Shown: positions 1 through 64,000 of the stretch, piece after piece
How positions within the stretch are numbered: position 1 is the first letter of the stretch
Layout of the letters: each line of letters opens with the position of its first letter
NCBI GenBank assembly: GCA_903877125.1
Contig: CAIRCM010000211.1
Coordinates: 1 to 64,000, forward strand
From: an uncultured Acetobacteraceae bacterium
GTDB lineage: Bacteria; Pseudomonadota; Alphaproteobacteria; Acetobacterales; Acetobacteraceae
Direction of reading: 5' to 3'
DNA length: 64,000 bases
Position numbers and translations under genes: made by a program
The notes under the pieces: model-generated
Database searches by the model: none
Seen by the model: the letters and a program-made list of their open reading frames with translations, nothing else
Told to the model about the DNA's origin: nothing

Positions 1-60
1 GAGGGCCTTACGCTCCTCCACGCTCAGGACGATCACGGTCGCCAGGGGAATCGCTTTCAT
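1..60 (-). CDS. IS630-family transposase, N-terminal 20 residues only
   Basis: An ATG at 60-58 opens a minus-strand frame that is still open at the window edge. The 20 visible residues contain a stretch like V-L-S-V-E-E-R-K-A-L, which resembles the 'L-S-x-x-E-R-x-x-L' opening of IS630-family transposases just before their helix-turn-helix region. The catalytic DDE domain would lie outside the window. A purine-rich run (AGGGGGT on the coding strand) sits directly before the ATG, closer than usual for a ribosome binding site. The short fragment makes this a tentative call. Confidence 0.4.
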   Translation of the reverse strand, partial: MKAIPLATVIVLSVEERKAL

Positions 61-105
61 ACCCCCTACGAATCATGACTCAGGTTCCAGCGATAGTGGG
101 TACTA
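1..105 (-). mobile_element. End of an IS630-like insertion sequence (partial)
   Basis: The window begins inside what looks like an insertion sequence. The minus strand carries the start of a transposase-like frame (bases 60 to 1), and the bases just upstream of it (about 61-105) would be the element's terminal region. IS630-type elements insert at TA dinucleotides. TA pairs at 101-102 and 104-105 are plausible boundaries, because the plus strand reads as protein-like sequence in frame with the next gene from there on. The terminal inverted repeat cannot be confirmed because the other end lies outside the window. The family call rests on about 20 residues. Confidence 0.45.
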
Positions 106-144
106 GATCATGCCCGCCGCGCCGACAGTGTTTGGGTAACCGCA

Positions 145-2253
145 ATGGACCTCAACCGTCGGATGGTCGGCATTTCCGCACATGCGGAGGATCTCGTGCG
201 GGCGTTCGATCGGCTGGCGAGCGGTAACAACAAAGATCAGGCGCTTCGTAAGGACTGGTGCGATCTCGTGCGACTGGCGTGGGGACCCGAGGGGCTAGAT
301 GAGGCGGTCCGTGCGCCGGTAGAGCGATTCATGTGCGGTGACAAACAGCTGGCGGCTTTCCTCCACAAAATGCAGAATCCCAAAAAACCGCCTTGGGAGG
401 CCAAGCAGGAACGCGAAGCCGAGAAGCGCGAACGAAAGCGGCGGGCCGCCTTTGCGATGACGCGCCGCCAGTACGAAAGCGCGCGCGACAAGCTTCGGAC
501 CGGGGCTCTGGGATGGATCCTCGAGCCGGCACAGGCCTATCTGGGCCGGTTCGATGATCTGTCACCCGAGAAACCGCCGACCGAGCGACTTGCCGAGTGG
601 CTCGGACTAGCGCTCCGTGACGACGCACTGGTCGGATTTGAGGCCGTCCTGCATCGGAGCGATCTGCCATCGGTGACCGACATCGCCGACGGGTTTGCAA
701 AGGGTACGGTCTATAATTTCTGCTTCCCGATCATGGCCGGGCTATACGAACGGATGCGCACGGGCAAGGGGATCGCCGACCTTTCATCCGCAGTCAAGAC
801 CACCGGACTGCTGCTTTGTTACAACGATCCCTCGTGGGAGATCGAGAACGAGCTCCCGGCGTTGCGCGACGCGCTCGAAGACACGGTTGTCCCTACGCAA
901 CAAGCCCGCGAGACGTTCGCAAGAGCGTGGATCGAACCGTGTCTTGCCGTTGGATCGGAGTCAGTCGCCGGCTTGTACAAGCTTCCGCACGATCCCAAAT
1001 GGCAGGCCACCGGCGGAGCGCTCGCGGCTAGCTGGCTCACGACATTTCCCGACGTTTCAGAAGCGGTAGAGGCGGTTTTGGTCGACTGCCTGACACATGC
1101 TGGCGCGCTTCATGCACTTGCCCAGGTGGCCGCCGCACGTGCCAATACTGTGTTCCGTAATTTCGATCATATGCTCGCCTGGCTCGCGATCGACGTTCTC
1201 GTTCGTTTCGATACGGTGCGTCCCCATCTTGTTGGGATCGCCAAGTGCAACCCTGAGTTCATCTGGTTCCTGCGCAACCGGCTCGCATTCGAACGGCGTG
1301 GCGGGATGATTCCGCTATCGATCTCACAGGCGGCATGGATCGTCGCCGAGTTCCGCGTGCATTGGTCTTACGCAACGCTCCAAGGGGTGGGTTCAGGCAA
1401 CACCAACCCATATGATGCGACCGACTTCCTCTTGGCTTTGCTCAATCGGATCGCCGACGACACCAGCGTGGATGCGGGGATTGCGATGCAAGCGCTGATC
1501 GCAGCGCCGGCGGACAGCTATACCAATCACATCCGTCACATGGCGGCGGAGCAACGGCAAAAGCGCACCGAGGAAGATTTTTCCGGGGTAACGCCCGCAC
1601 AGTTGGGCGATCTGCTCGCCGACGGTGCGCCCACTAATATCGACGATCTGAAGTCCTCGGTGCGTGAGGAAATCGATGTTGCACAGAAGAAGCTGCTTGG
1701 CGAGGACATTGATCAGGTGCGCGACTTCTGGACCGATACGGGTGTTCCGCGCGACGAGAATCGCTGCCGTGATCGGCTGGCGGCGATCATCGGTCCCGCA
1801 CTCGCTCGGCATGATATTCTGCGCATAACCGAGGCCGACATGCCGATGACCAAGCGGGCCGATCTTGCCGATGCGCGGAAATCCATGCAGCTGCCGATGG
1901 AAGTGAAGGGCCAGTGGCACAATGATGTCTGGGATGCGGCATTGGGCCAGCTTGATGCGCAATATCTGGTGGACTGGCGCTCGGAACAGAGGGGCATTTA
2001 CTGCGTGTTGTGGTTCGGTGACCTGCCGAGCGCATCCAAGCGTCGCCTGAAGGCACATCCAGATCGGCGCCCCGCTCCCACCAGCACCACCGCGATGCGT
2101 GACATGTTGATGGAACGCATTCCCGATGCGCGGCGTGCGCTGATTGATGTCGTGGTGATTGATTTTAGCGCTGGCAAGCCTGCCCCCAAACCCAACAAGT
2201 TGTCAGCGCCAAAGAAGGGCCGTCGGGCAGCAAAGCCGAAGTCACCAGTATAA
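145..2253 (+). CDS. Large protein of unknown function, probably 5'-truncated, with a PD-(D/E)XK-like C-terminus
   Basis: A 702-residue protein with no family I can name. Most of it is helical and tryptophan-rich, without a visible Walker motif or membrane segment. Near the C-terminus, residues 586-588 (E-V-K) follow an aspartate-rich stretch and precede G-Q-W-H. This spacing is typical of PD-(D/E)XK endonuclease folds, in which Asp and the E-x-K pair bind metal. The tail is lysine- and proline-rich. The frame stays open upstream of the ATG for 16 more codons that read like protein, back to a TAG at 94-96, and an IS630-like element lies immediately upstream. I infer that this is the 3' part of a larger gene cut by the insertion. 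Large proteins with such a C-terminal domain are common in defence loci, so a defence role is possible but unproven. Confidence 0.55.
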   Translation: MDLNRRMVGISAHAEDLVRAFDRLASGNNKDQALRKDWCDLVRLAWGPEGLDEAVRAPVERFMCGDKQLAAFLHKMQNPKKPPWEAKQEREAEKRERKRRAAFAMTRRQYESARDKLRTGALGWILEPAQAYLGRFDDLSPEKPPTERLAEWLGLALRDDALVGFEAVLHRSDLPSVTDIADGFAKGTVYNFCFPIMAGLYERMRTGKGIADLSSAVKTTGLLLCYNDPSWEIENELPALRDALEDTVVPTQQARETFARAWIEPCLAVGSESVAGLYKLPHDPKWQATGGALAASWLTTFPDVSEAVEAVLVDCLTHAGALHALAQVAAARANTVFRNFDHMLAWLAIDVLVRFDTVRPHLVGIAKCNPEFIWFLRNRLAFERRGGMIPLSISQAAWIVAEFRVHWSYATLQGVGSGNTNPYDATDFLLALLNRIADDTSVDAGIAMQALIAAPADSYTNHIRHMAAEQRQKRTEEDFSGVTPAQLGDLLADGAPTNIDDLKSSVREEIDVAQKKLLGEDIDQVRDFWTDTGVPRDENRCRDRLAAIIGPALARHDILRITEADMPMTKRADLADARKSMQLPMEVKGQWHNDVWDAALGQLDAQYLVDWRSEQRGIYCVLWFGDLPSASKRRLKAHPDRRPAPTSTTAMRDMLMERIPDARRALIDVVVIDFSAGKPAPKPNKLSAPKKGRRAAKPKSPV

Positions 2254-2522
2254 CCGGCATCTGTATGCCATAAAATTCGGCACGAATATCCAAGATCTCG
2301 ACGCCTCCGCCCCAAAGCTGCCACTCCGCTTCCGGCCAATCCCCGTCGTTAAGACCTTGCCCGCGAAGGACCGCTTCGGCTCGATTCCAGCTCTCTACCC
2401 CGCGGCCAGCCGCACCATACCCCCAGCATCGACACCATCCGCGTGTTTCGCGGCATCCCCTGCCTTATTTGCGTTAGGCCCGTGCTTACCCCCAAACGAG
2501 TCCAGATCGCTTCAGGCTGCCC
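2254..2522. other. Non-coding gap between convergent genes
   Basis: About 270 bases lie between the 3' end of the truncated nuclease-like gene and the 3' end of the DUF1612 gene. They have slightly lower G+C than the neighbours (for example around 2268-2300). I see no convincing gene, strong hairpin or repeat here. The plus-strand frame that crosses the gap is proline- and arginine-rich and looks like a chance opening. Confidence 0.4.
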
Positions 2523-3608
2523 CTACCCCTCCACAACGAACGCCCGCCACGCCGCGCGCCCGGTCGCTTCCCGTAGCAGCCCCTCATCGACCAGCCGTTT
2601 CAACAGATCCAGGGCGGCGCGCGTCGAAACCCCGATCCCTTCGCCCAGCGCCCGTGCCGTCACCACTGGCTCACGCAGGGCGAAAGAAACCGCGTCTGCC
2701 AGATGTGACCGGCCGCCTGCCTTCAAGCCGGCGGCTCGTCGTTCGGCACCCACCAGTACCGCCAATTCCCGCCGTGCGCGCAGCGCGGCCTCGGCGACAC
2801 AGTCGAGGAAGCCGAACCGAAATTCATCGTCGGCCTTCTGCGCCAGCGCATCGATGCGCGACAGCGGCGCCGACCAGAAGGGCAGTGCGATGACCCGCCC
2901 AAACCCGTGCAGCCGCCAAAGACACGCGGCGACATGGGTCGAGGCGGCATCCAGATAATCTCCTCGGCCGAAGCCCGGCACGCCATGCGCGGCGACATCC
3001 GCCGCCGCGAGGAGGCCGGGTGTTTCGGTGCGGCTGGGGAGGTGTTCGACCCAATCGGCCACGGCGTCTTCCGACACCCCCCGCGCGCCCAGCACCGCCA
3101 GTGCGCTCGGCCAGCGTTCTGGCCGATGCGCGCCGGCCTGGGTCGCCAATTGCCGCCAAAGCCGTGCGTAATGCAGGGCCTGATCGACGATCCAGTCGTT
3201 CGGCGCGTCGTCCCGGCTTTGGCCATAGGCAAAGGTCCAAGGCAGCTCGTTCGCCAGTGTCCCCAGGATCGATGCCGCCGCATAGGACCCGGTCAGCCCG
3301 GCATCGTGCAGTGCCAGGTCGCGCGGATGCACCGTTGTGTGCCGGTGTCCCAGGTACCCGGAGGCCTCATGCAGCGACACGCGGGCGCGCAGCCCGGCCG
3401 CGATATCGTCCGACGCGGCTTCGACCCCGGCTTCCAACCGTGCCACCGCGTCCTGCGCCCGCGCCAGCGGCAACAGCAGCGGATCCGGCCGGCGGCGTTC
3501 CGCGACCGGCCAGAAGGTCAGCGTGGGGGCATCGTCCTCTGGCGGTTCGTCCTGAAACTGCCAGGATGGCGGCAGAAAATCCTCGTCGAGGTTGTCGGAC
3601 GGCGGCAC
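2523..3608 (-). CDS. DUF1612 / helix-turn-helix domain protein (RHE_PE00001-like)
   Basis: A 361-residue protein that matches what I know of the DUF1612 plus HTH family, found mainly in rhizobia and relatives and often on plasmids or in accessory regions. The N-terminal two thirds carry the family's tryptophan-rich helical region (W-D-x-Q-type segments, repeated W-R-L). The last 60 residues form a winged-helix-like segment with the pattern A-R-A-L-G-E-G-I-G-V-S-T-R-A-A-L-D-L, as expected for a DNA-contacting HTH. Its biochemical role is not established; the architecture suggests a DNA-binding regulator. It sits tail to tail with the truncated nuclease-like gene and diverges from the nitrile hydratase operon, so it could act on the shared 3609-3746 region, but nothing in the sequence shows this. 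Confidence 0.7.
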   Translation of the reverse strand: MPPSDNLDEDFLPPSWQFQDEPPEDDAPTLTFWPVAERRRPDPLLLPLARAQDAVARLEAGVEAASDDIAAGLRARVSLHEASGYLGHRHTTVHPRDLALHDAGLTGSYAAASILGTLANELPWTFAYGQSRDDAPNDWIVDQALHYARLWRQLATQAGAHRPERWPSALAVLGARGVSEDAVADWVEHLPSRTETPGLLAAADVAAHGVPGFGRGDYLDAASTHVAACLWRLHGFGRVIALPFWSAPLSRIDALAQKADDEFRFGFLDCVAEAALRARRELAVLVGAERRAAGLKAGGRSHLADAVSFALREPVVTARALGEGIGVSTRAALDLLKRLVDEGLLREATGRAAWRAFVVEG

Positions 3609-3746
3609 CGGCTAAGTCCTTGATAAAGAGTCATGACCGGAGTCAAGACGGAAGCTGCGACTCTCCCATCTTCCGTATCCCGCCCGAGTCGCGCCAAGCG
3701 GTTTGGCGTGGTATTCAGCGCTCCCGACCGGATGGAGACCATCGTC

Positions 3747-4373
3747 ATGACAGGCGCCCACCACCACGATCACGATCACGACCATGAAGGCCAGGACGTC
3801 CCTTCCGCCACCGCGCTGCGGGTGAAAGCGCTTGAATCGCTCCTGGTCGAAAAGGGTCTTGTCGACCCGGCCGCGCTGGACGCCATCGTCGATGCCTATG
3901 AGACCAAGATCGGCCCGCGCAACGGTGCCCGCGTCGTCGCCCGAGCCTGGACGGACCCGGCGTACAAGGCGCGGCTGCTGCAGGATGCCACGCCGGCGAT
4001 CGCCGAGATCGGTTTCATGGGATCCGAACGGCCGCACATGATCGTCGTGGAGAACACCCCCACGACCCATAACCTCGTCGTTTGCACCTTGTGTTCCTGC
4101 TACCCCTGGCTGGTGCTGGGGTTGCCGCCGGTCTGGTACAAATCTACCGCCTACCGGTCCCGTGCCGTTATCGATCCCCGCGGTGTGCTGGCCGATTTCG
4201 GCCTGACGCTGGGCGACGATGTCGCCGTCCGGGTATGGGATTCCACCGCTGAAACCCGCTACCTCGTGCTGCCAGAACGCCCGGCGGGCACGGAGGGCAT
4301 GGATGAGGAAGCGCTGGCGGGAATCGTCACGCGCGACTCGATGGTCGGCGTCGCGAAGGTCGTTGTGCCATGA
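3747..4373 (+). CDS. nthA: Nitrile hydratase, alpha subunit (cobalt type)
   Basis: Catalytic subunit of nitrile hydratase, which hydrates nitriles to amides with a low-spin metal centre. The product is 208 residues, usual for the family. The metal claw C-T-L-C-S-C occupies residues 113-118. Thr in second position is the signature of cobalt enzymes (iron enzymes have Ser). Cys116 and Cys118 correspond to the oxidised ligands. The N-terminus has a His/Asp cluster (residues 5-13) that may help bind metal. I chose the ATG at 3747 because GGAG lies nine bases upstream and gives the normal length. ATGs at 3732 and 3633 would add poorly conserved residues. The gene overlaps the beta subunit by ATGA, so the two are probably translationally coupled. 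Confidence 0.95.
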
Positions 4374-5032
4374 ACGGCGTGCACGATCTCGGCGGCATGC
4401 ATGGTTTCGGCCCCGTGCGTCCGGAAACCGACGAGCCGGTCTTCCACGCCCCCTGGGAGGGCCGCGTGATTGCCATGCGCCGCCTGATGGGCGCCTGGCT
4501 GGGCTACAACATCGACGCCGGCCGCCACGCCATCGAGCGTCTGCCGCCCGTCGATTATTTGCGTTTCAGCTACTACGAGAAATGGTTCCAGTCGCTGATC
4601 AACCAGTTGGTCGCGGCAGAGCTCGTCACGCCCGACGAAGTTGCCACAGGCCACAAAGCCCCGGGCGCTGTTGTCGCGACTCCGCCGATCACCCTTGCCA
4701 ACGTCCAGGCGTCGACGATCGCCCCCACCGGATCGTATCAACGCGACACCGGCGCCAATCCCCGGTTTGCCCCCGGCGACATCGTCCGCGCCCGGAACAT
4801 CCACCCCGAGGGTCATACCCGCCTGCCCCGCTACGTCCGTGGCCATGTCGGCACGATCGAGCGCGATCACGGCGCACATGTCCTGCCGGACTCCCATGCC
4901 CACGGTGCCGGCGAAGCCCCGGAAACGCTTTACACCGTGCGCTTCACCGCCCGGGAACTGTGGGGCACGACGCGCAATGAGGGGGACGCCATCTACCTCG
5001 ATCTCTGGGAATCCTACCTTGATCCCGCCTGA
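4370..5032 (+). CDS. nthB: Nitrile hydratase, beta subunit
   Basis: Structural partner of the alpha subunit in the nitrile hydratase heterodimer. It shapes the active-site pocket and anchors the oxidised cysteines through conserved arginines. The protein is 220 residues. It opens with the family signature [10 protein letters not shown]-x-G-F-G. The middle has Y-Y-E-K-W, and the C-terminal SH3-like barrel contains the F-x-P-G-D-x-V-x-A-R and G-H-V-G-x-I motifs and ends with the W-G-x-x-x-N-E-G-D-x-I-Y-L-D-L-W-E-x-Y-L block. The start overlaps the alpha stop by four bases. The end overlaps the next short gene by 14 bases, so the three genes read as one operon. Confidence 0.95.
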
Positions 5033-5348
5033 CGCCACGCTCGGGCAACCGACCGACGCCGATGGGCCGGTCTTCGCCGAACCCTGGATGGCGCAGGCTT
5101 TTGCCCTCGTGGTCCAGCTCCAGCGCGCCGGGCATTTCACTTGGCCGGAGTGGGCGGAAACGCTGGGTGCGGAACTCCGAGCGGCGGGTTCGGATGACGG
5201 CTCGCACTACTACGAAACGTGGCTGAAGGCCCTGGAACGGATCAGTCTGGCCAAGGGTCTGACCGATCTCGCGACCCTGGACGACCGAACGGAAGCGTGG
5301 GAACACGCCTACGAACACACGCCACACGGTCAGCCGGTGACGCTGTAG
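5019..5348 (+). CDS. Nitrile hydratase accessory (activator) protein, TTG start
   Basis: A 109-residue protein resembling the N-terminal domain of the nitrile hydratase beta subunit: G-P-V-F-A-E-P-W-M-A-Q-A-F-A, then W-P-E-W-A-E-x-L-G and Y-Y-E-T-W-L-x-A-L-E. Such small beta-like proteins are the accessory factors that deliver cobalt to, or mature, the alpha subunit. The frame has no ATG before the conserved block. The only start that keeps it whole is the TTG at 5019, inside the 3' end of the beta gene, giving a 14-base overlap and coupled translation. The next gene follows after 20 bases with its own ribosome binding site. Confidence 0.85.
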   Translation: MIPPDATLGQPTDADGPVFAEPWMAQAFALVVQLQRAGHFTWPEWAETLGAELRAAGSDDGSHYYETWLKALERISLAKGLTDLATLDDRTEAWEHAYEHTPHGQPVTL

Positions 5349-5368
5349 ACGGCAAGGGAGTCCGAAAA

Positions 5369-6223
5369 ATGAAATTCAGCGCGTCCATGTTTTTCACAGA
5401 CTACTCGATGGGCCCCGGCGAGCTGGCCCAGGCGCTGGAAGCGCGCGGCTTCGAGGCGATGTGGGCACCTGAACACTCCCATATCCCGCTGTCCCGGAAG
5501 ACTCCGTTCATTTTCGGCGGCGAGTTGCAGAAGAAATACTACGACGTCATGGACCCCTTTGTGTCGCTGACCGCCGCCGCGGCGGCGACCAAGACCCTGA
5601 AGGTCGGCACCGGGGTCTGCCTGATCACGCAGCGCGACCCGATCCAGACGGCGAAGCTGGTCGCTTCGATCGACCAGGTTTCCAACGGCCGCTTTCTCTT
5701 TGGCATCGGCAATGGTTGGAACCAGGATGAGATCGAAGATCACGGCACGGTCTTCGCCACCCGGCACAAGCTGGCGCGCGAACGGATCGAGGCGATGAAG
5801 GCGATCTGGACCCAATCCAAGGCCGAGTATCATGGGGAATTCGTGGATTTCGGTCCGATGATGACCTGGCCCAAGCCGGTGCAGAAGCCGTATCCGCCCA
5901 TCCTGGTCGGCGGTGCCTTTCCCTATTCCGCTCGGCGCGCGATCCGCTACGGCGACGGCTGGATGCCGCAGGTCACCGAATATGCCAAGCAGGAGCTGGC
6001 CGATCTGATCCCTCCGTTCCGGGAAATGGCGGTCAAGGCGGGACGGGATCCGGATAGCATTCCGATAACCGTTTGGGGCCGGGGCCCGGACGTGGAGATG
6101 ATGAAGCGCTACCGCGACCTGGGCGTGGATCGTGTTGCGACCAGCCTGGATTCGGGAAAGGCGGACAAAATTCTTCCGGTGTTGGATCGCTGGGCTGAGG
6201 TGATTCGCGCCGTCAACGGGTAA
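5369..6223 (+). CDS. Luciferase-like (LLM class) flavin-dependent oxidoreductase
   Basis: A 284-residue TIM-barrel oxidoreductase of the bacterial luciferase superfamily, of the kind annotated as F420- or FMN-dependent. Evidence: the N-terminal L-x-x-x-G-F-E-A-M-W-A-P-E-H-S-H block, the T-x-x-L-K-V-G-T-G-V segment, the central R-F-L-F-G-I-G-x-G-W-N-x-D-E motif at about residues 107-120, and P-I-L-V-G-G-A-F near residue 180. The ATG at 5369 follows AAGGGAG by eight bases. It lies 20 bases after the nitrile hydratase accessory gene on the same strand and is probably part of that transcript, but the substrate and the link to nitrile metabolism are unknown. Confidence 0.85.
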   Translation: MKFSASMFFTDYSMGPGELAQALEARGFEAMWAPEHSHIPLSRKTPFIFGGELQKKYYDVMDPFVSLTAAAAATKTLKVGTGVCLITQRDPIQTAKLVASIDQVSNGRFLFGIGNGWNQDEIEDHGTVFATRHKLARERIEAMKAIWTQSKAEYHGEFVDFGPMMTWPKPVQKPYPPILVGGAFPYSARRAIRYGDGWMPQVTEYAKQELADLIPPFREMAVKAGRDPDSIPITVWGRGPDVEMMKRYRDLGVDRVATSLDSGKADKILPVLDRWAEVIRAVNG

Positions 6224-6237
6224 TGGTTTGACGAAAG

Positions 6238-6270
6238 CTATCGGATATCCGGCGGATATCCATCGGATAG
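6238..6270. terminator. Hairpin between convergent genes
   Basis: CTATC and GGATATCC are answered by a second GGATATCC and GATAG, giving a stem with a small bulge and a three-base loop. It lies between the 3' ends of the oxidoreductase gene (plus) and the oxoprolinase gene (minus). There is no T-run on either side, so it could be a bidirectional transcript end or an mRNA-stabilising hairpin. Confidence 0.35.
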
Positions 6271-6326
6271 CAGATAGCCTGCGGAATGCGGGGTCATGGT
6301 GGTGGGTGGACCGTTTGGGTTTTCGG

Positions 6327-9300
6327 TCACCGCCCTGCCCCGTATCCGCCGCCACCCGGCGTCTCGATCACGAACACATCTTCTGGCCGGAGTTCCGCGC
6401 TATCCGTGCCGGTCAGGATATCGCGCGATCCATCGGCCCGTTCGACCCACTGCAGCCCGACGGCTCCGTCCGTTCCGCCGGCCAGGCCGAAGGGGGGAAC
6501 GTTGCGGCGGGACGACACGATCACGGCGGTCATCGGTTCCAGGAACCTGATTCGGCGCACTGAACCGTTGCCCCCCTGCCACTGCCCGGCTCCGCCCGAA
6601 CCATGCCGAAGACCGAAATGTTCCAGGCGGACGGGATAGCGGAGTTCCAGCACCTCCGGATCGGTCATGCGGGTGTTGGTCATATGGGTTTGAATGGCGG
6701 AAACTCCGTCGAATCCGGCCCCCGCGCCGGTCCCGCCGCAGATGGTTTCGTAGTATTGGCGCGTCGCATCGCCGAAGAGGAAGTTGTTCATCGTTGCCTG
6801 CGAACAGGCGAGCGCGCCCAGCGCCCCGAACAAGGCGTTGCAGGTGGCCTGCGACACCTCGGTATTCCCCGCCACCACGGCCGCACCCGGCATTGGGGAC
6901 AGGAATGTGCCGGGCGGGATGATCAACTTCAACGGCTTGAGGCATCCGTCGTTCAGCGGAATGTCGTCCCCCACCAGACACCGGAAAACATACAGCACCG
7001 CTGCCCGCGTCACCGCCGGCGGCGAATTGAAATTACCGGAATCCTGCGACCCGGTGCCCGTGAAATCCACCGTTGCAGTGCGTGCCGCGCGATCGATGCT
7101 GACCGCGACATCGAGCGATTTGCCATTATCCATGGTGTAATGGAATGAGCCGCTGCCCAGACGATCGATGACGCGGCGAACGCTTTCCTCGGCGTTGTCC
7201 ATGACGTGACGCATATAGGCACTGACCGTCGGCCAGCCGAACTGCTGAACGACCCGCCGCAGTTCCTGCACGCCCTTCTCGTTCGCCGCGATCTGCGCCT
7301 TGATGTCGGCGACGTTCACGTCGGGGCTGCGCGCGGGGTAGCGGGCACCGGCCAGCAGCGTGCGGAATTCCGCCTCCCGGAATGATCCGCCATCGACCAG
7401 CAGGAAATCGTCGATGACCACGCCCTCTTCCTCCAGCGTGCGCGACAGCGGCGGGGTGGAGCCGGGGGTGATCCCGCCGATATCGGCGTGGTGACCGCGG
7501 CTGCCGACGAAGAATAGGATTTCGCGCCCGTCGGCGTCGAAGACCGGTGTGATCACGGTGACGTCCGGGAGATGGGTACCGCCGTTGAACGGGTTGTTCA
7601 GCGCCACCACGTCGCCGGGCTTCAACGTGTCGCGCCGGTGATGCAGCACCGTCCGCACGCTTTCCCCCATCGCGCCGAGATGCACCGGCACATGCGGGGC
7701 GTTGGCCACCAGCCGACCCTCGGCGTCGAAGATCGCGCAGGAGAAGTCGAGCCGCTCCTTGATGTTCACGCTCATCGAGGTGTTTTGCAGCACCGCGCCG
7801 GTCTGTTCGGCGACGTTCATGAACAGGTTGTTGAACAGTTCCAGCAGCACCGGATCGGGCCGGTCGCTGCCTGGGGGCACGCGGGTGGGTAACGGTTCGA
7901 CCCGCCGCAACAGCATGTGATCCAGCGGCGTGACCTCCGCCGACCAGCCGGGCTCGACGAGGGTGGTCGCGTTGGCCTCCCGGATCAGCGCCGGGCCGGC
8001 GATGGTGTCGCCGGCGCGCAATGCGGTGCGTTCGTAGACCGGGGCTTCATGTTCGGCATTGCCGGTGAAGAGGCGGACGCGATCGACCGTGGTCAACGCT
8101 TCGGCGCCGCGTGCCGGCAAGGCGGCTTCGGCGACGCGTTCGCCGGGGGACACGGCCTCGACCGCCACGGTCTCGGCGATCAGTTGCCGTTCGGGGGTGG
8201 CGAAGCCGAAGCGGGCGCGGTGTGCGTCGGTGAAGGCCGCGACGATTGTATCGAGATCGGTCAGCGGCACGATCAGCGCGGCTTCGGTGCCGGCGTAACG
8301 TACATGCAGGTTGCGCGTTGTGGCGATCCCGTTGGCGTCGGCGCCCTGGCGTTCCAGCGCGGCCACGGCTTCCTGGCCGAGACGGTCGGCGAGGTCGTTC
8401 AACGATGGCAGGGCGTCTTTGGTCAGCGGCGTTTCGACGGCCTGCTCGCGCATCGCCGTCTGATCGGCCAAACCCATGCCGTAGGCGGAAAGAACCCCGG
8501 CGTAGGGGTGGATGAAGACCGTTTCCATGCCCAGCGCATCGGCCACAAGGCAGGCATGCTGGCCGCCGGCACCGCCGAAGCATTGCAGCGCGAAGCGGGA
8601 CACGTCGTGACCCTTCTGCACCGACACCTGCTTGATCGCATTGGCCATGTTGGCGACGGCGATGCGCAGGAATCCCTCGGCGACCTGACGGGCGGTGCGG
8701 TGCTCGCCGGTTGCCTCGGAGATTTCCTGGGCCAAGGCGGTGAATTTCTCGGCCACGACCGTGGCATCCAGCGGCTGATCGCCGTTCGGCCCGAAGATCG
8801 GCGGAAAATGCGCCGGTTGGATTTTTCCGACGCAGACATTGGCGTCGGTCACCGTCAGCGGGCCACCGCGGCGATAGCAGGCCGGGCCGGGATCGGCACC
8901 GGCGGAATCCGGGCCGACCCGCATGCGCGCGCCGTCGAAATGCAGGATCGACCCGCCGCCGGCCGCGACGGTGTTGATCGCCATCATCGGCGCCCGCATG
9001 CGCACGCCGGCGACCGCGGTTTCGAAGGCTCGTTCGAACCCGCCGGCGTAGAGCGCGACATCGGTCGAGGTGCCACCCATGTCGAAGCCGATGATTTTAT
9101 CCAATCCCGCCATGCCCGCCGTGCGTGCGGCGCCGACGATCCCGCCGGCCGGGCCGGACAGAATGGCATCCTTGCCCTGGAACGCACCGGCTTCGGCCAA
9201 GCCGCCGCTGGACTGCATGAAGTAAAGCCGCGTGCCGCCCAGTTCCCGCGCGACCTGATCGACGTAGCGGCGGAGGATCGGCGACAGATAGGCATCCACC

Positions 9301-9926
9301 ACCGTCGTGTCGCCGCGCGGCACGATGCGCAGCAGCGGGCTGACCGCATGGCTGGCGGAAACCTGGGAGAATCCGGCTTTCCGAGCGAGTGCGGCGAGGC
9401 GTTGTTCGTGTTCGGGGTATTTCCAGGAATACATCAGGACGATGGCGCAGGCGTCGAGCCCTTTGGCTTTCGCGGCGGCGAGGGCGTTGCGGGCCGCATC
9501 TTCATCGAGGGGCTGGATCTCGGTGCCGTCCACCCCGACGCGGCCGGGGATTTCGACCACGTCCTCGTAGAGCATGGTGGGCAGCACGATCTGGAGGTCG
9601 AACAGACGCGGGCGGGCCTGGTTGCCGATGCGCAGGCAGTCGGCGAAGCCGGGGTTCACGACCAGCAGCGTCCGTTCCCCCTTGCGCTCCAGCAGCGCGT
9701 TGGTGGCAACGGTCGTGCCCATCTTCACCGCGTCGATCCGGTCGGCCGGGATCTGGTCCGACAGTTTCAGCCCAAGGACGGTTTTGATTCCGGCAATCGC
9801 GGCGTCGCGGTAGCGGCCCGGGTTTTCGGACAGCAGTTTATGGGTGGACAGCGTGCCCGAGGGGTCCCGCGCCACGATATCGGTGAACGTGCCGCCGCGA
9901 TCGATCCAGAACTGCCATTTGCTCAT
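6327..9926 (-). CDS. 5-oxoprolinase / hydantoinase, HyuA-HyuB fusion
   Basis: A 1199-residue ATP-dependent cyclic amide hydrolase. Residues 1 to about 690 are the HyuA-type ATPase half: D-R-G-G-T-F-T-D at 9-16, a [12 protein letters not shown] block near 70, and the actin-like D-M-G-G-T-S-T-D motif near 285. The rest is the HyuB-type half, recognised by [16 protein letters not shown] and the downstream N[11 protein letters not shown] segment. This fused layout and length match 5-oxoprolinase (5-oxo-L-proline to glutamate with ATP), but related enzymes act on hydantoins or N-methylhydantoin, so the substrate is not fixed. The start is preceded by GGGAG at seven bases. It stands alone on the minus strand, convergent with the nitrile hydratase operon. 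Confidence 0.9.
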
Positions 9927-9999
9927 ACGACTGCTCCCTGCGTCGGTCGGGAGGTAGCATTGGGCGGGCGAGTTTCATAATCGCTTGTCAGTCGCGGCG

Positions 10000-11052
10000 T
10001 CATTTACTGGCTGGTGGCCACAGCACCCGATAATCCGCCGACACCTCGCCCCGTTCGGCCGCGGCGAAATCGTGGGCGAGTCGGTCGCCGACCCCGATTC
10101 GGTAGTGGACCCCATCCCAATAATTGTCGTCGTTGTCGGTGATGGGGTTGTGGAACATGAAATCGATCACCAGCGTCTGGGGCACGGTTTTGGCGAGGTC
10201 GACGACGTGGCGGCGGCATTCGTCCCACACCGCCTGGGCCTCGGTGCCTGGTTCGGTCAGCATGTGGCGATTGTAGGGTACGAAGAACAGCACCTTGCTG
10301 GCGGATGCGGGCATGCCGGTCAGCATGGCCCGCAGCGGTGCCATCGTCGGATATTCCCAGGTGGATGGCGGTCCGGATCGCGTGCCGACCGGGACGGCGG
10401 GAATGGATGTTGTGAGATGAAGCTGGGCTCTGGTGCGATCGTATGTGTCATCGGGCGGAACGAAGCTGGTGTAACCGTCCAGGCCCTGGTCCGGTTTTTT
10501 GATTCCGATCAGAATACCGAACAATTGGCCGGCGGATTGGATCGCGTACAGGTTGAACATCTCCCCGTATCCGGCCCAGAGGTTTTTCCGGTACATCCAC
10601 TGGGGAAACGACCGGAAGGTCAGTTGCTGGTAGTCCGGGCCGGTCACGCACCAGCAGTAGTCCAAGCCGACGATCAACGCTTTGGGAGCCGGATGCGCCC
10701 GGGCGAACACCCCGAACAGTTGCGTCTGCTCGTAAACGGTGGCGTCGTTCATCGCCAGATTGGCGAAGCGCGCATCGAAGGCCGGATTGAGGACCGCGGG
10801 GCGGAGCAGGCGGCTGCTGGATGTGCCGAAGACCGCGCTATCGAATTTCTGCGATCGGGCGATTGTGGGGTACGAATAGCGCTGGTTGCTGGCCACCGGG
10901 ACCCGGTTCAGGGGCGGCGACAGCGGCAGGATGTCGAACGGATCCACCAGCACCACGAACAGATACAGCGCGCCCGCCCCGATCGCCGCGGCGCCGGCGA
11001 TCGTTCGGAAGAAGCGCTTCCAGGGGTCAGAACTGGAAATAGATGAAGACAT
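10000..11052 (-). CDS. Membrane-anchored SGNH-like protein, partner of the MBOAT acyltransferase
   Basis: A 350-residue protein with one N-terminal membrane helix (about residues 17-37) and the rest probably periplasmic. It has features of the SGNH/AlgJ-DltD-like proteins that work with MBOAT enzymes in O-acylating extracellular polymers: G-T-S-S-S-R at 76-81 and a C-terminal D-G-V-H at 313-316 that fits the Asp-x-x-His catalytic pair. The gene overlaps the 3' end of the MBOAT gene by 26 bases and is transcribed with it, which supports a joint role. The ATG at 11052 was preferred over a GTG at 11067; neither has a strong ribosome binding site. The polymer acted on is unknown. Confidence 0.7.
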   Translation of the reverse strand: MSSSISSSDPWKRFFRTIAGAAAIGAGALYLFVVLVDPFDILPLSPPLNRVPVASNQRYSYPTIARSQKFDSAVFGTSSSRLLRPAVLNPAFDARFANLAMNDATVYEQTQLFGVFARAHPAPKALIVGLDYCWCVTGPDYQQLTFRSFPQWMYRKNLWAGYGEMFNLYAIQSAGQLFGILIGIKKPDQGLDGYTSFVPPDDTYDRTRAQLHLTTSIPAVPVGTRSGPPSTWEYPTMAPLRAMLTGMPASASKVLFFVPYNRHMLTEPGTEAQAVWDECRRHVVDLAKTVPQTLVIDFMFHNPITDNDDNYWDGVHYRIGVGDRLAHDFAAAERGEVSADYRVLWPPASK

Positions 11053-12406
11053 TCGGAAGCCGCCCACCGATCAACAGCACCAGATAGGCCAACCCGACTC
11101 CCGCGGGCACGGCGAACCAGGTGTGCGGTTTCAGGAAATTCAACGCAAAGCCTTGGCTTGTCAGCCCCACCGTCGCGACCACCGCGCCAATCGCCATCGT
11201 CCGAAACGGGTCGGTGTTCATCGATACGGCGCCGACCCCGTGTGCGCCAGCCATCGAGGTCAGCACCTGTCCGGCCGTGGTGAAATCGGGTGCGCGGAAC
11301 AGCACCCAGCACGCCATAACGAACAGCATCGTGAGCAGCCAGGCGATCGGGCGGGGCAGGCGGAAGCCGCGCTGCGCCCAGATGTGATTGATCGCGAGGC
11401 CGATGCCGTGCAGCCCGCCCCAGACCACGAACGTCCAGTTGGCACCGTGCCAAAGCCCGCCCAGAAGCATTGTGGCGATCACGTTGGCGGCCTGGCGGAT
11501 TGGACCGCAACGGCTGCCGCCCAGCGGGATGTAGAGATAGTCGCGGAGGAAGCGGCTCAAGGTCATATGCCAGCGACGCCAGAAGTCGCGGACCGAGACG
11601 GCCCGGTAGGGTGCGTCGAAGTTGAACGGCAGGCGGAGGCCGAACATCAGCCCGAGGCCGATCGCCATGTCGGAATAGCCGGAGAAGTCGAAATAGATTT
11701 GCAGGGTGTAGGCACCGGCGGCCGACCATGCCTCGGCCATGGTCAGCGGTGTGCCGATGGCTTTGGCGAACAGCGGATCGGCCAGCAGCGCCAGCGTGTC
11801 GGCGAACAGGACCTTCTTGGCGACGCCGATGGCGAAAAGGACGAAGCCGCGCGAGAGGTTCTCCCACATTTCAGGGCTGCGCGGGTCATCGCGGAACTGG
11901 TGGATGATCTCGTCGTGGCGCACCAGCGGGCCGGCGATCAGCTGCGGGAAGAAGCTGACGAACATGCAGAAATCGAGGAACCCGTAGATGTGCCGGTCGC
12001 CCCGGCGCAGGTCGATCAGGTAGGAGATTTTCTGGAAGACGAAGAAGCTGATGCCCAGTGGCAGGATCAGGTGCCACGGCTGCCAGGGGGCGTCGGCGAG
12101 GCCGAAGACGGTGCCGCGCAGAAAGTCGGCGTATTTGAACAGGCCGAGCACCGCGAGGTTGAGCGCCACGCCGAGGGCGGGAATCCAGCTTGCGGGGTGG
12201 CGGCCGAACCATCGGACGAAAATCCAGTTCCCGAGGGTCAGCCCCATCAGCAACGGGACGAAGCGGACATCCCACCAGCCGTAGAATCCAAGTGACGCCA
12301 GAACCACCACGGTCTGACGGGCGACCCGGTTGGCGGCAAATGCGTAATACAAGCCCAGGACGCCGGGCAGGAAGACGACGATGAAGAACTGCGAATTGAA
12401 AAGCAC
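11027..12406 (-). CDS. MBOAT family O-acyltransferase
   Basis: A 459-residue polytopic membrane protein of the membrane-bound O-acyltransferase family, the type that passes acyl groups across the inner membrane for polysaccharide acetylation (AlgI-like). It shows the opening L-F-N-S-x-x-F, the F-Q-K-I-S-Y-L-I-D segment near 124-132, the F-P-Q-L-I-A-G-P-L-V-R block at 153-163, R-R-W-H (His280) and the conserved G-L-W-H-G-A-N-W with catalytic-type His320. The GTG at 12406 was chosen because it places the family N-terminus exactly. The frame is open further upstream but that part is not protein-like for this family. It diverges from ribF and is followed by the overlapping SGNH-like gene. Confidence 0.88.
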   Translation of the reverse strand: MLFNSQFFIVVFLPGVLGLYYAFAANRVARQTVVVLASLGFYGWWDVRFVPLLMGLTLGNWIFVRWFGRHPASWIPALGVALNLAVLGLFKYADFLRGTVFGLADAPWQPWHLILPLGISFFVFQKISYLIDLRRGDRHIYGFLDFCMFVSFFPQLIAGPLVRHDEIIHQFRDDPRSPEMWENLSRGFVLFAIGVAKKVLFADTLALLADPLFAKAIGTPLTMAEAWSAAGAYTLQIYFDFSGYSDMAIGLGLMFGLRLPFNFDAPYRAVSVRDFWRRWHMTLSRFLRDYLYIPLGGSRCGPIRQAANVIATMLLGGLWHGANWTFVVWGGLHGIGLAINHIWAQRGFRLPRPIAWLLTMLFVMACWVLFRAPDFTTAGQVLTSMAGAHGVGAVSMNTDPFRTMAIGAVVATVGLTSQGFALNFLKPHTWFAVPAGVGLAYLVLLIGGRLPNVFIYFQF

Positions 12407-12516
12407 GCGGCGGCTCTGGGTGTTTTGCGGGCATCCGTATGGTGGTTCCGGCTGGCCTGTGCAACCGGTTGATTTGGCCGCGTGCTTCCCGCAAGTAAGC
12501 GTTTGGAGGAACCGGA

Positions 12517-13443
12517 TTGCCGATGCGTATCTACCACAACTGGCAGGGCCTGCCCGATGAGGCTCGGGGTGCCAATGTCGCTCTGGGCAATTTCGATGGG
12601 GTGCACCGGGGCCATGCGGGGCTGTTGCGTGCGGCCCACTCGGCACGCCCGGACATTCCCTTGGCTGTGCTGACGTTCGAGCCGCACCCTCGCGAAATTT
12701 TCCGACCCGAGGATCCGCCGTTCCGCCTGACCCTGTCGGCGGAGCGGGCCGATGCGCTGGCGGCACAGGGGGTGGCGGTTCTCTATGAGCTGCCGTTCAA
12801 CCATGTTTTCAGTCTGATGACCGCCGAGGAATTCGTGGCCGAGGTGCTGCACAAAGGCCTTGGGGCGAAGCATCTGGCCTCGGGCGATGATTTCGCCTTC
12901 GGGCATCGCCGTGGCGGGGATACGGGATTTCTGGCCGATCGGGCGGAGGCCTTGGGGATGGGACTGACGCTGGTTCCGCCGGTCACGGATGCTCGGGGGC
13001 CGCTGTCATCGACGCGGATTCGACGGGCGTTGCAGGATGGGTATCCGGAAATGGCGACCGCGGAGCTGGGTCGGCCCTGGGCGATCCGGGGCGAAGTGGC
13101 GCATGGCGCGCGGCTGGGGCGCACGATCGGGTTTCCGACCGCGAATGTGGCGCTTGGCCAGCATCTGGAGCCGGCGCGCGGGGTGTATGCGGTTACGATC
13201 CGGACCTCGGATGGGGCGATCTTCAAGGGTGTTGCCAATATCGGGCGGCGTCCGACGGTGAACGCCGGAACGGAAAGCCGGTTGGAGGTGAATCTGTTCG
13301 ACTTCTCCGGCGACATCTACGGGACCGAGATCACGGTCGCGCTGCACCGGTTCATCCGGCCGGAGGTGAAATTCCCCGGGCTGGATGCCCTGAAGGCGCA
13401 GATCGCCAATGACGCGGCGGAGGCGCGACGAATCCTCGGCTGA
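12517..13443 (+). CDS. ribF: Bifunctional riboflavin kinase / FAD synthetase
   Basis: Makes FMN and then FAD from riboflavin and ATP. The 308-residue protein has the usual two domains: an N-terminal nucleotidylyltransferase with G-N-F-D-G-V-H-R-G-H at residues 24-33 and S-S-T-R-I-R near 165, and a C-terminal flavokinase with G-R-T-I-G-F-P-T-A-N near 205. The TTG at 12517 sits six bases after TTGGAGGA, whereas an ATG at 12523 would be 12 bases away, so TTG is the likelier start. The product differs by only two residues. It is followed 23 bases later by a hydrolase gene on the same strand. Confidence 0.95.
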   Translation: MPMRIYHNWQGLPDEARGANVALGNFDGVHRGHAGLLRAAHSARPDIPLAVLTFEPHPREIFRPEDPPFRLTLSAERADALAAQGVAVLYELPFNHVFSLMTAEEFVAEVLHKGLGAKHLASGDDFAFGHRRGGDTGFLADRAEALGMGLTLVPPVTDARGPLSSTRIRRALQDGYPEMATAELGRPWAIRGEVAHGARLGRTIGFPTANVALGQHLEPARGVYAVTIRTSDGAIFKGVANIGRRPTVNAGTESRLEVNLFDFSGDIYGTEITVALHRFIRPEVKFPGLDALKAQIANDAAEARRILG

Positions 13444-13466
13444 CAACGATACGGAGGAAACCAAAC

Positions 13467-14213
13467 ATGCCGATGTTGAAACGCCCCGATGGGGAAATTT
13501 ACTACGAGGCATTCGGGAAGGGCTTTCCGGTCCTGCTGTTCGCGCCGGGCGGGCTGCGGTCCCGGCTGGAGATGTGGCATCACCCGGCGAACGGGCCGCG
13601 ACGCACCTGGTGCGACTGGACCGAGGTGCTGGCGGCGGAAGGCTTCCACGTGATCGCCATGGACCAGCGCAACGCGGGCCGGTCCCGTACCGCGATCGAG
13701 GCGCACCATGGGTGGGACACTTACACGGCCGATCATCTGGCGCTGATGGACCATGTCGGGGCGGAGCGGTTCCATGTGCTCGGCGGGTGCATTGGCGGCA
13801 GCTACTGTCTGAACGCGATCCGGCTGGCGCCTTCGCGGGTCGTCAGCGCGGTGTTGCAGAACCCGATCGGGCTGCATCCGGAGCATCCCGACTATTTCCC
13901 GCAAAGCCATATCGAATGGTCGGCGGAACAGCGGGCTGAGCGGCCTTCCCTGGACCCGGACGCACTGGCGGCGTTTGGGCGGAACATGTGGGACCACGAT
14001 TTGGTATTCTGCGCCGACCGCGCGTTCTGCCGCGCGTGCCCGGTGCCGACGATGCTGCTGCCGGGCACGGATATCCCGCACCCCGCCGCGACGTCGGCCG
14101 AGTTGGAAGCGCTGCTGCCGGGGGTGGAGGTCGTGCGGGAATGGCGCGGTCCCGACCACATGGATAAACAGCGTGAACGGGTTGTTTCGTTTTTGAAGAG
14201 GCACACACCATGA
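13467..14213 (+). CDS. Alpha/beta-hydrolase with a cysteine at the nucleophile position
   Basis: A 248-residue alpha/beta-hydrolase-fold protein. The nucleophile elbow reads G-G-C-I-G-G, placing Cys108 where most relatives have serine. The acid candidate lies in the P-G-T-D-I-P segment and the histidine in G-P-D-H-M near the C-terminus, so a Cys-His-Asp triad is complete. A Cys nucleophile occurs in dienelactone hydrolase-type members and changes substrate range. It overlaps the following amidohydrolase gene by ATGA, implying that the two act in one pathway, probably hydrolysis of a lactone, ester or amide intermediate. The substrate is unknown. Confidence 0.8.
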   Translation: MPMLKRPDGEIYYEAFGKGFPVLLFAPGGLRSRLEMWHHPANGPRRTWCDWTEVLAAEGFHVIAMDQRNAGRSRTAIEAHHGWDTYTADHLALMDHVGAERFHVLGGCIGGSYCLNAIRLAPSRVVSAVLQNPIGLHPEHPDYFPQSHIEWSAEQRAERPSLDPDALAAFGRNMWDHDLVFCADRAFCRACPVPTMLLPGTDIPHPAATSAELEALLPGVEVVREWRGPDHMDKQRERVVSFLKRHTP

Positions 14214-15238
14214 GCGGTACCTCCCCTTATCTCGCGGTTCGCGACGAATGGCTCGCGCGCCGGGTCGAGACCGTACTGGAACCGGAACTGCCGATCGTCG
14301 ATCCGCATCATCATCTGTGGGAGCGGCCGGGCTGGAATTACATGCTCGACGATCTGCTGGCGGATACCAATTCGGGGCACAACATCGTTGGCACGGTGTT
14401 CGTGCAATGCCGGTCGATGCACCGGGCCGATGGGCCGGAGGCGTTTCGGCCGGTGGGCGAAACCGAATTCGTAAATGGCGTCGCGGCGATGAGCGCTTCG
14501 GGCCAGTACGGGCCGGCTCGGGTTTGTGCCGGGATCGTGGGGCATGCGGATTTGCGCAACGGGGCCGCGGTGGATGCGGTGCTGGAGGCGCATATCCGAG
14601 CGGGTGGTGGGCGGTTCCGCGGGATTCGGCACATCACGGCTTGGGATGCCGATCCGGCGATGATGAACCCGGCTTATGCGCCGCCGCCGGGGTTGATGTT
14701 CGATGCGACGTTCCGGCAGGGCTTCGCTTGTCTGGCGCCGCTGAACCTGACGTTCGATGCGTGGCTGTATCATCCGCAGATCGGCGATGTGGCGGCTTTG
14801 GCTCGGGCGTTTCCGGGGACCGGGATCTGCTTGAACCATATTGGCGGGCCGTTGGCGATCGGGGCTTATGCGGGGAAACGGGCAGAGGTTTTCGCGCAGT
14901 GGTCGGCGGCGATACGGGATCTGGCCTCATGCCCGAATGTTGTCGTGAAGCTGGGCGGGATGGCGATGCGGATCAACGGCTGGGATTTCCATGAGCGCGC
15001 GGAACCGCCTTCGTCGGAAGATCTGGCGGCGGCTTGGAAGCCTTATGTCGAGGTTTGCATCGAGGCCTTCGGGGCGTCGCGCTGCATGTTCGAGAGTAAT
15101 TTTCCGGTCGATAAGGGATCGTACGGGTATCAGGCGTTTTGGAACGCCTGCAAGATCCTGGCGAAGGGGGCGAGCGCCAGCGAGAAGGCGGATTTGTTCC
15201 TAGGCACGGCGTCCCGGTTTTATCGGTTGGGGTTGTAG
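14210..15238 (+). CDS. Amidohydrolase-2 family metal-dependent hydrolase
   Basis: A 342-residue TIM-barrel hydrolase of the amidohydrolase-2 type (lactonase, decarboxylase or hydrolase of small organic acids). Metal-binding D-P-H-H-H-L-W begins at residue 31. The R-G-I-R-H segment near 143 and the C-L-N-H-I-G-G-P block near 206-213 supply further ligands. The C-terminal F-E-S-N-F-P-V-D-K motif is diagnostic of this family. The start overlaps the hydrolase upstream by four bases, so the two proteins are co-translated. The family includes 4-sulfomuconolactone hydrolase and related lactonases, but the substrate here is not fixed. Confidence 0.85.
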   Translation: MSGTSPYLAVRDEWLARRVETVLEPELPIVDPHHHLWERPGWNYMLDDLLADTNSGHNIVGTVFVQCRSMHRADGPEAFRPVGETEFVNGVAAMSASGQYGPARVCAGIVGHADLRNGAAVDAVLEAHIRAGGGRFRGIRHITAWDADPAMMNPAYAPPPGLMFDATFRQGFACLAPLNLTFDAWLYHPQIGDVAALARAFPGTGICLNHIGGPLAIGAYAGKRAEVFAQWSAAIRDLASCPNVVVKLGGMAMRINGWDFHERAEPPSSEDLAAAWKPYVEVCIEAFGASRCMFESNFPVDKGSYGYQAFWNACKILAKGASASEKADLFLGTASRFYRLGL

Positions 15239-15250
15239 CGCGCGGATCGG

Positions 15251-15276
15251 GGCGGGTGATTTCGTGGGGACCCGCC
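15251..15276. terminator. Hairpin between convergent genes
   Basis: GGCGGGT (15251-15257) pairs with ACCCGCC (15270-15276) just beyond the stop of the chemoreceptor gene and 12 bases after the amidohydrolase stop. No T-run follows, so the terminator role is a guess from position. Confidence 0.3.
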
Positions 15277-17691
15277 TCACGCGGCCGCCCGCATCGAGGC
15301 GAGGAAATCGCGTACCTCGCCCTTGAGCGTTACCGCCTGCTCGCTCAACTGTTTGGCCGCGTTCAGCACGACCGCCGATTGGGTTCCGGTATTTTCCGCT
15401 GCCTGATCGACCACGGCGATATTGTCGTTGACCTCGTGCGTGCCGGCGGCTGCCTGCTGCACGGCCCGCGCGATCTCCTGCGTCGCGAGGCCCTGTTCCT
15501 CGACCGAACCGGCGATCGTTGTCGCGATGTCGTTCATTCGCTGGATCGTCGCGGATATGCCCCGCAGCGCGGTCACGGCCTGACCGGTGCTTTGTCGCAT
15601 GCCGTCGATCTGTTCGGCGATTTCGCCGGTTGCCCTGGCGGTCTGGGCAGCGAGGTTTTTCACTTCGCTCGCCACCACCGCGAAGCCCTTGCCTGCTTCT
15701 CCGGCGCGCGCGGCTTCGATGGTGGCGTTGAGCGCCAGCAGGTTGGTGCGGGCGGCGATGTCGCCGATCAGCTTGACCACGTCGCCGATCCGTTCGGCCG
15801 CGGTGCTCAGGCTGCCGACGCAGGCGTCGGTGGCATCGGCCTCCCGCACGGCCTGGCTGGCGATGCGGGTGGATTCCTCCATTTGCCGGCCGATTTCTGT
15901 CACGGACATCGCCAGTTCCTCGGCTGCTGCCGCGGCGGCGGCGACACTGCCGGACGCCTGTTCCGATGCGCCGGACACCGCGGCGATGCGTTGGCCGGAC
16001 TCCGCCACGGCTTCGGTCATCGTCGTCGCGGCTTGCGTCAGTGCCTCCGCCGAGTCGCCGACCGATGCGGCGATGGCTCCGACGCTGCGTTCGAAGCGCG
16101 CGGCCAGGCGCGTTTGCGCGGTCATCACCTGCCACACCACCATCGGCCCGACATACTCGCCGTGCCGGTCGAGGATCGCGGATGCGGTGCATTCGAGCGT
16201 TTCGGCGCCGATGGCGATGCGGGTCCGGTGCGGCAGCTGGGATGGGCTGGCCAGCATCGTTCGCGCGGAGTCCGGATCGGGGTAAAACATGCCAAGGGAC
16301 CGCCCGACGATGTGGGCGGGTGGCACGGGCAGGTGATCGGCGATCAGCGTCAACACGCGCGCGGCCTCGGGGTTCAAATAGGTCACGGGCAGGTTGTCGG
16401 CGGCCGAGGCTGTCATCACCGGCACGGGAATCTGCTCGATCATCTGGCTTTGGACGAATGCCTTGCGCATCACTTCGCGGAGGGTTTCGACCGCGACGGC
16501 CATCGAACCGATTTCGTCGCGCTGATCGCGAAAGGGAACGTGTTTGTCGGTATCGCCGCCGGCGATCGCTGCCAGCACACGGGTCAGGCCGCGCAACGGC
16601 GATGCAATCATGTGCACGACAAACCCGCCGGCCAGCAGCATCGCCAAGCCGATACCCGCCACCATGATCGTCATGGCCTGCTGGCTGTTCCGTTGGGCCG
16701 TGTCGGTGCGATCGGACGCGTCGGCGTCGATCAGCGCGGCGGTTCTCGCGAGATCGGCGATCGACGTTTCCAACGCCTGGCTCGCGGTCGCCAGTTCATT
16801 GGCGGAGATGTCGTCCATGGCTTTGGCTTGCGCGATCAGTTCGCGTACCGCCCGCACCACGGAGTCTCCGATCGTGGCGACGGTTTTCGCGCTGCTTTTC
16901 AACGTGTCCGGGGCATCGCCGTTCATGATATCCGCCATGGCCTTGGCAGCGGTGTCGGCGCCATCCCCGACCTCGTTCACCGCGGAGCGGTTGCCGGTCG
17001 CGAGGAACATCATTGCCGATGCCTGCAGCTTGTCCATCCCCTGCCGGTATCGCGTCATGGCAAGAAACACCGGGTTCGAACCGTCGGCCTCGGCGTGAAC
17101 GCCGCTCGATCGCACTGCTTCAGCCCCGCCCAGCATTGCGCCGCCCTGGGCGACTTCCTCGATCATGGTGCGAATGCTGTTTTCCAGCACGGGCCGCATG
17201 GCGAAGAAGCGCTTTTGTCGGGCGGTCACCATCTCGGTCCGCAGCTGCGCCGTATGTGCCACCGCCGCCGCTGTTTCATCGAGGTGGGTGAGCACCTGGG
17301 CCAGCAAGGCCGGTTCCTTCCCGATCGCACCAGCCTCGCGTGCCTGCGTGAACCAATCATGTGCGGACTTATGCAACTGCTCGGCTTTCGTCGCGAGCTG
17401 GGCGACGGACGCAGCGGTTTGCTGGAGTTGAACGTCCCGGCCGACTGTCCGCAGTTCCAGCGCGGCGGTCATCCCGAACTGGACCTGCCGTTGCAGCGCG
17501 GCCTGCATGCTCATGCTGCTTTGCAGGGCGGCGAGTTCCTGCATACGGTCGAGCGAGAACCAGGCCATCCCCGACAGCATCGCGAGTGCGCCGACGACGG
17601 TGGAGGCAAGCTTCCAGCCGATCGGCAGGTTGCGAAACAGGCGGATGGGCCAGGTCAGAAAACGCGGAAGCGGTGGGATGGCCAGCCGCAT
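15277..17691 (-). CDS. Methyl-accepting chemotaxis protein
   Basis: An 804-residue chemoreceptor. Residues about 24-46 and 338-361 are membrane helices flanking a long helical periplasmic sensor region of about 290 residues. A HAMP segment and a PAS-like insertion (about 410-540) follow. The cytoplasmic signalling domain has the hairpin-tip sequence around 645-680 ([19 protein letters not shown]) that contacts CheA and CheW. The ATG at 17691 is preceded by GGGAG at nine bases. No che genes lie nearby, so it is an orphan receptor feeding a distant array. It runs convergent to the amidohydrolase gene and downstream of a transporter gene on the same strand, 59 bases away. Confidence 0.93.
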
Positions 17692-17750
17692 GGTGGGATG
17701 CTCCCGATGGTTAACCGGGGCATTCTGACGCCAAAAGGTTAACCAAACGT

Positions 17751-19136
17751 TTACGCGGGCGAAGAAAATATGTGCATCGCGACGATTGCGAGCCAACCCA
17801 GCAGGAGCGCAGCGAAGGTGTAGACGCTGTTCCAGCGGGTGCAGATGGTGAAGGGCGAAACCCCGGCCCAGCGCGCCGTGGTGATGGCCGAGGCCGACAT
17901 CGGTGTCATGCCCACGCCCAGCCCCCAGCCCAGCATGCAACTGAATGCCAGCGCGGCGGCGGATACGCCCAACCGCTCGGGGTGTGGCAGCGCGGCACCC
18001 AGCAGGGCGACGACGGCGATGGGGTTGAGGCCGAGTTGGCCTGTGACGATGAGCAGGACGGGCACCAGCATCGGGATCGCGACGGGCGGCAGGTGTCCGA
18101 GCCATGGTGCCAAGGCATCGGCGGGCAGGATGCCGGCGATGGTGACGCCGATGAAGCCGGAGCTGGCGAGGACGGTGGCCTCGCCCCGGAAGCCGGGCAC
18201 GCGAGGCACATAGCGTTCGAAGCGGCGGCGCAGGACGGCAGCGGCACGGCGTCCGGATCCCGGGCGGGCGATGAAGTTGGCGGCCTGGACCAGCATCCAG
18301 CCGGCGCCGACCAGGGGGACACACAGCGTGACAGCGGCGACCAGTGAGACGCCCAGCTCTATGCTGGTCGTCTCGGCCAGCAGCATCACCAGCCCGACGA
18401 GCGCGACGATGCGGAGATGAATCGCCCAGGATTCGCTGGTTTCGGGCGGCGCGCCCTGGACGGGGGTCGCGGTGAGCCGATCTTCCAGCCAGCCCAGGAA
18501 CATAAATCCCAGCGACATGATGAAGGCGACAAGCAGCAGCAGCCGCATCGGCCCGCCGGGTACGGCGGTGGACACGACGGCGGTCATGATGTTCAGCGGG
18601 CTCCAGCAATTCATCACGGCGAAGCCGCGATTGATCGCCATCAGCATTCGGCGGGATCGGACGGCGCGTTCGTTGGCCGATCCGGCGCGGTTGGCGCGGC
18701 CGACCATCGCCCCCAGCAGATCGATGGCGCCGTAGGAGAGAATGATGCCGAAGACGTGGCCGCCGGCGGTTAGCGCGGCATAACGGCGGCCGGGGGGTTG
18801 CGCCACCAGATGCTGGCCGCAACGCCGGACCAGCCGGCTCGTCTCCGCCGCGTCGCGGAGGGCGGTGAGGGCGAGGAAGAATGCCGCATAGGCCGCGCCA
18901 CGCCGCCACCCCGCCAGGAACAGGTGCAGGGGATCGGGGGACGCGACAACGCCCGCCATGCCGGCCGCCGTCATGGCCAGGAACAGAATCTGGGCGTAGC
19001 GGCGCTGACGGGGGAATTCCCGCACCAGGAACACCAGAATTGTCAGGCCGGCCGCGTTGCCAACACTCGGCAGTCCGGCGAACTGATCCAGCAGGGTTCC
19101 GGCCCAGGCGAGGAGGTAACAAGCGGCACTTGTCAT
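17751..19136 (-). CDS. Multi-pass membrane transporter of unknown substrate
   Basis: A 461-residue protein made mostly of hydrophobic helices (about 11-12 predicted). Its arrangement resembles ion-transporter superfamily carriers (citrate/DASS/ArsB-like): a pore-like segment N-x-W-S-P-L-N-I-M-T near residue 155 and a second G[15 protein letters not shown] near 415 look like paired re-entrant loops. I cannot name the substrate. It is followed by the chemoreceptor gene on the same strand, so a nutrient taken up and sensed by the pair is possible but only inferred from position. Confidence 0.65.
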
Positions 19137-19284
19137 ACGGGCGAAAGATTCCGGGGTGGGAGCAAATCAGGACTCGCTTGTCCCGCGAACCGGCGTAACA
19201 TCCAAGGACCGAGGGCGCACCGGGCGCCCACATTCTGGGTTTCCGCCCGGTCGGCGCCTTCGCGATAATGAAGGAGGCGCGCCC

Positions 19285-21261
19285 ATGTCAGGAAGCAGAA
19301 ACGGCAGAAGTCCTCGGTCGGTCGCTCTGGTCGGACCATACAGCAGCGGCAAATCGACCCTTTTCGATGCGTTGATGGAGGCTGCCGGTGCGGCTCCGAA
19401 GCGCCCCGCCGATCCGCGCAACCGCCCGATGACGACCGAGGTTCGGCTGGGCCATTGCACGTTCCTTGGCGATCCCTGGTCCATTCTGGATTGCCCTGGC
19501 TCCATCGAGTTCGCCCATGAGACCGAGGCGGCGCTGGCGATGGCCGATATAGCCGTCGTCGTTTGCGAACCGGTGCCGGCGCGGGCGCTGACGGTGGCGC
19601 CGCTGCTGAAGATGCTGGCCGATCAGGGCATTCCGCACATCGTGTTCATCAACAAGATCGACACGCTGGAGGGTAGCATTGGCGATACGCTGGGCGCGTT
19701 GCAGGCGTATGCAGGCTCGCCGCTGGTGCTGCGGCAGGTACCGATCGTCGAGGGCGACAAAGTATCGGGGTACGTCGATCTGATGAGCGAGCGCGCCTAT
19801 CGCTACCGCAAAGGGAAGGCGTCGGAACTGATGCAGATCCCGGCGGCCATGTTGGAGGACGAGCAGCAGGCGCTTGGCAGGCTGGTGGAGGTTTTGGCCG
19901 ATCACGACGACGCGCTGCTGGAGAAAGTGCTGGAGGACATGAAGCCGACGCCACAGGAACTCTATCGCGACATGCGTAAGGACCTGTTGGCCGGCGACGT
20001 GGTCGAGGTGTTGATCGGCGCGGCGGAAAACGCCAACGGGGTACAGCGCCTTTGGAACGCGCTGCGGCACGATACGCCCCATGCCATCGAGACCGCCATC
20101 CGAAAGGGGATCGACGGCAACGGTTCGGCGTTGGCTCAGGTGTTCAAGACGGCGTACGCCGGACACACCGGCAAGCTGTCCTATGCGCGGGTCTGGTGCG
20201 GAGAGATCAAGGACGGCGCGACGCTGAACGGTGCTCGGCTGGGCGGCGTTTACCGGATCAACAACGGTGCCGATCTTACCAAGGTCCCAAACGCGAGCGC
20301 GGGCGACGTGGTGGCGTTTGGGCGCCTGGAGGGGATCGCGACGGGTGCCGCGGTTTCGTTGAACGGATCGCCGGTGGCGTTTCCGTTTCCGCCACCTCCG
20401 CCACCTGTCTATGCGATGGCGGTGCAGACGACCGACCGGAAGGACGACGTGAAGCTGTTTGGTGCGCTACAGAAACTGACGGAAGAAGATGCCACCCTGA
20501 CCGTGTCGCAGGATACCGACACCGGCGAAATGGTGCTGCGGGGCCAGGGAGAGATGCACCTGCTGAGCACGGTCGAGCGGATGGCGAAAGGCTTCGGCCT
20601 GAAATTGCGTACCGAAAAACCTCGGGTTGCTTACAAGGAAACGATCCGGCTGCCGGTGCACGAGCATGGGCGGTTGAAGCGGCAGACCGGCGGGCACGGA
20701 CAGTTCGCCGACGTTAAGATCGCTATCGCGCCGCTGCCGCGAGGGGCCGGGTTCGCCTTTGTCGACAAGGTCGTGGGCGGGGCGGTGCCGCGTAATTTTA
20801 TCCCGGCCGTTGGGCAGGCGGCCGAAGAAGCCACGAAAAGCGGCCCCTTCGGTTATCCGGTGGTGGATATTTCCGTCACCTTGACCGATGGCGGGTTTCA
20901 CGCGGTCGACAGTTCCGACATGGCGTTCAAGACCGCGACACATCTGGCGATGAAGGAGGGGTTGGCGAAGGCCGATCCCGTGTTGCTCGAACCCGTCGAC
21001 CGGGTCACCGTCAGCGTGCCCAGCGAGTTCACCGCTCGGGCGCAGCGTCTGCTGACCGGGCGGCGGGGGCAGATTCTAGGGTTTGCGGAACGCGGTGGCT
21101 GGCCGGGCTGGGACGATGTGGAAGCGTTGGTGCCGGAAGCCGACATGCACGATCTGATTATCGAGCTGCGTTCCCAAACGATGGGTTTGGGCACGTACCG
21201 GGCGCGGTTCGACCATCTGGCGGAAACACGGGGTGGGGAGCAGCGGCGCGGTGCGGCGTAG
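19285..21261 (+). CDS. Elongation factor G-like translational GTPase (paralogue)
   Basis: A 658-residue protein with the full EF-G domain order: GTPase, beta-barrel domain II, and domains III to V. The P-loop G-P-Y-S-S-G-K-S is at 17-24, the D-C-P-G (G3) at 69-72 and N-K-I-D (G4) at 123-126. Switch I has P-M-T-T-E-V near 48-53 in place of the R-G-I-T-I of canonical EF-G, and the protein is shorter. Domain IV has G-G-H-G-Q-F-A-D-V near 471-479. Such divergent EF-G copies are known in alphaproteobacteria alongside the main fusA and their role is unclear. The ATG at 19285 follows AAGGAGG by seven bases. It is not in a ribosomal protein operon, which supports the paralogue call. Confidence 0.85.
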
Positions 21262-21329
21262 TTGATTCCGCGATTGGCAGGGATCCGGGAGGTTCCCGGT
21301 CCTTGCCTGTCGTCGGGTCCGACGGCGTT

Positions 21330-21350
21330 TGGCCCGGACGATCCGGGCCA
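21330..21350. terminator. Hairpin between convergent EF-G-like and bactofilin genes
   Basis: TGGCCCGGA, a three-base loop CGA, then TCCGGGCCA form a perfect nine-base stem. A second imperfect stem lies at about 21277-21306 (GCAGGGATCCGGGA against TCCCGGTCCTTGC). Both lie between converging genes. Neither has a T-run, so factor-independent termination is uncertain. Confidence 0.4.
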
Positions 21351-21370
21351 CGACGTTATTGAACCGGGCG

Positions 21371-22036
21371 CTAGAGAGATGCCTCGCCGGCGGACCGGGC
21401 TGCTTCCGGCTTCATGGGTTCGTTGATCATTTCGATCGTGCCGGTGATCTGTCCACCGTCTTCCACCTGCAGGCGGCGGCAGCGGGCGGTGCCCAGCACG
21501 CGGCCGGTGGCGCGGACGATCAGGCTGCCCCGAGCGGTCACGGTGCCATCGATGGTGCCGGCGATTTCGGCGTCTTCGACCTCGACCGCGCCTTTGAAGA
21601 CGCCGCCTGGGGCGATGGACACTTCGGTGGCCTGCAGCAGGGTCGCTTCCACGAGGCCCAGGACTTCCAGACGCTCAGCGTCCGAAATGGTGCCTTGGAC
21701 GCTGATGCCGCGCTCAACGACGAGGGTCCGGCGCTCGGCGGGATCGCGCGGCAAGGTGCGCGCCGGCGGCATCGCGGCGGGCCGCGGTGTCGGCGTAGGG
21801 GCCGGGGCCGGATTGGCGGCAGCGGCCTGGGAGAAAGGCGGTCGGGACATGGGGGGCGCTTCCTTGGGAGGGGCGGGACGGAAGGGAGGGACGCCGAAGC
21901 CGCTATCCCGAGGCCCTTCGTGGGGCGCCGGTGCGGATTGGATCGGGGCTTCTTTCGAGGTTTCGCCGAGGTCGGCCGGCACAGAACTGTCCGGCTGGTT
22001 CGGCGATGCCTCGTCACGCTTGCGACGGTTGAACAA
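21371..22036 (-). CDS. Bactofilin family cytoskeletal protein
   Basis: A 221-residue protein with a disordered, proline-rich N-terminus (residues 1-100), then a bactofilin (DUF583) beta-helix core (about 105-205) built of short repeats such as G-x-I-x-G-x-I-x-x-A-E-x-L-x-V-x-G and G-T-I-D-G-T-V-T-A. Bactofilins polymerise without nucleotide and scaffold cell-envelope or shape proteins. The long P-rich tail is typical of alphaproteobacterial members. The start is a TTG at 22036 with a weak purine run (GGGG) upstream. Convergent with the EF-G-like gene. Confidence 0.9.
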   Translation of the reverse strand: MFNRRKRDEASPNQPDSSVPADLGETSKEAPIQSAPAPHEGPRDSGFGVPPFRPAPPKEAPPMSRPPFSQAAAANPAPAPTPTPRPAAMPPARTLPRDPAERRTLVVERGISVQGTISDAERLEVLGLVEATLLQATEVSIAPGGVFKGAVEVEDAEIAGTIDGTVTARGSLIVRATGRVLGTARCRRLQVEDGGQITGTIEMINEPMKPEAARSAGEASL

Positions 22037-22227
22037 TGTTACCCCATCTGGCTGACGAAGGTTGATGCAGGCACCTTACACCTAACGCCCCGCGCGAACA
22101 ACCGTGGTGAACGCGTGGGGCGGCTTCATGGTTTTGGGAACCCGCGGCCAGGGCTGGGCCCGATGCGACAATTTGACCGCACCGTCTACGTCCGACCGGC
22201 TCGCGCTTCGCCGGTGGGAGGTTGATC

Positions 22228-22494
22228 ATGACCGAATTTTCACATGCCGCACCGGAAGAGGTCGGCCTGTCGGCGGCGTGGCTGGGCCTCGGCGATCCGG
22301 GCGAGCGGTTTTTGCCCGAGCTGGCAGGTCGCGGTGGGCTGGCGTCCACCGCGCTGGACTATCCGCGGTTCGCGCAGATGCTGCGGGGTGGCGGGGTTTT
22401 GGTGGCGGTTTTCATGGTCCAGGTGCCAGGCGAGCAACGGCGGGCCTGGCGGCCGGTGGTGAATGCGTTGGTTTATGGGGCTTTGGTGGATTAG
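22228..22494 (+). pseudogene. Collapsed remnant of a beta-lactamase-family serine hydrolase
   Basis: An 88-residue open frame that reads like three separated pieces of a class C beta-lactamase/EstB-type hydrolase joined in frame. The P-E-E-V-G-L-S block (residues 7-13) is the family N-terminus. The G-G-L-A-S-T-A-x-D-Y-x-R-F-A-Q-M-L-x-G-G block (about 34-53) is normally near residue 280. The V-A-V-F-M-x-Q-x-P-G ... L-V-Y-x-A-L-V-D block is the normal C-terminus. The catalytic S-x-x-K and Y-x-N regions are absent, so it cannot be an active hydrolase. A good ribosome binding site (GGGAGG) precedes the ATG at 22228. It may still be translated. Confidence 0.6.
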
Positions 22495-23469
22495 CTACCC
22501 CAGGCTGGCGATCATCCGGCTGAGATCGGCTTCCGGCCGGGCGCCGTAGTGGCCGATGATTTCGGCGGCGGCGAGGCTGCCGAGCTGGCCGCATTGTGCG
22601 AGGGATTTGCCGGCGGTCAGCCCAGCCAGGAAGCCCGCGGCATAGGCGTCGCCGGCGCCGGTGGTGTCGACGACGCGGGCCGGGGCGGCGGCGATCTGGA
22701 TGGTTTCAGTTGGCGTGACGATGGTGCTGCCGGCTTCGGACCGGGTCAGGGCTGCGAGCCCGACGTCCTGGCGGACGGCGGCGGCGGCTTCGTCCCATGT
22801 GTTGGTTTCGTAGAGCGCGGTGATTTCGGTTTCGTTCGCGAATAGGATGTCGACGTGTCCGTTCACCAGATCGCGGAAGGCGGCGCGGTGGCGGTTGACG
22901 CAGAAGGCGTCGGAGAGGGACAGCGCGACCTTGCGGCCGGCGGCATGGGCGAGTTTGGCGGCCTTATAGAAAGCTGCCTGTGCGGCGGGGGGGTCGAAGA
23001 GATAACCCTCCATGTAAGTGACGGCGGCCTGGGCGACGACGGCGGGGTCGATATCGGACTCGTCCAGCGTCACGCAGGCGCCGAGGAAGGTGTTCATCGT
23101 GCGTTGGCCGTCCGGGGTGACCAGGATCAGGCAGCGTGCGGTGGGCGCGCCGCCGGTCAGCGGGGCGGTGGAGAAGGACACGCCGGTTGCGCGCATGTCG
23201 TGCTGGAAGACACCGCCGAGCTGATCGTCGGCGACCTTGCCGATATAGGCGACTCGGGCACCCATGGCGGCGGCCACGGCGCAGGTGTTCGCCGCCGATC
23301 CGCCGCTGCTTTCGATCCCCGGCGGCATGGCGTCGTAGAGCGCCGATGCCGCGGCGGAATCGATCAGCATCATCCCGCCCTTGTGCATGTCGTGGCGGGA
23401 GAGGAACGCGTCATCGGCACGCGAGACCACGTCGACGATGGCATTCCCGATGCCGAGGAGATCGATCAT
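22495..23469 (-). CDS. Adenosine kinase (PfkB family)
   Basis: A 324-residue carbohydrate kinase of the PfkB fold that closely follows the alphaproteobacterial adenosine kinase pattern: G-I-G-N-A-I-V-D-V at 6-14, G-G-S-A-A-N-T near 56-62, and the C-terminal D-T-T-G-A-G-D at 268-274 with Asp274 as catalytic base. It would phosphorylate adenosine to AMP in purine salvage. AAGGA lies about seven bases before the start. It follows the enolase-superfamily gene by only 14 bases on the same strand, so the two share a transcript. A sugar-acid kinase role is an alternative suggested only by that neighbour. Confidence 0.85.
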   Translation of the reverse strand: MIDLLGIGNAIVDVVSRADDAFLSRHDMHKGGMMLIDSAAASALYDAMPPGIESSGGSAANTCAVAAAMGARVAYIGKVADDQLGGVFQHDMRATGVSFSTAPLTGGAPTARCLILVTPDGQRTMNTFLGACVTLDESDIDPAVVAQAAVTYMEGYLFDPPAAQAAFYKAAKLAHAAGRKVALSLSDAFCVNRHRAAFRDLVNGHVDILFANETEITALYETNTWDEAAAAVRQDVGLAALTRSEAGSTIVTPTETIQIAAAPARVVDTTGAGDAYAAGFLAGLTAGKSLAQCGQLGSLAAAEIIGHYGARPEADLSRMIASLG

Positions 23470-23483
23470 TTAACGTCCTTTGT

Positions 23484-24662
23484 TCAGCGGCCTTTTGGGG
23501 GGTGGGCGCGAACGGCTGCCTCGTTCACCTCGACCCCCCAGCCGGGGCCTTTTGGCACGATCAGCATGCCGTCCTCAATGACCGGGGCGTTGATGAACAG
23601 TTCGTCGCGCCAGGACACGCTGTCGACATCGATCTCCATCACCCGGAAATTGGGCACGACGGCGCAGAAGTGGGCGCTGACGGCCGAGCAGAGGTGGCCG
23701 TAGTAGTTGTGGGGGGCGACGTTGACTTCGTAGGCCTCGGCCATGGAGGCGATTTTGATCGATTCCAGGAAGCCGTTCCAGATGACGTCGATGATGGCGA
23801 CGTCGGCGGCGTAGGCGTCGAGGAAGGGGCGGAAGGCACGGCGGCCGCAGACCGATTCGAGCGAGGCGATGGGGCACGGCGCGCGGCTGCGGATCAATGC
23901 GAGTGCCTGGGGGTCCCAGTTGTCGATTTCGAGCCATGTGAGATCGTAGGGTTCGACGGCTTTGGCGACCTGGAGATTGCCCTCGGTTTTGAAGTGGTAG
24001 TTGATGTCGAGATGGATGCCCATGTCGGGGCCGGCGCCGGCGCGGAAGGCGGCGAGCGTGTCGCGCACGGCCTGGAGGGTTTTGCGGTCGGCGTTCAATT
24101 CGGGATGGCCGGGGGTGCGGCCGAAGCCGGGGCCGAAGCCGACCAGCTTTTCACCGTCGAACGGGAGAATATTGGTCTTCAGGGCTTTGAAGCCCCGGCG
24201 TTTGACCTCGGCACCGAGGGCGGCGACGTCGTCGTAGGTGCGCAGCGGGGCGACGCCGACGGCATCGGCGTTGCGGACGCGGTAGGTGCCGCAGTGGGAC
24301 CAGTAGACGGGGATGCGTTCCCGCACCGGGCCGCCGAAGAGTTCGTAGACGGGCACCCCAAGGGCTTTGCCCTTGATATCGAGCAGGGCGTTCTCGATCG
24401 CCGCCATGGCGCGTTGGTTCACGCCGTTGGGGGCCTGGACCTGACGAACATAGAGCAGGGAGTCGATCTGTTGGATGGGGCGGGGGTCGAGGCCGACGAG
24501 GCCCTCGGCCATGCCGTGGATGACGGAGGTCAGCCCGCGGCTGCCGTCGGCTTCGGTATATTCGGACCAGCCGACCAGACCGTCCTCGGTGGTGACCTTG
24601 AGGAAGGAGAAGGTGCGCCAGCCGGCGTCGCAGTGAAGATTCTCGAACTTGGCGATTTTCAT
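23484..24662 (-). CDS. Mandelate racemase / muconate lactonizing enzyme family protein
   Basis: A 392-residue enolase-superfamily enzyme, probably a sugar-acid dehydratase or racemase. The capping domain (1-120) has the L-D-I-K-G-K-A-L-G-x-P-V-x-x-L-F-G-G signature. The barrel carries lysines in F-K-A-L-K-T-N, metal-ligand candidates Asp in H-L-D-I-N, Glu in L-E-I-D-N and Glu in A-S-L-E-S, and a histidine in V-A-P-H-N. The histidine-containing pattern is like the glucarate/galactonate dehydratase side of the superfamily. The ATG at 24662 fits the family N-terminus. It lies upstream of the kinase gene in a two-gene operon and diverges from the SDR gene. Confidence 0.85.
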   Translation of the reverse strand: MKIAKFENLHCDAGWRTFSFLKVTTEDGLVGWSEYTEADGSRGLTSVIHGMAEGLVGLDPRPIQQIDSLLYVRQVQAPNGVNQRAMAAIENALLDIKGKALGVPVYELFGGPVRERIPVYWSHCGTYRVRNADAVGVAPLRTYDDVAALGAEVKRRGFKALKTNILPFDGEKLVGFGPGFGRTPGHPELNADRKTLQAVRDTLAAFRAGAGPDMGIHLDINYHFKTEGNLQVAKAVEPYDLTWLEIDNWDPQALALIRSRAPCPIASLESVCGRRAFRPFLDAYAADVAIIDVIWNGFLESIKIASMAEAYEVNVAPHNYYGHLCSAVSAHFCAVVPNFRVMEIDVDSVSWRDELFINAPVIEDGMLIVPKGPGWGVEVNEAAVRAHPPKGR

Positions 24663-24718
24663 GGTGGGTTTCCTCTGGCTTTCCCGAAAGGGTAGCGTGA
24701 TGCCGAGCGGGGGGGAAC

Positions 24719-25453
24719 ATGGACAAGGTTGCGGTGATTGTGGGGGCGGGGGACGCGATCGGATCGGCGGTTGGGCGGCGGTTCGCGCGTGGTGGCTACA
24801 CCGTCTGTCTGGTCCGCCGTTCGGTGGAGAAGGCAGCACTGCATGTGGCCGCGATCGAGGCGGCGGGCGGCCGCGCGCATGCGTTTGGCTGCGATGCGCG
24901 TGATGAGGCGGCGGTGGTAGCGCTGTTCGAAGGGATCGAGCGGGATATTGGGCCGATCGAGGTCTGCCTGTTCAACGCCGGTGCGAATACCCAGGCGGGG
25001 GCCCTGGAAACGACCGGGCGATTGTTTCGGCAGGTTTGGGAGCTGGCGTGTTTCGCGGGGTTCGTGACCGGCCGGGAGGCGGCCCGGCATATGCTTTCGC
25101 GGGGGTGCGGGACGATTTTGTTTACCGGGGCGACAGCGAGTTTGCGCGGTGGGGCGGGCTTCGCGGCGTTTGCCTCCGCCAAGGCTGGGTTGCGAGCGGT
25201 GGCACAGTCGCTGGCGCGGGAGTTCGGGCCGAAGGGGTTGCACGTGGCGCATCTGGTGATCGATGGCGGCGTGGACAGTCCGGCGATCCACCGGCGGCGG
25301 GTGGCGCGCTTGGGGCCGGACGCACCGCCGCCGGAGCCGGGGAGTTTGATGGCGCTGGACACGATCGCCGAGGCGTATTGGACGCTGCATGCGCAGCCGC
25401 GGGATGGTTGGACGTTCGAGATGGATATTCGGCCGTCAGTGGAGCCTTGGTGA
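24719..25453 (+). CDS. Short-chain dehydrogenase/reductase family protein with altered catalytic Tyr
   Basis: A 244-residue Rossmann-fold protein with the cofactor motif V-G-A-G-D-A-I-G-S near residues 8-16 and the F-N-A-G-A segment near 86. The S-x-n-Y-x-x-x-K active-site motif reads F-A-S-A-K, so the usual catalytic tyrosine is phenylalanine; the lysine is kept. This suggests either a non-redox or modified role, or an atypical subgroup that uses another residue. The stop overlaps the next gene's ATG by one base (TGATG). First gene of an apparent SDR-GST-CoA transferase-EI24 operon, diverging from the enolase-superfamily gene. Confidence 0.8.
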   Translation: MDKVAVIVGAGDAIGSAVGRRFARGGYTVCLVRRSVEKAALHVAAIEAAGGRAHAFGCDARDEAAVVALFEGIERDIGPIEVCLFNAGANTQAGALETTGRLFRQVWELACFAGFVTGREAARHMLSRGCGTILFTGATASLRGGAGFAAFASAKAGLRAVAQSLAREFGPKGLHVAHLVIDGGVDSPAIHRRRVARLGPDAPPPEPGSLMALDTIAEAYWTLHAQPRDGWTFEMDIRPSVEPW

Positions 25454-26094
25454 TGGGCGAATTGACGCTATGGGGTGCGACGACGACGCGGACGATCCGG
25501 GCGCATTGGGCGTTGCATGAGTTGGGGTTGTCTTACCGGTGCGAACCGATACGGCCCAGGAATGGGGAAACGCAAACCGAGCGGTATGGTTTGGTGAATC
25601 CGAGGCGAAAGATACCGGCGTTGGTGGATGGGGATTTTACGATCACGGAAAGTGCAGCGATTATTTCTTATCTTTCCGCGGCGTATGGGACGCGGGAGCG
25701 GTTTTTGGTGCCAACCGATATTCGGTTGCGGGCACGGTACGATGAATGGGCCTCGTTCATCCTGATGGAGCTCGATGCGACCAGCATGTACGTGGTGCGG
25801 CGCCATCATGGGCTGCCGGAAATCTATGGGGCCGCGCCGGTGGCCGTCGATGCGGCGTTTGCGTATTTCCAGCGGCAGATCGCGTCGGCGGCTTTGGCCA
25901 TGGCGGACGGGCGAGAGTGGCTGCTGGGGGACCGATTTTCGGGGGTGGATATGCTGATGACGACATGTCTGACCTGGGCGACGCGGCTGGGGCAGCCGCT
26001 GCCGGATGAACTGGTTCGGTTGCGGGACCGGGCGATGGAACGGCCAGCGTATATCGCGGCATCGCAGGCGAACCAGCCGGAGTATTGGGCATGA
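25453..26094 (+). CDS. Glutathione S-transferase family protein
   Basis: A 213-residue protein with a thioredoxin-like N-terminal domain (residues 1-80): L-T-L-W-G-A-T-T-T-R opening, the cis-proline segment R-K-I-P-A-L-V near 51-57, and the E-S-A-A-I-I-S-Y-L motif near 66-74 that binds the gamma-glutamyl group. An all-helical C-terminal domain contains G-x-x-F-S-G-V-D-M-L-M near 160-170. Glutathione conjugation or isomerisation is the expected activity; the substrate is unknown. It begins inside the stop of the SDR gene and ends overlapping the CoA-transferase start (ATGA), so it is embedded in the operon. Confidence 0.88.
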   Translation: MGELTLWGATTTRTIRAHWALHELGLSYRCEPIRPRNGETQTERYGLVNPRRKIPALVDGDFTITESAAIISYLSAAYGTRERFLVPTDIRLRARYDEWASFILMELDATSMYVVRRHHGLPEIYGAAPVAVDAAFAYFQRQIASAALAMADGREWLLGDRFSGVDMLMTTCLTWATRLGQPLPDELVRLRDRAMERPAYIAASQANQPEYWA

Positions 26095-27209
26095 GCGGGC
26101 CGTTGCGTGGTGTGAAGGTTCTGGACCTCACGTCGGTTGTATCGGGGCCGCATGCGGCGATGATTTTGTGCGATCAAGGTGCCGACGTGATCAAGGTGGA
26201 GGCGCCGGAGGGGGATATCATGCGGCGCGGCGGCATGGCTCCGGGATTCGTTTCTTCGAACCGGGGCAAGCGGTCGATCGTGCTGGATCTGAAGCAACCG
26301 GCGGCGTTGACGGTGCTGCACAAGCTGATCGGGGCCAGCGATGTGCTGGTGCAGAACTTTCGTCCTGGTGTGGCCGAGCGGTTGGGGTTTGGGGAGCCGG
26401 CCTGTCGGGCGATCAATCCGGGGTTGATTTACGTTTCGATCAGCGGGGTTGGGGAAACGGGGCCGTATGTCCGCAAGCGGGTCTACGATCCGGTGATCCA
26501 GGCGCTGTCGGGCTTGGCGGATATTCAGCGCGATACCGAGACGGGTCGGCCGCGGATGGTGCGGACGCTGATCGCTGACAAGACCACCGCGCTGGCGGCG
26601 GCTCAGGCGATTTGCGCCGCGCTGTACAACAAGGCCGTGCGGGGGGAGGGGCAGCATGTCCGACTTTCGATGCTGGATACGATGGTTGCGTATCTGTGGC
26701 CGGAAGGGCTCGGCGATCTGACGCTGGTGGATGGTGTCGATCCCGGTGCCCGGCCTGTCGCGACTCCGGATTTGGTTTTCAAGACGCTGGACGGCCATAT
26801 CACCGCCGGAGCACTTTCGGACGCGGAATGGCGGGGGATGTGTTCGGTTATTGGCCGACCGGAACTGATCGACGATCCGCGGTGCCGAACGGGGGCCGCG
26901 CGGTCGGCGCACGCGGCGGAGCGGATCAGGCTGGTGGGGGAGGTGTTCGCGACGGGGCACTCGGCCGATTGGCTGGTGCGGCTGGATGCAGCGCAGGTGC
27001 CATGCGCGCCGGTGCTGACGCGGCAGGAATTGCTTTCGGATCCGCAGATCGCCAATAACGGGCTGATCGTGACCTTCGACCAGCCGGGGCTGGGCCGGGT
27101 GCGGCAGGCCAGGCCGGCGGCGCGGTTTTCCGGCACACCGTCCCGCCCGCCGGGGCCGGCGCCGGGGCTGGGCGAACATACCGAGGCGATTTTGGCGGAA
27201 TTGACATGA
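26091..27209 (+). CDS. CaiB/BaiF (family III) CoA-transferase
   Basis: A 372-residue family III acyl-CoA transferase that moves CoA between carboxylic acids. Signature features: the L-x-G-V-K-V-L-D-L-T opening, G-A-D-V-I-K-V-E near 31-38, N-R-G-K-R-S-I-x-L-D-L near 57-67, the V-Q-N-F-R-P-G block, and the S-M-L-D region near 186 with the Asp that forms the covalent aspartyl-CoA intermediate. The ATG at 26091 overlaps the GST stop. Together with SDR and GST it suggests degradation of an organic acid or xenobiotic through a CoA ester, which is an inference from synteny. Confidence 0.88.
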   Translation: MSGPLRGVKVLDLTSVVSGPHAAMILCDQGADVIKVEAPEGDIMRRGGMAPGFVSSNRGKRSIVLDLKQPAALTVLHKLIGASDVLVQNFRPGVAERLGFGEPACRAINPGLIYVSISGVGETGPYVRKRVYDPVIQALSGLADIQRDTETGRPRMVRTLIADKTTALAAAQAICAALYNKAVRGEGQHVRLSMLDTMVAYLWPEGLGDLTLVDGVDPGARPVATPDLVFKTLDGHITAGALSDAEWRGMCSVIGRPELIDDPRCRTGAARSAHAAERIRLVGEVFATGHSADWLVRLDAAQVPCAPVLTRQELLSDPQIANNGLIVTFDQPGLGRVRQARPAARFSGTPSRPPGPAPGLGEHTEAILAELT

Positions 27210-27904
27210 ACGCTGTCGTTACACCTTTGACTCGGGCGTTCGGGCAGCTGGACGATTGGACGTTCATCAGCGTGGTGTTGCAGAGCCTTGTGTTCGCGGC
27301 ACTGGTCTTCTTCGGGCTGCACGTGCTGACGATCGGGCTGGTGCACTGGATGCTGGCGTCGGAGGGGTGGTGGAAGTGGGTCGCCGACATCCTGGGGACG
27401 GTGGCGGCCTGGGCGCTGGCGCTATGGCTGTTCATGCCGGTGGCGGCGGCGATTGCCTCGCTGTTCATCGACCGGATTGCCGCCGCGGTGGAGCGGCGGT
27501 GGTATCCGCATCTGCCGCCGGCTGTTCCGGCGCCGATCATGCAGCAGATATGGCAAGGTCTGGCGCTGGGGATGCGGGTGTTGCTGCTGAACCTGCTGGC
27601 GCTGCTGATCGTACTGGTGCTGCCGGGGATCGGGCTGCCGCTGGGTTGGGCGGTGTCGGCGTACGGGCTGGGGCGCGGGCTGTTCGTTACTATCGCGATG
27701 CGGCGGATGGACCGGCGGGCGGCGGAGCTGGTGTATCGGGCCGGAAGGTGGCCGGTGTTTGCTCAGGGCGCGGCGCTGGCGTTGGCCGGGACGGTGCCGC
27801 TGTTGAACCTGCTGATCCCGGTGATCGGGACGGCGGCGATGGTGCATGTGCTGGATCGGACGGTCGAGGCGATGCGATCTTGCGCCCCGGCGGCATCGGC
27901 CTAG
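27206..27904 (+). CDS. EI24/CysZ-like integral membrane protein
   Basis: A 232-residue membrane protein with about five hydrophobic segments and the pattern of the EI24 domain family, which includes the sulfate permease CysZ: L-x-x-A-L-V-F-F-G-L, a P-V-A-A-A-I-A-S-L-F segment and A-Y-G-L-G-R-G-L-F near the C-terminal third. It overlaps the CoA-transferase stop by four bases. Transport activity has been shown only for CysZ itself, so transport of sulfate or another anion here is not certain. Followed by the amidohydrolase gene 33 bases on. Confidence 0.75.
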   Translation: MNAVVTPLTRAFGQLDDWTFISVVLQSLVFAALVFFGLHVLTIGLVHWMLASEGWWKWVADILGTVAAWALALWLFMPVAAAIASLFIDRIAAAVERRWYPHLPPAVPAPIMQQIWQGLALGMRVLLLNLLALLIVLVLPGIGLPLGWAVSAYGLGRGLFVTIAMRRMDRRAAELVYRAGRWPVFAQGAALALAGTVPLLNLLIPVIGTAAMVHVLDRTVEAMRSCAPAASA

Positions 27905-27937
27905 ACTTTTCTCCAAACACATTTGGAGGAGTCAACC

Positions 27938-28966
27938 ATGATCGACGTGCATGCCCATTGGAGACCCGCCGAAACAGCCGACGCGCTGCGTGCGCGGGAG
28001 CGGGAGCCACGCATTCTGCGCAATGACGACGGCGCCGAGGTGCTGAAAATGCCGCGCATGGCGCCGACGCCGCTTTCGGATGCCTTCGATGACGTGGACT
28101 TCCATCTCCATCGGATGGACCGACAGGGTGTGCAGACCAGCGTGCTTTCGGTGGTCGGCGGGTTTTGTTGGATCGAATCGCAGCCGATCGGGATCGCCGG
28201 GCCATTGTGCCGCAGTGTCAACGACCGGTTTTCCGCGATCTGCCAGGAACATCCGGGGCGGTTCGCGGCGTTCGCGGCATTGCCGTTGACGGATATGAAG
28301 GCGGCGGCGGCCGAGCTGGAACGGGCGCTGGGGCTTCCGGGCATGATCGGGGTGCAGGTGCCGGGCAATCTGTTCCTGACCCGCAAAGACGCCGACGCGG
28401 CCCGGCCGATCCTGGACGTGCTGAACCGGCATCAGGCGGTGCTGTTCGTGCATCATGGCCCGCGGCCGGGGGACGCCTTCCCGAAGGTGGGGGCGGAGAC
28501 GGATAATGCGCGCCGTCGCAACGGCACGCTGGATATGCAGGCGTCCTTGTCGTCGGTGATGGTAACACTTTGCCTGACCGACTTCCTGGCGGATTACCCG
28601 GACGTGACGCCGGTGGTGCACAACCTCGGCGGTAATTTGCCCTACGAAGTCGAGCGGATGGATCATCGCAGCATCCTCGATACGCCGGAGGAGGAACTGC
28701 CGTCGTCGCGCATTCGCAAGGCGAAGGTTTATGTCGATTGCAATTCGTTCGGGCCCCGGGCGATCGAGGCAGCGGTGGCGCTGTACGGCGCGGACCGGAT
28801 TGTTTGCGGCACCGACGGCACCGCGTTCGGCGTCGACTGGACCCGCAAGGCGCTGCACGAGGCTCGGATTTCCGATGATGAACGGGAACAGATTCTGACA
28901 CGGAACGCAGCGGCGCTGATGGCGCGTGTCGCGGCGGCGGCGTCGCGGGCAATGGCGGCGGAGTAA
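27938..28966 (+). CDS. Amidohydrolase-2 family protein (ACMS decarboxylase-like)
   Basis: A 342-residue TIM-barrel hydrolase or decarboxylase. The metal-binding H-A-H-W appears at residues 5-8, the second histidine in F-V-H-H-G-P near 170, another in P-V-V-H-N-L-G-G near 227, and a C-terminal G-T-D-G-T-A-F Asp near 290. This is the layout of aminocarboxymuconate-semialdehyde decarboxylase and related enzymes of aromatic degradation. TTTGGAGGA lies seven bases before the ATG at 27938. It follows the EI24 gene by 33 bases and ends convergent with the second enolase-superfamily gene. Confidence 0.85.
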   Translation: MIDVHAHWRPAETADALRAREREPRILRNDDGAEVLKMPRMAPTPLSDAFDDVDFHLHRMDRQGVQTSVLSVVGGFCWIESQPIGIAGPLCRSVNDRFSAICQEHPGRFAAFAALPLTDMKAAAAELERALGLPGMIGVQVPGNLFLTRKDADAARPILDVLNRHQAVLFVHHGPRPGDAFPKVGAETDNARRRNGTLDMQASLSSVMVTLCLTDFLADYPDVTPVVHNLGGNLPYEVERMDHRSILDTPEEELPSSRIRKAKVYVDCNSFGPRAIEAAVALYGADRIVCGTDGTAFGVDWTRKALHEARISDDEREQILTRNAAALMARVAAAASRAMAAE

Positions 28967-28973
28967 AGGTGTA

Positions 28974-28997
28974 ACGGCCGGGTTCGCGCCCGGCCGT
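28974..28997. terminator. GC-rich hairpin between convergent genes
   Basis: ACGGCCGGG, loop TTCGCG, then CCCGGCCGT form a perfect nine-base stem a few bases from the stops of the amidohydrolase (plus) and the enolase-superfamily gene (minus). No T-run follows, so it may serve both strands as a weak or Rho-assisted end. Confidence 0.45.
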
Positions 28998-29005
28998 CGC
29001 GCGTT

Positions 29006-30154
29006 TCAGGCTCGGTAATGCTCGACGGCTTTCCAGTCGATTTCGAGGCCGAAGCCCGGGGCCTCGGTCAAGCAGACCATGCCGTCTTTCGCTTCGGCGC
29101 CGCCCTGATAGACGCTGTGATGCAACGGATGGCGGCTGTGATCGCCATGCGATTCGGCAGCGAAGGCGGCATCGCCGAAGGCCGAGACCAGATGGGCATG
29201 CAGTTTCCCAACCGAGTGCGGTGCGATCAGCACGCCTTTTTGTTCCGCGTAATGGGCAACACGAAGGGATTCGGTGAAGCCGGCGTGGCGGGTGGAATCG
29301 AATTGGACGTACCGTAACGCCCCGGAATCGATGAAATCGCGGATCGTGAAGCGGTGCCATTCACGTTCGCCGTGTGCCAGGGGAATGGGGGAGGCATCGG
29401 CGAGGCGGCGGAAATCGGCGGGCTGGAGATACCAGTGCAGCGGTTCCTCCAGCCAGAAAATATCGTGCGGGGCGACGGCGTGGGCGAATTCGATGCAGCC
29501 CTGGACGTTGTAGGGGGCGTTCATGTCGAGCATGAACAGGACGTCCGGGCCGATCGCGTCGCGCACGGCTTTGATGCGGGTGACTTCGTCTTTCAGGGAT
29601 AGGGCGCCGCATTTGAGTTTGACGGCTTTGTAGCCCTGTGCCGCGAAGCCGGCGAGTTCCTTGGCGGCGGCGTCCAGCGGCTCGCCTTCCAGATAGTAGC
29701 CACCGGTTGCGTAGGTGAAGACCTCGGTGCGGGTGCCGCCGAGGAAGCGGAAGACCGGCAGGCCCGCGGCTTTGCCCTTGATGTCCCACAGCGCGATGTC
29801 GATGCCACCGATCGCGGCCATGATCTGGGGGCGATGGTTGCGTGGCAGCGGCGCGGGCATGCCGTCCCAGCCGCCGATGCCGCCGGGGCGCGGGCAGGTC
29901 AGGGAGAACAGTTTCTCCCAAATTTCGGTGTGGCCCAACGGGTCCATGTTTTGGATGACGGGGGCGAATTGTTTGAGGAGGTCGACGATGACGGTTTGCG
30001 GGCCGCCGGCGATCTCGCCGTAGCCGACGATGCCCTGGTCGGTGCGGATTTCGACCAGAATCATCTGGGCGTGGGACATCCGTTCGTGGGCGGTCCAGCG
30101 GGGTTGCTGAAGGGGCGTGGAGAGCGGGTGGGCGATGATTTCGGTTATTTTCAT
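29006..30154 (-). CDS. Mandelate racemase / muconate lactonizing enzyme family protein
   Basis: A 382-residue enolase-superfamily enzyme. The K-x-K motif A-V-K-L-K-C lies near residue 175. Metal ligands are Asp in F-M-L-D-M-N, Glu in L-E-E-P-L and Glu in H-G-E-R-E. The catalytic His is in I-A-P-H-S. The complete K-x-K, Asp, Glu, Glu and His set argues for an active dehydratase or epimerase of sugar or dicarboxylic acids. The capping domain ends with L-W-D-I-K-G-K-A-A-G. It belongs to a different subgroup from the enzyme at 23484. GAGGA precedes the ATG at 30154. Confidence 0.85.
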   Translation of the reverse strand: MKITEIIAHPLSTPLQQPRWTAHERMSHAQMILVEIRTDQGIVGYGEIAGGPQTVIVDLLKQFAPVIQNMDPLGHTEIWEKLFSLTCPRPGGIGGWDGMPAPLPRNHRPQIMAAIGGIDIALWDIKGKAAGLPVFRFLGGTRTEVFTYATGGYYLEGEPLDAAAKELAGFAAQGYKAVKLKCGALSLKDEVTRIKAVRDAIGPDVLFMLDMNAPYNVQGCIEFAHAVAPHDIFWLEEPLHWYLQPADFRRLADASPIPLAHGEREWHRFTIRDFIDSGALRYVQFDSTRHAGFTESLRVAHYAEQKGVLIAPHSVGKLHAHLVSAFGDAAFAAESHGDHSRHPLHHSVYQGGAEAKDGMVCLTEAPGFGLEIDWKAVEHYRA

Positions 30155-30176
30155 TGGGGATTCCTCCGGGTGGGCG

Positions 30177-30492
30177 GCTGCCGCGGTGGTCAGGAAGCAG
30201 GTTCGCGGTCTACTCGATCGCTGCATGGAGGCGTTCGGCCACGGCTGGATTTCGGTCTGATACCAGTCCGCCTTGAATTCGACCCTCCAGGGTCGTCTGC
30301 ACGTCATGGCGGTGCATGCCACCATCCACGATTTTCGTGCTGGAACAAAGGCGTGGATACCGGCATACGCCGGCATGACGGTGGAGACTGGACGGTCGAG
30401 AGAGTCCAAATCATCGCAGGTTGGTCTGATATGTAATCGATGATCGAGAAAAGATCCTCGTGGGCCTCAGGCGTCCAAATCAGGGGCAACAT
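30177..30492 (-). pseudogene. ParE/RelE-type toxin gene, split by an insertion
   Basis: The first 22-25 codons (from 30492 down to about 30423) read like the start of a ParE/RelE toxin: W-T-P-E-A-H-E-D-L-x-x-I-I-D-Y-I-S-D. A 160-base insert then interrupts it. Reading resumes at 30262 with S-D-R-N-P-A-V-A-E-R-L-H-A-A-I-E, the next part of the same fold, reaches a TAG at 30212-30210, and the following codons still look toxin-like (T-A-N-L-L-x-D-H) before the match is lost. So the gene is broken by an insertion, a stop and a missing 3' end. Its start overlaps the antitoxin gene by 26 bases, as in working pairs. Confidence 0.6.
30263..30422. repeat. 160-bp foldback (MITE-like) element with 9-bp target duplication
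   Basis: The insert is bounded by direct repeats GGTCTGATA at 30254-30262 and 30423-30431. Its two halves are imperfect inverted copies: on the minus strand the right half reads C-TCGACCGTCCAG...CGTCATGCCGGCG, while the left half on the plus strand reads TCGACCCTCCAGGG...CGTCATGGCGG. The whole can therefore fold into one long hairpin with its turn near 30330-30350. It contains the small palindrome CCGGC-ATAC-GCCGG (30360-30373). The sequence resembles the short intergenic repeats that turn up in many proteobacterial genomes. No transposase is present, so movement would need help in trans. Confidence 0.6.
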
Positions 30493-30688
30493 CCCGCTTG
30501 CTTTCTATCAAGGCCTTCATCGTCGCCATGACTTCGGCGTGCGAGATCATCGGGCCTTGGCTTGCCATCGCGGCGGCCACTTTGGCGCGGAACCAGAGGT
30601 CGTGGGCATGTCCTTCCCTAGCATGGAGGGGAGACGGCGGGTTAGCGGATTTTGTGGGTTTGTCGCGGCAGTCGTTACCCCGCCACAC
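30467..30688 (-). CDS. Small RelB/ParD-type antitoxin, possibly N-terminally degraded
   Basis: A 73-residue frame upstream of, and overlapping, the broken toxin gene. Residues about 27-65 (H-A-H-D-L-W-F-R-A-K-V, then I-S-H-A-E-V-M-A-T-M-K-A-L-I-E) match the C-terminal half of RelB/ParD-like antitoxins, the part that wraps the toxin. The N-terminal 25 residues are unlike any DNA-binding antitoxin domain, and the frame starts inside the 3' end of the ABC exporter gene. The antitoxin is therefore probably also eroded, or starts at an unseen non-standard codon. No promoter is evident. Confidence 0.5.
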   Translation of the reverse strand: MWRGNDCRDKPTKSANPPSPLHAREGHAHDLWFRAKVAAAMASQGPMISHAEVMATMKALIESKRDVAPDLDA

Positions 30689-33600
30689 CCGCCATTTGTC
30701 GTTCCACCAGCCGAGCGTAGACTCCCCGCCGGGCGATGAGGTCCGCGTGGGTGCCGGCCTCGATCAGGCGGCCGGCGCGCAGGACCAGAATCAGATCGGC
30801 AGCGCGAATCGTGGACAGGCGGTGGGCGACGACGATGGTTGTTCGGTCGACCATCAGGGCGTCCAGCGCGGAACGGACGGCAGCTTCGCTGATGGTATCG
30901 AGGTGGGACGTTGCCTCATCCAGCACCAGCAGCGGCGCGTCCTTCAGGAAAGCTCGGGCGATTGCGATGCGCTGGCGCTGCCCGCCGGACAGTTGGACGC
31001 CGCGTTCGCCGACATGGGTTGCCAGACCGTCCGGCAGGCCGGCGACGAAATCCTTCAACGCGGCGCGGGAGAGTGCCAGTTCGATCTGATCGGGGGTGGC
31101 GTCGGGTCTGGCGAGGCGGACGTTGGCTTCCAGGGTGTCGTTGAAGAGGTAGGTATCCTGGGAGACCAGGGCGATCCGTTCGCGCAAGGCATCGAGATGG
31201 AGATCGCGGAGGTTTGCGCCATCCAGTCTGATGGTGCCGCTGTTGGGATCCCAGAAGCGCAGCAGCAGGTTGGCGATGGTTGTTTTTCCGGCACCGGATG
31301 GCCCAACCAGGGCGACGGTTGCGCCGGCGGGGACCGCGAACGCGACGTCTTCCAGTGCGAGGGCGGTGCGGCCGGGATAGGCGAAGCGGACGTTTTCAAA
31401 TTGCACCGAGGATCCGCCGGTCCGGCGCACCGGGTCCAGGTGCCCGTCGAGGATGGCGACCGGCTCGGCGTGGACAACATGCAGGCGCCGTGTCGAGGCG
31501 ATGGTGTCGGCGAGCTGGCGGCCGACCTGGGCGATTTCGGATACCGGCAGGAAGGCGGCGACCGAGATCAGGACGACCAGCGGCAGCATGCCAGCCGGCA
31601 GGTCGCCATGGGCCACCAGCCAGGCGCCGGTACCGGCGACGGCGAGGCCGCCGAAGCCGGTTGCGACCTCCAAAGCGCTGGTCTGAAAGGTCAGGTCGCC
31701 GAGCAGGCGGAGGCGCATGGATTGGTAGTTGCGCACGGCTGTCATGAACCCCCCCCGGCGGGCGCCGGCGGCGTTGAAGGCGACGAGTTCGGACAGGCCC
31801 TGGATCGTCTCGGTGGCGTAGGCGCTCAGGGTGCCCAGCGCGCCGCGGGCGGCGGAGCCGAGGGTGTCGATGCGTTTGCGGCCTCGGAACGGGGAGTAGC
31901 CGGCGTAGAACAGGAACGGCGACAGAGCCAGAGCAAGCGGCCAGGCGATGACCGCGAGGGCGATCAGGACCGCGGCGGGGACCAGAAAGGCGACGATGGC
32001 GGGTGCGATTGTATGGGCGAAGAAATACTCCACCGTTTCCACATCCTGGGTGGCGAGGGCGACGAGATCGCCGGACCGGCGGCGAAGGAGATAGGCAGGG
32101 GCCAGGGCGTCGAGTTTGCGGAACAGGTCGATGCGCATCTCGGCCAGGAGCGCATAGGCCATGGCGTGGGCGATCCAGGATTCCATGTAGTGCAGGGCAC
32201 CGGCCAAGGGTGCGAGAACCAGCAGCGCGGTCACCAGCCCGCCGACCGGGGTATGGGCTCGGACGGCGGCCAGCAGCAATGCGCCGGCCACACCGACGCC
32301 GATGAAGGCGATCACGCGGCCGATGCCGCAGAGCACGGTGATCGTCAGCTTGCCGTGATAGGGGCGCACGACGCGCATGAGGGTGCGGATGGTATCCGGC
32401 CAGCCGACCGTTGCCGCATCGTCGGACAGGTTGGCGACGACCGCACCGCGTTCGGCGGTTTTGCTGTCCTCGGGCAGCAGTTCGGTCAGGGTTTCGCCCC
32501 TGGGGTCGGTGCCGACCTGGGGGCCCATCAGTTCGCGGTACGGGCCGGGCACGTCGATCATTTCGGCGTGGCGGCCGGATTGGACGACGGTGCCGTCGCC
32601 GAGGACAAGAATACGGTCGGCGGCGATCACGCTGGACAGGCGGTGCGCCAGGATCAGCGTCGTGCGGCCGGTCATCAGGCGGTCGAGGGCCTGTTGGATG
32701 ACCGCTTCGTTTTCGGCGTCGACCGAGGACAGGGCTTCGTCGAGTACCAGGATGGGAGAGTCGCGTAACAGGGTGCGGGCGATGGCGATGCGTTGGCGCT
32801 GGCCGCCGGACAGGGAGGCGCCGCGTTCTCCGATAACTGTTTGGTAGCCGTTTGGTAGCTCTTGGATAAACGTGTGGGCATTGGCCGCGGTGGCGGCGGC
32901 GACCAGCTCGTGTTCCGTCGCGTCGGGGCGGCCGAGGCGGAGGTTTTCCTCGACGGTGCCGTGGAAGAGGTAGGTGTCCTGGGCGACGACGGCGATCATC
33001 GACCGGATGGAATCGGGGTCGAGGGTACGGAGGTCTCGGTCGCCGATGCGGATGGCGCCGGATTGGGGGTCATGCAGGCGGAGCAGCAGGCGGACGATGG
33101 AGGATTTGCCGGAGCCGCTGGGGCCGACGATGCCGACGCGTTCCCCGGCGGCGATGTCGAAGGACAGGCCGCGATGGGCGGCTCGGCGGCCGCCGGGGTA
33201 GGCGAAGCCGACGTCATCGAAGGCGATACTGGGGGCGAGGTCGACGGCGGTTTTGTCGCCGGTGGGGCGGTGACGGCGGTATCGAGCAGTGCGTTGATGC
33301 CGGCGGCGGCGGACTCACCGTTCAGGCCGGCGTGGAGGACGCCGCGGAGATCGCGCAGTGGGCGGAAGATCTCGGTGCCGGCCATCAGCACGATCAGCAG
33401 GGCTTCGAGGCTCATGGCACCGGTGTTCACGCGATAGGCGCCGTAGGCGAGGGCGGCGGCGGCGCCGAAGGCGGTGCCCAGGTCGGTCAGGCCTCGGGTC
33501 ATCACGCTGATCGCCAGCACCCAGAATGTGGAGTCTGACAGCGCTCGGGCTTTGGCGCCGAGCATGGCGCCGTAGGAACGGCTTTGTCCGAAGGCTTTGA

Positions 33601-34222
33601 GGGTAGGGAGGCCTTGGACGGCGTCGAGAAATTCCTCTCCGAAGGCTTTGAAGGCGCGCTGGCGGGACCGGGAGGCGACGGCGGAGCGGCGGTTGACGGT
33701 CATCGGCAGGAAAAGGGTGAAGAGCGCGGCGGCGAGCATGATGGTGGCAACCGGCACGTCCCACCAGGCGATGAAGCAGAAGATCGCGACGGGGGCGCAG
33801 ACGGCGATGGTGAGTTGGGGGATGTATTGGCCGAAGAACGTCTGGAGTTGCTCCACGCCATCGACCATCGACAGCATGACGCCGCCGGTGCGCTCGGCGC
33901 CGAACCAGGCGGGGCCGAGGGCGAGGATTTTGTCGTAGAGGCGGCCGCGGAGGTCGGCCTGGATGATGGATGCGGACCGGTGCGCGGTCATGGTGCGGGC
34001 GTGGTCGAGCCAGGCGCGGATCAGGATGGCGGCGGCGGCGGCGAGGAGCCACGGGGCGAGGGTGGCCGCGGGTTGGCCCTGGAAGACCAGGGCGATGAAG
34101 CGTCCAAGGAAGGCGAAGCGGGCGATGCCGAAGAGCAGGGCCAGCAGGCCGAGAGCGACGCCGAGGGCCATGCGGCCCCGTTGGCCGGCGGTGAGCCGCC
34201 ACAGCCTGATGTCGAAATGCAT
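30675..34222 (-). pseudogene. CydDC-like fused ABC exporter, interrupted by a frameshift
   Basis: Two consecutive frames together make one tandem ABC exporter of about 1180 residues: membrane domain, ATPase, membrane domain, ATPase. The first frame starts at 34222 (GGGAG upstream) and carries the first membrane domain. Past about 33275 it loses family resemblance, while the other frame takes over with the first ATPase: Walker A G-P-S-G-S-G-K-S near 33120, then L-S-G-G-Q-R-Q-R and V-L-D-E-A. The second half has Walker A G-P-S-G-A-G-K-T and a second L-S-G-G-Q. The change of frame falls near a GGGG run (33264-33267), consistent with one lost base. The CydDC family exports cysteine and glutathione for cytochrome assembly, but the substrate here is not shown. 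It could be a true mutation or a sequencing error. Confidence 0.8.
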
Positions 34223-34230
34223 CGGGGACT

Positions 34231-34286
34231 CCCGGTTGGTGCTTGGGCGCAGTTTGGCGCCCAAGCGGGGCGGGGTGCAAACCGGG
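34231..34286 (-). promoter_or_regulatory. Nested hairpin in the leader of the ABC exporter
   Basis: On the minus strand an outer pair CCCGGTT (34286-34280) and AACCGGG (34237-34231) encloses a perfect ten-base stem GCTTGGGCGC/GCGCCCAAGC (34266-34257 with 34250-34241) around a six-base loop. The outer arm includes most of the GGGAG ribosome binding site that precedes the ATG at 34222. The structure could hide that site, or act as a terminator after the aldolase gene. There is no T-run, so a translational control is at least as likely. Confidence 0.4.
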
Positions 34287-34304
34287 AGGCAGGGGATCGG
34301 CGGA

Positions 34305-35090
34305 TTATTTCATCAAATTGTTGAAGAACGCGGACCGGTTGTCGGCGCCGGCGGTCATGTAGCTGTGGTCTGAGCCGGAGAGAATGAAGCGGGCGCCCAT
34401 TTGGACGTAACGGCGCGCGTTTTCCTCATCGTACACACCGCCCATGCCCAGGACCTTGTTGTGTTTTTTGCAGGCCTCACCCACCGCGCGATAGGCGTCG
34501 ATGACTTTGGGGTGGCCCATCTGGCCGGAGATGCCGAGCTCGGCGGTCAAGTCGGAGGTGCCGATGAACAGCACGTCGATGCCGTCGACGGCGGCGATTT
34601 CATCGGCGTTGGCGATGGCGAGCGGGCTTTCCAACATCACCACGGTCAGGATTTCGGCATTGATCGCGGCCTGGGCCTCGACCGTTGCGGGGGCGCGGTA
34701 GCCGTAGACGGCGGGCGGGCCGCCCCAGGATCGGGTGCCCTGTGGGGGATAGCGGAAGGCGGCGGCGATGCGTTTGGCCTCGGCGGCGGTGTCGACGTGG
34801 GGGACGACGATGCCCAGTGCGCCGTTGTCGAGGGCGCGGGTCGCTTCGTCGATCGCGCCGGCGCAGACGCGGACGATGGGGGTGACGCCGGTCGGCAGGG
34901 CGGCGATACAGAGCTGGGTGGTTTCCTGCACCGAGAAAGCGCCGTGTTCGGTGTCGATGAACATCCAGTCGTGCCCGGTGCCTTTGGCGATAATGGGCGT
35001 GGCCGCGGTGCGCAGATGGTGGACACCGAAGCCGAGGCCCATTTGGCCCGCAGCCATGCGGCGTTTGGTGGTGTTTTGGGTCAGCGGCAT
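34305..35090 (-). CDS. HpcH/HpaI family aldolase (class II pyruvate aldolase-like)
   Basis: A 261-residue TIM-barrel aldolase of the HpcH/HpaI family, which cleaves 2-keto-3-deoxy sugar acids or 4-hydroxy-2-ketoacids to pyruvate and an aldehyde with a divalent metal. Seen: D-W-M-F-I-D-T-E-H-G-A-F near residues 41-52 with the base His and a metal ligand Glu region, the R-V segment for substrate phosphate or carboxylate, G-I-V-V-P-H-V near 93, and the L-E-S-P-L-A-I-A-N and F-I-G-T-S-D-L motifs. It lies upstream of the broken ABC exporter on the same strand, 82 bases away. The enolase-superfamily genes nearby could supply its substrate, but this is inferred. Confidence 0.88.
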   Translation of the reverse strand: MPLTQNTTKRRMAAGQMGLGFGVHHLRTAATPIIAKGTGHDWMFIDTEHGAFSVQETTQLCIAALPTGVTPIVRVCAGAIDEATRALDNGALGIVVPHVDTAAEAKRIAAAFRYPPQGTRSWGGPPAVYGYRAPATVEAQAAINAEILTVVMLESPLAIANADEIAAVDGIDVLFIGTSDLTAELGISGQMGHPKVIDAYRAVGEACKKHNKVLGMGGVYDEENARRYVQMGARFILSGSDHSYMTAGADNRSAFFNNLMK

Positions 35091-35149
35091 GGATGGGGTT
35101 TCCTTGTTCGGCTTGTTGACGACAAGGTGGCGCAGTCCGCTGGGATTGC

Positions 35150-36496
35150 CTACCCCGCCTTTGGCACTCCTGCCGCCGCCAGGGCCGCGGCCTGCCGCTC
35201 GGCCAGCGCTGCTGAGTCGAAATCCTCGATCAGCTCATGAAACATGCGGCTCCAGTTGATGCGCGCTTTCAGGCGAAGGAAGACGCCGCCCAGTCCGATG
35301 GCTGAACGATCCATCAACACGAACTCTCGCGGCGGTTTCACACCGCCGGTGCGTTTCAGGCCTGCATGCACCTGTTCGGCCACGGCGCGGCCGTATTGCG
35401 GATCGTCGGTTTCCTGGATCGGGCGGACGCGGTCGTCGATCAGCGGTTCGTAGAGGAATTTCGCCCAAAGCCCGAGGACGGCCATTTTCTCTTTCGTCAG
35501 GTCGGCGAAGCCCCAGGTGGTGTAGGCGTGGTGCGCCTTGGCTTCGTCGTTGTCGCGCACGGCTTCGAACAGGTCGATCACGCCGCGGACGAAAGGGGCG
35601 CCGAACACGCGGATGGCACCGAAATCGAGCAGGTTTACCGATCCATCAGGCCGGACCTGATAGTTGCCCATGTGCGGATCGCCATGGATCACGCCGAAAC
35701 GATAGAACGGCACGTACCAGGCATGGAACAACGATGTGGCGATGCGGTTGCGTTCCTCCTGCGGCGGGTCTTCGGCCAGCCGAGCCATGAGGGCTCGTCC
35801 GTCCAGCCAGGTCATGGTGAGGAGACGGTTGGTGGAATAATCGGGGATCGGAACGGGAATGTGCACATCCGGAATATGGTCCAGCATCGCGCCGTAGAGG
35901 CGCATTTGCGCGGCTTCGCGGGTGTAGTCCAGTTCCTCGCGCAGGCGTTCGGTCAGCTCCTTGTAGATTTCCTCGTGCTGGATGGCGTTGTCCATGCGGT
36001 GATAGACGGCCATGGCGAGTTTCAACTGACGCAGATCGGCCTCCACGGTGGAGGGCATATCGGGATATTGCAGCTTGCAGGCGACGTCGGTGCCATCCGG
36101 CAATGTCGCGCGGTGGACCTGGCCCAGCGAAGCGGCGGCCGCGGCGGTCTGGCTGAAGGTCTGGAATTTCGATTGCCAGTTCGGACCCAACTCGCTGCCC
36201 ATCCGGCGGCGGACGAAGGCCCAGCCCATGGCGGGGGCATTGGCTTGGAGCTGGGCGAGTTCGGCGGCGTATTCGGCGGGCAACGCGTCGGGTACGGTGG
36301 ACAGAAACTGTGCGACCTTCATCAGCGGGCCTTTCAACCCGCCCAGGATGGTCTTCAGGTCCTCGGCATGCGATGCGCGATTGGTTTTGATACCGAACAT
36401 ACGCTCCCCGGCGACGCGGGCGGCGATGCCGCCGACGGCGCCGGATGTCCGGGCGAAGCGGCGGATTTCGCCGAACAGGCTGGAACGGTCAGACAC
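35150..36496 (-). CDS. ABC1/UbiB-family atypical kinase
   Basis: A 448-residue protein of the ABC1 (ADCK/UbiB) atypical kinase family, which in other bacteria supports ubiquinone synthesis. The KxGQ-like motif reads K-V-A-Q at about 60-63, so the glycine is alanine. The alanine-rich loop (A-A-A-A-A-S-L-G-Q-V-H-R-A) that replaces the P-loop follows near 130. Then come catalytic H-G-D-P-H-x-G-N and L-L-D-F-G-A. The gene overlaps the 3' end of the oligopeptidase gene by eight bases, so they are co-transcribed. There is no C-terminal membrane helix like that of UbiB, so an alternative role among UbiB paralogues is possible. Confidence 0.85.
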   Translation of the reverse strand: MSDRSSLFGEIRRFARTSGAVGGIAARVAGERMFGIKTNRASHAEDLKTILGGLKGPLMKVAQFLSTVPDALPAEYAAELAQLQANAPAMGWAFVRRRMGSELGPNWQSKFQTFSQTAAAAASLGQVHRATLPDGTDVACKLQYPDMPSTVEADLRQLKLAMAVYHRMDNAIQHEEIYKELTERLREELDYTREAAQMRLYGAMLDHIPDVHIPVPIPDYSTNRLLTMTWLDGRALMARLAEDPPQEERNRIATSLFHAWYVPFYRFGVIHGDPHMGNYQVRPDGSVNLLDFGAIRVFGAPFVRGVIDLFEAVRDNDEAKAHHAYTTWGFADLTKEKMAVLGLWAKFLYEPLIDDRVRPIQETDDPQYGRAVAEQVHAGLKRTGGVKPPREFVLMDRSAIGLGGVFLRLKARINWSRMFHELIEDFDSAALAERQAAALAAAGVPKAG

Positions 36497-38228
36497 CGGT
36501 CACGTTCTCCAGCTCGTCGATGAAGCCGGAGATCACATCGAGGCCCTTGGTCCAGAAGGCGGGGTCGGAGGCGTCCAGACCGAACGGCGCCAGCAATTCC
36601 TTGTGGCGCTTGGTGCCCCCGGCGCGCAGCATGTCGAGGTATTTGGCCTGGAAGCCGGGGTGCCCCCCCTCGAACACGGAATAGAGCGCGTTGACCAGGC
36701 AATCCCCGAACGCATAGGCGTAGACGTAGAACGGGGAATGAATGAAATGCGGAATATACGCCCAGAAGACGTTGTATTCCGGGGTAAATTCGAAGGCCGG
36801 GCCGAGGCTTTCGGTCTGCACGTCCATCCAGATTTCGCCCAACCGTTCCGGCAGTATTTCCCCGGACCGGCGCTCGTCATGCACTTTCGTTTCGAACTGG
36901 TAGAACGCGATCTGGCGCACGACGGTGTTCAGCATATCCTCCACCTTCGATGCCAGCATGATCCGGCGTTGCGCGGGCGTGGCGGAGTCGAGCAGTGCCC
37001 GGAATGTCAGCATTTCGCCGAACACGCTGGCGGTTTCGGCCAGGGTCAGCGGCGTGCTGGACATCAGATAGCCCTGCCCGCCGGCGAGGATCTGGTGCAC
37101 GCCGTGACCGAGTTCGTGCGCGAGGGTCATGACGTCGCGGGTTTTGCCATGATAGTTCAGCAACAAATAGGGATGCGCGCTGGGCACCGTCGGGTGGGCG
37201 AAGGCGCCGCCGGATTTGCCGGGGGTCGGTGCGGCGTCGATCCAGGGCTTGTCGAAAAACCGCTTCCCGATGGCAGCCAGTTCCGGGCTGAACGCGCCGT
37301 AGGCTTTCAGCACGCGTTCCCTGGCGTCGTCCCAGGCGATGACGCGATCGTCGTCGCCGGGCAGCGGGGCGTTGCGGTCCCAATGCTGCAATTTTTCCAA
37401 ACCCAGCCATTTGGCCTTCATCTGGTAGTAACGGTGCGATAACCGTCCGTAGGAGCCGCGCACGGCGGTGACGAGGGCATCGACGACCTCATCCTCGACC
37501 ATGTTGGAACGGTTGCGGAAGCTGCCGGGCCGGGGATATTTGCGCCAGACGTCGTCGAGTTCCTTGTCTTTGGCCAAGGTGTTGGTGATCAGCGAAAACA
37601 GCTTGATCCGGTCGCCGAATGCCGTGCCGATGGCTTTTCCGGCGGCTTCCCGGACGGATCGGTCCTGATCCGACAGCTTGTTCAGGGTGGCGCTGACGGT
37701 GAGTTCGTCGCCGTTGAACGGCACGCGCATGCCGGCGGTGGTCTCGTCGAACAGCCGGCTCCAGGCGGATGCGCCGACGACTTCCTTTTCGTGCAGCACC
37801 TTCTCGACTTCATCGGACAGCTGGTGGGGGCGGAAGACGCGGAGGTCGCGCAGCCAGGATGCGTAGCGGCCGGGGTTGGGGGTTTCGTCCATCCGGTTCA
37901 GCTCGAGCGTGAAGAACAGCAGATGGGTGGTGATCGCGGTGCTGCGCTCGCTGACTGTTTGGTAAAAGCGGCCCAGTTTGGCGTCGGTGGAATCGCCGGC
38001 GAACAGCAGGCCGGCGTAGGAGCCGATCCGTCCCAAGGTTTCGTGGATGGCTTCGTATTCGGCGATGGCGGCTTGCAGGTCCGCGGTGGCGAGCTTGCCC
38101 TGGTATTTCTCGGCGAATGCTTTCGCGGCGGTTTCAGTGCGGGCGAAGTCAGCCTCCAGCTCGGGACTGTCGGGGGCGGGGTACAGGTCGGTCAGGTCCC
38201 AGGCGGGCAGTTTGGCGGCTTCGGACAT
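36489..38228 (-). CDS. pepF: M3 family oligoendopeptidase F
   Basis: A 579-residue cytoplasmic zinc metallopeptidase of the M3 family that trims oligopeptides. The zinc site H-E-L-G-H lies in the C-terminal half (T-L-A-H-E-L-G-H-G-V-H), with the third ligand in the L-A-E-T-A-S segment downstream. The sequence W-D-L-T-D-L-Y near the start is the typical PepF opening, which supports the ATG at 38228 rather than the upstream in-frame codons. GAGGA lies 11 bases upstream. It heads an operon with the ABC1 kinase and diverges from the acyl-CoA ligase gene. Confidence 0.92.
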   Translation of the reverse strand: MSEAAKLPAWDLTDLYPAPDSPELEADFARTETAAKAFAEKYQGKLATADLQAAIAEYEAIHETLGRIGSYAGLLFAGDSTDAKLGRFYQTVSERSTAITTHLLFFTLELNRMDETPNPGRYASWLRDLRVFRPHQLSDEVEKVLHEKEVVGASAWSRLFDETTAGMRVPFNGDELTVSATLNKLSDQDRSVREAAGKAIGTAFGDRIKLFSLITNTLAKDKELDDVWRKYPRPGSFRNRSNMVEDEVVDALVTAVRGSYGRLSHRYYQMKAKWLGLEKLQHWDRNAPLPGDDDRVIAWDDARERVLKAYGAFSPELAAIGKRFFDKPWIDAAPTPGKSGGAFAHPTVPSAHPYLLLNYHGKTRDVMTLAHELGHGVHQILAGGQGYLMSSTPLTLAETASVFGEMLTFRALLDSATPAQRRIMLASKVEDMLNTVVRQIAFYQFETKVHDERRSGEILPERLGEIWMDVQTESLGPAFEFTPEYNVFWAYIPHFIHSPFYVYAYAFGDCLVNALYSVFEGGHPGFQAKYLDMLRAGGTKRHKELLAPFGLDASDPAFWTKGLDVISGFIDELENVTGV

Positions 38229-38304
38229 GCTGAAAGGAATCCTCAGGCGGGTGCGTTCCCCTACGATGTAAGGTAGGAACACCCCCCATCAAAGGGGAGG
38301 ATGC

Positions 38305-39975
38305 GTGCGCAGTTATCCGACATGGCCGAATCTGGCCGCGATGATGTTCGATCGGGCGCGTCAATGGCCGAAAAAGCCCATGCTGCGGTCCTACCGGAAT
38401 GGCGTGTGGCACGGCATCGATTGGGCGACATTCGCCCGCATGGCGGCATCCTATGCGCGGCGGCTGCGGGCAGCGGGGGTCTCGGCGGGGGATCGGGTGC
38501 TGATCTGCGCTGAGAACCGGCCGGAATATCCGATTGCCGAGACCGCATTGATGGCCATCCGCGCGGTGCCGGTGCCCGCGTATACGACGAATACGGTGGC
38601 GGATCATGCTCATTTGCTGCGCGATTCCGGTGCTCGGGCGGCGATCGTGTCGAACGATGCGCTTGCGGCGAAGGTGGCCGCGGCGGGGGAGCTGGAGCTG
38701 CTGGTGACGATGGACGGCGAGTCCTGGGCTGGTCTCGTCGCCGATACCGCGCCGCCCGACGATATCGCGGCGGAGGCGGTGCTGATTCCGCCGACCGCGC
38801 TGGCGTGCCTGATCTATACCTCGGGCACCGGTGGCGTGCCCAAGGGGGTGATGCTGCCGCACCGGGCCATCCTGTCGAATATGCGGGGCGCTTTCATCCT
38901 GTTGAAGCCGTTGAAGATGGAGGACGAGGTCTATCTGTCCTTCCTGCCGAATTCTCATGCGTACGAGCACACGATTGGGGGGTTTTTTCTGCCGAGCACG
39001 GGGACCGAGATCGTCTATGCGCGGGGGACGGAGCATTTGCCGGCAGATATGCTGGCGATCCGCCCGACATTGATGACCGTCGTGCCGCGCGTGTTGGAGG
39101 TGATCCGGTCTCGCATCCTGATGCAGGTCGGGCGGGAGTCGCCCCGGCGGCGGCAGTTGTTCCAGAAGGCTCTGGACCTGGGTCTTAAGCGCTGTGCGGG
39201 CGGGCGGTTGAGCGCGATCGAGCGGGTTCAGGATTTCGTCCTCGACCGTATGGTCCGAACCAAAGTCCGCGCCCGCTTCGGGGGTCGGTTGATCGCGCTG
39301 GTATCCGGCGGTGCTCGTCTTGAGCCGGAGGTCGGCCGGTTCTTTCTGGCGTTCGGTCTGCCGATCATCCAGGGGTACGGCCAGACCGAGGCCGGGCCGA
39401 TCATCTCCGGCAATCCGCCCGAGGCGATCCGGGTGGAAACGGTCGGTACGGCGCTGGTCGGTGTGGACCTGAAACTGGCAGATGACGGCGAAATCCTGGT
39501 GCGCGGCGATCTGGTGATGGACGGGTATTGGGGCCGGCCGGACGACACCGCGGCGGCGATCCGGGACGGGTGGCTGCATACCGGCGACATCGGGGCGCTG
39601 GATCCGGGCGGATATCTGCGCATCACCGATCGGAAGAAGGACATGATCGTGTTGTCCGGTGGGGACAATGTGTCTCCGGCCCGGGTCGAGGGCATGCTGA
39701 TGGCGGAACCGGCGATCGCGCAGGCGGTGGTGGCTGGGGATGGGCGTGCGGCGCTGACGGCGTTGCTGGTGCCGGCGGAAGGGTTCGACGAGCTGGCCGT
39801 GGCCTTGGCGGTGAGCGAGGTCAACCAGCGCCTGTCCGTCATCGAACGTATTCGCCGGCATGCTATCGTGCCGCCGTTCACGATGGAAAACGGACTGCTG
39901 ACGCCAACGCAGAAGGTCCGGCGGCTGTTGGTGATCAGGGCGAATGCCGAGGTTTTGGCGACGCTTCAGCGGTAG
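38305..39975 (+). CDS. AMP-dependent acyl-CoA synthetase / ligase
   Basis: A 556-residue adenylate-forming enzyme that activates a carboxylic acid (probably a fatty acid) to its CoA thioester. Motifs: Y-T-S-G-T-G-G-V-P-K-G-V near 171-182 (P-loop), the G-Y-G-Q-T-E-A block near 358-364, the D-G-W-L-H-T-G-D motif near 427-434, and the R-K-K-D-M-I-V segment near 447-453 with the acyl-CoA lysine hinge. The GTG at 38305 follows GGGGAGG closely. An ATG four bases earlier lies in a different frame that is only a shadow. The promoter would be in the 76 bases before it, shared with the divergent pepF. Confidence 0.88.
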   Translation: MRSYPTWPNLAAMMFDRARQWPKKPMLRSYRNGVWHGIDWATFARMAASYARRLRAAGVSAGDRVLICAENRPEYPIAETALMAIRAVPVPAYTTNTVADHAHLLRDSGARAAIVSNDALAAKVAAAGELELLVTMDGESWAGLVADTAPPDDIAAEAVLIPPTALACLIYTSGTGGVPKGVMLPHRAILSNMRGAFILLKPLKMEDEVYLSFLPNSHAYEHTIGGFFLPSTGTEIVYARGTEHLPADMLAIRPTLMTVVPRVLEVIRSRILMQVGRESPRRRQLFQKALDLGLKRCAGGRLSAIERVQDFVLDRMVRTKVRARFGGRLIALVSGGARLEPEVGRFFLAFGLPIIQGYGQTEAGPIISGNPPEAIRVETVGTALVGVDLKLADDGEILVRGDLVMDGYWGRPDDTAAAIRDGWLHTGDIGALDPGGYLRITDRKKDMIVLSGGDNVSPARVEGMLMAEPAIAQAVVAGDGRAALTALLVPAEGFDELAVALAVSEVNQRLSVIERIRRHAIVPPFTMENGLLTPTQKVRRLLVIRANAEVLATLQR

Positions 39976-40119
39976 CGAAAATAATTCGCCCGTGCGGCGT
40001 TTTTCTCGCGCCGCGTTAACCTTTTCTTCACCAATTCATGGGCATAGTGGCTTGCCGGCGAAAAATGCCCGGTGTGTCCGCGGCAGGAGGTCGCGCAAAA
40101 TCGAATAGGTGCGTTCGCC

Positions 40120-40284
40120 ATGACCTCCGTCAATTCCGTCGCCGGTTCGCCGCCCCCGCCTGTCAGTGCCGCACCGCCCCCGCCGAAAAAGGATCGGGAC
40201 GGGGATTACGACAACAACCGCCCCGACGGCGACAAGCAGACCGCCAACCCCAATCTGGGCAACAACCTAAACATCAAAGTGTGA
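40120..40284 (+). CDS. Small proline- and Asp/Asn-rich protein of unknown function
   Basis: A 54-residue frame with a P-P-P-P-P-V-style proline cluster, then D-R-D-G-D-Y-D-N-N-R-P-D-G-D, then a short C-terminal N-L-N-I-K-V. Small proteins with a D-x-D-rich centre and a hydrophobic tail are common in alphaproteobacteria and unstudied. The composition differs from chance frames because Asp/Asn and Pro are clustered. Its 3' end overlaps the convergent racemase gene by 11 bases. The ribosome binding site is weak. It may or may not be translated. Confidence 0.45.
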   Translation: MTSVNSVAGSPPPPVSAAPPPPKKDRDGDYDNNRPDGDKQTANPNLGNNLNIKV

Positions 40285-40903
40285 TTGCCAAGGCGGCCGC
40301 GGCCTGACATGGCTCGATCACCGGCACGCCGATCGCATCCTCGATCGCGTGCCGGTGGTGCGCCATCCCGGTACAACCGAGGATGACGGCCTGTGCCCCC
40401 GCCGCGACCAGCTCGTGGCCGGCCGTCAACATTCGGGCGCGGGCGGCATTGGGGTCCAGCAGCGTATCCATCGTGACGTTCAGGGCGACTTCCGCGGCGA
40501 GCCGGTCCTGCAGGCCCATTGCGCGCAGTGCGAGCATGTGGCGGGCTTTCGAGGCTTCGACGATCGCGATGACGCCGAAGCGTTCGGCGCGGGCGACGGC
40601 GGTCGCGACGGCGGAGCGGAAGACACCGAGGACCGGGCGGGTTGTTGTGGCGCGCGCGGCCTCGATCCCGGGGTCGGAGGCGCAGGCGATGATGTAGGCG
40701 TCGGCGGTTTCCCGTTCGATCAGGCGGCACATTGGGGCGACCGCCGCATGCCAGTCGCGCCAATCGTAGATCGCGGGCGGGCCCTCGCGGAGGGTTGCGA
40801 CCTCGAAGATCGGGCCGCCGGGGAAGCGCAGGGGCGCGACCGCGGCGTCGATGCCGGCGGAACAGGCTTCGGAGCAGTTGGGGTTGATGATCAGTATGCG
40901 CAT
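40274..40903 (-). CDS. Asp/Glu/hydantoin racemase family protein
   Basis: A 209-residue protein of the aspartate/glutamate/hydantoin racemase fold. It opens R-I-L-I-I-N-P-N-C-S, typical of hydantoin racemases. The two catalytic cysteines are in I-A-C-A-S-D-P-G (about residue 74) and I-L-G-C-T-G-M-A (about 176). The fold would racemise a hydantoin or an amino acid. A hydantoinase-type enzyme is encoded at 6327-9926, far away in this window. The final position reads A-L-A-I-T-L. Confidence 0.82.
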   Translation of the reverse strand: MRILIINPNCSEACSAGIDAAVAPLRFPGGPIFEVATLREGPPAIYDWRDWHAAVAPMCRLIERETADAYIIACASDPGIEAARATTTRPVLGVFRSAVATAVARAERFGVIAIVEASKARHMLALRAMGLQDRLAAEVALNVTMDTLLDPNAARARMLTAGHELVAAGAQAVILGCTGMAHHRHAIEDAIGVPVIEPCQAAAALAITL

Positions 40904-41008
40904 GGCCGTGTTAGTGTCGGGTCAGACCCGCGCGGGATCAAGCTTTCCCGAGTGGTGTTGCAGTGCAGCATAAGCTATAAGTGGGCGGTCGATCCCAAGG
41001 AAGTTGCG

Positions 41009-41428
41009 ATGTCTCCGATCCAATGGCAGCCGGACCGCGCCGATACCGAACGCGGTTTTTCCATGCCACCGATGCCTACCGCGATTGGCCGGGGTCTTCT
41101 GGGTCGCTGTCCGTCTTGCGGAAAAAGCCATATTTTCAATGGGTTTCTGAAAGTGCGCGACGCCTGTCAGGGGTGCAATGCCCCGTTGGGACTGGCGCGG
41201 GCCGACGACGCCCCGCCCTATCTGACGATCCTGATCGTCGCGCATCTGATCGTGCCCGCGATGTATATGGTCGATCGGGCCTACGCGCCGGCCGTGAGCT
41301 GGATGACGGCTATATTCGTGCCGATGGCGGCTGTGCTGGCACTTGGTCTGCTTCGGCCGATCAAGGGCGGTGTCGTCGGTGTGATGATGAAACTCAACCT
41401 GCTCAAAGCGACTCTGGACGAAGTATGA
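41009..41428 (+). CDS. DUF983 family membrane protein
   Basis: A 139-residue inner-membrane protein with two hydrophobic segments (about residues 70-90 and 95-115). The N-terminal half has a zinc-ribbon-like pair, C-P-S-C-G and C-Q-G-C-N, at about residues 34-58, as in DUF983. The function is unknown; the family is widespread in alphaproteobacteria near cytochrome oxidase and other envelope genes. AAGGAAG lies five bases before the ATG at 41009. It overlaps the next gene by ATGA. Confidence 0.85.
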   Translation: MSPIQWQPDRADTERGFSMPPMPTAIGRGLLGRCPSCGKSHIFNGFLKVRDACQGCNAPLGLARADDAPPYLTILIVAHLIVPAMYMVDRAYAPAVSWMTAIFVPMAAVLALGLLRPIKGGVVGVMMKLNLLKATLDEV

Positions 41429-41907
41429 CAGCGCGCCTGCACCGCGTGGTGCTGGATGGGGAGGCGCCGACGCGCCTCGCCCCGTGCATCATGGCGGACC
41501 GGGATCAGGCGGTCGCGGACCTCGCTTGCGAGAACCATTTTCAGCTGTTGGGTTCGGGCGGCGTGTCCGGGCCCTATGTGCTGCATCTGACGATCCGGGA
41601 CGGGCGGCTGGTGTTCGACGTGCGAACGCAGGGGGACGATCCCCTGATCGCGATCGGACTGGCATTGGGGCCGTTCCGTGGCCTGATCAAAGACTATCAG
41701 ATGCTCGTCGACAGCTACGTCACGGCTGTCGAGGAAGGGCGAGAGGCCCGAATTCAGGCCATCGACATGGGCCGGCGCGGACTGCACAACGAAGGTGCGA
41801 CGTTGATGCGCGAGCGGCTGGCGGGCAAGATCGAGATCGATCATGACACCGCGCGCCGCCTGTTCACGCTGGTGTGCGTACTGCACCAGAAAGTTCCAGC
41901 TCGATGA
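41425..41907 (+). CDS. UPF0262 family protein
   Basis: A 160-residue soluble protein of the UPF0262 family, conserved in alphaproteobacteria. The family's features are A-D-R-D-Q-A-V-A-D-L near the start, the D-G-R-L-V-F-D-V segment and a helical C-terminal region with R-A-x-M-R-E-x-like and D-x-x-T-A-R-R-L-F-T-L-V-C. The biochemical function is unknown. The start lies in the DUF983 stop (ATGA) and the stop lies in the mtnA start (ATGA), so the three are translationally coupled. Confidence 0.9.
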   Translation: MTARLHRVVLDGEAPTRLAPCIMADRDQAVADLACENHFQLLGSGGVSGPYVLHLTIRDGRLVFDVRTQGDDPLIAIGLALGPFRGLIKDYQMLVDSYVTAVEEGREARIQAIDMGRRGLHNEGATLMRERLAGKIEIDHDTARRLFTLVCVLHQKVPAR

Positions 41908-42998
41908 AAATTGACGGCATCGCGTATCGTAGCGTCTGGGTAGATCCGGGCGACGGGTGGTCGGTACGGATTTTCGATCAGACCAAGTTGCCGTGGGGGG
42001 TGGATGTTCTGCGTCTGGCCACGCGGGACGAGGCGGCGCATGCGATCCGCTCGATGCAGGTTCGGGGTGCGCCGTTGATCGGGGCGGTCGCGGCGTATGG
42101 GCTGTGTCTGGCGTTGCGGGCGGATGCCTCGACGGACGCTATGGAGCGGGATGCGGCGCTGCTGGCGGAAACCCGGCCCACGGCGATCAATTTGCGCTGG
42201 GCGTTGGACCGGATGCTGACGCGGCTGCGTCACACCCCGGCGGCGGGGCGGGTCGATGCGGCCTATGCCGAGGCGGCGGCCATCGCCGATGAGGACGTCG
42301 AGCAATGTGCGGCGATGGGTCGGTACGGCGCTGAGCTGATCGCGGATATCGCGGCTTCGAAGCCGGGGCAGCGGGTGAACCTGCTGACACACTGCAACGC
42401 CGGATGGTTGGCCACCGTCGATTGGGGCACCGCTTTGGCACCGATTTACATGGCATTCGATGCCGGTATCGACCTGCATGTATGGGTGGACGAGACGCGG
42501 CCGCGGAACCAGGGTGCGGCGTTGACGGCCTGGGAGTTGGGCAGTCATGGGGTGCCGCATACGGTGATCGCCGACAATGCCGGCGGGCATATGATGCAGC
42601 ACGGCATGGTGGACATGGCCATCGTCGGGACGGATCGTGTCACGCGGACGGGGGACGTCGCCAACAAGATTGGCACCTATCTGAAGGCTCTGGCAGCGCG
42701 GGATAACGGGGTGCCGTTCTGGGTCGCCTGCCCATCGACCACAATCGATTGGACGGTTTCGGACGGGGTGAGGGAAATTCCGATCGAGGAACGCAGCGCG
42801 GCCGAGGTGACCGATCTGACCGGGCGCACGGCGGATGGCACGATCGCGACGATCCGGGTTGTTGCCGCCGGCAGCCCGGCCGCCAATCCAGCGTTCGACG
42901 TGACGCCCGGGCGTCTGGTGACGGGTCTGATCACGGAGCGTGGGCGGTGTGCGGCTACGCCCGAGGGGTTGTTGGGTTTGTTCCCGGAAAGGGCGTGA
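41904..42998 (+). CDS. mtnA: S-methyl-5-thioribose-1-phosphate isomerase
   Basis: Converts 5-methylthioribose-1-phosphate to the ribulose form in methionine salvage. A 364-residue protein of the MtnA/eIF2B fold with the R-G-A-P-L-I-G-A-V-A-A-Y block near 54-65, the catalytic Cys in L-T-H-C-N-A-G (about 160) and the Asp in V-G-T-D-R-V near 239. The ATG at 41904 fits the usual N-terminus (an ATG 30 bases earlier lies inside the previous gene). No other mtn genes are close, so the rest of the pathway must be elsewhere. Confidence 0.93.
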   Translation: MKIDGIAYRSVWVDPGDGWSVRIFDQTKLPWGVDVLRLATRDEAAHAIRSMQVRGAPLIGAVAAYGLCLALRADASTDAMERDAALLAETRPTAINLRWALDRMLTRLRHTPAAGRVDAAYAEAAAIADEDVEQCAAMGRYGAELIADIAASKPGQRVNLLTHCNAGWLATVDWGTALAPIYMAFDAGIDLHVWVDETRPRNQGAALTAWELGSHGVPHTVIADNAGGHMMQHGMVDMAIVGTDRVTRTGDVANKIGTYLKALAARDNGVPFWVACPSTTIDWTVSDGVREIPIEERSAAEVTDLTGRTADGTIATIRVVAAGSPAANPAFDVTPGRLVTGLITERGRCAATPEGLLGLFPERA

Positions 42999-42999
42999 T

Positions 43000-43755
43000 T
43001 TGAATCGCGCCGGATTGGCTGTATCCGCGGCCTGTCTTCTTGTTCTGGCCGCCTGCACGCCGGGAATCCACATGCCTCCATACGCGCAACGCCCCTACGA
43101 ACCGTTCTCCCGCAAGGCTGTGATCGCCATCGCGCTGCGCGAGTGGCGGGCATTCGGCAGTCCGGTCGATCCCGTCGAAGTCCCGGATAAGCCGGAACGC
43201 GCGGACGGCCTGTGGCAGCGGGTTGGGGATTACTGGTGGTCGGGGCTGGATCCGTCCGATCCGGAAGTGCCCTGGACGGGCAAGCACGATGCACATGGGA
43301 CTGTGTTTCCGCCGGATCAGGATGGGGATTACGCGTGGTCGGCGGCTTTCGTGTCCTATGTGATGCGGATGGCCGGCGCGGGTTCGGGGTTTCCTTACAG
43401 CGCCAATCATCACACTTACATCCATGCCGGCTTGCGCCGCGACCCCGGTCTGGTGATCGTGGCAGAGCGACCGGAGGCCTATGCACCGCAACCGGGCGAC
43501 CTCATCTGCACGGGACGTGAGGATGCCGCCGGGCTCACGTTCGATACCGCGCCGCACGTGCCGGCGTTCAAGTCGCATTGCGACATCGTCGTGTCGACCG
43601 GCGGGCCGGGCGGGCTGGAAGCGATCGGCGGCAACGTTTCCGACACCGTCGCCCTGCGGCATTTCCCCGTCACGCCGGACGGGAAACTTGCTGACGCCGG
43701 GCGGTTTATCGCGGTCCTGCGCTTGCTGGAGATGCCGATAGTCAGCACGCGATGA
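43000..43755 (+). CDS. DUF2272 lipoprotein, putative cell-wall-associated
   Basis: A 251-residue protein with an N-terminal lipoprotein signal ending L-A-A-C (Cys at about residue 19), so it is likely anchored in the outer membrane. The DUF2272 region (about 50-250) has W-S-A-A-F-V-S-Y-V-M-R and H-Y-like catalytic features resembling NlpC/CHAP-type hydrolases: H in A-N-H-H-T-Y and the P-G-D-L-I-C motif. Role in murein handling is only inferred. The TTG at 43000 begins one base after the mtnA stop, with GGAAAGGG upstream. It converges on the PIN-domain gene, with three bases between stops. Confidence 0.75.
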   Translation: MNRAGLAVSAACLLVLAACTPGIHMPPYAQRPYEPFSRKAVIAIALREWRAFGSPVDPVEVPDKPERADGLWQRVGDYWWSGLDPSDPEVPWTGKHDAHGTVFPPDQDGDYAWSAAFVSYVMRMAGAGSGFPYSANHHTYIHAGLRRDPGLVIVAERPEAYAPQPGDLICTGREDAAGLTFDTAPHVPAFKSHCDIVVSTGGPGGLEAIGGNVSDTVALRHFPVTPDGKLADAGRFIAVLRLLEMPIVSTR

Positions 43756-43758
43756 TGC

Positions 43759-44451
43759 TTACAGTCCGAGGAAATTTCGCGCCGCGGCGAGGTTCGGCGC
43801 ATACTCCATGTTGAGCGTGGCAAACTCCCGTGCCAGGTCGGGACGCAGCGTACTTCCCGTTTCGCCGGCATAGTCTCTTGTGTTCGAGGAGACGAACACG
43901 ATCTTGGCTGCCAGGCCGCCGGCACGGAGCCCGCGGGCAATCTCGAGATAAGTCTCGATCACCACGCAATCCTTCATGGAGTCCTTGCCTTTTCGGGCCG
44001 GTGTTCTGGCGGCAGTCATCCGGGAAAACGCCCGCGGTATAATGTCTGGACCTTCCGGCAATCTGATTGCCGCCGCCAGCAACCGATCGACGACGTCTCG
44101 GCACCGGTCGACGTGGCCATCGAGGTGACTCAGGTCGGTTTGGACCGGCTGCCCGAATACGCCGACAAGTGCGTCGATCCTGTTCACCTGCTGTCGGAAC
44201 CGCTCCAGCGCCGACAATGCCTCCGAGTTGACCGCCTCGAGATTATCGAGGAACTCCGTGCGCACCTGCTGGGCGATCACCCCCCCGAGCATCGATCCAC
44301 TTTCCATCGCAGAGACGATTTGAAGTGCGGCTTTCTGTTCTTGCGCCACATTGGACGTTCGCGTGATGTCTCTCATGATATCGAGGATCGAGCAGGTGTC
44401 GAAGCACAGTATCGGCACACCGAGGTTCGCCAACGCGCGCATTTCGGACAC
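43759..44451 (-). CDS. PIN-domain (DUF4935-like) ribonuclease candidate
   Basis: A 230-residue protein. The N-terminal C-F-D-T-C-S-I-L-D-I-M-R-D puts Asp18 in the first PIN acidic position. Glu66 in V-R-T-E-F-L-D fits the second, Asp157 and Asp161 in the K-G-K-D-S-M-K-D-C block fit the third, and Asp193 in S-S-N-T-R-D-Y fits the fourth. This is the acidic pattern of PIN nucleases that cut RNA. Many such proteins are toxins or anti-phage effectors. The GTG start lies only five bases after the stop of the upstream partner gene, so the two are a translationally coupled pair. The base composition is slightly lower in G+C than in the surroundings. Confidence 0.65.
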   Translation of the reverse strand: MSEMRALANLGVPILCFDTCSILDIMRDITRTSNVAQEQKAALQIVSAMESGSMLGGVIAQQVRTEFLDNLEAVNSEALSALERFRQQVNRIDALVGVFGQPVQTDLSHLDGHVDRCRDVVDRLLAAAIRLPEGPDIIPRAFSRMTAARTPARKGKDSMKDCVVIETYLEIARGLRAGGLAAKIVFVSSNTRDYAGETGSTLRPDLAREFATLNMEYAPNLAAARNFLGL

Positions 44452-44456
44452 GAATC

Positions 44457-45146
44457 TCAGTGCCGATGCAGGTCGTATTCGTCCAAAAGACCTTGGGCGA
44501 ACTCATACTCCACGACCAAACGATGGGCTCTGTCCTCGGTCCATTCTTCGACCTCGGTCAGCCACCGAGCCAGTTGATCCGTGTCGATGCGTTTAGCACC
44601 AGCGTGGGCCCGCATGAGAAAATCGAACCACCGTTTGCGGTCGAACGGGTGGGCCGAGCCGGTCGCCTTGTTCGCTGCAGCCGAGAACCGCCGCAACGCA
44701 TCGGCGGCATCGGGGCTGACCCAATCTTCGAGGGACTCACGCGGTGCTGTTGTCTCGACGCTAAATCCGGCTTTACGCGCCGCTTGTGCCCCGATGCGAT
44801 CCAAAAAATCCTGAAGGATCGCATTGTACGCGGTAGGGTCCAATTCCTTGACGGAAAGCGGCATTATATTGACCACTTCGTAGCCATCGGCCTGCCGCCA
44901 AAGTGCGACCCCGGCAGCCTCCAGTCCATCGCCCGCCTCACGCTCCAGGCAAAGCAACTCCTCGCCATCCGACAAGGGAGCAAGGCTTTCCTTGTCAGCA
45001 GCGTGGCGCCAAGGCGCCACCGCCGCATCGATGATCGCCTGCCTGAGGAACTCACGCCCCGATGCCGGACCGCGCAGGTTGAGATCCCGGAATACATCCA
45101 AACTCCTCTCCTTCGCGAGTCTCGGCACGACAGCCTCCGTTAGCAT
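44457..45146 (-). CDS. Partner protein of the PIN-domain gene, unrecognised
   Basis: A 229-residue soluble protein with no family I can recognise. It is acidic, largely helical and tryptophan-containing: W-F-D-F-L-M-R near residue 183 and W-L-T-E-V-E-E-W near 200. There is no signal peptide, membrane helix or nucleotide motif. It lies upstream of, and is coupled to, the PIN-domain gene, the usual place for an antitoxin or a sensor. It could neutralise or steer the nuclease. The start codon has only a weak upstream purine run. Confidence 0.5.
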   Translation of the reverse strand: MLTEAVVPRLAKERSLDVFRDLNLRGPASGREFLRQAIIDAAVAPWRHAADKESLAPLSDGEELLCLEREAGDGLEAAGVALWRQADGYEVVNIMPLSVKELDPTAYNAILQDFLDRIGAQAARKAGFSVETTAPRESLEDWVSPDAADALRRFSAAANKATGSAHPFDRKRWFDFLMRAHAGAKRIDTDQLARWLTEVEEWTEDRAHRLVVEYEFAQGLLDEYDLHRH

Positions 45147-45213
45147 GCATTACCGCTACATGGGCGAATTTGCCCGAATTGCAAAGGTTTTCCGAGTGCG
45201 GCCGAGAGTAACG

Positions 45214-45624
45214 CTACTTCTGCCGCCAGGGTAGGCCGTCGGCTTTCCAGCCGGCGCGCTGTCCGCGGTGGCCGTCGGCGTCGGGCGGGCCTTCGAACCC
45301 ATCGGCGACGTTATAGGCATGCGGGAAGCCAGCGGCCTGTGCGGCCTCGGCCGCGGCGAGGCTGCGTACGCCGCTGCGGCAGAGGAAATAAATGTGATGA
45401 TCGGGGGTGAATCCGACCTTGCGCAGATCATCTTCGAACGACGGGTTCCGGTTCATGGCGGGATAGACCTGCCAGGCGATGAGCACCGGTTGCTTGCCGG
45501 CCGCGCTGAGGTCGGGGATGCCGACGAAATTCCACTCGGCATCGGTGCGGACGTCGACAAGCTGCGCTTGCGGATCGGCCTGGATGGCCTCCCAGGTTTG
45601 CGTGGGTGGCACGTTTTGGACCAT
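45214..45624 (-). CDS. Rhodanese-like sulfurtransferase
   Basis: A 136-residue single-domain rhodanese. The active-site loop C-R-S-G-V-R-S begins with Cys82, which carries the persulfide sulfur. The D-V-R-T-D-A-E-W segment near residues 24-31 is the usual rhodanese motif. It could mobilise sulfur for cysteine or cofactor synthesis, and it diverges from cysK with 32 bases between starts. A shared promoter region is therefore likely and would be consistent with co-regulation by sulfur supply, which the sequence itself does not show. Confidence 0.88.
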   Translation of the reverse strand: MVQNVPPTQTWEAIQADPQAQLVDVRTDAEWNFVGIPDLSAAGKQPVLIAWQVYPAMNRNPSFEDDLRKVGFTPDHHIYFLCRSGVRSLAAAEAAQAAGFPHAYNVADGFEGPPDADGHRGQRAGWKADGLPWRQK

Positions 45625-45656
45625 AATTTTCTCTCTTTCGTGGAGATGAAGAAACG

Positions 45657-46664
45657 ATGACGGCTCAGTATCACGGTTCACGGTGGCAGGACGACATGCA
45701 GGCCGCGATCGGCCACACGCCGCTGATCAAGCTGCGCCGGGCATCGGCGGAAACCGGCTGTACCATACTGGGTAAAGCGGAATTCATGAACCCCGGTGGA
45801 TCGGTCAAGGATCGGGCCGGCCTCTATATCATCCGCGATGCCGAGCAGCGGGGGGTGCTGAAACCGGGTGGGACGGTGGTGGAGGGGACAGCGGGCAATA
45901 CCGGTATCGGGCTGACCTTGGTCGGCAACGCGCTCGGCTATCGCTGCACGATCGTGATGCCGGAGACTCAGAGCAAGGAAAAGATCGATTTCCTGCGCAT
46001 GATCGGTGCCGACCTGCGTCTGGTTCCCGCCAAGCCGTTCCGCGATCCCGGCAATTACGTGCATTACTCCCGCCGTTTAGCCGAGGAGATGGGCGCTGTT
46101 TGGGCGAACCAGTTCGATAATCTGGCGAACCGGGAGGGTCACCGTATTTCGACCGGGCCGGAGATCTGGGAACAGACCGGCGGCAAGATCGAAGCGTTCA
46201 CCTGCGCCTGCGGCTCCGGCGGGACTCTGGCCGGTGTTGCGTTGGCGTTGAAGGAAAAGAACCCGAATGTGCGGATCGTGCTGGCCGATCCCGAAGGCAG
46301 CGGGCTTTATGGGTGGGTCAAGAGCAACGATCTCACGGCGACGGGGTCGTCGATCACCGAGGGTATTGGGCAGGGCCGCGTGCCCGCCAACCTCGCGGGT
46401 GCGCCGATCGACGATGCCGAGCGGATCCCCGATGCCGAGGCGTTGGGATACATCTACGATGTACTGATCCATGAGGGTCTGTCGGTCGGCACATCGTCGG
46501 GCATCAACATCGCGGCGGCGGTGCGGGTCGCGAAGGCGATGGGGCCGGGGCATACGGTGGTGACGATATTGTGCGACGGCGGCGCGCGGTATGCCTCGAA
46601 GCTGTTCAATCCGCCGTTCCTGCGGGAGAAAGGGCTTCCGGTGCCGGCTTGGATCGCGGAGTAG
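45657..46664 (+). CDS. cysK: Cysteine synthase A (O-acetylserine sulfhydrylase)
   Basis: A 335-residue fold-type II PLP enzyme that makes cysteine from O-acetylserine and sulfide. The PLP lysine is Lys51 in N-P-G-G-S-V-K-D-R. The phosphate-binding G-S-G-G-T loop is near 187-191, and T-A-G-N-T-G near 79-84 binds the substrate carboxylate. The S-S-G motif near 280 contacts PLP. Divergent from the rhodanese gene and convergent with otnC (four bases between stops). Confidence 0.93.
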   Translation: MTAQYHGSRWQDDMQAAIGHTPLIKLRRASAETGCTILGKAEFMNPGGSVKDRAGLYIIRDAEQRGVLKPGGTVVEGTAGNTGIGLTLVGNALGYRCTIVMPETQSKEKIDFLRMIGADLRLVPAKPFRDPGNYVHYSRRLAEEMGAVWANQFDNLANREGHRISTGPEIWEQTGGKIEAFTCACGSGGTLAGVALALKEKNPNVRIVLADPEGSGLYGWVKSNDLTATGSSITEGIGQGRVPANLAGAPIDDAERIPDAEALGYIYDVLIHEGLSVGTSSGINIAAAVRVAKAMGPGHTVVTILCDGGARYASKLFNPPFLREKGLPVPAWIAE

Positions 46665-46668
46665 CGGA

Positions 46669-47304
46669 TTACCCGAACGTCGTCAGCAGATCGTCCACCT
46701 GCGCGGGGGTAAGCAACCGGGGCGATGCGCCGCGCAGCATCAGATAGAGTTTGGCGGCTTCCTCCAGTTCCTCGGCCGCGTACACGGCGTCGGTGAGGGT
46801 CTTACCGGACACCACCGGCCCGTGATTGGCGAGCAGGACGGCGCGGGCGTCCCGGGCGGCGGCGTGGATGGCCGGTTCCATCGCGGGATCGCCGGGACGG
46901 TAATATTCGACGATCGGCATCCGCCTTCCCACGCGCATCACGAAATAGGGTGTCAAGGGCGGGATGGGATTGGACGGGTCGACATCCGGCAGACACGACA
47001 CCGCCGTCGCCTGAGTCGAATGCAGGTGCACCACCGCGCCGGCGTCGGCTCGGGCAGTGTAGAAGGCGCGGTGCATGAAGACTTCCTTGGACGGTTTGTC
47101 GCCGCCCACATGCTGGAAATCGCCGTTCAGCTTGGAGATTCGGGCGGCGTCCAAGGCGCCGAGGCTCGAATTGGTGGGCGTGATCAGGTAGCCGCCGTCA
47201 TCCAGCCGTGTGCTGATGTTGCCGGCACTGCCGACAGAGAAGCCACGTGCGAACAGGCTGGCGGCCAGACGGACCAGGAGCGCGCGGGTATCGATCTCGT
47301 TCAT
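46669..47304 (-). CDS. otnC: 3-oxo-tetronate 4-phosphate decarboxylase (class II aldolase fold)
   Basis: A 211-residue class II aldolase/adducin-fold enzyme. The zinc histidines are in H-L-H-S near residue 93-96 and in N-H-G near 160. The S-A-G-N-I-S motif near 25 binds phosphate. Paired with the DUF1537 kinase (one base between them), it fits the OtnK-OtnC pathway in which a tetronate is oxidised, phosphorylated and decarboxylated to dihydroxyacetone phosphate. The oxidation (and isomerisation) genes of that pathway are not adjacent. Confidence 0.85.
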   Translation of the reverse strand: MNEIDTRALLVRLAASLFARGFSVGSAGNISTRLDDGGYLITPTNSSLGALDAARISKLNGDFQHVGGDKPSKEVFMHRAFYTARADAGAVVHLHSTQATAVSCLPDVDPSNPIPPLTPYFVMRVGRRMPIVEYYRPGDPAMEPAIHAAARDARAVLLANHGPVVSGKTLTDAVYAAEELEEAAKLYLMLRGASPRLLTPAQVDDLLTTFG

Positions 47305-47305
47305 C

Positions 47306-48574
47306 TCACGCCCCCAGCATCTCGAATGCTTTGGTGAAGAAGTCCGGCGCGCCGAAATTGCCCGATTTCAGCGCCATCATCAGGGGGGGGCCGGCGCCTT
47401 CGGCCAGGGTCCAGGGCACGCCGGGATCGATCTCCGCGCCGATGCGCAAGGATCGTACGCCAAGCTGACGGACCGTCGCGCCGGAGGTTTCACCACCCGC
47501 GACAACCATGCGGCGCACGCCACGTTCGACGAGGACCGCAGCGATACGGGCCATGGCATCTTCGAGCAGCGCGCCGGCTTCCTCGCGACCGAAGCGGGCC
47601 TGAACGGCGGCGACCTTTTCGGGCGGGGCGGAAGCGGCGATCACGATGGGTTTGGCGCCAAGCTTGCCTTCGGCCCAAGCGAGGGCGCCGGCGGCAAGGG
47701 AAGCAGCGTCCGGCGTGGCGATGGGATCGAGTTCATAGACCGGCACATGTTCGCGTGCTCGGCCCAATTGCATCAGCGTCGCCCGGGAGCAGGACCCCGA
47801 CAGCACGGCGGTATGACCGGCGACCAATGGCAACGCCGAGGGGTCGCCGGCTTCCGGCAACAGACCCGCGCGGCGGAAATTCGCGGGCAGGCCCATGGCG
47901 ATGCCGGACCCGCCGGTGATCAGCGCGTGGTGTTCGGCGGCCTCCCCGATCGCGACCAGGTGGGCGTCGCTGACTGCGTCGACGATGGCGTAGCGGCGCC
48001 CCTGTTCCTTCATGCCGGTCATGGCGCGGCGGATTGCCTGCGCGCCTTGCTCGACGGTGCCGAAGGGGACGAGGCCGACGGTCCCGTCGGTCTGGCGGGA
48101 CATGACACGCACCAGATTGGCATCTTTCATCGGCGTGAGCGGGTGGTTCTCCATGCCCGACTCGTTCAGCAGCATGCCGTTGGCGAACAGGTGCCCGAGG
48201 TAGACGGTCCGGGCGTTGGTGGGGAAGGCGGGGCAGGCGAGGGCGAAGCCGCAGCCCAGTGCCTCGATCATCGCATCCGCCACGGGGCCGATATTGCCTT
48301 GGTCGGTGCTGTCGAAGGTGGAGCAATATTTGAAAAAGAACTGCTTAGCCCCGCCGTCTCGCAGCCAGTGTAAAGCAGCGACGCTTTGGTCCACGGCTTC
48401 CCGCACGGGGGCGGTACGGGACTTGAGCGCAACCACGACGGCATCGGCATCGGGCGGGATGTCGTTCGGCCCTGGCACGCCGATGAGTTGCACGGTGCGC
48501 ATCCCCCCGCGCACCAGCATGGAGCAGAGGTCGGTGGCTCCGGTGAAGTCGTCGGCGACGGCGCCCAGCAGCAT
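47306..48574 (-). CDS. otnK: 3-oxo-tetronate kinase (DUF1537 family)
   Basis: A 422-residue four-carbon acid sugar kinase. The N-terminal D-D-F-T-G-A-T-D-L block at about residues 8-15 binds the sugar acid. The C-terminal V-A-G-G-E-T-S-G-A near 370-378 belongs to the nucleotide-binding half. It would phosphorylate 3-oxo-tetronate for the decarboxylase OtnC encoded just downstream. Erythronate or threonate degradation is the likely pathway. It lies 12 bases before the glycosyltransferase gene's end, so all three are on one strand. Confidence 0.88.
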   Translation of the reverse strand: MLLGAVADDFTGATDLCSMLVRGGMRTVQLIGVPGPNDIPPDADAVVVALKSRTAPVREAVDQSVAALHWLRDGGAKQFFFKYCSTFDSTDQGNIGPVADAMIEALGCGFALACPAFPTNARTVYLGHLFANGMLLNESGMENHPLTPMKDANLVRVMSRQTDGTVGLVPFGTVEQGAQAIRRAMTGMKEQGRRYAIVDAVSDAHLVAIGEAAEHHALITGGSGIAMGLPANFRRAGLLPEAGDPSALPLVAGHTAVLSGSCSRATLMQLGRAREHVPVYELDPIATPDAASLAAGALAWAEGKLGAKPIVIAASAPPEKVAAVQARFGREEAGALLEDAMARIAAVLVERGVRRMVVAGGETSGATVRQLGVRSLRIGAEIDPGVPWTLAEGAGPPLMMALKSGNFGAPDFFTKAFEMLGA

Positions 48575-48586
48575 GTTACATAATCC

Positions 48587-49624
48587 TCACGATTGCAGGG
48601 CTTTGGCGAACAATGCCGCCTGGTCGGCCCAGGTTGGCAGGGTCTGGCCAAGTTTCCAGGCTTCCGCCGCGATTTCTCGCCGTAGCTCGTGGCCGAAAAT
48701 CACCCGGCGCAGCGATTTCGAGACCTGGTCGCGGTCCCCGGCGGGGCAGGCGAGGCCGGATTCGGGGGTGAGCAGGTCCGCGGCGGCGCCGCCGCGCGTG
48801 ACGACGACCGGCAGGCCGCGTTTCAGCGCCTCGGCAATGACCATGCCGTAGCCCTCGTAGTGGGTCGCCAGTGCGAAGATGTCGGCCGATTGCCACATGG
48901 TGTCCAGGGCTTCGCCCACCAGCGGGCCGGTGAAGCGGACCCGGTCGCCAATTTTCAATTCGTCCGCCAGGGTATGGAGGGATGCGGCATAAGCGGGGTC
49001 GGCGGTTGCAGATCCGACGATGGTCAGCCGCCAATCGAGATCGAACAGCCGAGCGAGGGCGCTCAGCAAAAGATCGTGCCCTTTGCGGGGGATCAGCGTA
49101 CCGATCGACAGCACATGGCAGCTCGGGCCGCCCGATCCGGTGGCGCGTGGCGCATCGTCGGTGCCGGGATTGACGATCGCGATGCGATCAGGGCGGACGC
49201 CGAAGTCCTTTGCCAGGGTCTCGCCGGTCAGGGTGCTGGTGACGATCGCGCCTCGCAGGCGACGGAACAGGCGTTCCTCGACGTCCCGCAGGCGCGTCTG
49301 TTCGGACGGATCCATGCCGGTTTCAAGCGAGGTAGGGTGGTGGATGAGGCCTATCGCGCCGATTGATGCGATCGCATCGTCCAGGCCGGCGAAGGCCGGC
49401 AGCGCCAGCCCGTCGATGACGGTTTTGGTGCCTGGTGTCAGGCGATCCAGCGCGGCGCACGCGGAGTCCCGAGCGACTGTATCGGCGAAGGGGTGGTTGC
49501 CGGGCAGTTCGGCGACAAGGATGTCGTGGCCGAGCAGGCGCAGCTCGGCGACGATCCGGCGATCGTAGCCATAACCGCCGGAGATGGTGGAAAACGGGGC
49601 GGGAACGATGAGGGTGACGTGCAT
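48587..49624 (-). CDS. Glycosyltransferase family 4-like protein
   Basis: A 345-residue GT-B-fold glycosyltransferase. The G-G-Y-G-Y-D-R segment near residues 16-22 is the acceptor side. The C-terminal domain has S-I-G-T-L-I-P-R-K-G near 172-181 and the nucleotide-sugar E-G-Y-G-M-V-I-A-E motif (E-x7-E). It probably transfers a sugar from a nucleotide donor onto an envelope or capsule precursor. A perfect ten-base inverted repeat (49621-49650) contains the start codon. It is followed at its 3' end by otnK, with only 12 bases between. Confidence 0.82.
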   Translation of the reverse strand: MHVTLIVPAPFSTISGGYGYDRRIVAELRLLGHDILVAELPGNHPFADTVARDSACAALDRLTPGTKTVIDGLALPAFAGLDDAIASIGAIGLIHHPTSLETGMDPSEQTRLRDVEERLFRRLRGAIVTSTLTGETLAKDFGVRPDRIAIVNPGTDDAPRATGSGGPSCHVLSIGTLIPRKGHDLLLSALARLFDLDWRLTIVGSATADPAYAASLHTLADELKIGDRVRFTGPLVGEALDTMWQSADIFALATHYEGYGMVIAEALKRGLPVVVTRGGAAADLLTPESGLACPAGDRDQVSKSLRRVIFGHELRREIAAEAWKLGQTLPTWADQAALFAKALQS

Positions 49625-49650
49625 GACGCGCGGAGTCTAGCGCGTCATGC
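49621..49650 (-). promoter_or_regulatory. Ten-base hairpin across the glycosyltransferase start codon
   Basis: GCATGACGCG (49621-49630) is answered by CGCGTCATGC (49641-49650) with a ten-base loop. On the coding strand the second arm carries the ATG, so folding would hide the start. There is no clear Shine-Dalgarno run upstream, so the hairpin might mark a leaderless or structure-controlled start, or simply be chance. Confidence 0.3.
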
Positions 49651-49664
49651 CACGGTAATCGACC

Positions 49665-49720
49665 CTTAGGGCCTGTTCGAAGATAATCGAATCGATGTAG
49701 CGGTTCGAACAGGCCCTAAG
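49665..49720. repeat. Short element with perfect 17-bp terminal inverted repeats
   Basis: CTTAGGGCCTGTTCGAA (49665-49681) is the exact reverse complement of TTCGAACAGGCCCTAAG (49704-49720), separated by 22 bases. IS5-type elements carry ends of this flavour and duplicate three or four bases of T/A-rich target. The outermost TTA/TAA could belong to such a duplication. The 56-base unit has no coding potential, so it looks like a solo MITE or the merged ends of a lost IS. It lies in the gap between the livK-like gene's stop (49780) and the glycosyltransferase start (49624). Confidence 0.55.
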
Positions 49721-49779
49721 TCTTTGTTTTGAGCGGCAGCTTTGTCGGCAGGCTGGCGCACTTATTTGCCGACGCTGCC

Positions 49780-50979
49780 TTACGAGCCGGAAATCACGTC
49801 CCCGAACCGGACCCAGGTCTTGCCGTCCCATTTCTGCAACTGCATCGACTTGATCGGATGGAAGTTGGTCGGGCTGGTGTTCACATGGATGCCCGGCAGC
49901 AGGATGGGATCGTAGGGATCATGCAGGTTGGCGGCTTGCTTCATGATGTTCTCGCGGGAGAAGTCGGTCCCGCACTGCTTCAGAACCTGCCACATCACCA
50001 TGCTGACGCCGTAGGCGAAGGCGTAGTTCGCGTCGGTCGTATCGGCTTCGGGCATGTATTTCGCCATGAATGCCCGCCACTCGTTCATGCCCTTGTCGTC
50101 CTTGAAGGCGGGGTCGGTGGGGTCCTTCATGTATCCGGTGGTGATGATGCCGACGCCGTTTTCGGGGCCGGCCGGGTTCATGACCGATCCAACGGAGATT
50201 GACACGTTGGTCAGGAAGAAGGTCGGGTGCCAGTTCAGATCGTGCACTTTGCGGATCGCCTGGGCGGCGAATTTCGGCGTCGCGGCGACGAGCAGCACGT
50301 CGGCGCCCGAGGCCTGCAAGGCGGTGAGCTGGCTGTCGATGGTCGCGTCGGTGGTTTCATAGCTGGCGACCTTGACGACGACGGAGTCGAACTTGTCGCC
50401 CAGAACGTCCTTCACACCGGCCGGATAGTCCTTACCGAAGTCGTCGTTCTGATACAGGATCGCCAGCTTGGCCTTGGGGTTCTGCTGGAGCATGTATTTC
50501 GCGTAGATCTGGGCCTCGGTCCGGTAGCTGGGCTGGTAGCCCATCGTCCAGGGGAAGTGCTGGTAGTCGCCCCACTTGTCCGCGCCGGTCGAGATGAAGA
50601 GATGCGGCACCTTCTTCTGGTTCACGTAGCGATGGATCGCCGAGTTCGTGGGGGTCCCAAGGGTCTGGAAGAGAAGCGCAACCTGATCTTCCTCGACCAG
50701 ACGGCGCACCTGTTCGACCGTCTTGGGCGGCGAATAGCCGTCGTCGTAGGAGATGAAGTTGATCTTGTGACCGGCGACGCCGCCCTGGTCGTTGACCATC
50801 CTGAAGAACGCGGCCTCGGTCTTGGCGATCACGCCATAGGCCGATGCTGGGCCGCTGTAGGCGTCGGTGTTGCCGATCTTGATCTCGGTGGCGGTGACGC
50901 CGGGGGTATCGGCGGCGAAGGCGAAGCCGCTGGAAACCAGTAGGGCCGTGGCGATGGCTAGGCGTTTGATCACGAACAT
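49780..50979 (-). CDS. Branched-chain amino-acid-type ABC transporter, substrate-binding protein
   Basis: A 399-residue periplasmic binding protein of the LivJ/LivK (Leu/Ile/Val, urea or aromatic acid) family. A signal peptide (about residues 1-23, K-R-L-A-I-A-T-A-L-L-V-S-S-G-F-A-F-A) precedes the mature N-terminus. The T-E-I-K-I-G-N-T segment and the F-G-K-D-Y-P-A-G-V-K near 170-180 follow the family. There is no permease or ATPase gene beside it, so it is an orphan that could serve a distant transporter. GAGGGAA is close to the ATG at 50979 (spacing only two or three). Confidence 0.85.
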   Translation of the reverse strand: MFVIKRLAIATALLVSSGFAFAADTPGVTATEIKIGNTDAYSGPASAYGVIAKTEAAFFRMVNDQGGVAGHKINFISYDDGYSPPKTVEQVRRLVEEDQVALLFQTLGTPTNSAIHRYVNQKKVPHLFISTGADKWGDYQHFPWTMGYQPSYRTEAQIYAKYMLQQNPKAKLAILYQNDDFGKDYPAGVKDVLGDKFDSVVVKVASYETTDATIDSQLTALQASGADVLLVAATPKFAAQAIRKVHDLNWHPTFFLTNVSISVGSVMNPAGPENGVGIITTGYMKDPTDPAFKDDKGMNEWRAFMAKYMPEADTTDANYAFAYGVSMVMWQVLKQCGTDFSRENIMKQAANLHDPYDPILLPGIHVNTSPTNFHPIKSMQLQKWDGKTWVRFGDVISGS

Positions 50980-51015
50980 TTCCCTCTTTTTGAACCTCCC
51001 CCCGGTTATCACGGC

Positions 51016-51747
51016 CTAACAGGTGGCGCCAAGGGGGCGGGGCAGCAGCCAGGCGATCAGGCGCGCCAGGCCGGTCGCACCAGGGCCGCGGGTCGGGGCC
51101 GGCCGGGCGGCGGGGATTGCGGCGGTCGGGCTGGTCAGCCGGTCGATCGTCGCGCGCAGACGGCCGCGGGCGCGATGTAACAGGACCCGTTGGTTTTCGG
51201 CGGAGATTCCCAGGATCTCGCAGGCTTCCTCGGCAGTCCGAGCTTCCATGTCGCGGAGGAGGATGACGGCTTTTTGGCCGGCGGGGAGGTTTTCGATGGC
51301 CTCCTGGACATGGTCCCAGAGCTGGCGCCCGCCGACGATCCGTTCGGGGCTGATTTCGTCCCACAGGCGCGGTGCCTCGGCCCAGTGGCCATCGGGCTTG
51401 AAGGCCGAGGTGGGTACGGCGCGTTCACCGGGTTGGGCCCCGTCCAGAATGGAGGGCAGGCCGACGGTGCGGCCTTCCCGCCCGATGCGGGTCCGAGCCC
51501 GGTTCATCACGATGCTGAACAGCCAGGTGGTGAGGGAGGAGCGGCCTTCGAACCGGGCAATATTCGAGAATACGGCGAGCCAGGTGTCCTGCACGACTTC
51601 CTCGGCCTGGGCATGGCTACCGATGACCGAGGCTGCGACGCGGGTCAACGAGGCGTGGAATCGACGGATCAGGGCACGATAGGCTGCCTGATCGCCGCTC
51701 CGCAGCTTCACGAGGAAGGCCGGTTGATCGAATTCGCTTTGCGCCAT
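51016..51747 (-). CDS. ECF-type RNA polymerase sigma factor
   Basis: A 243-residue sigma-70 family protein with sigma2 (residues about 20-90: L-x-R-V-A-A-S-V-I-G, then E-E-V-V-Q-D-T-W-L-A-V-F) and sigma4 (about 150-200: L-P-A-G-Q-K-A-V-I-L-L-R-D, then A-E-E-A-C-E-I-L-G-I-S-A-E-N). The long linker between them (about 90-150) and the proline-rich C-terminal tail are unlike minimal ECF factors. It diverges from a zinc-finger anti-sigma candidate with only 15 bases between start codons. It probably controls a stress or envelope regulon, perhaps its own and that of the anti-sigma. The ATG at 51747 follows AAGGGA by six bases. Confidence 0.85.
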   Translation of the reverse strand: MAQSEFDQPAFLVKLRSGDQAAYRALIRRFHASLTRVAASVIGSHAQAEEVVQDTWLAVFSNIARFEGRSSLTTWLFSIVMNRARTRIGREGRTVGLPSILDGAQPGERAVPTSAFKPDGHWAEAPRLWDEISPERIVGGRQLWDHVQEAIENLPAGQKAVILLRDMEARTAEEACEILGISAENQRVLLHRARGRLRATIDRLTSPTAAIPAARPAPTRGPGATGLARLIAWLLPRPLGATC

Positions 51748-51762
51748 GCCGATTCCCTTACC

Positions 51763-52083
51763 ATGCAACCCTGGCCGACGGCGTGTAACAAGTGTAATGC
51801 GCCGGAGTCACCCCTATCAGACCAACCGCGAGAGGCTGCCATTCCCACTTGCAAAGACATGTCCGAACTGGTGACCGATTACCTCGATCGCTCGCTTCCC
51901 TGGCATCTGCGCATCAGGGCTCGGCTGCACCTTTTCCTGTGCGGCGCCTGCACGCGTTACTACGACCAGATGCGCCGCACGGTGCGTCTTTTGGGTAGTG
52001 GTCCGCCGCCCGTGCCGCCGGCGGATGTGGAGGATCAGGTGTTACGGGCCCTGGCTGCACGGCCGCCGAGCAGCGACAGGTAA
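51763..52083 (+). CDS. zf-HC2-type putative anti-sigma factor
   Basis: A 106-residue protein with the zf-HC2 signature C-x25-H-x3-C-x2-C: Cys30, His56, Cys60 and Cys63. This zinc site is typical of anti-sigma factors that bind an ECF sigma factor and release it under stress. Around it the pattern T-C-K-D-M-S-E-L-V-T-D-Y-L-D matches family members that accompany sigma factors like its neighbour. There is no membrane helix, so it is a cytoplasmic type. The ATG at 51763 is needed to keep Cys30; the next ATG, at 51859, would drop it. The N-terminal C-x-x-C (residues 8 and 11) could add a second site. Confidence 0.7.
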   Translation: MQPWPTACNKCNAPESPLSDQPREAAIPTCKDMSELVTDYLDRSLPWHLRIRARLHLFLCGACTRYYDQMRRTVRLLGSGPPPVPPADVEDQVLRALAARPPSSDR

Positions 52084-52496
52084 CGATACAGGCAATCGGC
52101 GCGTCTTGCGGCAGTATTTGCCGCGTGAAAAGTCATTTGCAGTTTTAATCCCACGGAGGCCTCGAATTGCGTCATGAATGGCGCATGGTCAGAGGCTTCG
52201 CAAAAAAGAACGGGTGCGTTAACCTTTTATTAACCATTCGCATGTATGGTGGTATGATCGGTCTTGCCGGTCATCCCGGCTGGCAGCCGGCACCAGGATC
52301 GCGAGCCATGTGCTTGTCCGGCCGCACGCCTCTTTTTGTGCTCTGTTGGGCACATATCTCCATTTTACATCAACTTCGTTCGATAATCCCGCGACTCCGC
52401 AAGTTTTTCTTGCAACCACCCGCCCCGGGTACGCTAGCGTCCCTTTCGACTTGCCTGGGGACCACCCATATCTCCCACAGCAATGGAGCGGCTTAA
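52084..52496. other. Intergenic region upstream of prkA
   Basis: About 410 bases with no convincing gene; the one plus-strand frame here is a chance opening. An A+T-rich stretch at 52216-52240 (TTAACCTTTTATTAACCAT) stands out in this G+C-rich window and probably marks a promoter region. A small perfect stem, CCGGCT-GGC-AGCCGG, lies at 52276-52290. The prkA promoter, perhaps a target of the adjacent sigma factor, should be here, but no consensus can be named with confidence. Confidence 0.4.
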
Positions 52497-54443
52497 ATGA
52501 ACACGCTCGATGATATCTTTACCGTCTATGCCCGCAGTTTCGAATCGCAACGCGAGTCCGAGATGTCCCTCGGCGATTATCTTGAATTATGTCGCGAGAA
52601 GCCGATGGCCTATGCCACGGCAACGGAACGCCTGCTCGCCGCGATCGGCGAGCCCGAAATGGTCGATACTTCCAAAGACGCCCGGCTCGGTCGCATTTTC
52701 ATGAACCGGACGATCCGCCGCTACCCCGCGTTCGACGAATTCTACGGCATGGAGGAGACGATCGAGCGGATTGTCGGCTTCCTCCGCCACGCCGCGCAGG
52801 GATTGGAGGAGCGCAAGCAGATCATGTACCTCCTCGGCCCCGTCGGAGGCGGCAAATCGTCGCTGGCGGAGCGGTTGAAGGCGCTGATGGAGACGTATCC
52901 CATTTACGTGCTGAAGGCCGGCGACGAAATCAGCCCGGTATTCGAAAGCCCGCTGGGCCTGTTCGATCCGGACCGGACGGGCAGCCTGCTGGAAGACCGC
53001 TACGGCATTCCCCGTCGTCGCCTGACCGGGATCATGAGCCCGTGGTGCCTCAAGCGGCTTGACGAATTCGGCGGTGACATTTCCCGTTTCCGGGTGCAGC
53101 GCATGATGCCGTCGCGGCTGCGCCAGATCGGTGTCGCCAAGACAGAGCCGGGGGATGAGAACAACCAGGATATTTCCTCCCTCGTTGGCAAGGTCGATAT
53201 CCGCAAGCTGGAAATGCATTCGCAGAACGATCCCGACGCATACAGCTATTCGGGCGGATTGAACCGCGCGAACCAGGGCATGCTGGAATTCGTCGAGATG
53301 TTCAAGGCCCCGATCAAGATGCTGCACCCGTTGCTGACCGCGACGCAGGAAGGCAACTACATCGGGACCGAGAATATCGGCGCGATCCCGTTTTCCGGCA
53401 TTATCATGGCGCACTCGAACGAGGCGGAGTGGCAGAGTTTTCGCAACAACAAGAACAACGAAGCCTTCATCGACCGCATCTACGTCATCAAGGTGCCGTA
53501 CTGCCTGCGGGTTTCGGAAGAGCAGAAAATCTACGAAAAGCTGGTCAGCCGGTCTGAGTTGGGCGCGGCGCCCTGTGCGCCGGCGACGTTGGAAATGCTG
53601 GCGCGGTTTTCCGTGCTGTCGCGTCTGAAAAAGCACGAGAATTCAACCTTGTTTTCGAAGATGCGGATTTACGACGGCGAAAGCCTGAAGGAAACCGATC
53701 CGCGGGCGCGGTCCTTGCAGGAATACAAGGACTCCGCTGGTATGGAGGAGGGGATGGACGGCGCGTCCACCCGCTTTGCCTTCAAGGTGCTGGCAGCGAC
53801 CTTCAACCACGACACCACCGAAGTGGCGGCCGATCCGGTGCATCTGATGTATGTGCTGGAACAATCCATCCGCCGTGAGCAGATGCCGCAGGAGACCGAG
53901 AAGCGTTATCTGGAATTCATCAAGGGCGAGCTCGCCCCGCGTTATGCCGAGTTTATCGGCAACGAAATCCAGAAGGCCTACCTGGAATCCTATCACGATT
54001 ACGGGCAGAATCTTTTCGACCGTTACGTTGCCTCTGCCGATGCGTGGATCGAGGACATCGACTTCAAGGACCCCGAGACCGGGCAGTTGCTCAGCCGGGA
54101 ACTGCTGAACCAGGAACTGACCAAGGTCGAGAAACCGGCCGGCATCGCCAATCCCAAGGACTTCCGCAACGAGGTGGTGAAATTCTGCCTGCGTGCCCGA
54201 GCAAACAACAACGGAAAGAACCCGAGTTGGACCAGCTACGAGAAGGTTCGGGAAGTGATCGAACGCCGCATGTTCAGCCATGTGGAGGAATTGCTGCCGG
54301 TGATCAGCTTCGGCTCGAAGAAAGACGGGGAGACCGAGAAGAAGCACACTGAATTCGTGGAGCGCATGACATCGCGGGGCTACACCGAACGGCAGGTTCG
54401 GCGGTTGGTCGAGTGGTATATGCGGGTGAAACAGGCGAGCTGA
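52497..54443 (+). CDS. prkA: PrkA serine protein kinase (AAA domain)
   Basis: A 648-residue protein kinase of the PrkA family. The N-terminal AAA+ part has Walker A G-P-V-G-G-G-K-S at 114-121 and a Y-G-I-P-like loop near 170. The C-terminal half has the kinase-like domain of this family. In enterobacteria it is induced by nitrogen or stationary-phase stress with the next two genes. Followed after one base by yeaH. Confidence 0.92.
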   Translation: MNTLDDIFTVYARSFESQRESEMSLGDYLELCREKPMAYATATERLLAAIGEPEMVDTSKDARLGRIFMNRTIRRYPAFDEFYGMEETIERIVGFLRHAAQGLEERKQIMYLLGPVGGGKSSLAERLKALMETYPIYVLKAGDEISPVFESPLGLFDPDRTGSLLEDRYGIPRRRLTGIMSPWCLKRLDEFGGDISRFRVQRMMPSRLRQIGVAKTEPGDENNQDISSLVGKVDIRKLEMHSQNDPDAYSYSGGLNRANQGMLEFVEMFKAPIKMLHPLLTATQEGNYIGTENIGAIPFSGIIMAHSNEAEWQSFRNNKNNEAFIDRIYVIKVPYCLRVSEEQKIYEKLVSRSELGAAPCAPATLEMLARFSVLSRLKKHENSTLFSKMRIYDGESLKETDPRARSLQEYKDSAGMEEGMDGASTRFAFKVLAATFNHDTTEVAADPVHLMYVLEQSIRREQMPQETEKRYLEFIKGELAPRYAEFIGNEIQKAYLESYHDYGQNLFDRYVASADAWIEDIDFKDPETGQLLSRELLNQELTKVEKPAGIANPKDFRNEVVKFCLRARANNNGKNPSWTSYEKVREVIERRMFSHVEELLPVISFGSKKDGETEKKHTEFVERMTSRGYTERQVRRLVEWYMRVKQAS

Positions 54444-54444
54444 G

Positions 54445-55737
54445 ATGCATATTGTCGATCGCCGGTTAAACCCCGGGGGCAAGAGCCTTGCCAATCGGCA
54501 ACGCTTTATTCGCCGCGCCCGCTCGATGATCAAGAAGTCGGTTCACGAGGCTTCCGGCAGCCGCAGCATCAAGGACGCCGATACCGGCGGCGAGCTGGTG
54601 CTGCCGGCACAAGGGGTCCGAGAACCGTCGTTCCGCCGAAGCGCATCGGGCGGCATTCGCGACTACCTGCTGCCGGGCAATAAGGAGTACACGGTCGGCG
54701 ACGAGATTCCCCGCCCGGAAAGTGGCGGCGGTGGCGGCGGCAGCGATGCCAGCCAGGACGGCGGGGGGGAGGACGAATTTCGTTTCGCGTTGTCCCGCGA
54801 CGAGTTCGTCGATCTGTTCCTCGACGATCTCGAACTGCCGGATCTCGCGAAACGACGGGTCGCGAATACCGAGGTCGTCACTTACGAGCGCGCCGGCTAT
54901 TCCGTCAGCGGCAATCCGACCAATCTTGCGCTGTTGCGGACGGTGCGGAACAGCTTGTCCCGCCGTATCGCGCTGCACCGCCCGAAGCCGGAGGAACTCC
55001 AAGCCCTGCGCGACGAAATCGGCCTGCTGGAGCCAGGCGACCGTCGCCGCATGCTGGAGGAGGAACTGGCTCGGAAAGAAAAACGTACGCTGTTGATCCC
55101 GTTCATCGATCCGTTGGATGTGCGCTACAAGCGATTCGACGCAACACCGAAGCCGGTGGCGCAGGCGGTCATGTTCTGCCTGATGGATGTGTCCGGATCG
55201 ATGACAGAACACATGAAGGATTTGGCGAAACGATTCTACATCCTTTTGTACATTTTCCTGAAACGTCGCTATAAAAACGTGGAACTGGTCTTCATTCGGC
55301 ACACGCACACGGCATCCGAAGTCGACGAGGACACATTCTTCCATAGCCCGGAAACCGGCGGTACGGTGGTGTCCACCGCGCTTGAGGAAATGCAACGGGT
55401 GATCGAAGATCGTTTCGATCCCTCTGCCTGGAACATCTACGCCGCACAGGCGTCGGATGGAGACAACACCGCTTCGGATAACGAACGGACCGCCAATCTG
55501 CTCGTGAACCGGATTCTGCCGGCCTGCCAGTACTACGCTTATCTGGAAGTCGGACGCGATATCGAACATTTTCCGCCGGGATTTATCCGCCGCGACAGCG
55601 ATTTGTGGCAAACCTACGAGGCCGTGGTTGCATCCGGTGCCCCGCTCGCGATGCGCAAGGTCGGGCACCGGCGCGATATCTACCCCGTGTTCCGGGACCT
55701 GTTCGCCCGCAAAGTCGGAACGGAGGCCGCCGCATGA
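54445..55737 (+). CDS. yeaH: YeaH/DUF444 family von Willebrand-like protein
   Basis: A 430-residue protein of the YeaH (DUF444) family. The MIDAS motif D-V-S-G-S occupies residues 248-252, so it probably binds metal and a partner like von Willebrand A domains do. Residues 94-110 form a Gly/Ser/Asp-rich linker. It is always linked to prkA and spoVR and probably works with the kinase. The stop overlaps the spoVR start by ATGA. Confidence 0.92.
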   Translation: MHIVDRRLNPGGKSLANRQRFIRRARSMIKKSVHEASGSRSIKDADTGGELVLPAQGVREPSFRRSASGGIRDYLLPGNKEYTVGDEIPRPESGGGGGGSDASQDGGGEDEFRFALSRDEFVDLFLDDLELPDLAKRRVANTEVVTYERAGYSVSGNPTNLALLRTVRNSLSRRIALHRPKPEELQALRDEIGLLEPGDRRRMLEEELARKEKRTLLIPFIDPLDVRYKRFDATPKPVAQAVMFCLMDVSGSMTEHMKDLAKRFYILLYIFLKRRYKNVELVFIRHTHTASEVDEDTFFHSPETGGTVVSTALEEMQRVIEDRFDPSAWNIYAAQASDGDNTASDNERTANLLVNRILPACQYYAYLEVGRDIEHFPPGFIRRDSDLWQTYEAVVASGAPLAMRKVGHRRDIYPVFRDLFARKVGTEAAA

Positions 55738-57290
55738 GCGCCACCCTGAAATCCGAACGTCCCTTGTTCGAAGGTGCGGACTGGGAATTTTCCACCGTGC
55801 AGCGTTGCCACGACGCGATTCAGGAAATCGCCGTGGGGGAAATGGGTCTGGACGTCTATCCCAACCAGATCGAAGTGATCGGCACCGAGCAGATGTTGGA
55901 TGCTTATTCGTCGATCGGTATGCCGTTGTTTTACAAGCACTGGTCCTTCGGCAAACATTTCGCTCGGGACGAGGCGATGTACCGGGCCGGTATGCAGGGG
56001 TTGGCCTACGAGATCGTCATCAATTCCAACCCCTGCATCAGCTACATCATGGAGGAAAATTCCGCCACGATGCAGACGTTGGTGATCGCGCACGCGGCGT
56101 TCGGGCATAATCACTTCTTCAAGAACAATTATCTGTTCAAGCAGTGGACGGATGCGGACGGCATTCTGGATTATCTGGAATTCGCCCGCGACTACGTCCT
56201 GCACTGCGAGGAAAAATATGGCGAGGCCGCCGTGGAAGCGCTGCTGGACGCGGGCCATGCGCTCATGAGCCACGGCGTGCACCGGTATCCGCGGGCGCGG
56301 GCCACCAACCTGAGGGCCGAAGAGAAGCGGGAGCGGGAGCGGCGGCTGCACGACGAACAGGTCTTCAATGACCTCTGGCGCACCGTTCCCGGGCAGGCCG
56401 CGGTTCGTCACGATCCGACGATGCTGGAGCGCCGCCGTGCACTGCTACAGCTGCCGGCGGAAAATATCCTGTATTTCTTGGAAAAATCGGCCCCTCGCCT
56501 GGCGCCCTGGCAGCGTGAGCTGCTGCGCATCGTGCGGCAGGTCGCGCAGTATTTTTACCCGCAGGGGCAGACGAAGCTGATGAACGAGGGATGTGCGACC
56601 TTCGTTCACTACAAGATCATGACACGGCTGCACGAAAAAGGTCAGCTCACCGACGGCGCGATGGTGGAGTTTCTGCGATCGCACACGAATGTCGTGTTCC
56701 AGCCGGACTACGACGACCGCCGGTATTCGGGGATCAATCCTTACGCGCTCGGTTTTGCGATGATGCAGGATATCGAACGCATCTGCATCGAGCCGACGGC
56801 CGAGGACATGCAGTATTTCCCCGATATCGCCGGCAAGGGCGACGCGATGGCGGTGTTGCGCGATATCTGGGCGAACTACCGGGACGAGAGCTTCATTCTT
56901 CAGTTTCTCAGTCCGCGGGTCATCCGTCATTTCGGCCTGTTCCACGTGCTGGACGATGGGGAATCAGCCAACCTGCGCGTGCGCGCGATTCACGACGAAC
57001 TCGGATACCGGAACATCAAGCGCACTCTGGCGGAACAATACGATGTCGGCTGGAGCACGCCGGACATACAGGTGGTCGATGTCGATCTCGCCGGGGATCG
57101 CAAGCTGATCGTGCACCACAGGGTCTTGAACAAGATCCTGCTGGAGGAAAACGACGCGAAACTGGTGCTTCAGCATCTCGCCGATCTGTGGGGCTACGAC
57201 GTCCTGATGAAGGAAGTCGACGCCACCACGGACGCGGTTCTGAAAGAGCACGTGGTCTCCCCCCGTCCGGGGATATTGGGCGGGGGTTAG
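55734..57290 (+). CDS. spoVR: SpoVR family protein
   Basis: A 518-residue protein of the SpoVR/YcgB family. It opens with the family's W-E-F-S-T-V-Q-x-C-H-D-A-I-Q-E-I-A block (residues 15-30) and continues through Y-P-N-Q-I-E-V-I. The function of SpoVR is unknown in detail, though it affects spore cortex in Bacillus and is part of the stress cluster prkA-yeaH-spoVR in Gram-negatives. It overlaps yeaH by ATGA. It ends convergent with ada, sharing four bases. Confidence 0.92.
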   Translation: MSATLKSERPLFEGADWEFSTVQRCHDAIQEIAVGEMGLDVYPNQIEVIGTEQMLDAYSSIGMPLFYKHWSFGKHFARDEAMYRAGMQGLAYEIVINSNPCISYIMEENSATMQTLVIAHAAFGHNHFFKNNYLFKQWTDADGILDYLEFARDYVLHCEEKYGEAAVEALLDAGHALMSHGVHRYPRARATNLRAEEKRERERRLHDEQVFNDLWRTVPGQAAVRHDPTMLERRRALLQLPAENILYFLEKSAPRLAPWQRELLRIVRQVAQYFYPQGQTKLMNEGCATFVHYKIMTRLHEKGQLTDGAMVEFLRSHTNVVFQPDYDDRRYSGINPYALGFAMMQDIERICIEPTAEDMQYFPDIAGKGDAMAVLRDIWANYRDESFILQFLSPRVIRHFGLFHVLDDGESANLRVRAIHDELGYRNIKRTLAEQYDVGWSTPDIQVVDVDLAGDRKLIVHHRVLNKILLEENDAKLVLQHLADLWGYDVLMKEVDATTDAVLKEHVVSPRPGILGGG

Positions 57291-58333
57291 TCGGCCAGCG
57301 CCCGTTCTCCGGCGAGTAGGGCTTTCTTCCGTGGCACGCCCCACCGATACCCAGTGAGGTTGCCGTCGCTGCCGACCACGCGATGGCATGGCACCGCGAG
57401 GGACACCGGGTTGGTGGCGCATCCCCGCGCCACCGCTCGGATGGCTCGGGGGTTTCCGACCATCTCGGCGAGTTGCGCGTAGGTTCGGGTTTGGCCGGGG
57501 GGTATCTGGCACAAAGTGCGCCAGCCGCGCTGCTGAAACGCGGTGCCTCGGAGGTCCAACGGCAGTTCCAGCGCCTGCTTCGGCTCCCGCAGGAAGTCCA
57601 ACACGGCGGCCATCGACGAAGCCAAGGCGGCGTCGTCCTGGATGACGGTTGCCTTCGGAAACCGCTGTCTCAGGTCCCCCATCAGCGCGTCGTCCGGTTC
57701 GGCGAAGCCGAGGAAGCACACACCTTTGTCGGTCGCACCGACCAGCAACCGGCCGAATGGGCAATCGGCGAAGGCGGTGCGAATGATCTCGCCGTCCCCG
57801 CCCCTGCGGGCCGCACCGGGTGTCATGCCCAGGAGGGTGCCGGTTTTCTCGTAGACACGGCTTTCGGAGCCAAATCCGGAGTCCAGCACGGCGTCGACAA
57901 CTCGCGCGCCACCGGCCAACGAAGCTTGCAACCGCCGCGCCCGTACGCCCTCGGCGTAGCTGCGGGGGGTGACGCCGGTGTGGTCGCGGAACATCCGCAG
58001 GAAGTGGAAGCGGGAGTACCCGGCGCGTTTTGCCAGTGTGTCGAGGGATGGCATTGCCTCGGTTTCGGCGATGAAGGCACAGGCGTCGCGCACGACTTCC
58101 TGTGCCAGGCGTGCGCGATCCCCCTTGGGATCGCAGCGCTTGCAGGCCCTGAATCCCGCCTGCTCGGCGGACGTGGGGTCGGGGAAGAATCGCACGTTCT
58201 TGCGCAGCGGCGGGGGGGATGGGCAGCCAATGCGGCAATAAACGCCCATCGTGGTGACGGCGTAGAGTGCGTCGTCGGTGGCCTCCCGGGCCAGTACGCG
58301 CTGCCATAAGGCTTCTTCGTGGGTAGTGCTCAT
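57287..58333 (-). CDS. ada: Ada: bifunctional methylation regulator and O6-methylguanine-DNA methyltransferase
   Basis: A 348-residue protein with the full Ada layout. N-terminal zinc site Cys33, Cys37, Cys64, Cys67 (V-Y-C-R-I-G-C and A-C-K-R-C) takes a methyl group from DNA phosphotriesters and turns the protein into an activator. An AraC-type HTH pair follows (about 75-175). The C-terminal methyltransferase has P-C-H-R at 315-318, with Cys316 as the acceptor for O6-methylguanine. The start at 58333 was chosen by homology; the 36 bases before it are open but not conserved. It converges on spoVR. Confidence 0.92.
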   Translation of the reverse strand: MSTTHEEALWQRVLAREATDDALYAVTTMGVYCRIGCPSPPPLRKNVRFFPDPTSAEQAGFRACKRCDPKGDRARLAQEVVRDACAFIAETEAMPSLDTLAKRAGYSRFHFLRMFRDHTGVTPRSYAEGVRARRLQASLAGGARVVDAVLDSGFGSESRVYEKTGTLLGMTPGAARRGGDGEIIRTAFADCPFGRLLVGATDKGVCFLGFAEPDDALMGDLRQRFPKATVIQDDAALASSMAAVLDFLREPKQALELPLDLRGTAFQQRGWRTLCQIPPGQTRTYAQLAEMVGNPRAIRAVARGCATNPVSLAVPCHRVVGSDGNLTGYRWGVPRKKALLAGERALAD

Positions 58334-58386
58334 GCCGCCAATGTGGCGTGCCGGATGGCGTGGCGCCATCCGGGCATTGCGGTCAC

Positions 58387-59457
58387 TCAGTGCAGGACGA
58401 TTTCCACGCGCCGGTTCTGCGGCTCCCGCACGCCGGGGCCGGTGGGAACCAGGAGATGGGTGTCGCCGGATGCGGTGATTGCGATATCGGTCTTCGCCAC
58501 CCCGTCGTGCACCAGTTCCGCGGCCACCGCCTGGGCGCGGCGCATCGACAGGCCCTGGTTATAGGTGTGTGAGCCGGAGGTGTCGGCGTTGCCGTTCACG
58601 TCGATTCGGGTGTGCACACCTTTCCCGGCCGCCGTGGCGGCGTCACGAACGATCCCGCGGGCCCGATCGGTCAAAGTTGCTTTGTCCCAATCGAAGAACA
58701 CGAGGTAGGACCGGGCGGCTGGGGCCGGCACAGGTGCCGCGGTGGCCGGCATTTGCGGCGGGGGCACGTCGAATGCATAGCGGACGCCGATGATGAAGTT
58801 ATGTTCGATCTGGGAGTGCAGCTTGATCTGCGCCGCCGCCCCGCCCGGCAGGGCGCCGTTGAATTTCTCGCCGCCAAGGATGTCCATCACCCGGTATTCC
58901 GGGGCGATCGAAAGTCCGGGCACGTTCGGCACCGGGAAGGACAGTCCGGCGATGGCCTGCGCCGCGAAGGCGCCCTGGCTGCCGTTCGCCCGATAGGAGA
59001 AGGGGCCGCCGACCTGGCTCGTGATTGCGCTGTTGAGGTTGGTGATCTGGTAGCCCACGCCGACGCCCAGATAGGGGTAGAGCCAGGGCAGGCCGATATC
59101 CATGTCGAACAGCGCGTTGGCCATGACGCCGTAATGCGTCACCGACCCGCTGGCGGTGAATGGGCTGGCGACCCGTCCCAAACCGGCAAAGTTCGCCTGA
59201 TTGAAGTTACCTTCGATTTCGAAGCGGGCGCCGTTGCCCAGGGCGTAGCCCACGCTGCCCATCAGGTCGTAACCCAGCGTCTGCTGCATGCGCAGGTGGC
59301 TGCCACGGAACGCGGCATTGTTGTCGCTGGTGCCGGTGTTCTGAGCTGACTGGGCTCCAACGCCGCCGCTTATGTAGAAACCCTGAATGGGCTGCGCGCG
59401 AGCGGCGAACGGAAGCGCGGCGACGACGGTCGCCAGAAGCATCGCGCGTAGTTGCAT
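58387..59457 (-). CDS. OmpA-like outer membrane protein
   Basis: A 356-residue outer membrane protein. A signal peptide ends A-R-A at about residue 21. The N-terminal beta-barrel (about 25-240) has F-Y-I-S-G-G-V-G-like strands. A proline/alanine linker leads into a C-terminal OmpA-type peptidoglycan-binding domain (about 250-356) with F-F-D-W-D-K, G-x-A-D-T-S-G-S and N-x-x-L-S-x-x-R-A. The last 16 residues are nearly identical to those of the next gene's product. The ATG at 59457 follows GGAG by eight bases. Confidence 0.88.
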   Translation of the reverse strand: MQLRAMLLATVVAALPFAARAQPIQGFYISGGVGAQSAQNTGTSDNNAAFRGSHLRMQQTLGYDLMGSVGYALGNGARFEIEGNFNQANFAGLGRVASPFTASGSVTHYGVMANALFDMDIGLPWLYPYLGVGVGYQITNLNSAITSQVGGPFSYRANGSQGAFAAQAIAGLSFPVPNVPGLSIAPEYRVMDILGGEKFNGALPGGAAAQIKLHSQIEHNFIIGVRYAFDVPPPQMPATAAPVPAPAARSYLVFFDWDKATLTDRARGIVRDAATAAGKGVHTRIDVNGNADTSGSHTYNQGLSMRRAQAVAAELVHDGVAKTDIAITASGDTHLLVPTGPGVREPQNRRVEIVLH

Positions 59458-59535
59458 TGTCTCATCTCCTGCCGGACAGCGTTTGGTCGCTTCCGGCATA
59501 ATGATTCGCGGGTATCGTTGGCAAGCGATCTCAAC

Positions 59536-59564
59536 AAAAAGGGGCGCTCCGGAAGGAGCGCCCC
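59536..59564 (-). terminator. Rho-independent terminator of the second OmpA-like gene
   Basis: On the minus strand GGGGCGCTCC, loop TTCC, GGAGCGCCCC and a TTTTTG run make a textbook intrinsic terminator. It lies 27 bases after the stop of the OmpA-like gene at 59591, so that gene is probably its own transcription unit, separate from the paralogue that starts at 59457. Confidence 0.9.
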
Positions 59565-59590
59565 AATTCCGTTCACCGAAGTGACGTCGC

Positions 59591-60559
59591 TTAGTGGATG
59601 ATGATTTCCACGCGGCGGTTCTGCGGTTCCCGCACGTTCGGGCCGGTCGGCACGAGCAGGTGGGTTTCGCCGAACGCGCTGATCGCGATGGCGGTCTTGG
59701 GAACGCCGTCCTTGACGAGTTCGGCGGCGACCGTTTGCGCACGGCGCATCGACAGGCCCTGGTTGTAACGCGGCGAGCCCGAGGTGTCGGTGTAACCGTT
59801 CACGTCGATCTTCGTGTAGGCCACCTTGGCGGAGCTCGCGGCGGCGTCGGCGATGATGCCGCGCGCACGGGCCGTCAGGTTCGACTTATCCCAATCGAAG
59901 AACACGAGGTAGGAACGGCTCGGAGCGGCGACCGGCGGCGGGGTCACGACCGGCGCGGGGGCGGCGGCGACGAAGGCGTAACGCACGCCGAGCAGCAGGC
60001 TGTGGTTGTAGTTGTTGGTCGAGGACACACCGTTGTAGTTGCGGTTGCCGGCCAGACCCATGAAGCGGTACTCGGCGGTGACGGCCAGGTTGGCGTCGAC
60101 CGGGATCGCAGCGCCCAGGATGCCCTGATACGCTAAGGAACCCTTCGTGGTGCTAACCATGGAGAGGCGTTCGGCTTCGTAACCGACACCGGCGCCGACA
60201 TACGGCACGAACGCGGGGCTCAGGCCGTTGAAGTCATACAGCGCGTTGACCATGGCGCCGTATTTCTGCTCGTTGCCGCTGTTGCTGCCGGCGGTCGACG
60301 GCAGGCTGTTGTAACGGTAGTTGCCTTCGATTTCAGCACGGAAGCCATTGCCGAAGCCATAACCGATGCTGGCCAAGCCGACGAAGCCAACCTTCGGGCT
60401 GATCGACGTGCCGGTACTGCCGGTCACGGTGAAGGACTCGCTCTGCATCAGGTTCGCACCGACGCCAGCGCCGATGTACAGGCCGTCGATCGGCTGCGCG
60501 TTTGCAGCGAGGGGAAGCGCCACCAGTGTGGCGGCGAATACTGCGCTCCGTAGCGTCAT
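59591..60559 (-). CDS. OmpA-like outer membrane protein (tandem paralogue)
   Basis: A 322-residue outer membrane protein, paralogous to its downstream neighbour. A signal peptide ends A-N-A near residue 21. The N-terminal beta-barrel carries Y-I-G-A-G-V-G-A-N and V-P-Y-V-G-A-G-V-G-Y. A Val/Pro-rich linker with A-P-A-P-V-V-T-P-P-P leads to the OmpA C-terminal domain with F-F-D-W-D-K-S-N-L and G-Y-T-D-T-S-G-S. CAGGAGACAGCAC precedes the ATG at 60559. A strong terminator follows. It probably links the outer membrane to peptidoglycan. Confidence 0.88.
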   Translation of the reverse strand: MTLRSAVFAATLVALPLAANAQPIDGLYIGAGVGANLMQSESFTVTGSTGTSISPKVGFVGLASIGYGFGNGFRAEIEGNYRYNSLPSTAGSNSGNEQKYGAMVNALYDFNGLSPAFVPYVGAGVGYEAERLSMVSTTKGSLAYQGILGAAIPVDANLAVTAEYRFMGLAGNRNYNGVSSTNNYNHSLLLGVRYAFVAAAPAPVVTPPPVAAPSRSYLVFFDWDKSNLTARARGIIADAAASSAKVAYTKIDVNGYTDTSGSPRYNQGLSMRRAQTVAAELVKDGVPKTAIAISAFGETHLLVPTGPNVREPQNRRVEIIIH

Positions 60560-60747
60560 GTGCTGTCTCCTGTTTGAATGTCGTGCGCGGGCGAACTTTC
60601 CGGCGACACGTGCCGAACCCGCTCAACCACGCGGTGACTACACTATTAGGGCTGCCCGTTGGGCTTGGCGAGAGGCTGGCAGCAGCTTTCGACCGATGTG
60701 TTGCCCAAACGCCACACAGCTCGGCGCCACTGCAACAGGCCTTGGTC

Positions 60748-60843
60748 TGGCGGAAGAGAGCAGGAGTCGAACCTACCCAGGACCGCTTTGCCGCCCCAAC
60801 CGGGTTTGAAGTCCGGCCGGCCCACCGGGGCCGCTTCTCTTCC
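60748..60843 (-). tRNA. selC: tRNA-Sec (anticodon UCA, CCA encoded)
   Basis: Read on the minus strand, this 96-base gene has an eight-base acceptor stem GGAAGAGA/TCTCTTCC, G73 and encoded CCA (60750-60748). The six-base D stem CGGCCC/GGGCCG, the long variable arm and the TTCGACTCC T-loop are those of bacterial tRNA-Sec. The anticodon TCA is at 60809-60807 inside the loop CTTCAAA. It matches the Escherichia coli gene closely in order and in the G-A-C-T-T-C-A-A-A segment. selA lies 18 bases upstream of it. Confidence 0.97.
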
Positions 60844-60861
60844 GTCGCCACTATGGACGTT

Positions 60862-62214
60862 TTAAGACGCCGCGTGAAGTTGCGCGGCGAAATCGGCCTC
60901 TTCCCTCGGTTCCAGGCAACGGCAATCCAGCCAGATCCGGTCTCGCGCAATCCGGCCGACAACCGGACGGGGCATGGATCGCAGTGTCGCGGCCAATGAT
61001 TCGAGCGCCCCACCCCCAAGCGTCACCGCCGCGGAGGGCAGCAGATCCACCGGCAACGCGCCGGAGCCGATCTGGCTGCGGCATGGCTCCACCGCGACGG
61101 GCCGGTCCGGAAAGGCGCGTTGCAACAACGCAGCCATGCGTTGAGCGGTCGCCTCGATATCCGCCGCTGGGCGGGTTAGCAGCCGTAGGGCGGGCAAGGT
61201 CGCGGCCAACCGGTCGGGGTCCAAATAGAGCCGCAGCACGACTTCCAGCGCGGCGATCCGGCCCTTGTCCAGGCGCAATGCCCGCTTCAACGGATTGGCG
61301 TTGATGCGGGCGATCACGGTTTTGTTACCGACGATCAACCCGGCCTGCGGGCCGCCGAGCAGCTTGTCGCCGGAGAAGGTGACGACGTCGGCACCGGCGG
61401 CGAGGGCTTCGGATGGGGTCGGTTCATGCGGCAGATCCCAGCGCGCGAGGTCCACCAGGCTGCCGCTGCCCAGATCCTCGATCAACGGCAGACCGGCGTC
61501 ATGGGCGATCCGGGCGAGCGCATCGGTCGGTACGGACGCGGTGAACCCTTCGATCGCGTAGTTTGCCTGATGCACGCGCATCAGCGCCGCCGTGTCCGGA
61601 CCGATTGCCTGGACATAATCCCGGGGATGCGTGCGGTTGGTCGTGCCGACCTCATGTAGAATGGCCCCGGCGCGACTCATTATATCCGGCACGCGGAAGG
61701 CGCCGCCGATTTCGATCAGTTCGCCGCGCGAGACCGGCACTTTTTTGCCGAGTGCCAGCGTGTTCAGCACCAGCATGACCGCGGCGGCGTTGTTGTTGAC
61801 GACCGTCGCGGCTTCCGCCCCCGTCAGGCGGCAGATGAGTGGCGCGATATGATCGTCCCGCTCGCCGCGCCGGCCGGTGCGCAGGTCGAATTCCAGATTG
61901 GTCGGGGATCGCATCGCCTCCGCCGCGGCTTCCGCTGCCTCGGGCGGCATGGGCGATCGGCCGAGGTTCGTGTGAAGCACCGTGCCGGTGAGGTTGAAGA
62001 CCGGCTTCTGCGACCGACCGAACGAGGCGGCAAGGACGTCTGCCGCTTCGTCCAGGATGTCTTCGGCCGGTGCGTTGAAGCGCCGCGCCTCCCGCCGGTC
62101 GGCCAGGATGCCGCGCAACGCCGCGATCGTCGCCGTGCGGCCAAAGCGTGCCAGGAGCACCGCGGCGGTTGGGGTGCGCAGGAGGAAGTCGAGGGACGGA
62201 AGGGGGCTGGTCAT
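60862..62214 (-). CDS. selA: L-seryl-tRNA(Sec) selenium transferase
   Basis: A 450-residue PLP enzyme that converts seryl-tRNA(Sec) to selenocysteinyl-tRNA(Sec) with selenophosphate. The PLP lysine is Lys284 in [13 protein letters not shown]. The N-terminal tRNA-binding helices (1-70) and [13 protein letters not shown] at 74-86 are typical. The ATG at 62214 was chosen as it gives the usual length and N-terminus; ribosome binding is weak. The gene is directly followed by the tRNA-Sec gene on the same strand, so both parts of the selenocysteine pathway are linked. selB and selD are not in the window. Confidence 0.95.
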
Positions 62215-62296
62215 GTGGGCGCATCCTAGGGCCGCTGGTTTGGCCGGCAAGCTGTGCCCGATTGCGCCGCGATCCCGCCCATGCTCACACTGGCTC

Positions 62297-63175
62297 ATGC
62301 CAAACATTGCTATCATTGGGCCAGGAGCCATCGGCGGGATCGTCGCGGCTTGGCTTGCGCAATCGACCGCCAACGCGGTGTCACTGTGTGCGCGCGCGCC
62401 TTTGTCCGGTTTGCGGATCGACACGCCGCGCGGACCGATCGCGGCATCGCCAACGATTTGGCTGGCGGCGGATCAGGCCACGCCGGTCGACTGGGTGATG
62501 ATCGCCACCAAGGCGTACGATGTCGCGGGTGCGGCGGCATGGCTGCCGGGGCTGATCGGTGCGGGAACCCGTATCGCGATCCTGCAGAACGGGGTGGAGC
62601 ATATCGAACGCTTCTCACCCTACGCCGATCCCGCGATCCTGCTTCCCGTCGTGGTCGATATCCCAGCCGAACGCTCAGGGCCTGGCCAGGTGCGGCAACG
62701 GCGGGAAGGCACGCTGGTCGTCGCGGACACGCCGAGCGGCCGGGATTTCGTCGCGCTTTTCGACGGTGCGGGCATCGATGTCTCCACCGACCCCGATCTG
62801 AAGTCCAGGGTCTGGCGCAAACTCGCCATCAACTGCGCCGGTGCGGTGTCGGCTATGACGCTCCAACCCGCTTGGGTGTCCCATCGGTCGGATATCGCCG
62901 AGATCATGCGGGAGATGGTGCGCGAATGCCTTGCGGTCGCTCGGGCCGAGGGTGCGACGCTGCCGGACAGTTTGCCCGACGAAGTTGTTGCCGGATACCA
63001 GCAGAGCCCGCCGGACTCGGTCAATTCCCTGCATGCGGACCGTGCCGCGGGGCGGGCGATGGAGGTCGATGCACGCAACGGCGTCATCGTCCGGATCGGC
63101 GCCAGACATGGCATCGCGGCGCCGGTGAACAAGATGATTGTCGCTTTGCTGAACGCCGCGGCCGGGGTTACCTGA
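62297..63175 (+). CDS. 2-dehydropantoate 2-reductase family protein
   Basis: A 292-residue Rossmann-fold oxidoreductase of the PanE/ApbA family, which reduces ketopantoate to pantoate with NADPH in CoA synthesis. The N-terminal G-P-G-A-I-G-G (residues 8-14) binds the cofactor. The K in T-K-A-Y-D near 75, Q-N-G-V-E near 101-105 and the C-terminal [10 protein letters not shown] near 258-267 belong to the ketopantoate reductase pattern. The product is a PanE homologue; other substrates are known within the family. The ATG at 62297 lies in the 82-base gap from selA, which it diverges from. Confidence 0.85.
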
Positions 63176-63226
63176 GGCAACGGCGTCCGTTATCATCGTT
63201 TCAGGCCCACCCGAGAAAGCGAACGA

Positions 63227-64000
63227 ATGAATTCCCTCGCGACCCAACTCTGCCCGTGCGGCAGCGGCCTGCGCACCGTCCGTTGCTGCGGCTTGAACAC
63301 GGCTGCGTTGCCGCCCGCCGAGTCGACCCGGCATCTGGTTCCGCTCGTCGAACGTGCGTTGCAGGCCCATAAGCAAGGTGCGAACGATACGGCCGAGCGT
63401 CTGTGTTTGGACGTGCTGGAGATGGCGCCGGATCGGCCGGGTGCGCTGAGCGTGCTGTACCAGATCCGCCGGGCGGAGGGTAAGATGCAGGCGGCCGAGG
63501 CTTTGTTGCGCCGGCTGGTGAATTTCGACCCCAACAACTTCCCGGCGACCAACGAGCTGGCGCTGATTCTGATGGGCAAGGGGAACCTGGGGGAGGCGGA
63601 AGTGCACGCGCGCAACGCGGTTCGCATCGCGCCGCAAAATCCGCAGGCCCACAATCTGATGGGTATGATCATGACCGAGGGGCAGCGCCCCCGTGTCGGT
63701 GAATATCACTATCGGCAGGTGCTGGCACTCAGCGGCCAGCGCGATCCGATCCTGCTCGCCAATCTCGCCTGGAACCTAAAGAACCAGGGGCGGATGGCAG
63801 AGGCCCGCGCGCTCTATCAGGAATCCGTCGATGCGGCCCCGGAGATCAAGCAGACATTGTTGGGTTGGGCGCGGCTGGAGGAGGCCGACCGCGAATTCGC
63901 CGCGGCCGCCGAAAAACTCGACAAGATGGACAAGCTGTGGCCGAACGACGCCGCGGTGATGATGTCCCGCGCGGTGCTGCTGGGGCGGGAGAAGAAGAAC
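63227..64000 (+). CDS. SEC-C motif and TPR protein, incomplete at the 3' end
   Basis: The open frame starts at the ATG at 63227 and is still open after 258 codons at the window edge. Residues 9-21 (C-P-C-G-S-G-x-n-C-C-G) form a SEC-C zinc motif. The rest is a series of tetratricopeptide repeats (A-x-x-L-x-L-x-x-P-x-x-P and N-x-x-L-G-M-like units from residue 50 on). Proteins of this start in alphaproteobacteria often end in a sulfotransferase domain, which would lie outside the window. It follows panE by 51 bases and may share its transcript. Role unknown; TPRs suggest protein binding. Confidence 0.8.
   Translation, partial: MNSLATQLCPCGSGLRTVRCCGLNTAALPPAESTRHLVPLVERALQAHKQGANDTAERLCLDVLEMAPDRPGALSVLYQIRRAEGKMQAAEALLRRLVNFDPNNFPATNELALILMGKGNLGEAEVHARNAVRIAPQNPQAHNLMGMIMTEGQRPRVGEYHYRQVLALSGQRDPILLANLAWNLKNQGRMAEARALYQESVDAAPEIKQTLLGWARLEEADREFAAAAEKLDKMDKLWPNDAAVMMSRAVLLGREKKN

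Follow-up and report, generated by a model that had tools for sequence, protein, structure and literature searches.

Two divergent SelB factors, a single tRNA-Sec with its selA and differing predicted SECIS hairpins in an uncultured genus of the Acetobacteraceae

The genome of an uncultured bacterium of the Acetobacteraceae encodes two divergent SelB factors alongside one tRNA-Sec and one selA, and contains three genes of the UGSC family in which a single in-frame TGA is followed directly by a predicted hairpin. On balance we favor an arrangement of parallel SelB-SECIS channels, in which the two SelBs would read different hairpins and share one tRNA-Sec and one SelA. To our knowledge, Sec insertion in bacteria is usually described as relying on one SelB that reads all the SECIS elements of a cell, and a search of the open-access literature in PMC turned up no account of divergent SelBs that coexist and have separate SECIS types.

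The selA and tRNA-Sec genes lie in tandem near the end of the window, by which we mean the whole stretch of 64,000 nucleotides that was analyzed:

59591..60559, minus strand: OmpA-type outer membrane protein gene (OmpA-family matches), downstream; context only, outside the Sec system
60748..60843, minus strand: tRNA-Sec (selC), anticodon TCA/UCA, GCCA end encoded (ARAGORN and Rfam RF01852)
60844..60861, minus strand: 18-nt spacer from the selA stop to tRNA-Sec
60862..62214, minus strand: selA, L-seryl-tRNA(Sec) selenium transferase, 450 aa, ATG at 62214 (TIGR00474)

Rfam model RF01852 covers the tRNA-Sec at model positions 1-91 of 91 with 72.6 bits (gathering score 47) and the selA reading frame reaches 551.8 bits against TIGR00474 (cut-off 267.9), scores that rule out chance; of the bacterial Sec decoding trait, both the tRNA-Sec with a UCA anticodon and selA are present. 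The first-pass annotation of this DNA had described a tRNA-Sec adjoining selA at a distance of 18 bases on one strand, OmpA genes on the downstream side and a window devoid of selB and selD. All of this was borne out: 18 nt separate the end of a full-length selA from the tRNA-Sec that follows it, and the genome's selB and selD matches over the cut-offs are all on other contigs. The reading frame beyond the OmpA-type gene has C-terminal residues nearly identical to those of that gene. Neither a sigma-70-type promoter nor a minus-strand terminator pattern was seen within 60400-62500. At E <= 1e-60 the focal genome holds this selA match only. It also yields ten matches to RF01852, eight of which, leaving out the two weakest, were submitted to ARAGORN; the one in the window was called tRNA-Sec, and the other seven, read as tRNA-Ser (four), tRNA-Gly, tRNA-Tyr and tRNA-Cys, were discarded as candidates for a second tRNA-Sec. 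The first-pass annotation had also recommended a look at any in-frame TGA in nearby genes. When the window and six fetched stretches were scanned for codon bias, one candidate came up in the window (position 2706), unconvincing by eye, and one each in L029, L030 and L032; by eye, these four looked like gene ends or shadow frames and were set aside. An all-against-all scan of the fetched loci for conserved TGA codons was swamped by shadow frames.

The pairing of selA with tRNA-Sec is ordinary in the genus. selA was found in 27 of 33 genomes, and because tRNA-Sec occurs on the same strand at 24 of the 27 selA loci, we regard selA-selC as a conserved unit and not a remnant. The gap between the two genes is 0-19 nt in 22 of the 24 tRNA-bearing loci and 262 nt in G032, with a 49-nt overlap in G015. 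The three selA loci devoid of tRNA-Sec are those of G016, where a contig end cuts it, and of G018 and G030, in which selA is divergent. In these last two species selA and selB form a very divergent pair (L061, L062, L141, L156). At the G015 locus (L147; G015:C461) it is the selA reading frame that extends 49 nt into the tRNA-Sec, an arrangement reminiscent of the selB-selC nesting described in PMC8124441.

The other genes of the pathway are found elsewhere in the focal genome (5.15 Mb in 231 contigs, 97.9% complete, 2.85% estimated contamination). Two full-length selB genes map to contigs C96 (SelB1) and C115 (SelB2); their products share 42% identity and match the selB equivalog model TIGR00475 over nearly its full length with 382.9 and 371.6 bits, respectively (cut-off 242.25). 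A single selD-like gene, with a fused N-terminal oxidoreductase, exceeds the selD cut-off of the Sec trait (TIGR00476, 288 bits, cut-off 125); the best NCBIfam model of its product is TIGR04369, 'fusion_not_SelD', at 484 bits, below that model's own cut-off of 700. A search of the genome for selB and selD had been proposed, the absence of both being taken to imply a decaying pathway. Both were found, although the first-pass annotation had not foreseen that there would be two SelBs. With two selB genes, the selD-like gene and three TGA-bearing UGSC genes, a decaying pathway is rejected; the pathway looks live, and the organism very probably makes selenoproteins, as had been surmised from the window. 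TGA-bearing genes with a predicted SECIS-like hairpin, of the kind expected, turned up in the UGSC genes; the Sec formate dehydrogenase (FDH) put forward as an example was not found. Eight partial matches to TIGR01553 in the focal genome were all below the cut-off and free of internal stops, an FDH search of the same genome at E <= 1e-60 returned none, and FDH was rejected as its selenoprotein. Some sister species do have a Sec-FDH (eight TGA-bearing genes in seven genomes). Among the genus genomes, G002 (80% complete) has two TGA-bearing FDH genes yet no SelB was found in it, and G024 has an FDH gene devoid of TGA, with neither selA nor selB found.

Matches to the UGSC family model NF041046, which appears in a table of PMC13188914, were found in 25 of the 33 genus genomes (over the model's cut-off in 13 of 33). 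Forty-two of the 43 matches contain exactly one TGA; the TGA-less fragment G004:C230 (45.5 bits) was dropped. A tree of the 42 genes resolves four groups, A to D, and the focal genes fall in B, C and D. The focal copies and their neighbors are as follows:

Contig C176: UGSC-B, 173 aa, Sec at 94, one in-frame TGA
Contig C153: UGSC-C, 173 aa, Sec at 93, one in-frame TGA
Contig C44: UGSC-D, 172 aa, Sec at 94, one in-frame TGA
L113:6318-7370, L114:7713-8906, L115:8551-9591 and L115:9588-10550: four copies of a family of ~350-aa proteins
L115:7213-7992: thioredoxin reductase (TrxR)-like gene beside UGSC-D; also in L068, L122, L125, L070 and L121

In each focal UGSC gene the TGA falls in the conserved UGSC motif, at the conserved Sec/Cys position, and a purine-rich stretch precedes the start codon, the start codons being those we chose. 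With U read as C, the three proteins score 162, 157.5 and 111.8 bits against Pfam PF24696, all passing its gathering cut-off of 25, and 120.1, 120.1 and 105.1 bits against NF041046, below its curated cut-off of 125. No solved structure was matched significantly by a UGSC profile (best E 0.7). In alignment A2, the fourth row begins at an estimated coordinate and not at a start codon. A member of the ~350-aa family adjoins 39 of the 42 UGSC genes (E <= 1e-40, fetched stretches), the exceptions being G016:C212, G032:C435 and G009:C222; it lies upstream in groups A to C and, in the focal genome, downstream and doubled in D. The four focal copies have no Pfam or NCBIfam match at the thresholds used. 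In six of the seven genomes with UGSC-D, the gene directly upstream encodes a thioredoxin-reductase-like flavoprotein; judging by these gene associations, the UGSC protein may be a redox enzyme that works together with a flavoprotein. In the focal genome UGSC-B also adjoins a gene for a 675-aa Hint-domain protein (L113:8054-10081).

A SelB was found in 25 of the 33 genus genomes, and eight of them (G000, G004, G007, G009, G011, G021, G026 and G032) have two. Elsewhere the arrangement was not met: SelB (E <= 1e-60) was present in 66 of 387 genomes of an even sample of the class and in 62 of 397 genomes of a phylum sample, two SelBs occurring only in G000 and in none of the 65 and 61 others, respectively (three best candidates per genome scored; the samples partly overlap). 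A SelB tree of 38 rows, from which one fragment of the initial 39 (G034) was dropped, places the genus sequences in three clades, B1 (6 rows, 100/100), B2 (13 rows, 100/100) and B3 (11 rows, 94/82), with G004.C23, G018 and G030 as outliers; in this tree B1 contains sequences from the genus only. Mean identity between the clades is 49-53% over the first 350 residues and 38-44% over the last 146, with domain borders that are our own cuts. The C-terminal recognition helix differs accordingly in its motif, GRQ in B1, GRN in B2 and GRK in B3. A search of contigs with SelB1 returned at least 593 relatives, 80 loci of which were kept as named SelBs; GRK was the commonest motif in the 33 of these 80 in which it was read (19 of 33), by a crude pattern that misread some of them. 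Beyond the genus, GRN was read in G071, G052 and one named locus (L194). The selB2 gene (L029:3736-5847 and relatives) shares 4 nt with an overlapping acetate-CoA-ligase-like gene; copies of the latter, 86-91% identical and partial ones included, are found in the selB2 loci of eight other genomes.

Directly after the UGA, the UGSC genes have in common a potential hairpin, predicted at the same place in all four groups; by our reading, 41 of the 42 genes (all but that of G029) form its apical stem in their lowest-energy fold. The hairpin keeps its pairing through base changes. In 18 hand-picked representatives of the 42 UGSC SECIS sequences, 93.7% of cells pair and sliding the partner abolishes most of the pairing; in five of the sequences the pair 21-27 is G-C instead of C-G. 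Three of five covariation measures exceed all 500 shuffles, and two, the number of covarying pairs (137/500) and of further pair types (430/500), do not stand above them. Folded singly against shuffles, the focal UGSC-B hairpin stands out (z -3.99), that of C weakly (-1.87) and that of D does not (-0.49). All three share the loop AGTTT and differ in their stems.

Across the genus the loop varies with the SelB present. In UGSC-B and -C it is AGTTT (AGUUU) in all nine genes from genomes that carry SelB2 but lack SelB3, and AGTCT (AGUCU) in all eleven from genomes in which SelB3 is the sole SelB; G016, in which no SelB was found, also has AGTTT. The change between the two replaces Leu codon TTG, which makes up 15% of Leu codons in the organism's own genes, with CTG and leaves the protein unaltered; it corresponds to about two independent events, one in UGSC-B and one in UGSC-C. 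The UGSC-A loop is TGTAC in 14 of 14 genes, and UGSC-D reads ATCGTGG-AGTTT-CCACGAC in 6 of 6 SelB1 genomes. In G010, whose only SelB is SelB3, UGSC-D retains the AGTTT loop and two silent changes bring its outer stem to that of UGSC-B; since the loop bases also encode Ser-Phe, protein constraint could fix the loop of this group. FDH genes have AGTCT in seven of eight cases and AGTTT in G018, a genome with yet another, divergent SelB.

The SelB clades also co-occur with particular UGSC groups. Fifteen Fisher tests were run over the 33 genomes, with p values uncorrected for multiplicity or relatedness, and the following pairs emerged:

B1 and UGSC-D: both 6, B1 alone 0, UGSC-D alone 1 (G010), neither 26; p 6.3e-6
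B2 and UGSC-A: both 12, B2 alone 1, UGSC-A alone 2, neither 18; p 3e-6
B3 and UGSC-B: both 10, B3 alone 1, UGSC-B alone 5, neither 17; p 4.5e-4
B2 and UGSC-D: both 6, B2 alone 7, UGSC-D alone 1, neither 19; p 0.008

The last association arises because all six SelB1 genomes also carry SelB2; UGSC-D is absent from all seven genomes that carry SelB2 but lack SelB1. Across the SelA tree (27 genomes), five of five independent pairs show B1 and UGSC-D changing together (sign test p 0.0625, the lowest value attainable with five pairs), and B1 has no positive link with UGSC-A or -C, nor with UGSC-B, where about two of five pairs run in the opposite direction. The other two associations rest on few events: for B2 and A one of three pairs goes the same way and two show no difference, and for B3 and B two of three go the same way. 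The focal genome itself has SelB2 and no UGSC-A. Physical linkage points the same way, selB1 standing in one row with a TrxR-like gene and UGSC-D in G009, selB2 adjoining UGSC-A in G027 and G004, and selB3 lying 2.5-3.1 kb from a Sec-FDH gene in G021 and G015.

In the model of parallel channels, the window would hold the shared supply end of a working Sec pathway, SelA and tRNA-Sec, with the remaining genes scattered over the genome. The SelD-like protein would make selenophosphate, and SelA, with the tRNA from the window, would supply a single Sec-tRNA pool; on this pool SelB1 (C96) would draw to read the hairpin of UGSC-D (C44), and SelB2 (C115) to read those of UGSC-B (C176) and UGSC-C (C153). 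From the sequences we infer that Sec is built into the UGSC proteins and that the two SelBs differ in the hairpin they prefer. G010 fits the model poorly: either UGSC-D does not strictly depend on SelB1, or its decoding in G010 is poor. Whether the genus as a whole evolved mutually distinct SelB-SECIS pairs within one cell, each with its own hairpin dialect and selenoprotein set, the SECIS loops being silently rewritten as SelB clades were swapped, is to our mind an even question.

An alternative we think unlikely, while giving it some weight, is that the SelBs are redundant, either of them reading every hairpin, and that SelB1 and UGSC-D move together as one gained gene module. In G009, selB1, the TrxR-like gene and UGSC-D do lie in a row on one strand, as they would in a mobile module, G010 retains UGSC-D with no SelB1, and the difference between the focal hairpins, with their common AGTTT loop, is confined to the stem. 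Yet linkage of selB1 with UGSC-D is seen in only two of the six SelB1 genomes (G009, and G011 at about 8 kb) and both genes are kept in all six; the recognition helix differs between the SelB clades, and the loops of UGSC-B and of UGSC-C switch with the SelB clade, all of which argues against redundancy.

The second SelB could conceivably be an artifact of mixed or contaminated draft assemblies. The fragmentation and estimated contamination of the focal assembly leave some room for this, as does the finding of the two selB genes on different contigs in all eight two-SelB genomes, one of which, G009, has 8% estimated contamination. We nevertheless consider a mixed assembly very unlikely because none of these genomes has a second selA (six have one and in two none was found); moreover, the doubling recurs in eight genomes of the genus, one of the eight is 99% complete with 1% contamination and has its selB genes on contigs of 101 and 369 kb (G021), and the SelB1 clade is restricted to this genus in our tree. 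That SelB1 is no longer a Sec factor and has acquired another role or another tRNA appears highly improbable as well. It does carry GRQ where other SelBs most often carry GRK, but its score on the selB equivalog model is above the cut-off over nearly the full length, it co-occurs with a TGA-bearing UGSC gene, and no second tRNA-Sec was found among the eight RF01852 matches checked. With two SelB clades per cell, the genus makes SelB-SECIS specificity testable with natural pairs and offers biotechnology candidate channels for inserting Sec independently of one another; it is also an instance in which the recoding signal may have been altered under an unchanged protein sequence.

The E. coli-type selABCD/SECIS machinery is the canonical bacterial Sec system. 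The focal genome resembles it in its tRNA-Sec, SelA, SelD-like protein and SelB, and in a predicted hairpin immediately after the UGA; it departs from it in having two divergent SelBs for one tRNA-Sec and one SelA, other sel genes scattered apart from selA-selC, and UGSC proteins with no Sec formate dehydrogenase found. The three focal proteins share with the UGSC family (PF24696; NF041046) the motif, the in-frame TGA and a score over the Pfam cut-off, whereas they score under the cut-off of the NF041046 equivalog; further differences are the four paralogous groups in the genus, three of them in the focal genome, and a B/C loop that varies with the SelB clade. The canonical selABCD/SECIS system is among the subjects reviewed in PMC13188914. 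In Alphaproteobacteria, selC has been described as nested in selB (PMC8124441); selC is here likewise closely coupled to another sel gene, but it follows selA, with the 49-nt overlap of G015. Photobacterium profundum 3TCK, according to PMC5330540, has two complete sel operons, the tRNA-Sec being duplicated with the operon. The genome studied here is like that of P. profundum 3TCK in having more than one set of Sec decoding genes and unlike it in that one tRNA-Sec and one selA accompany its two SelBs.
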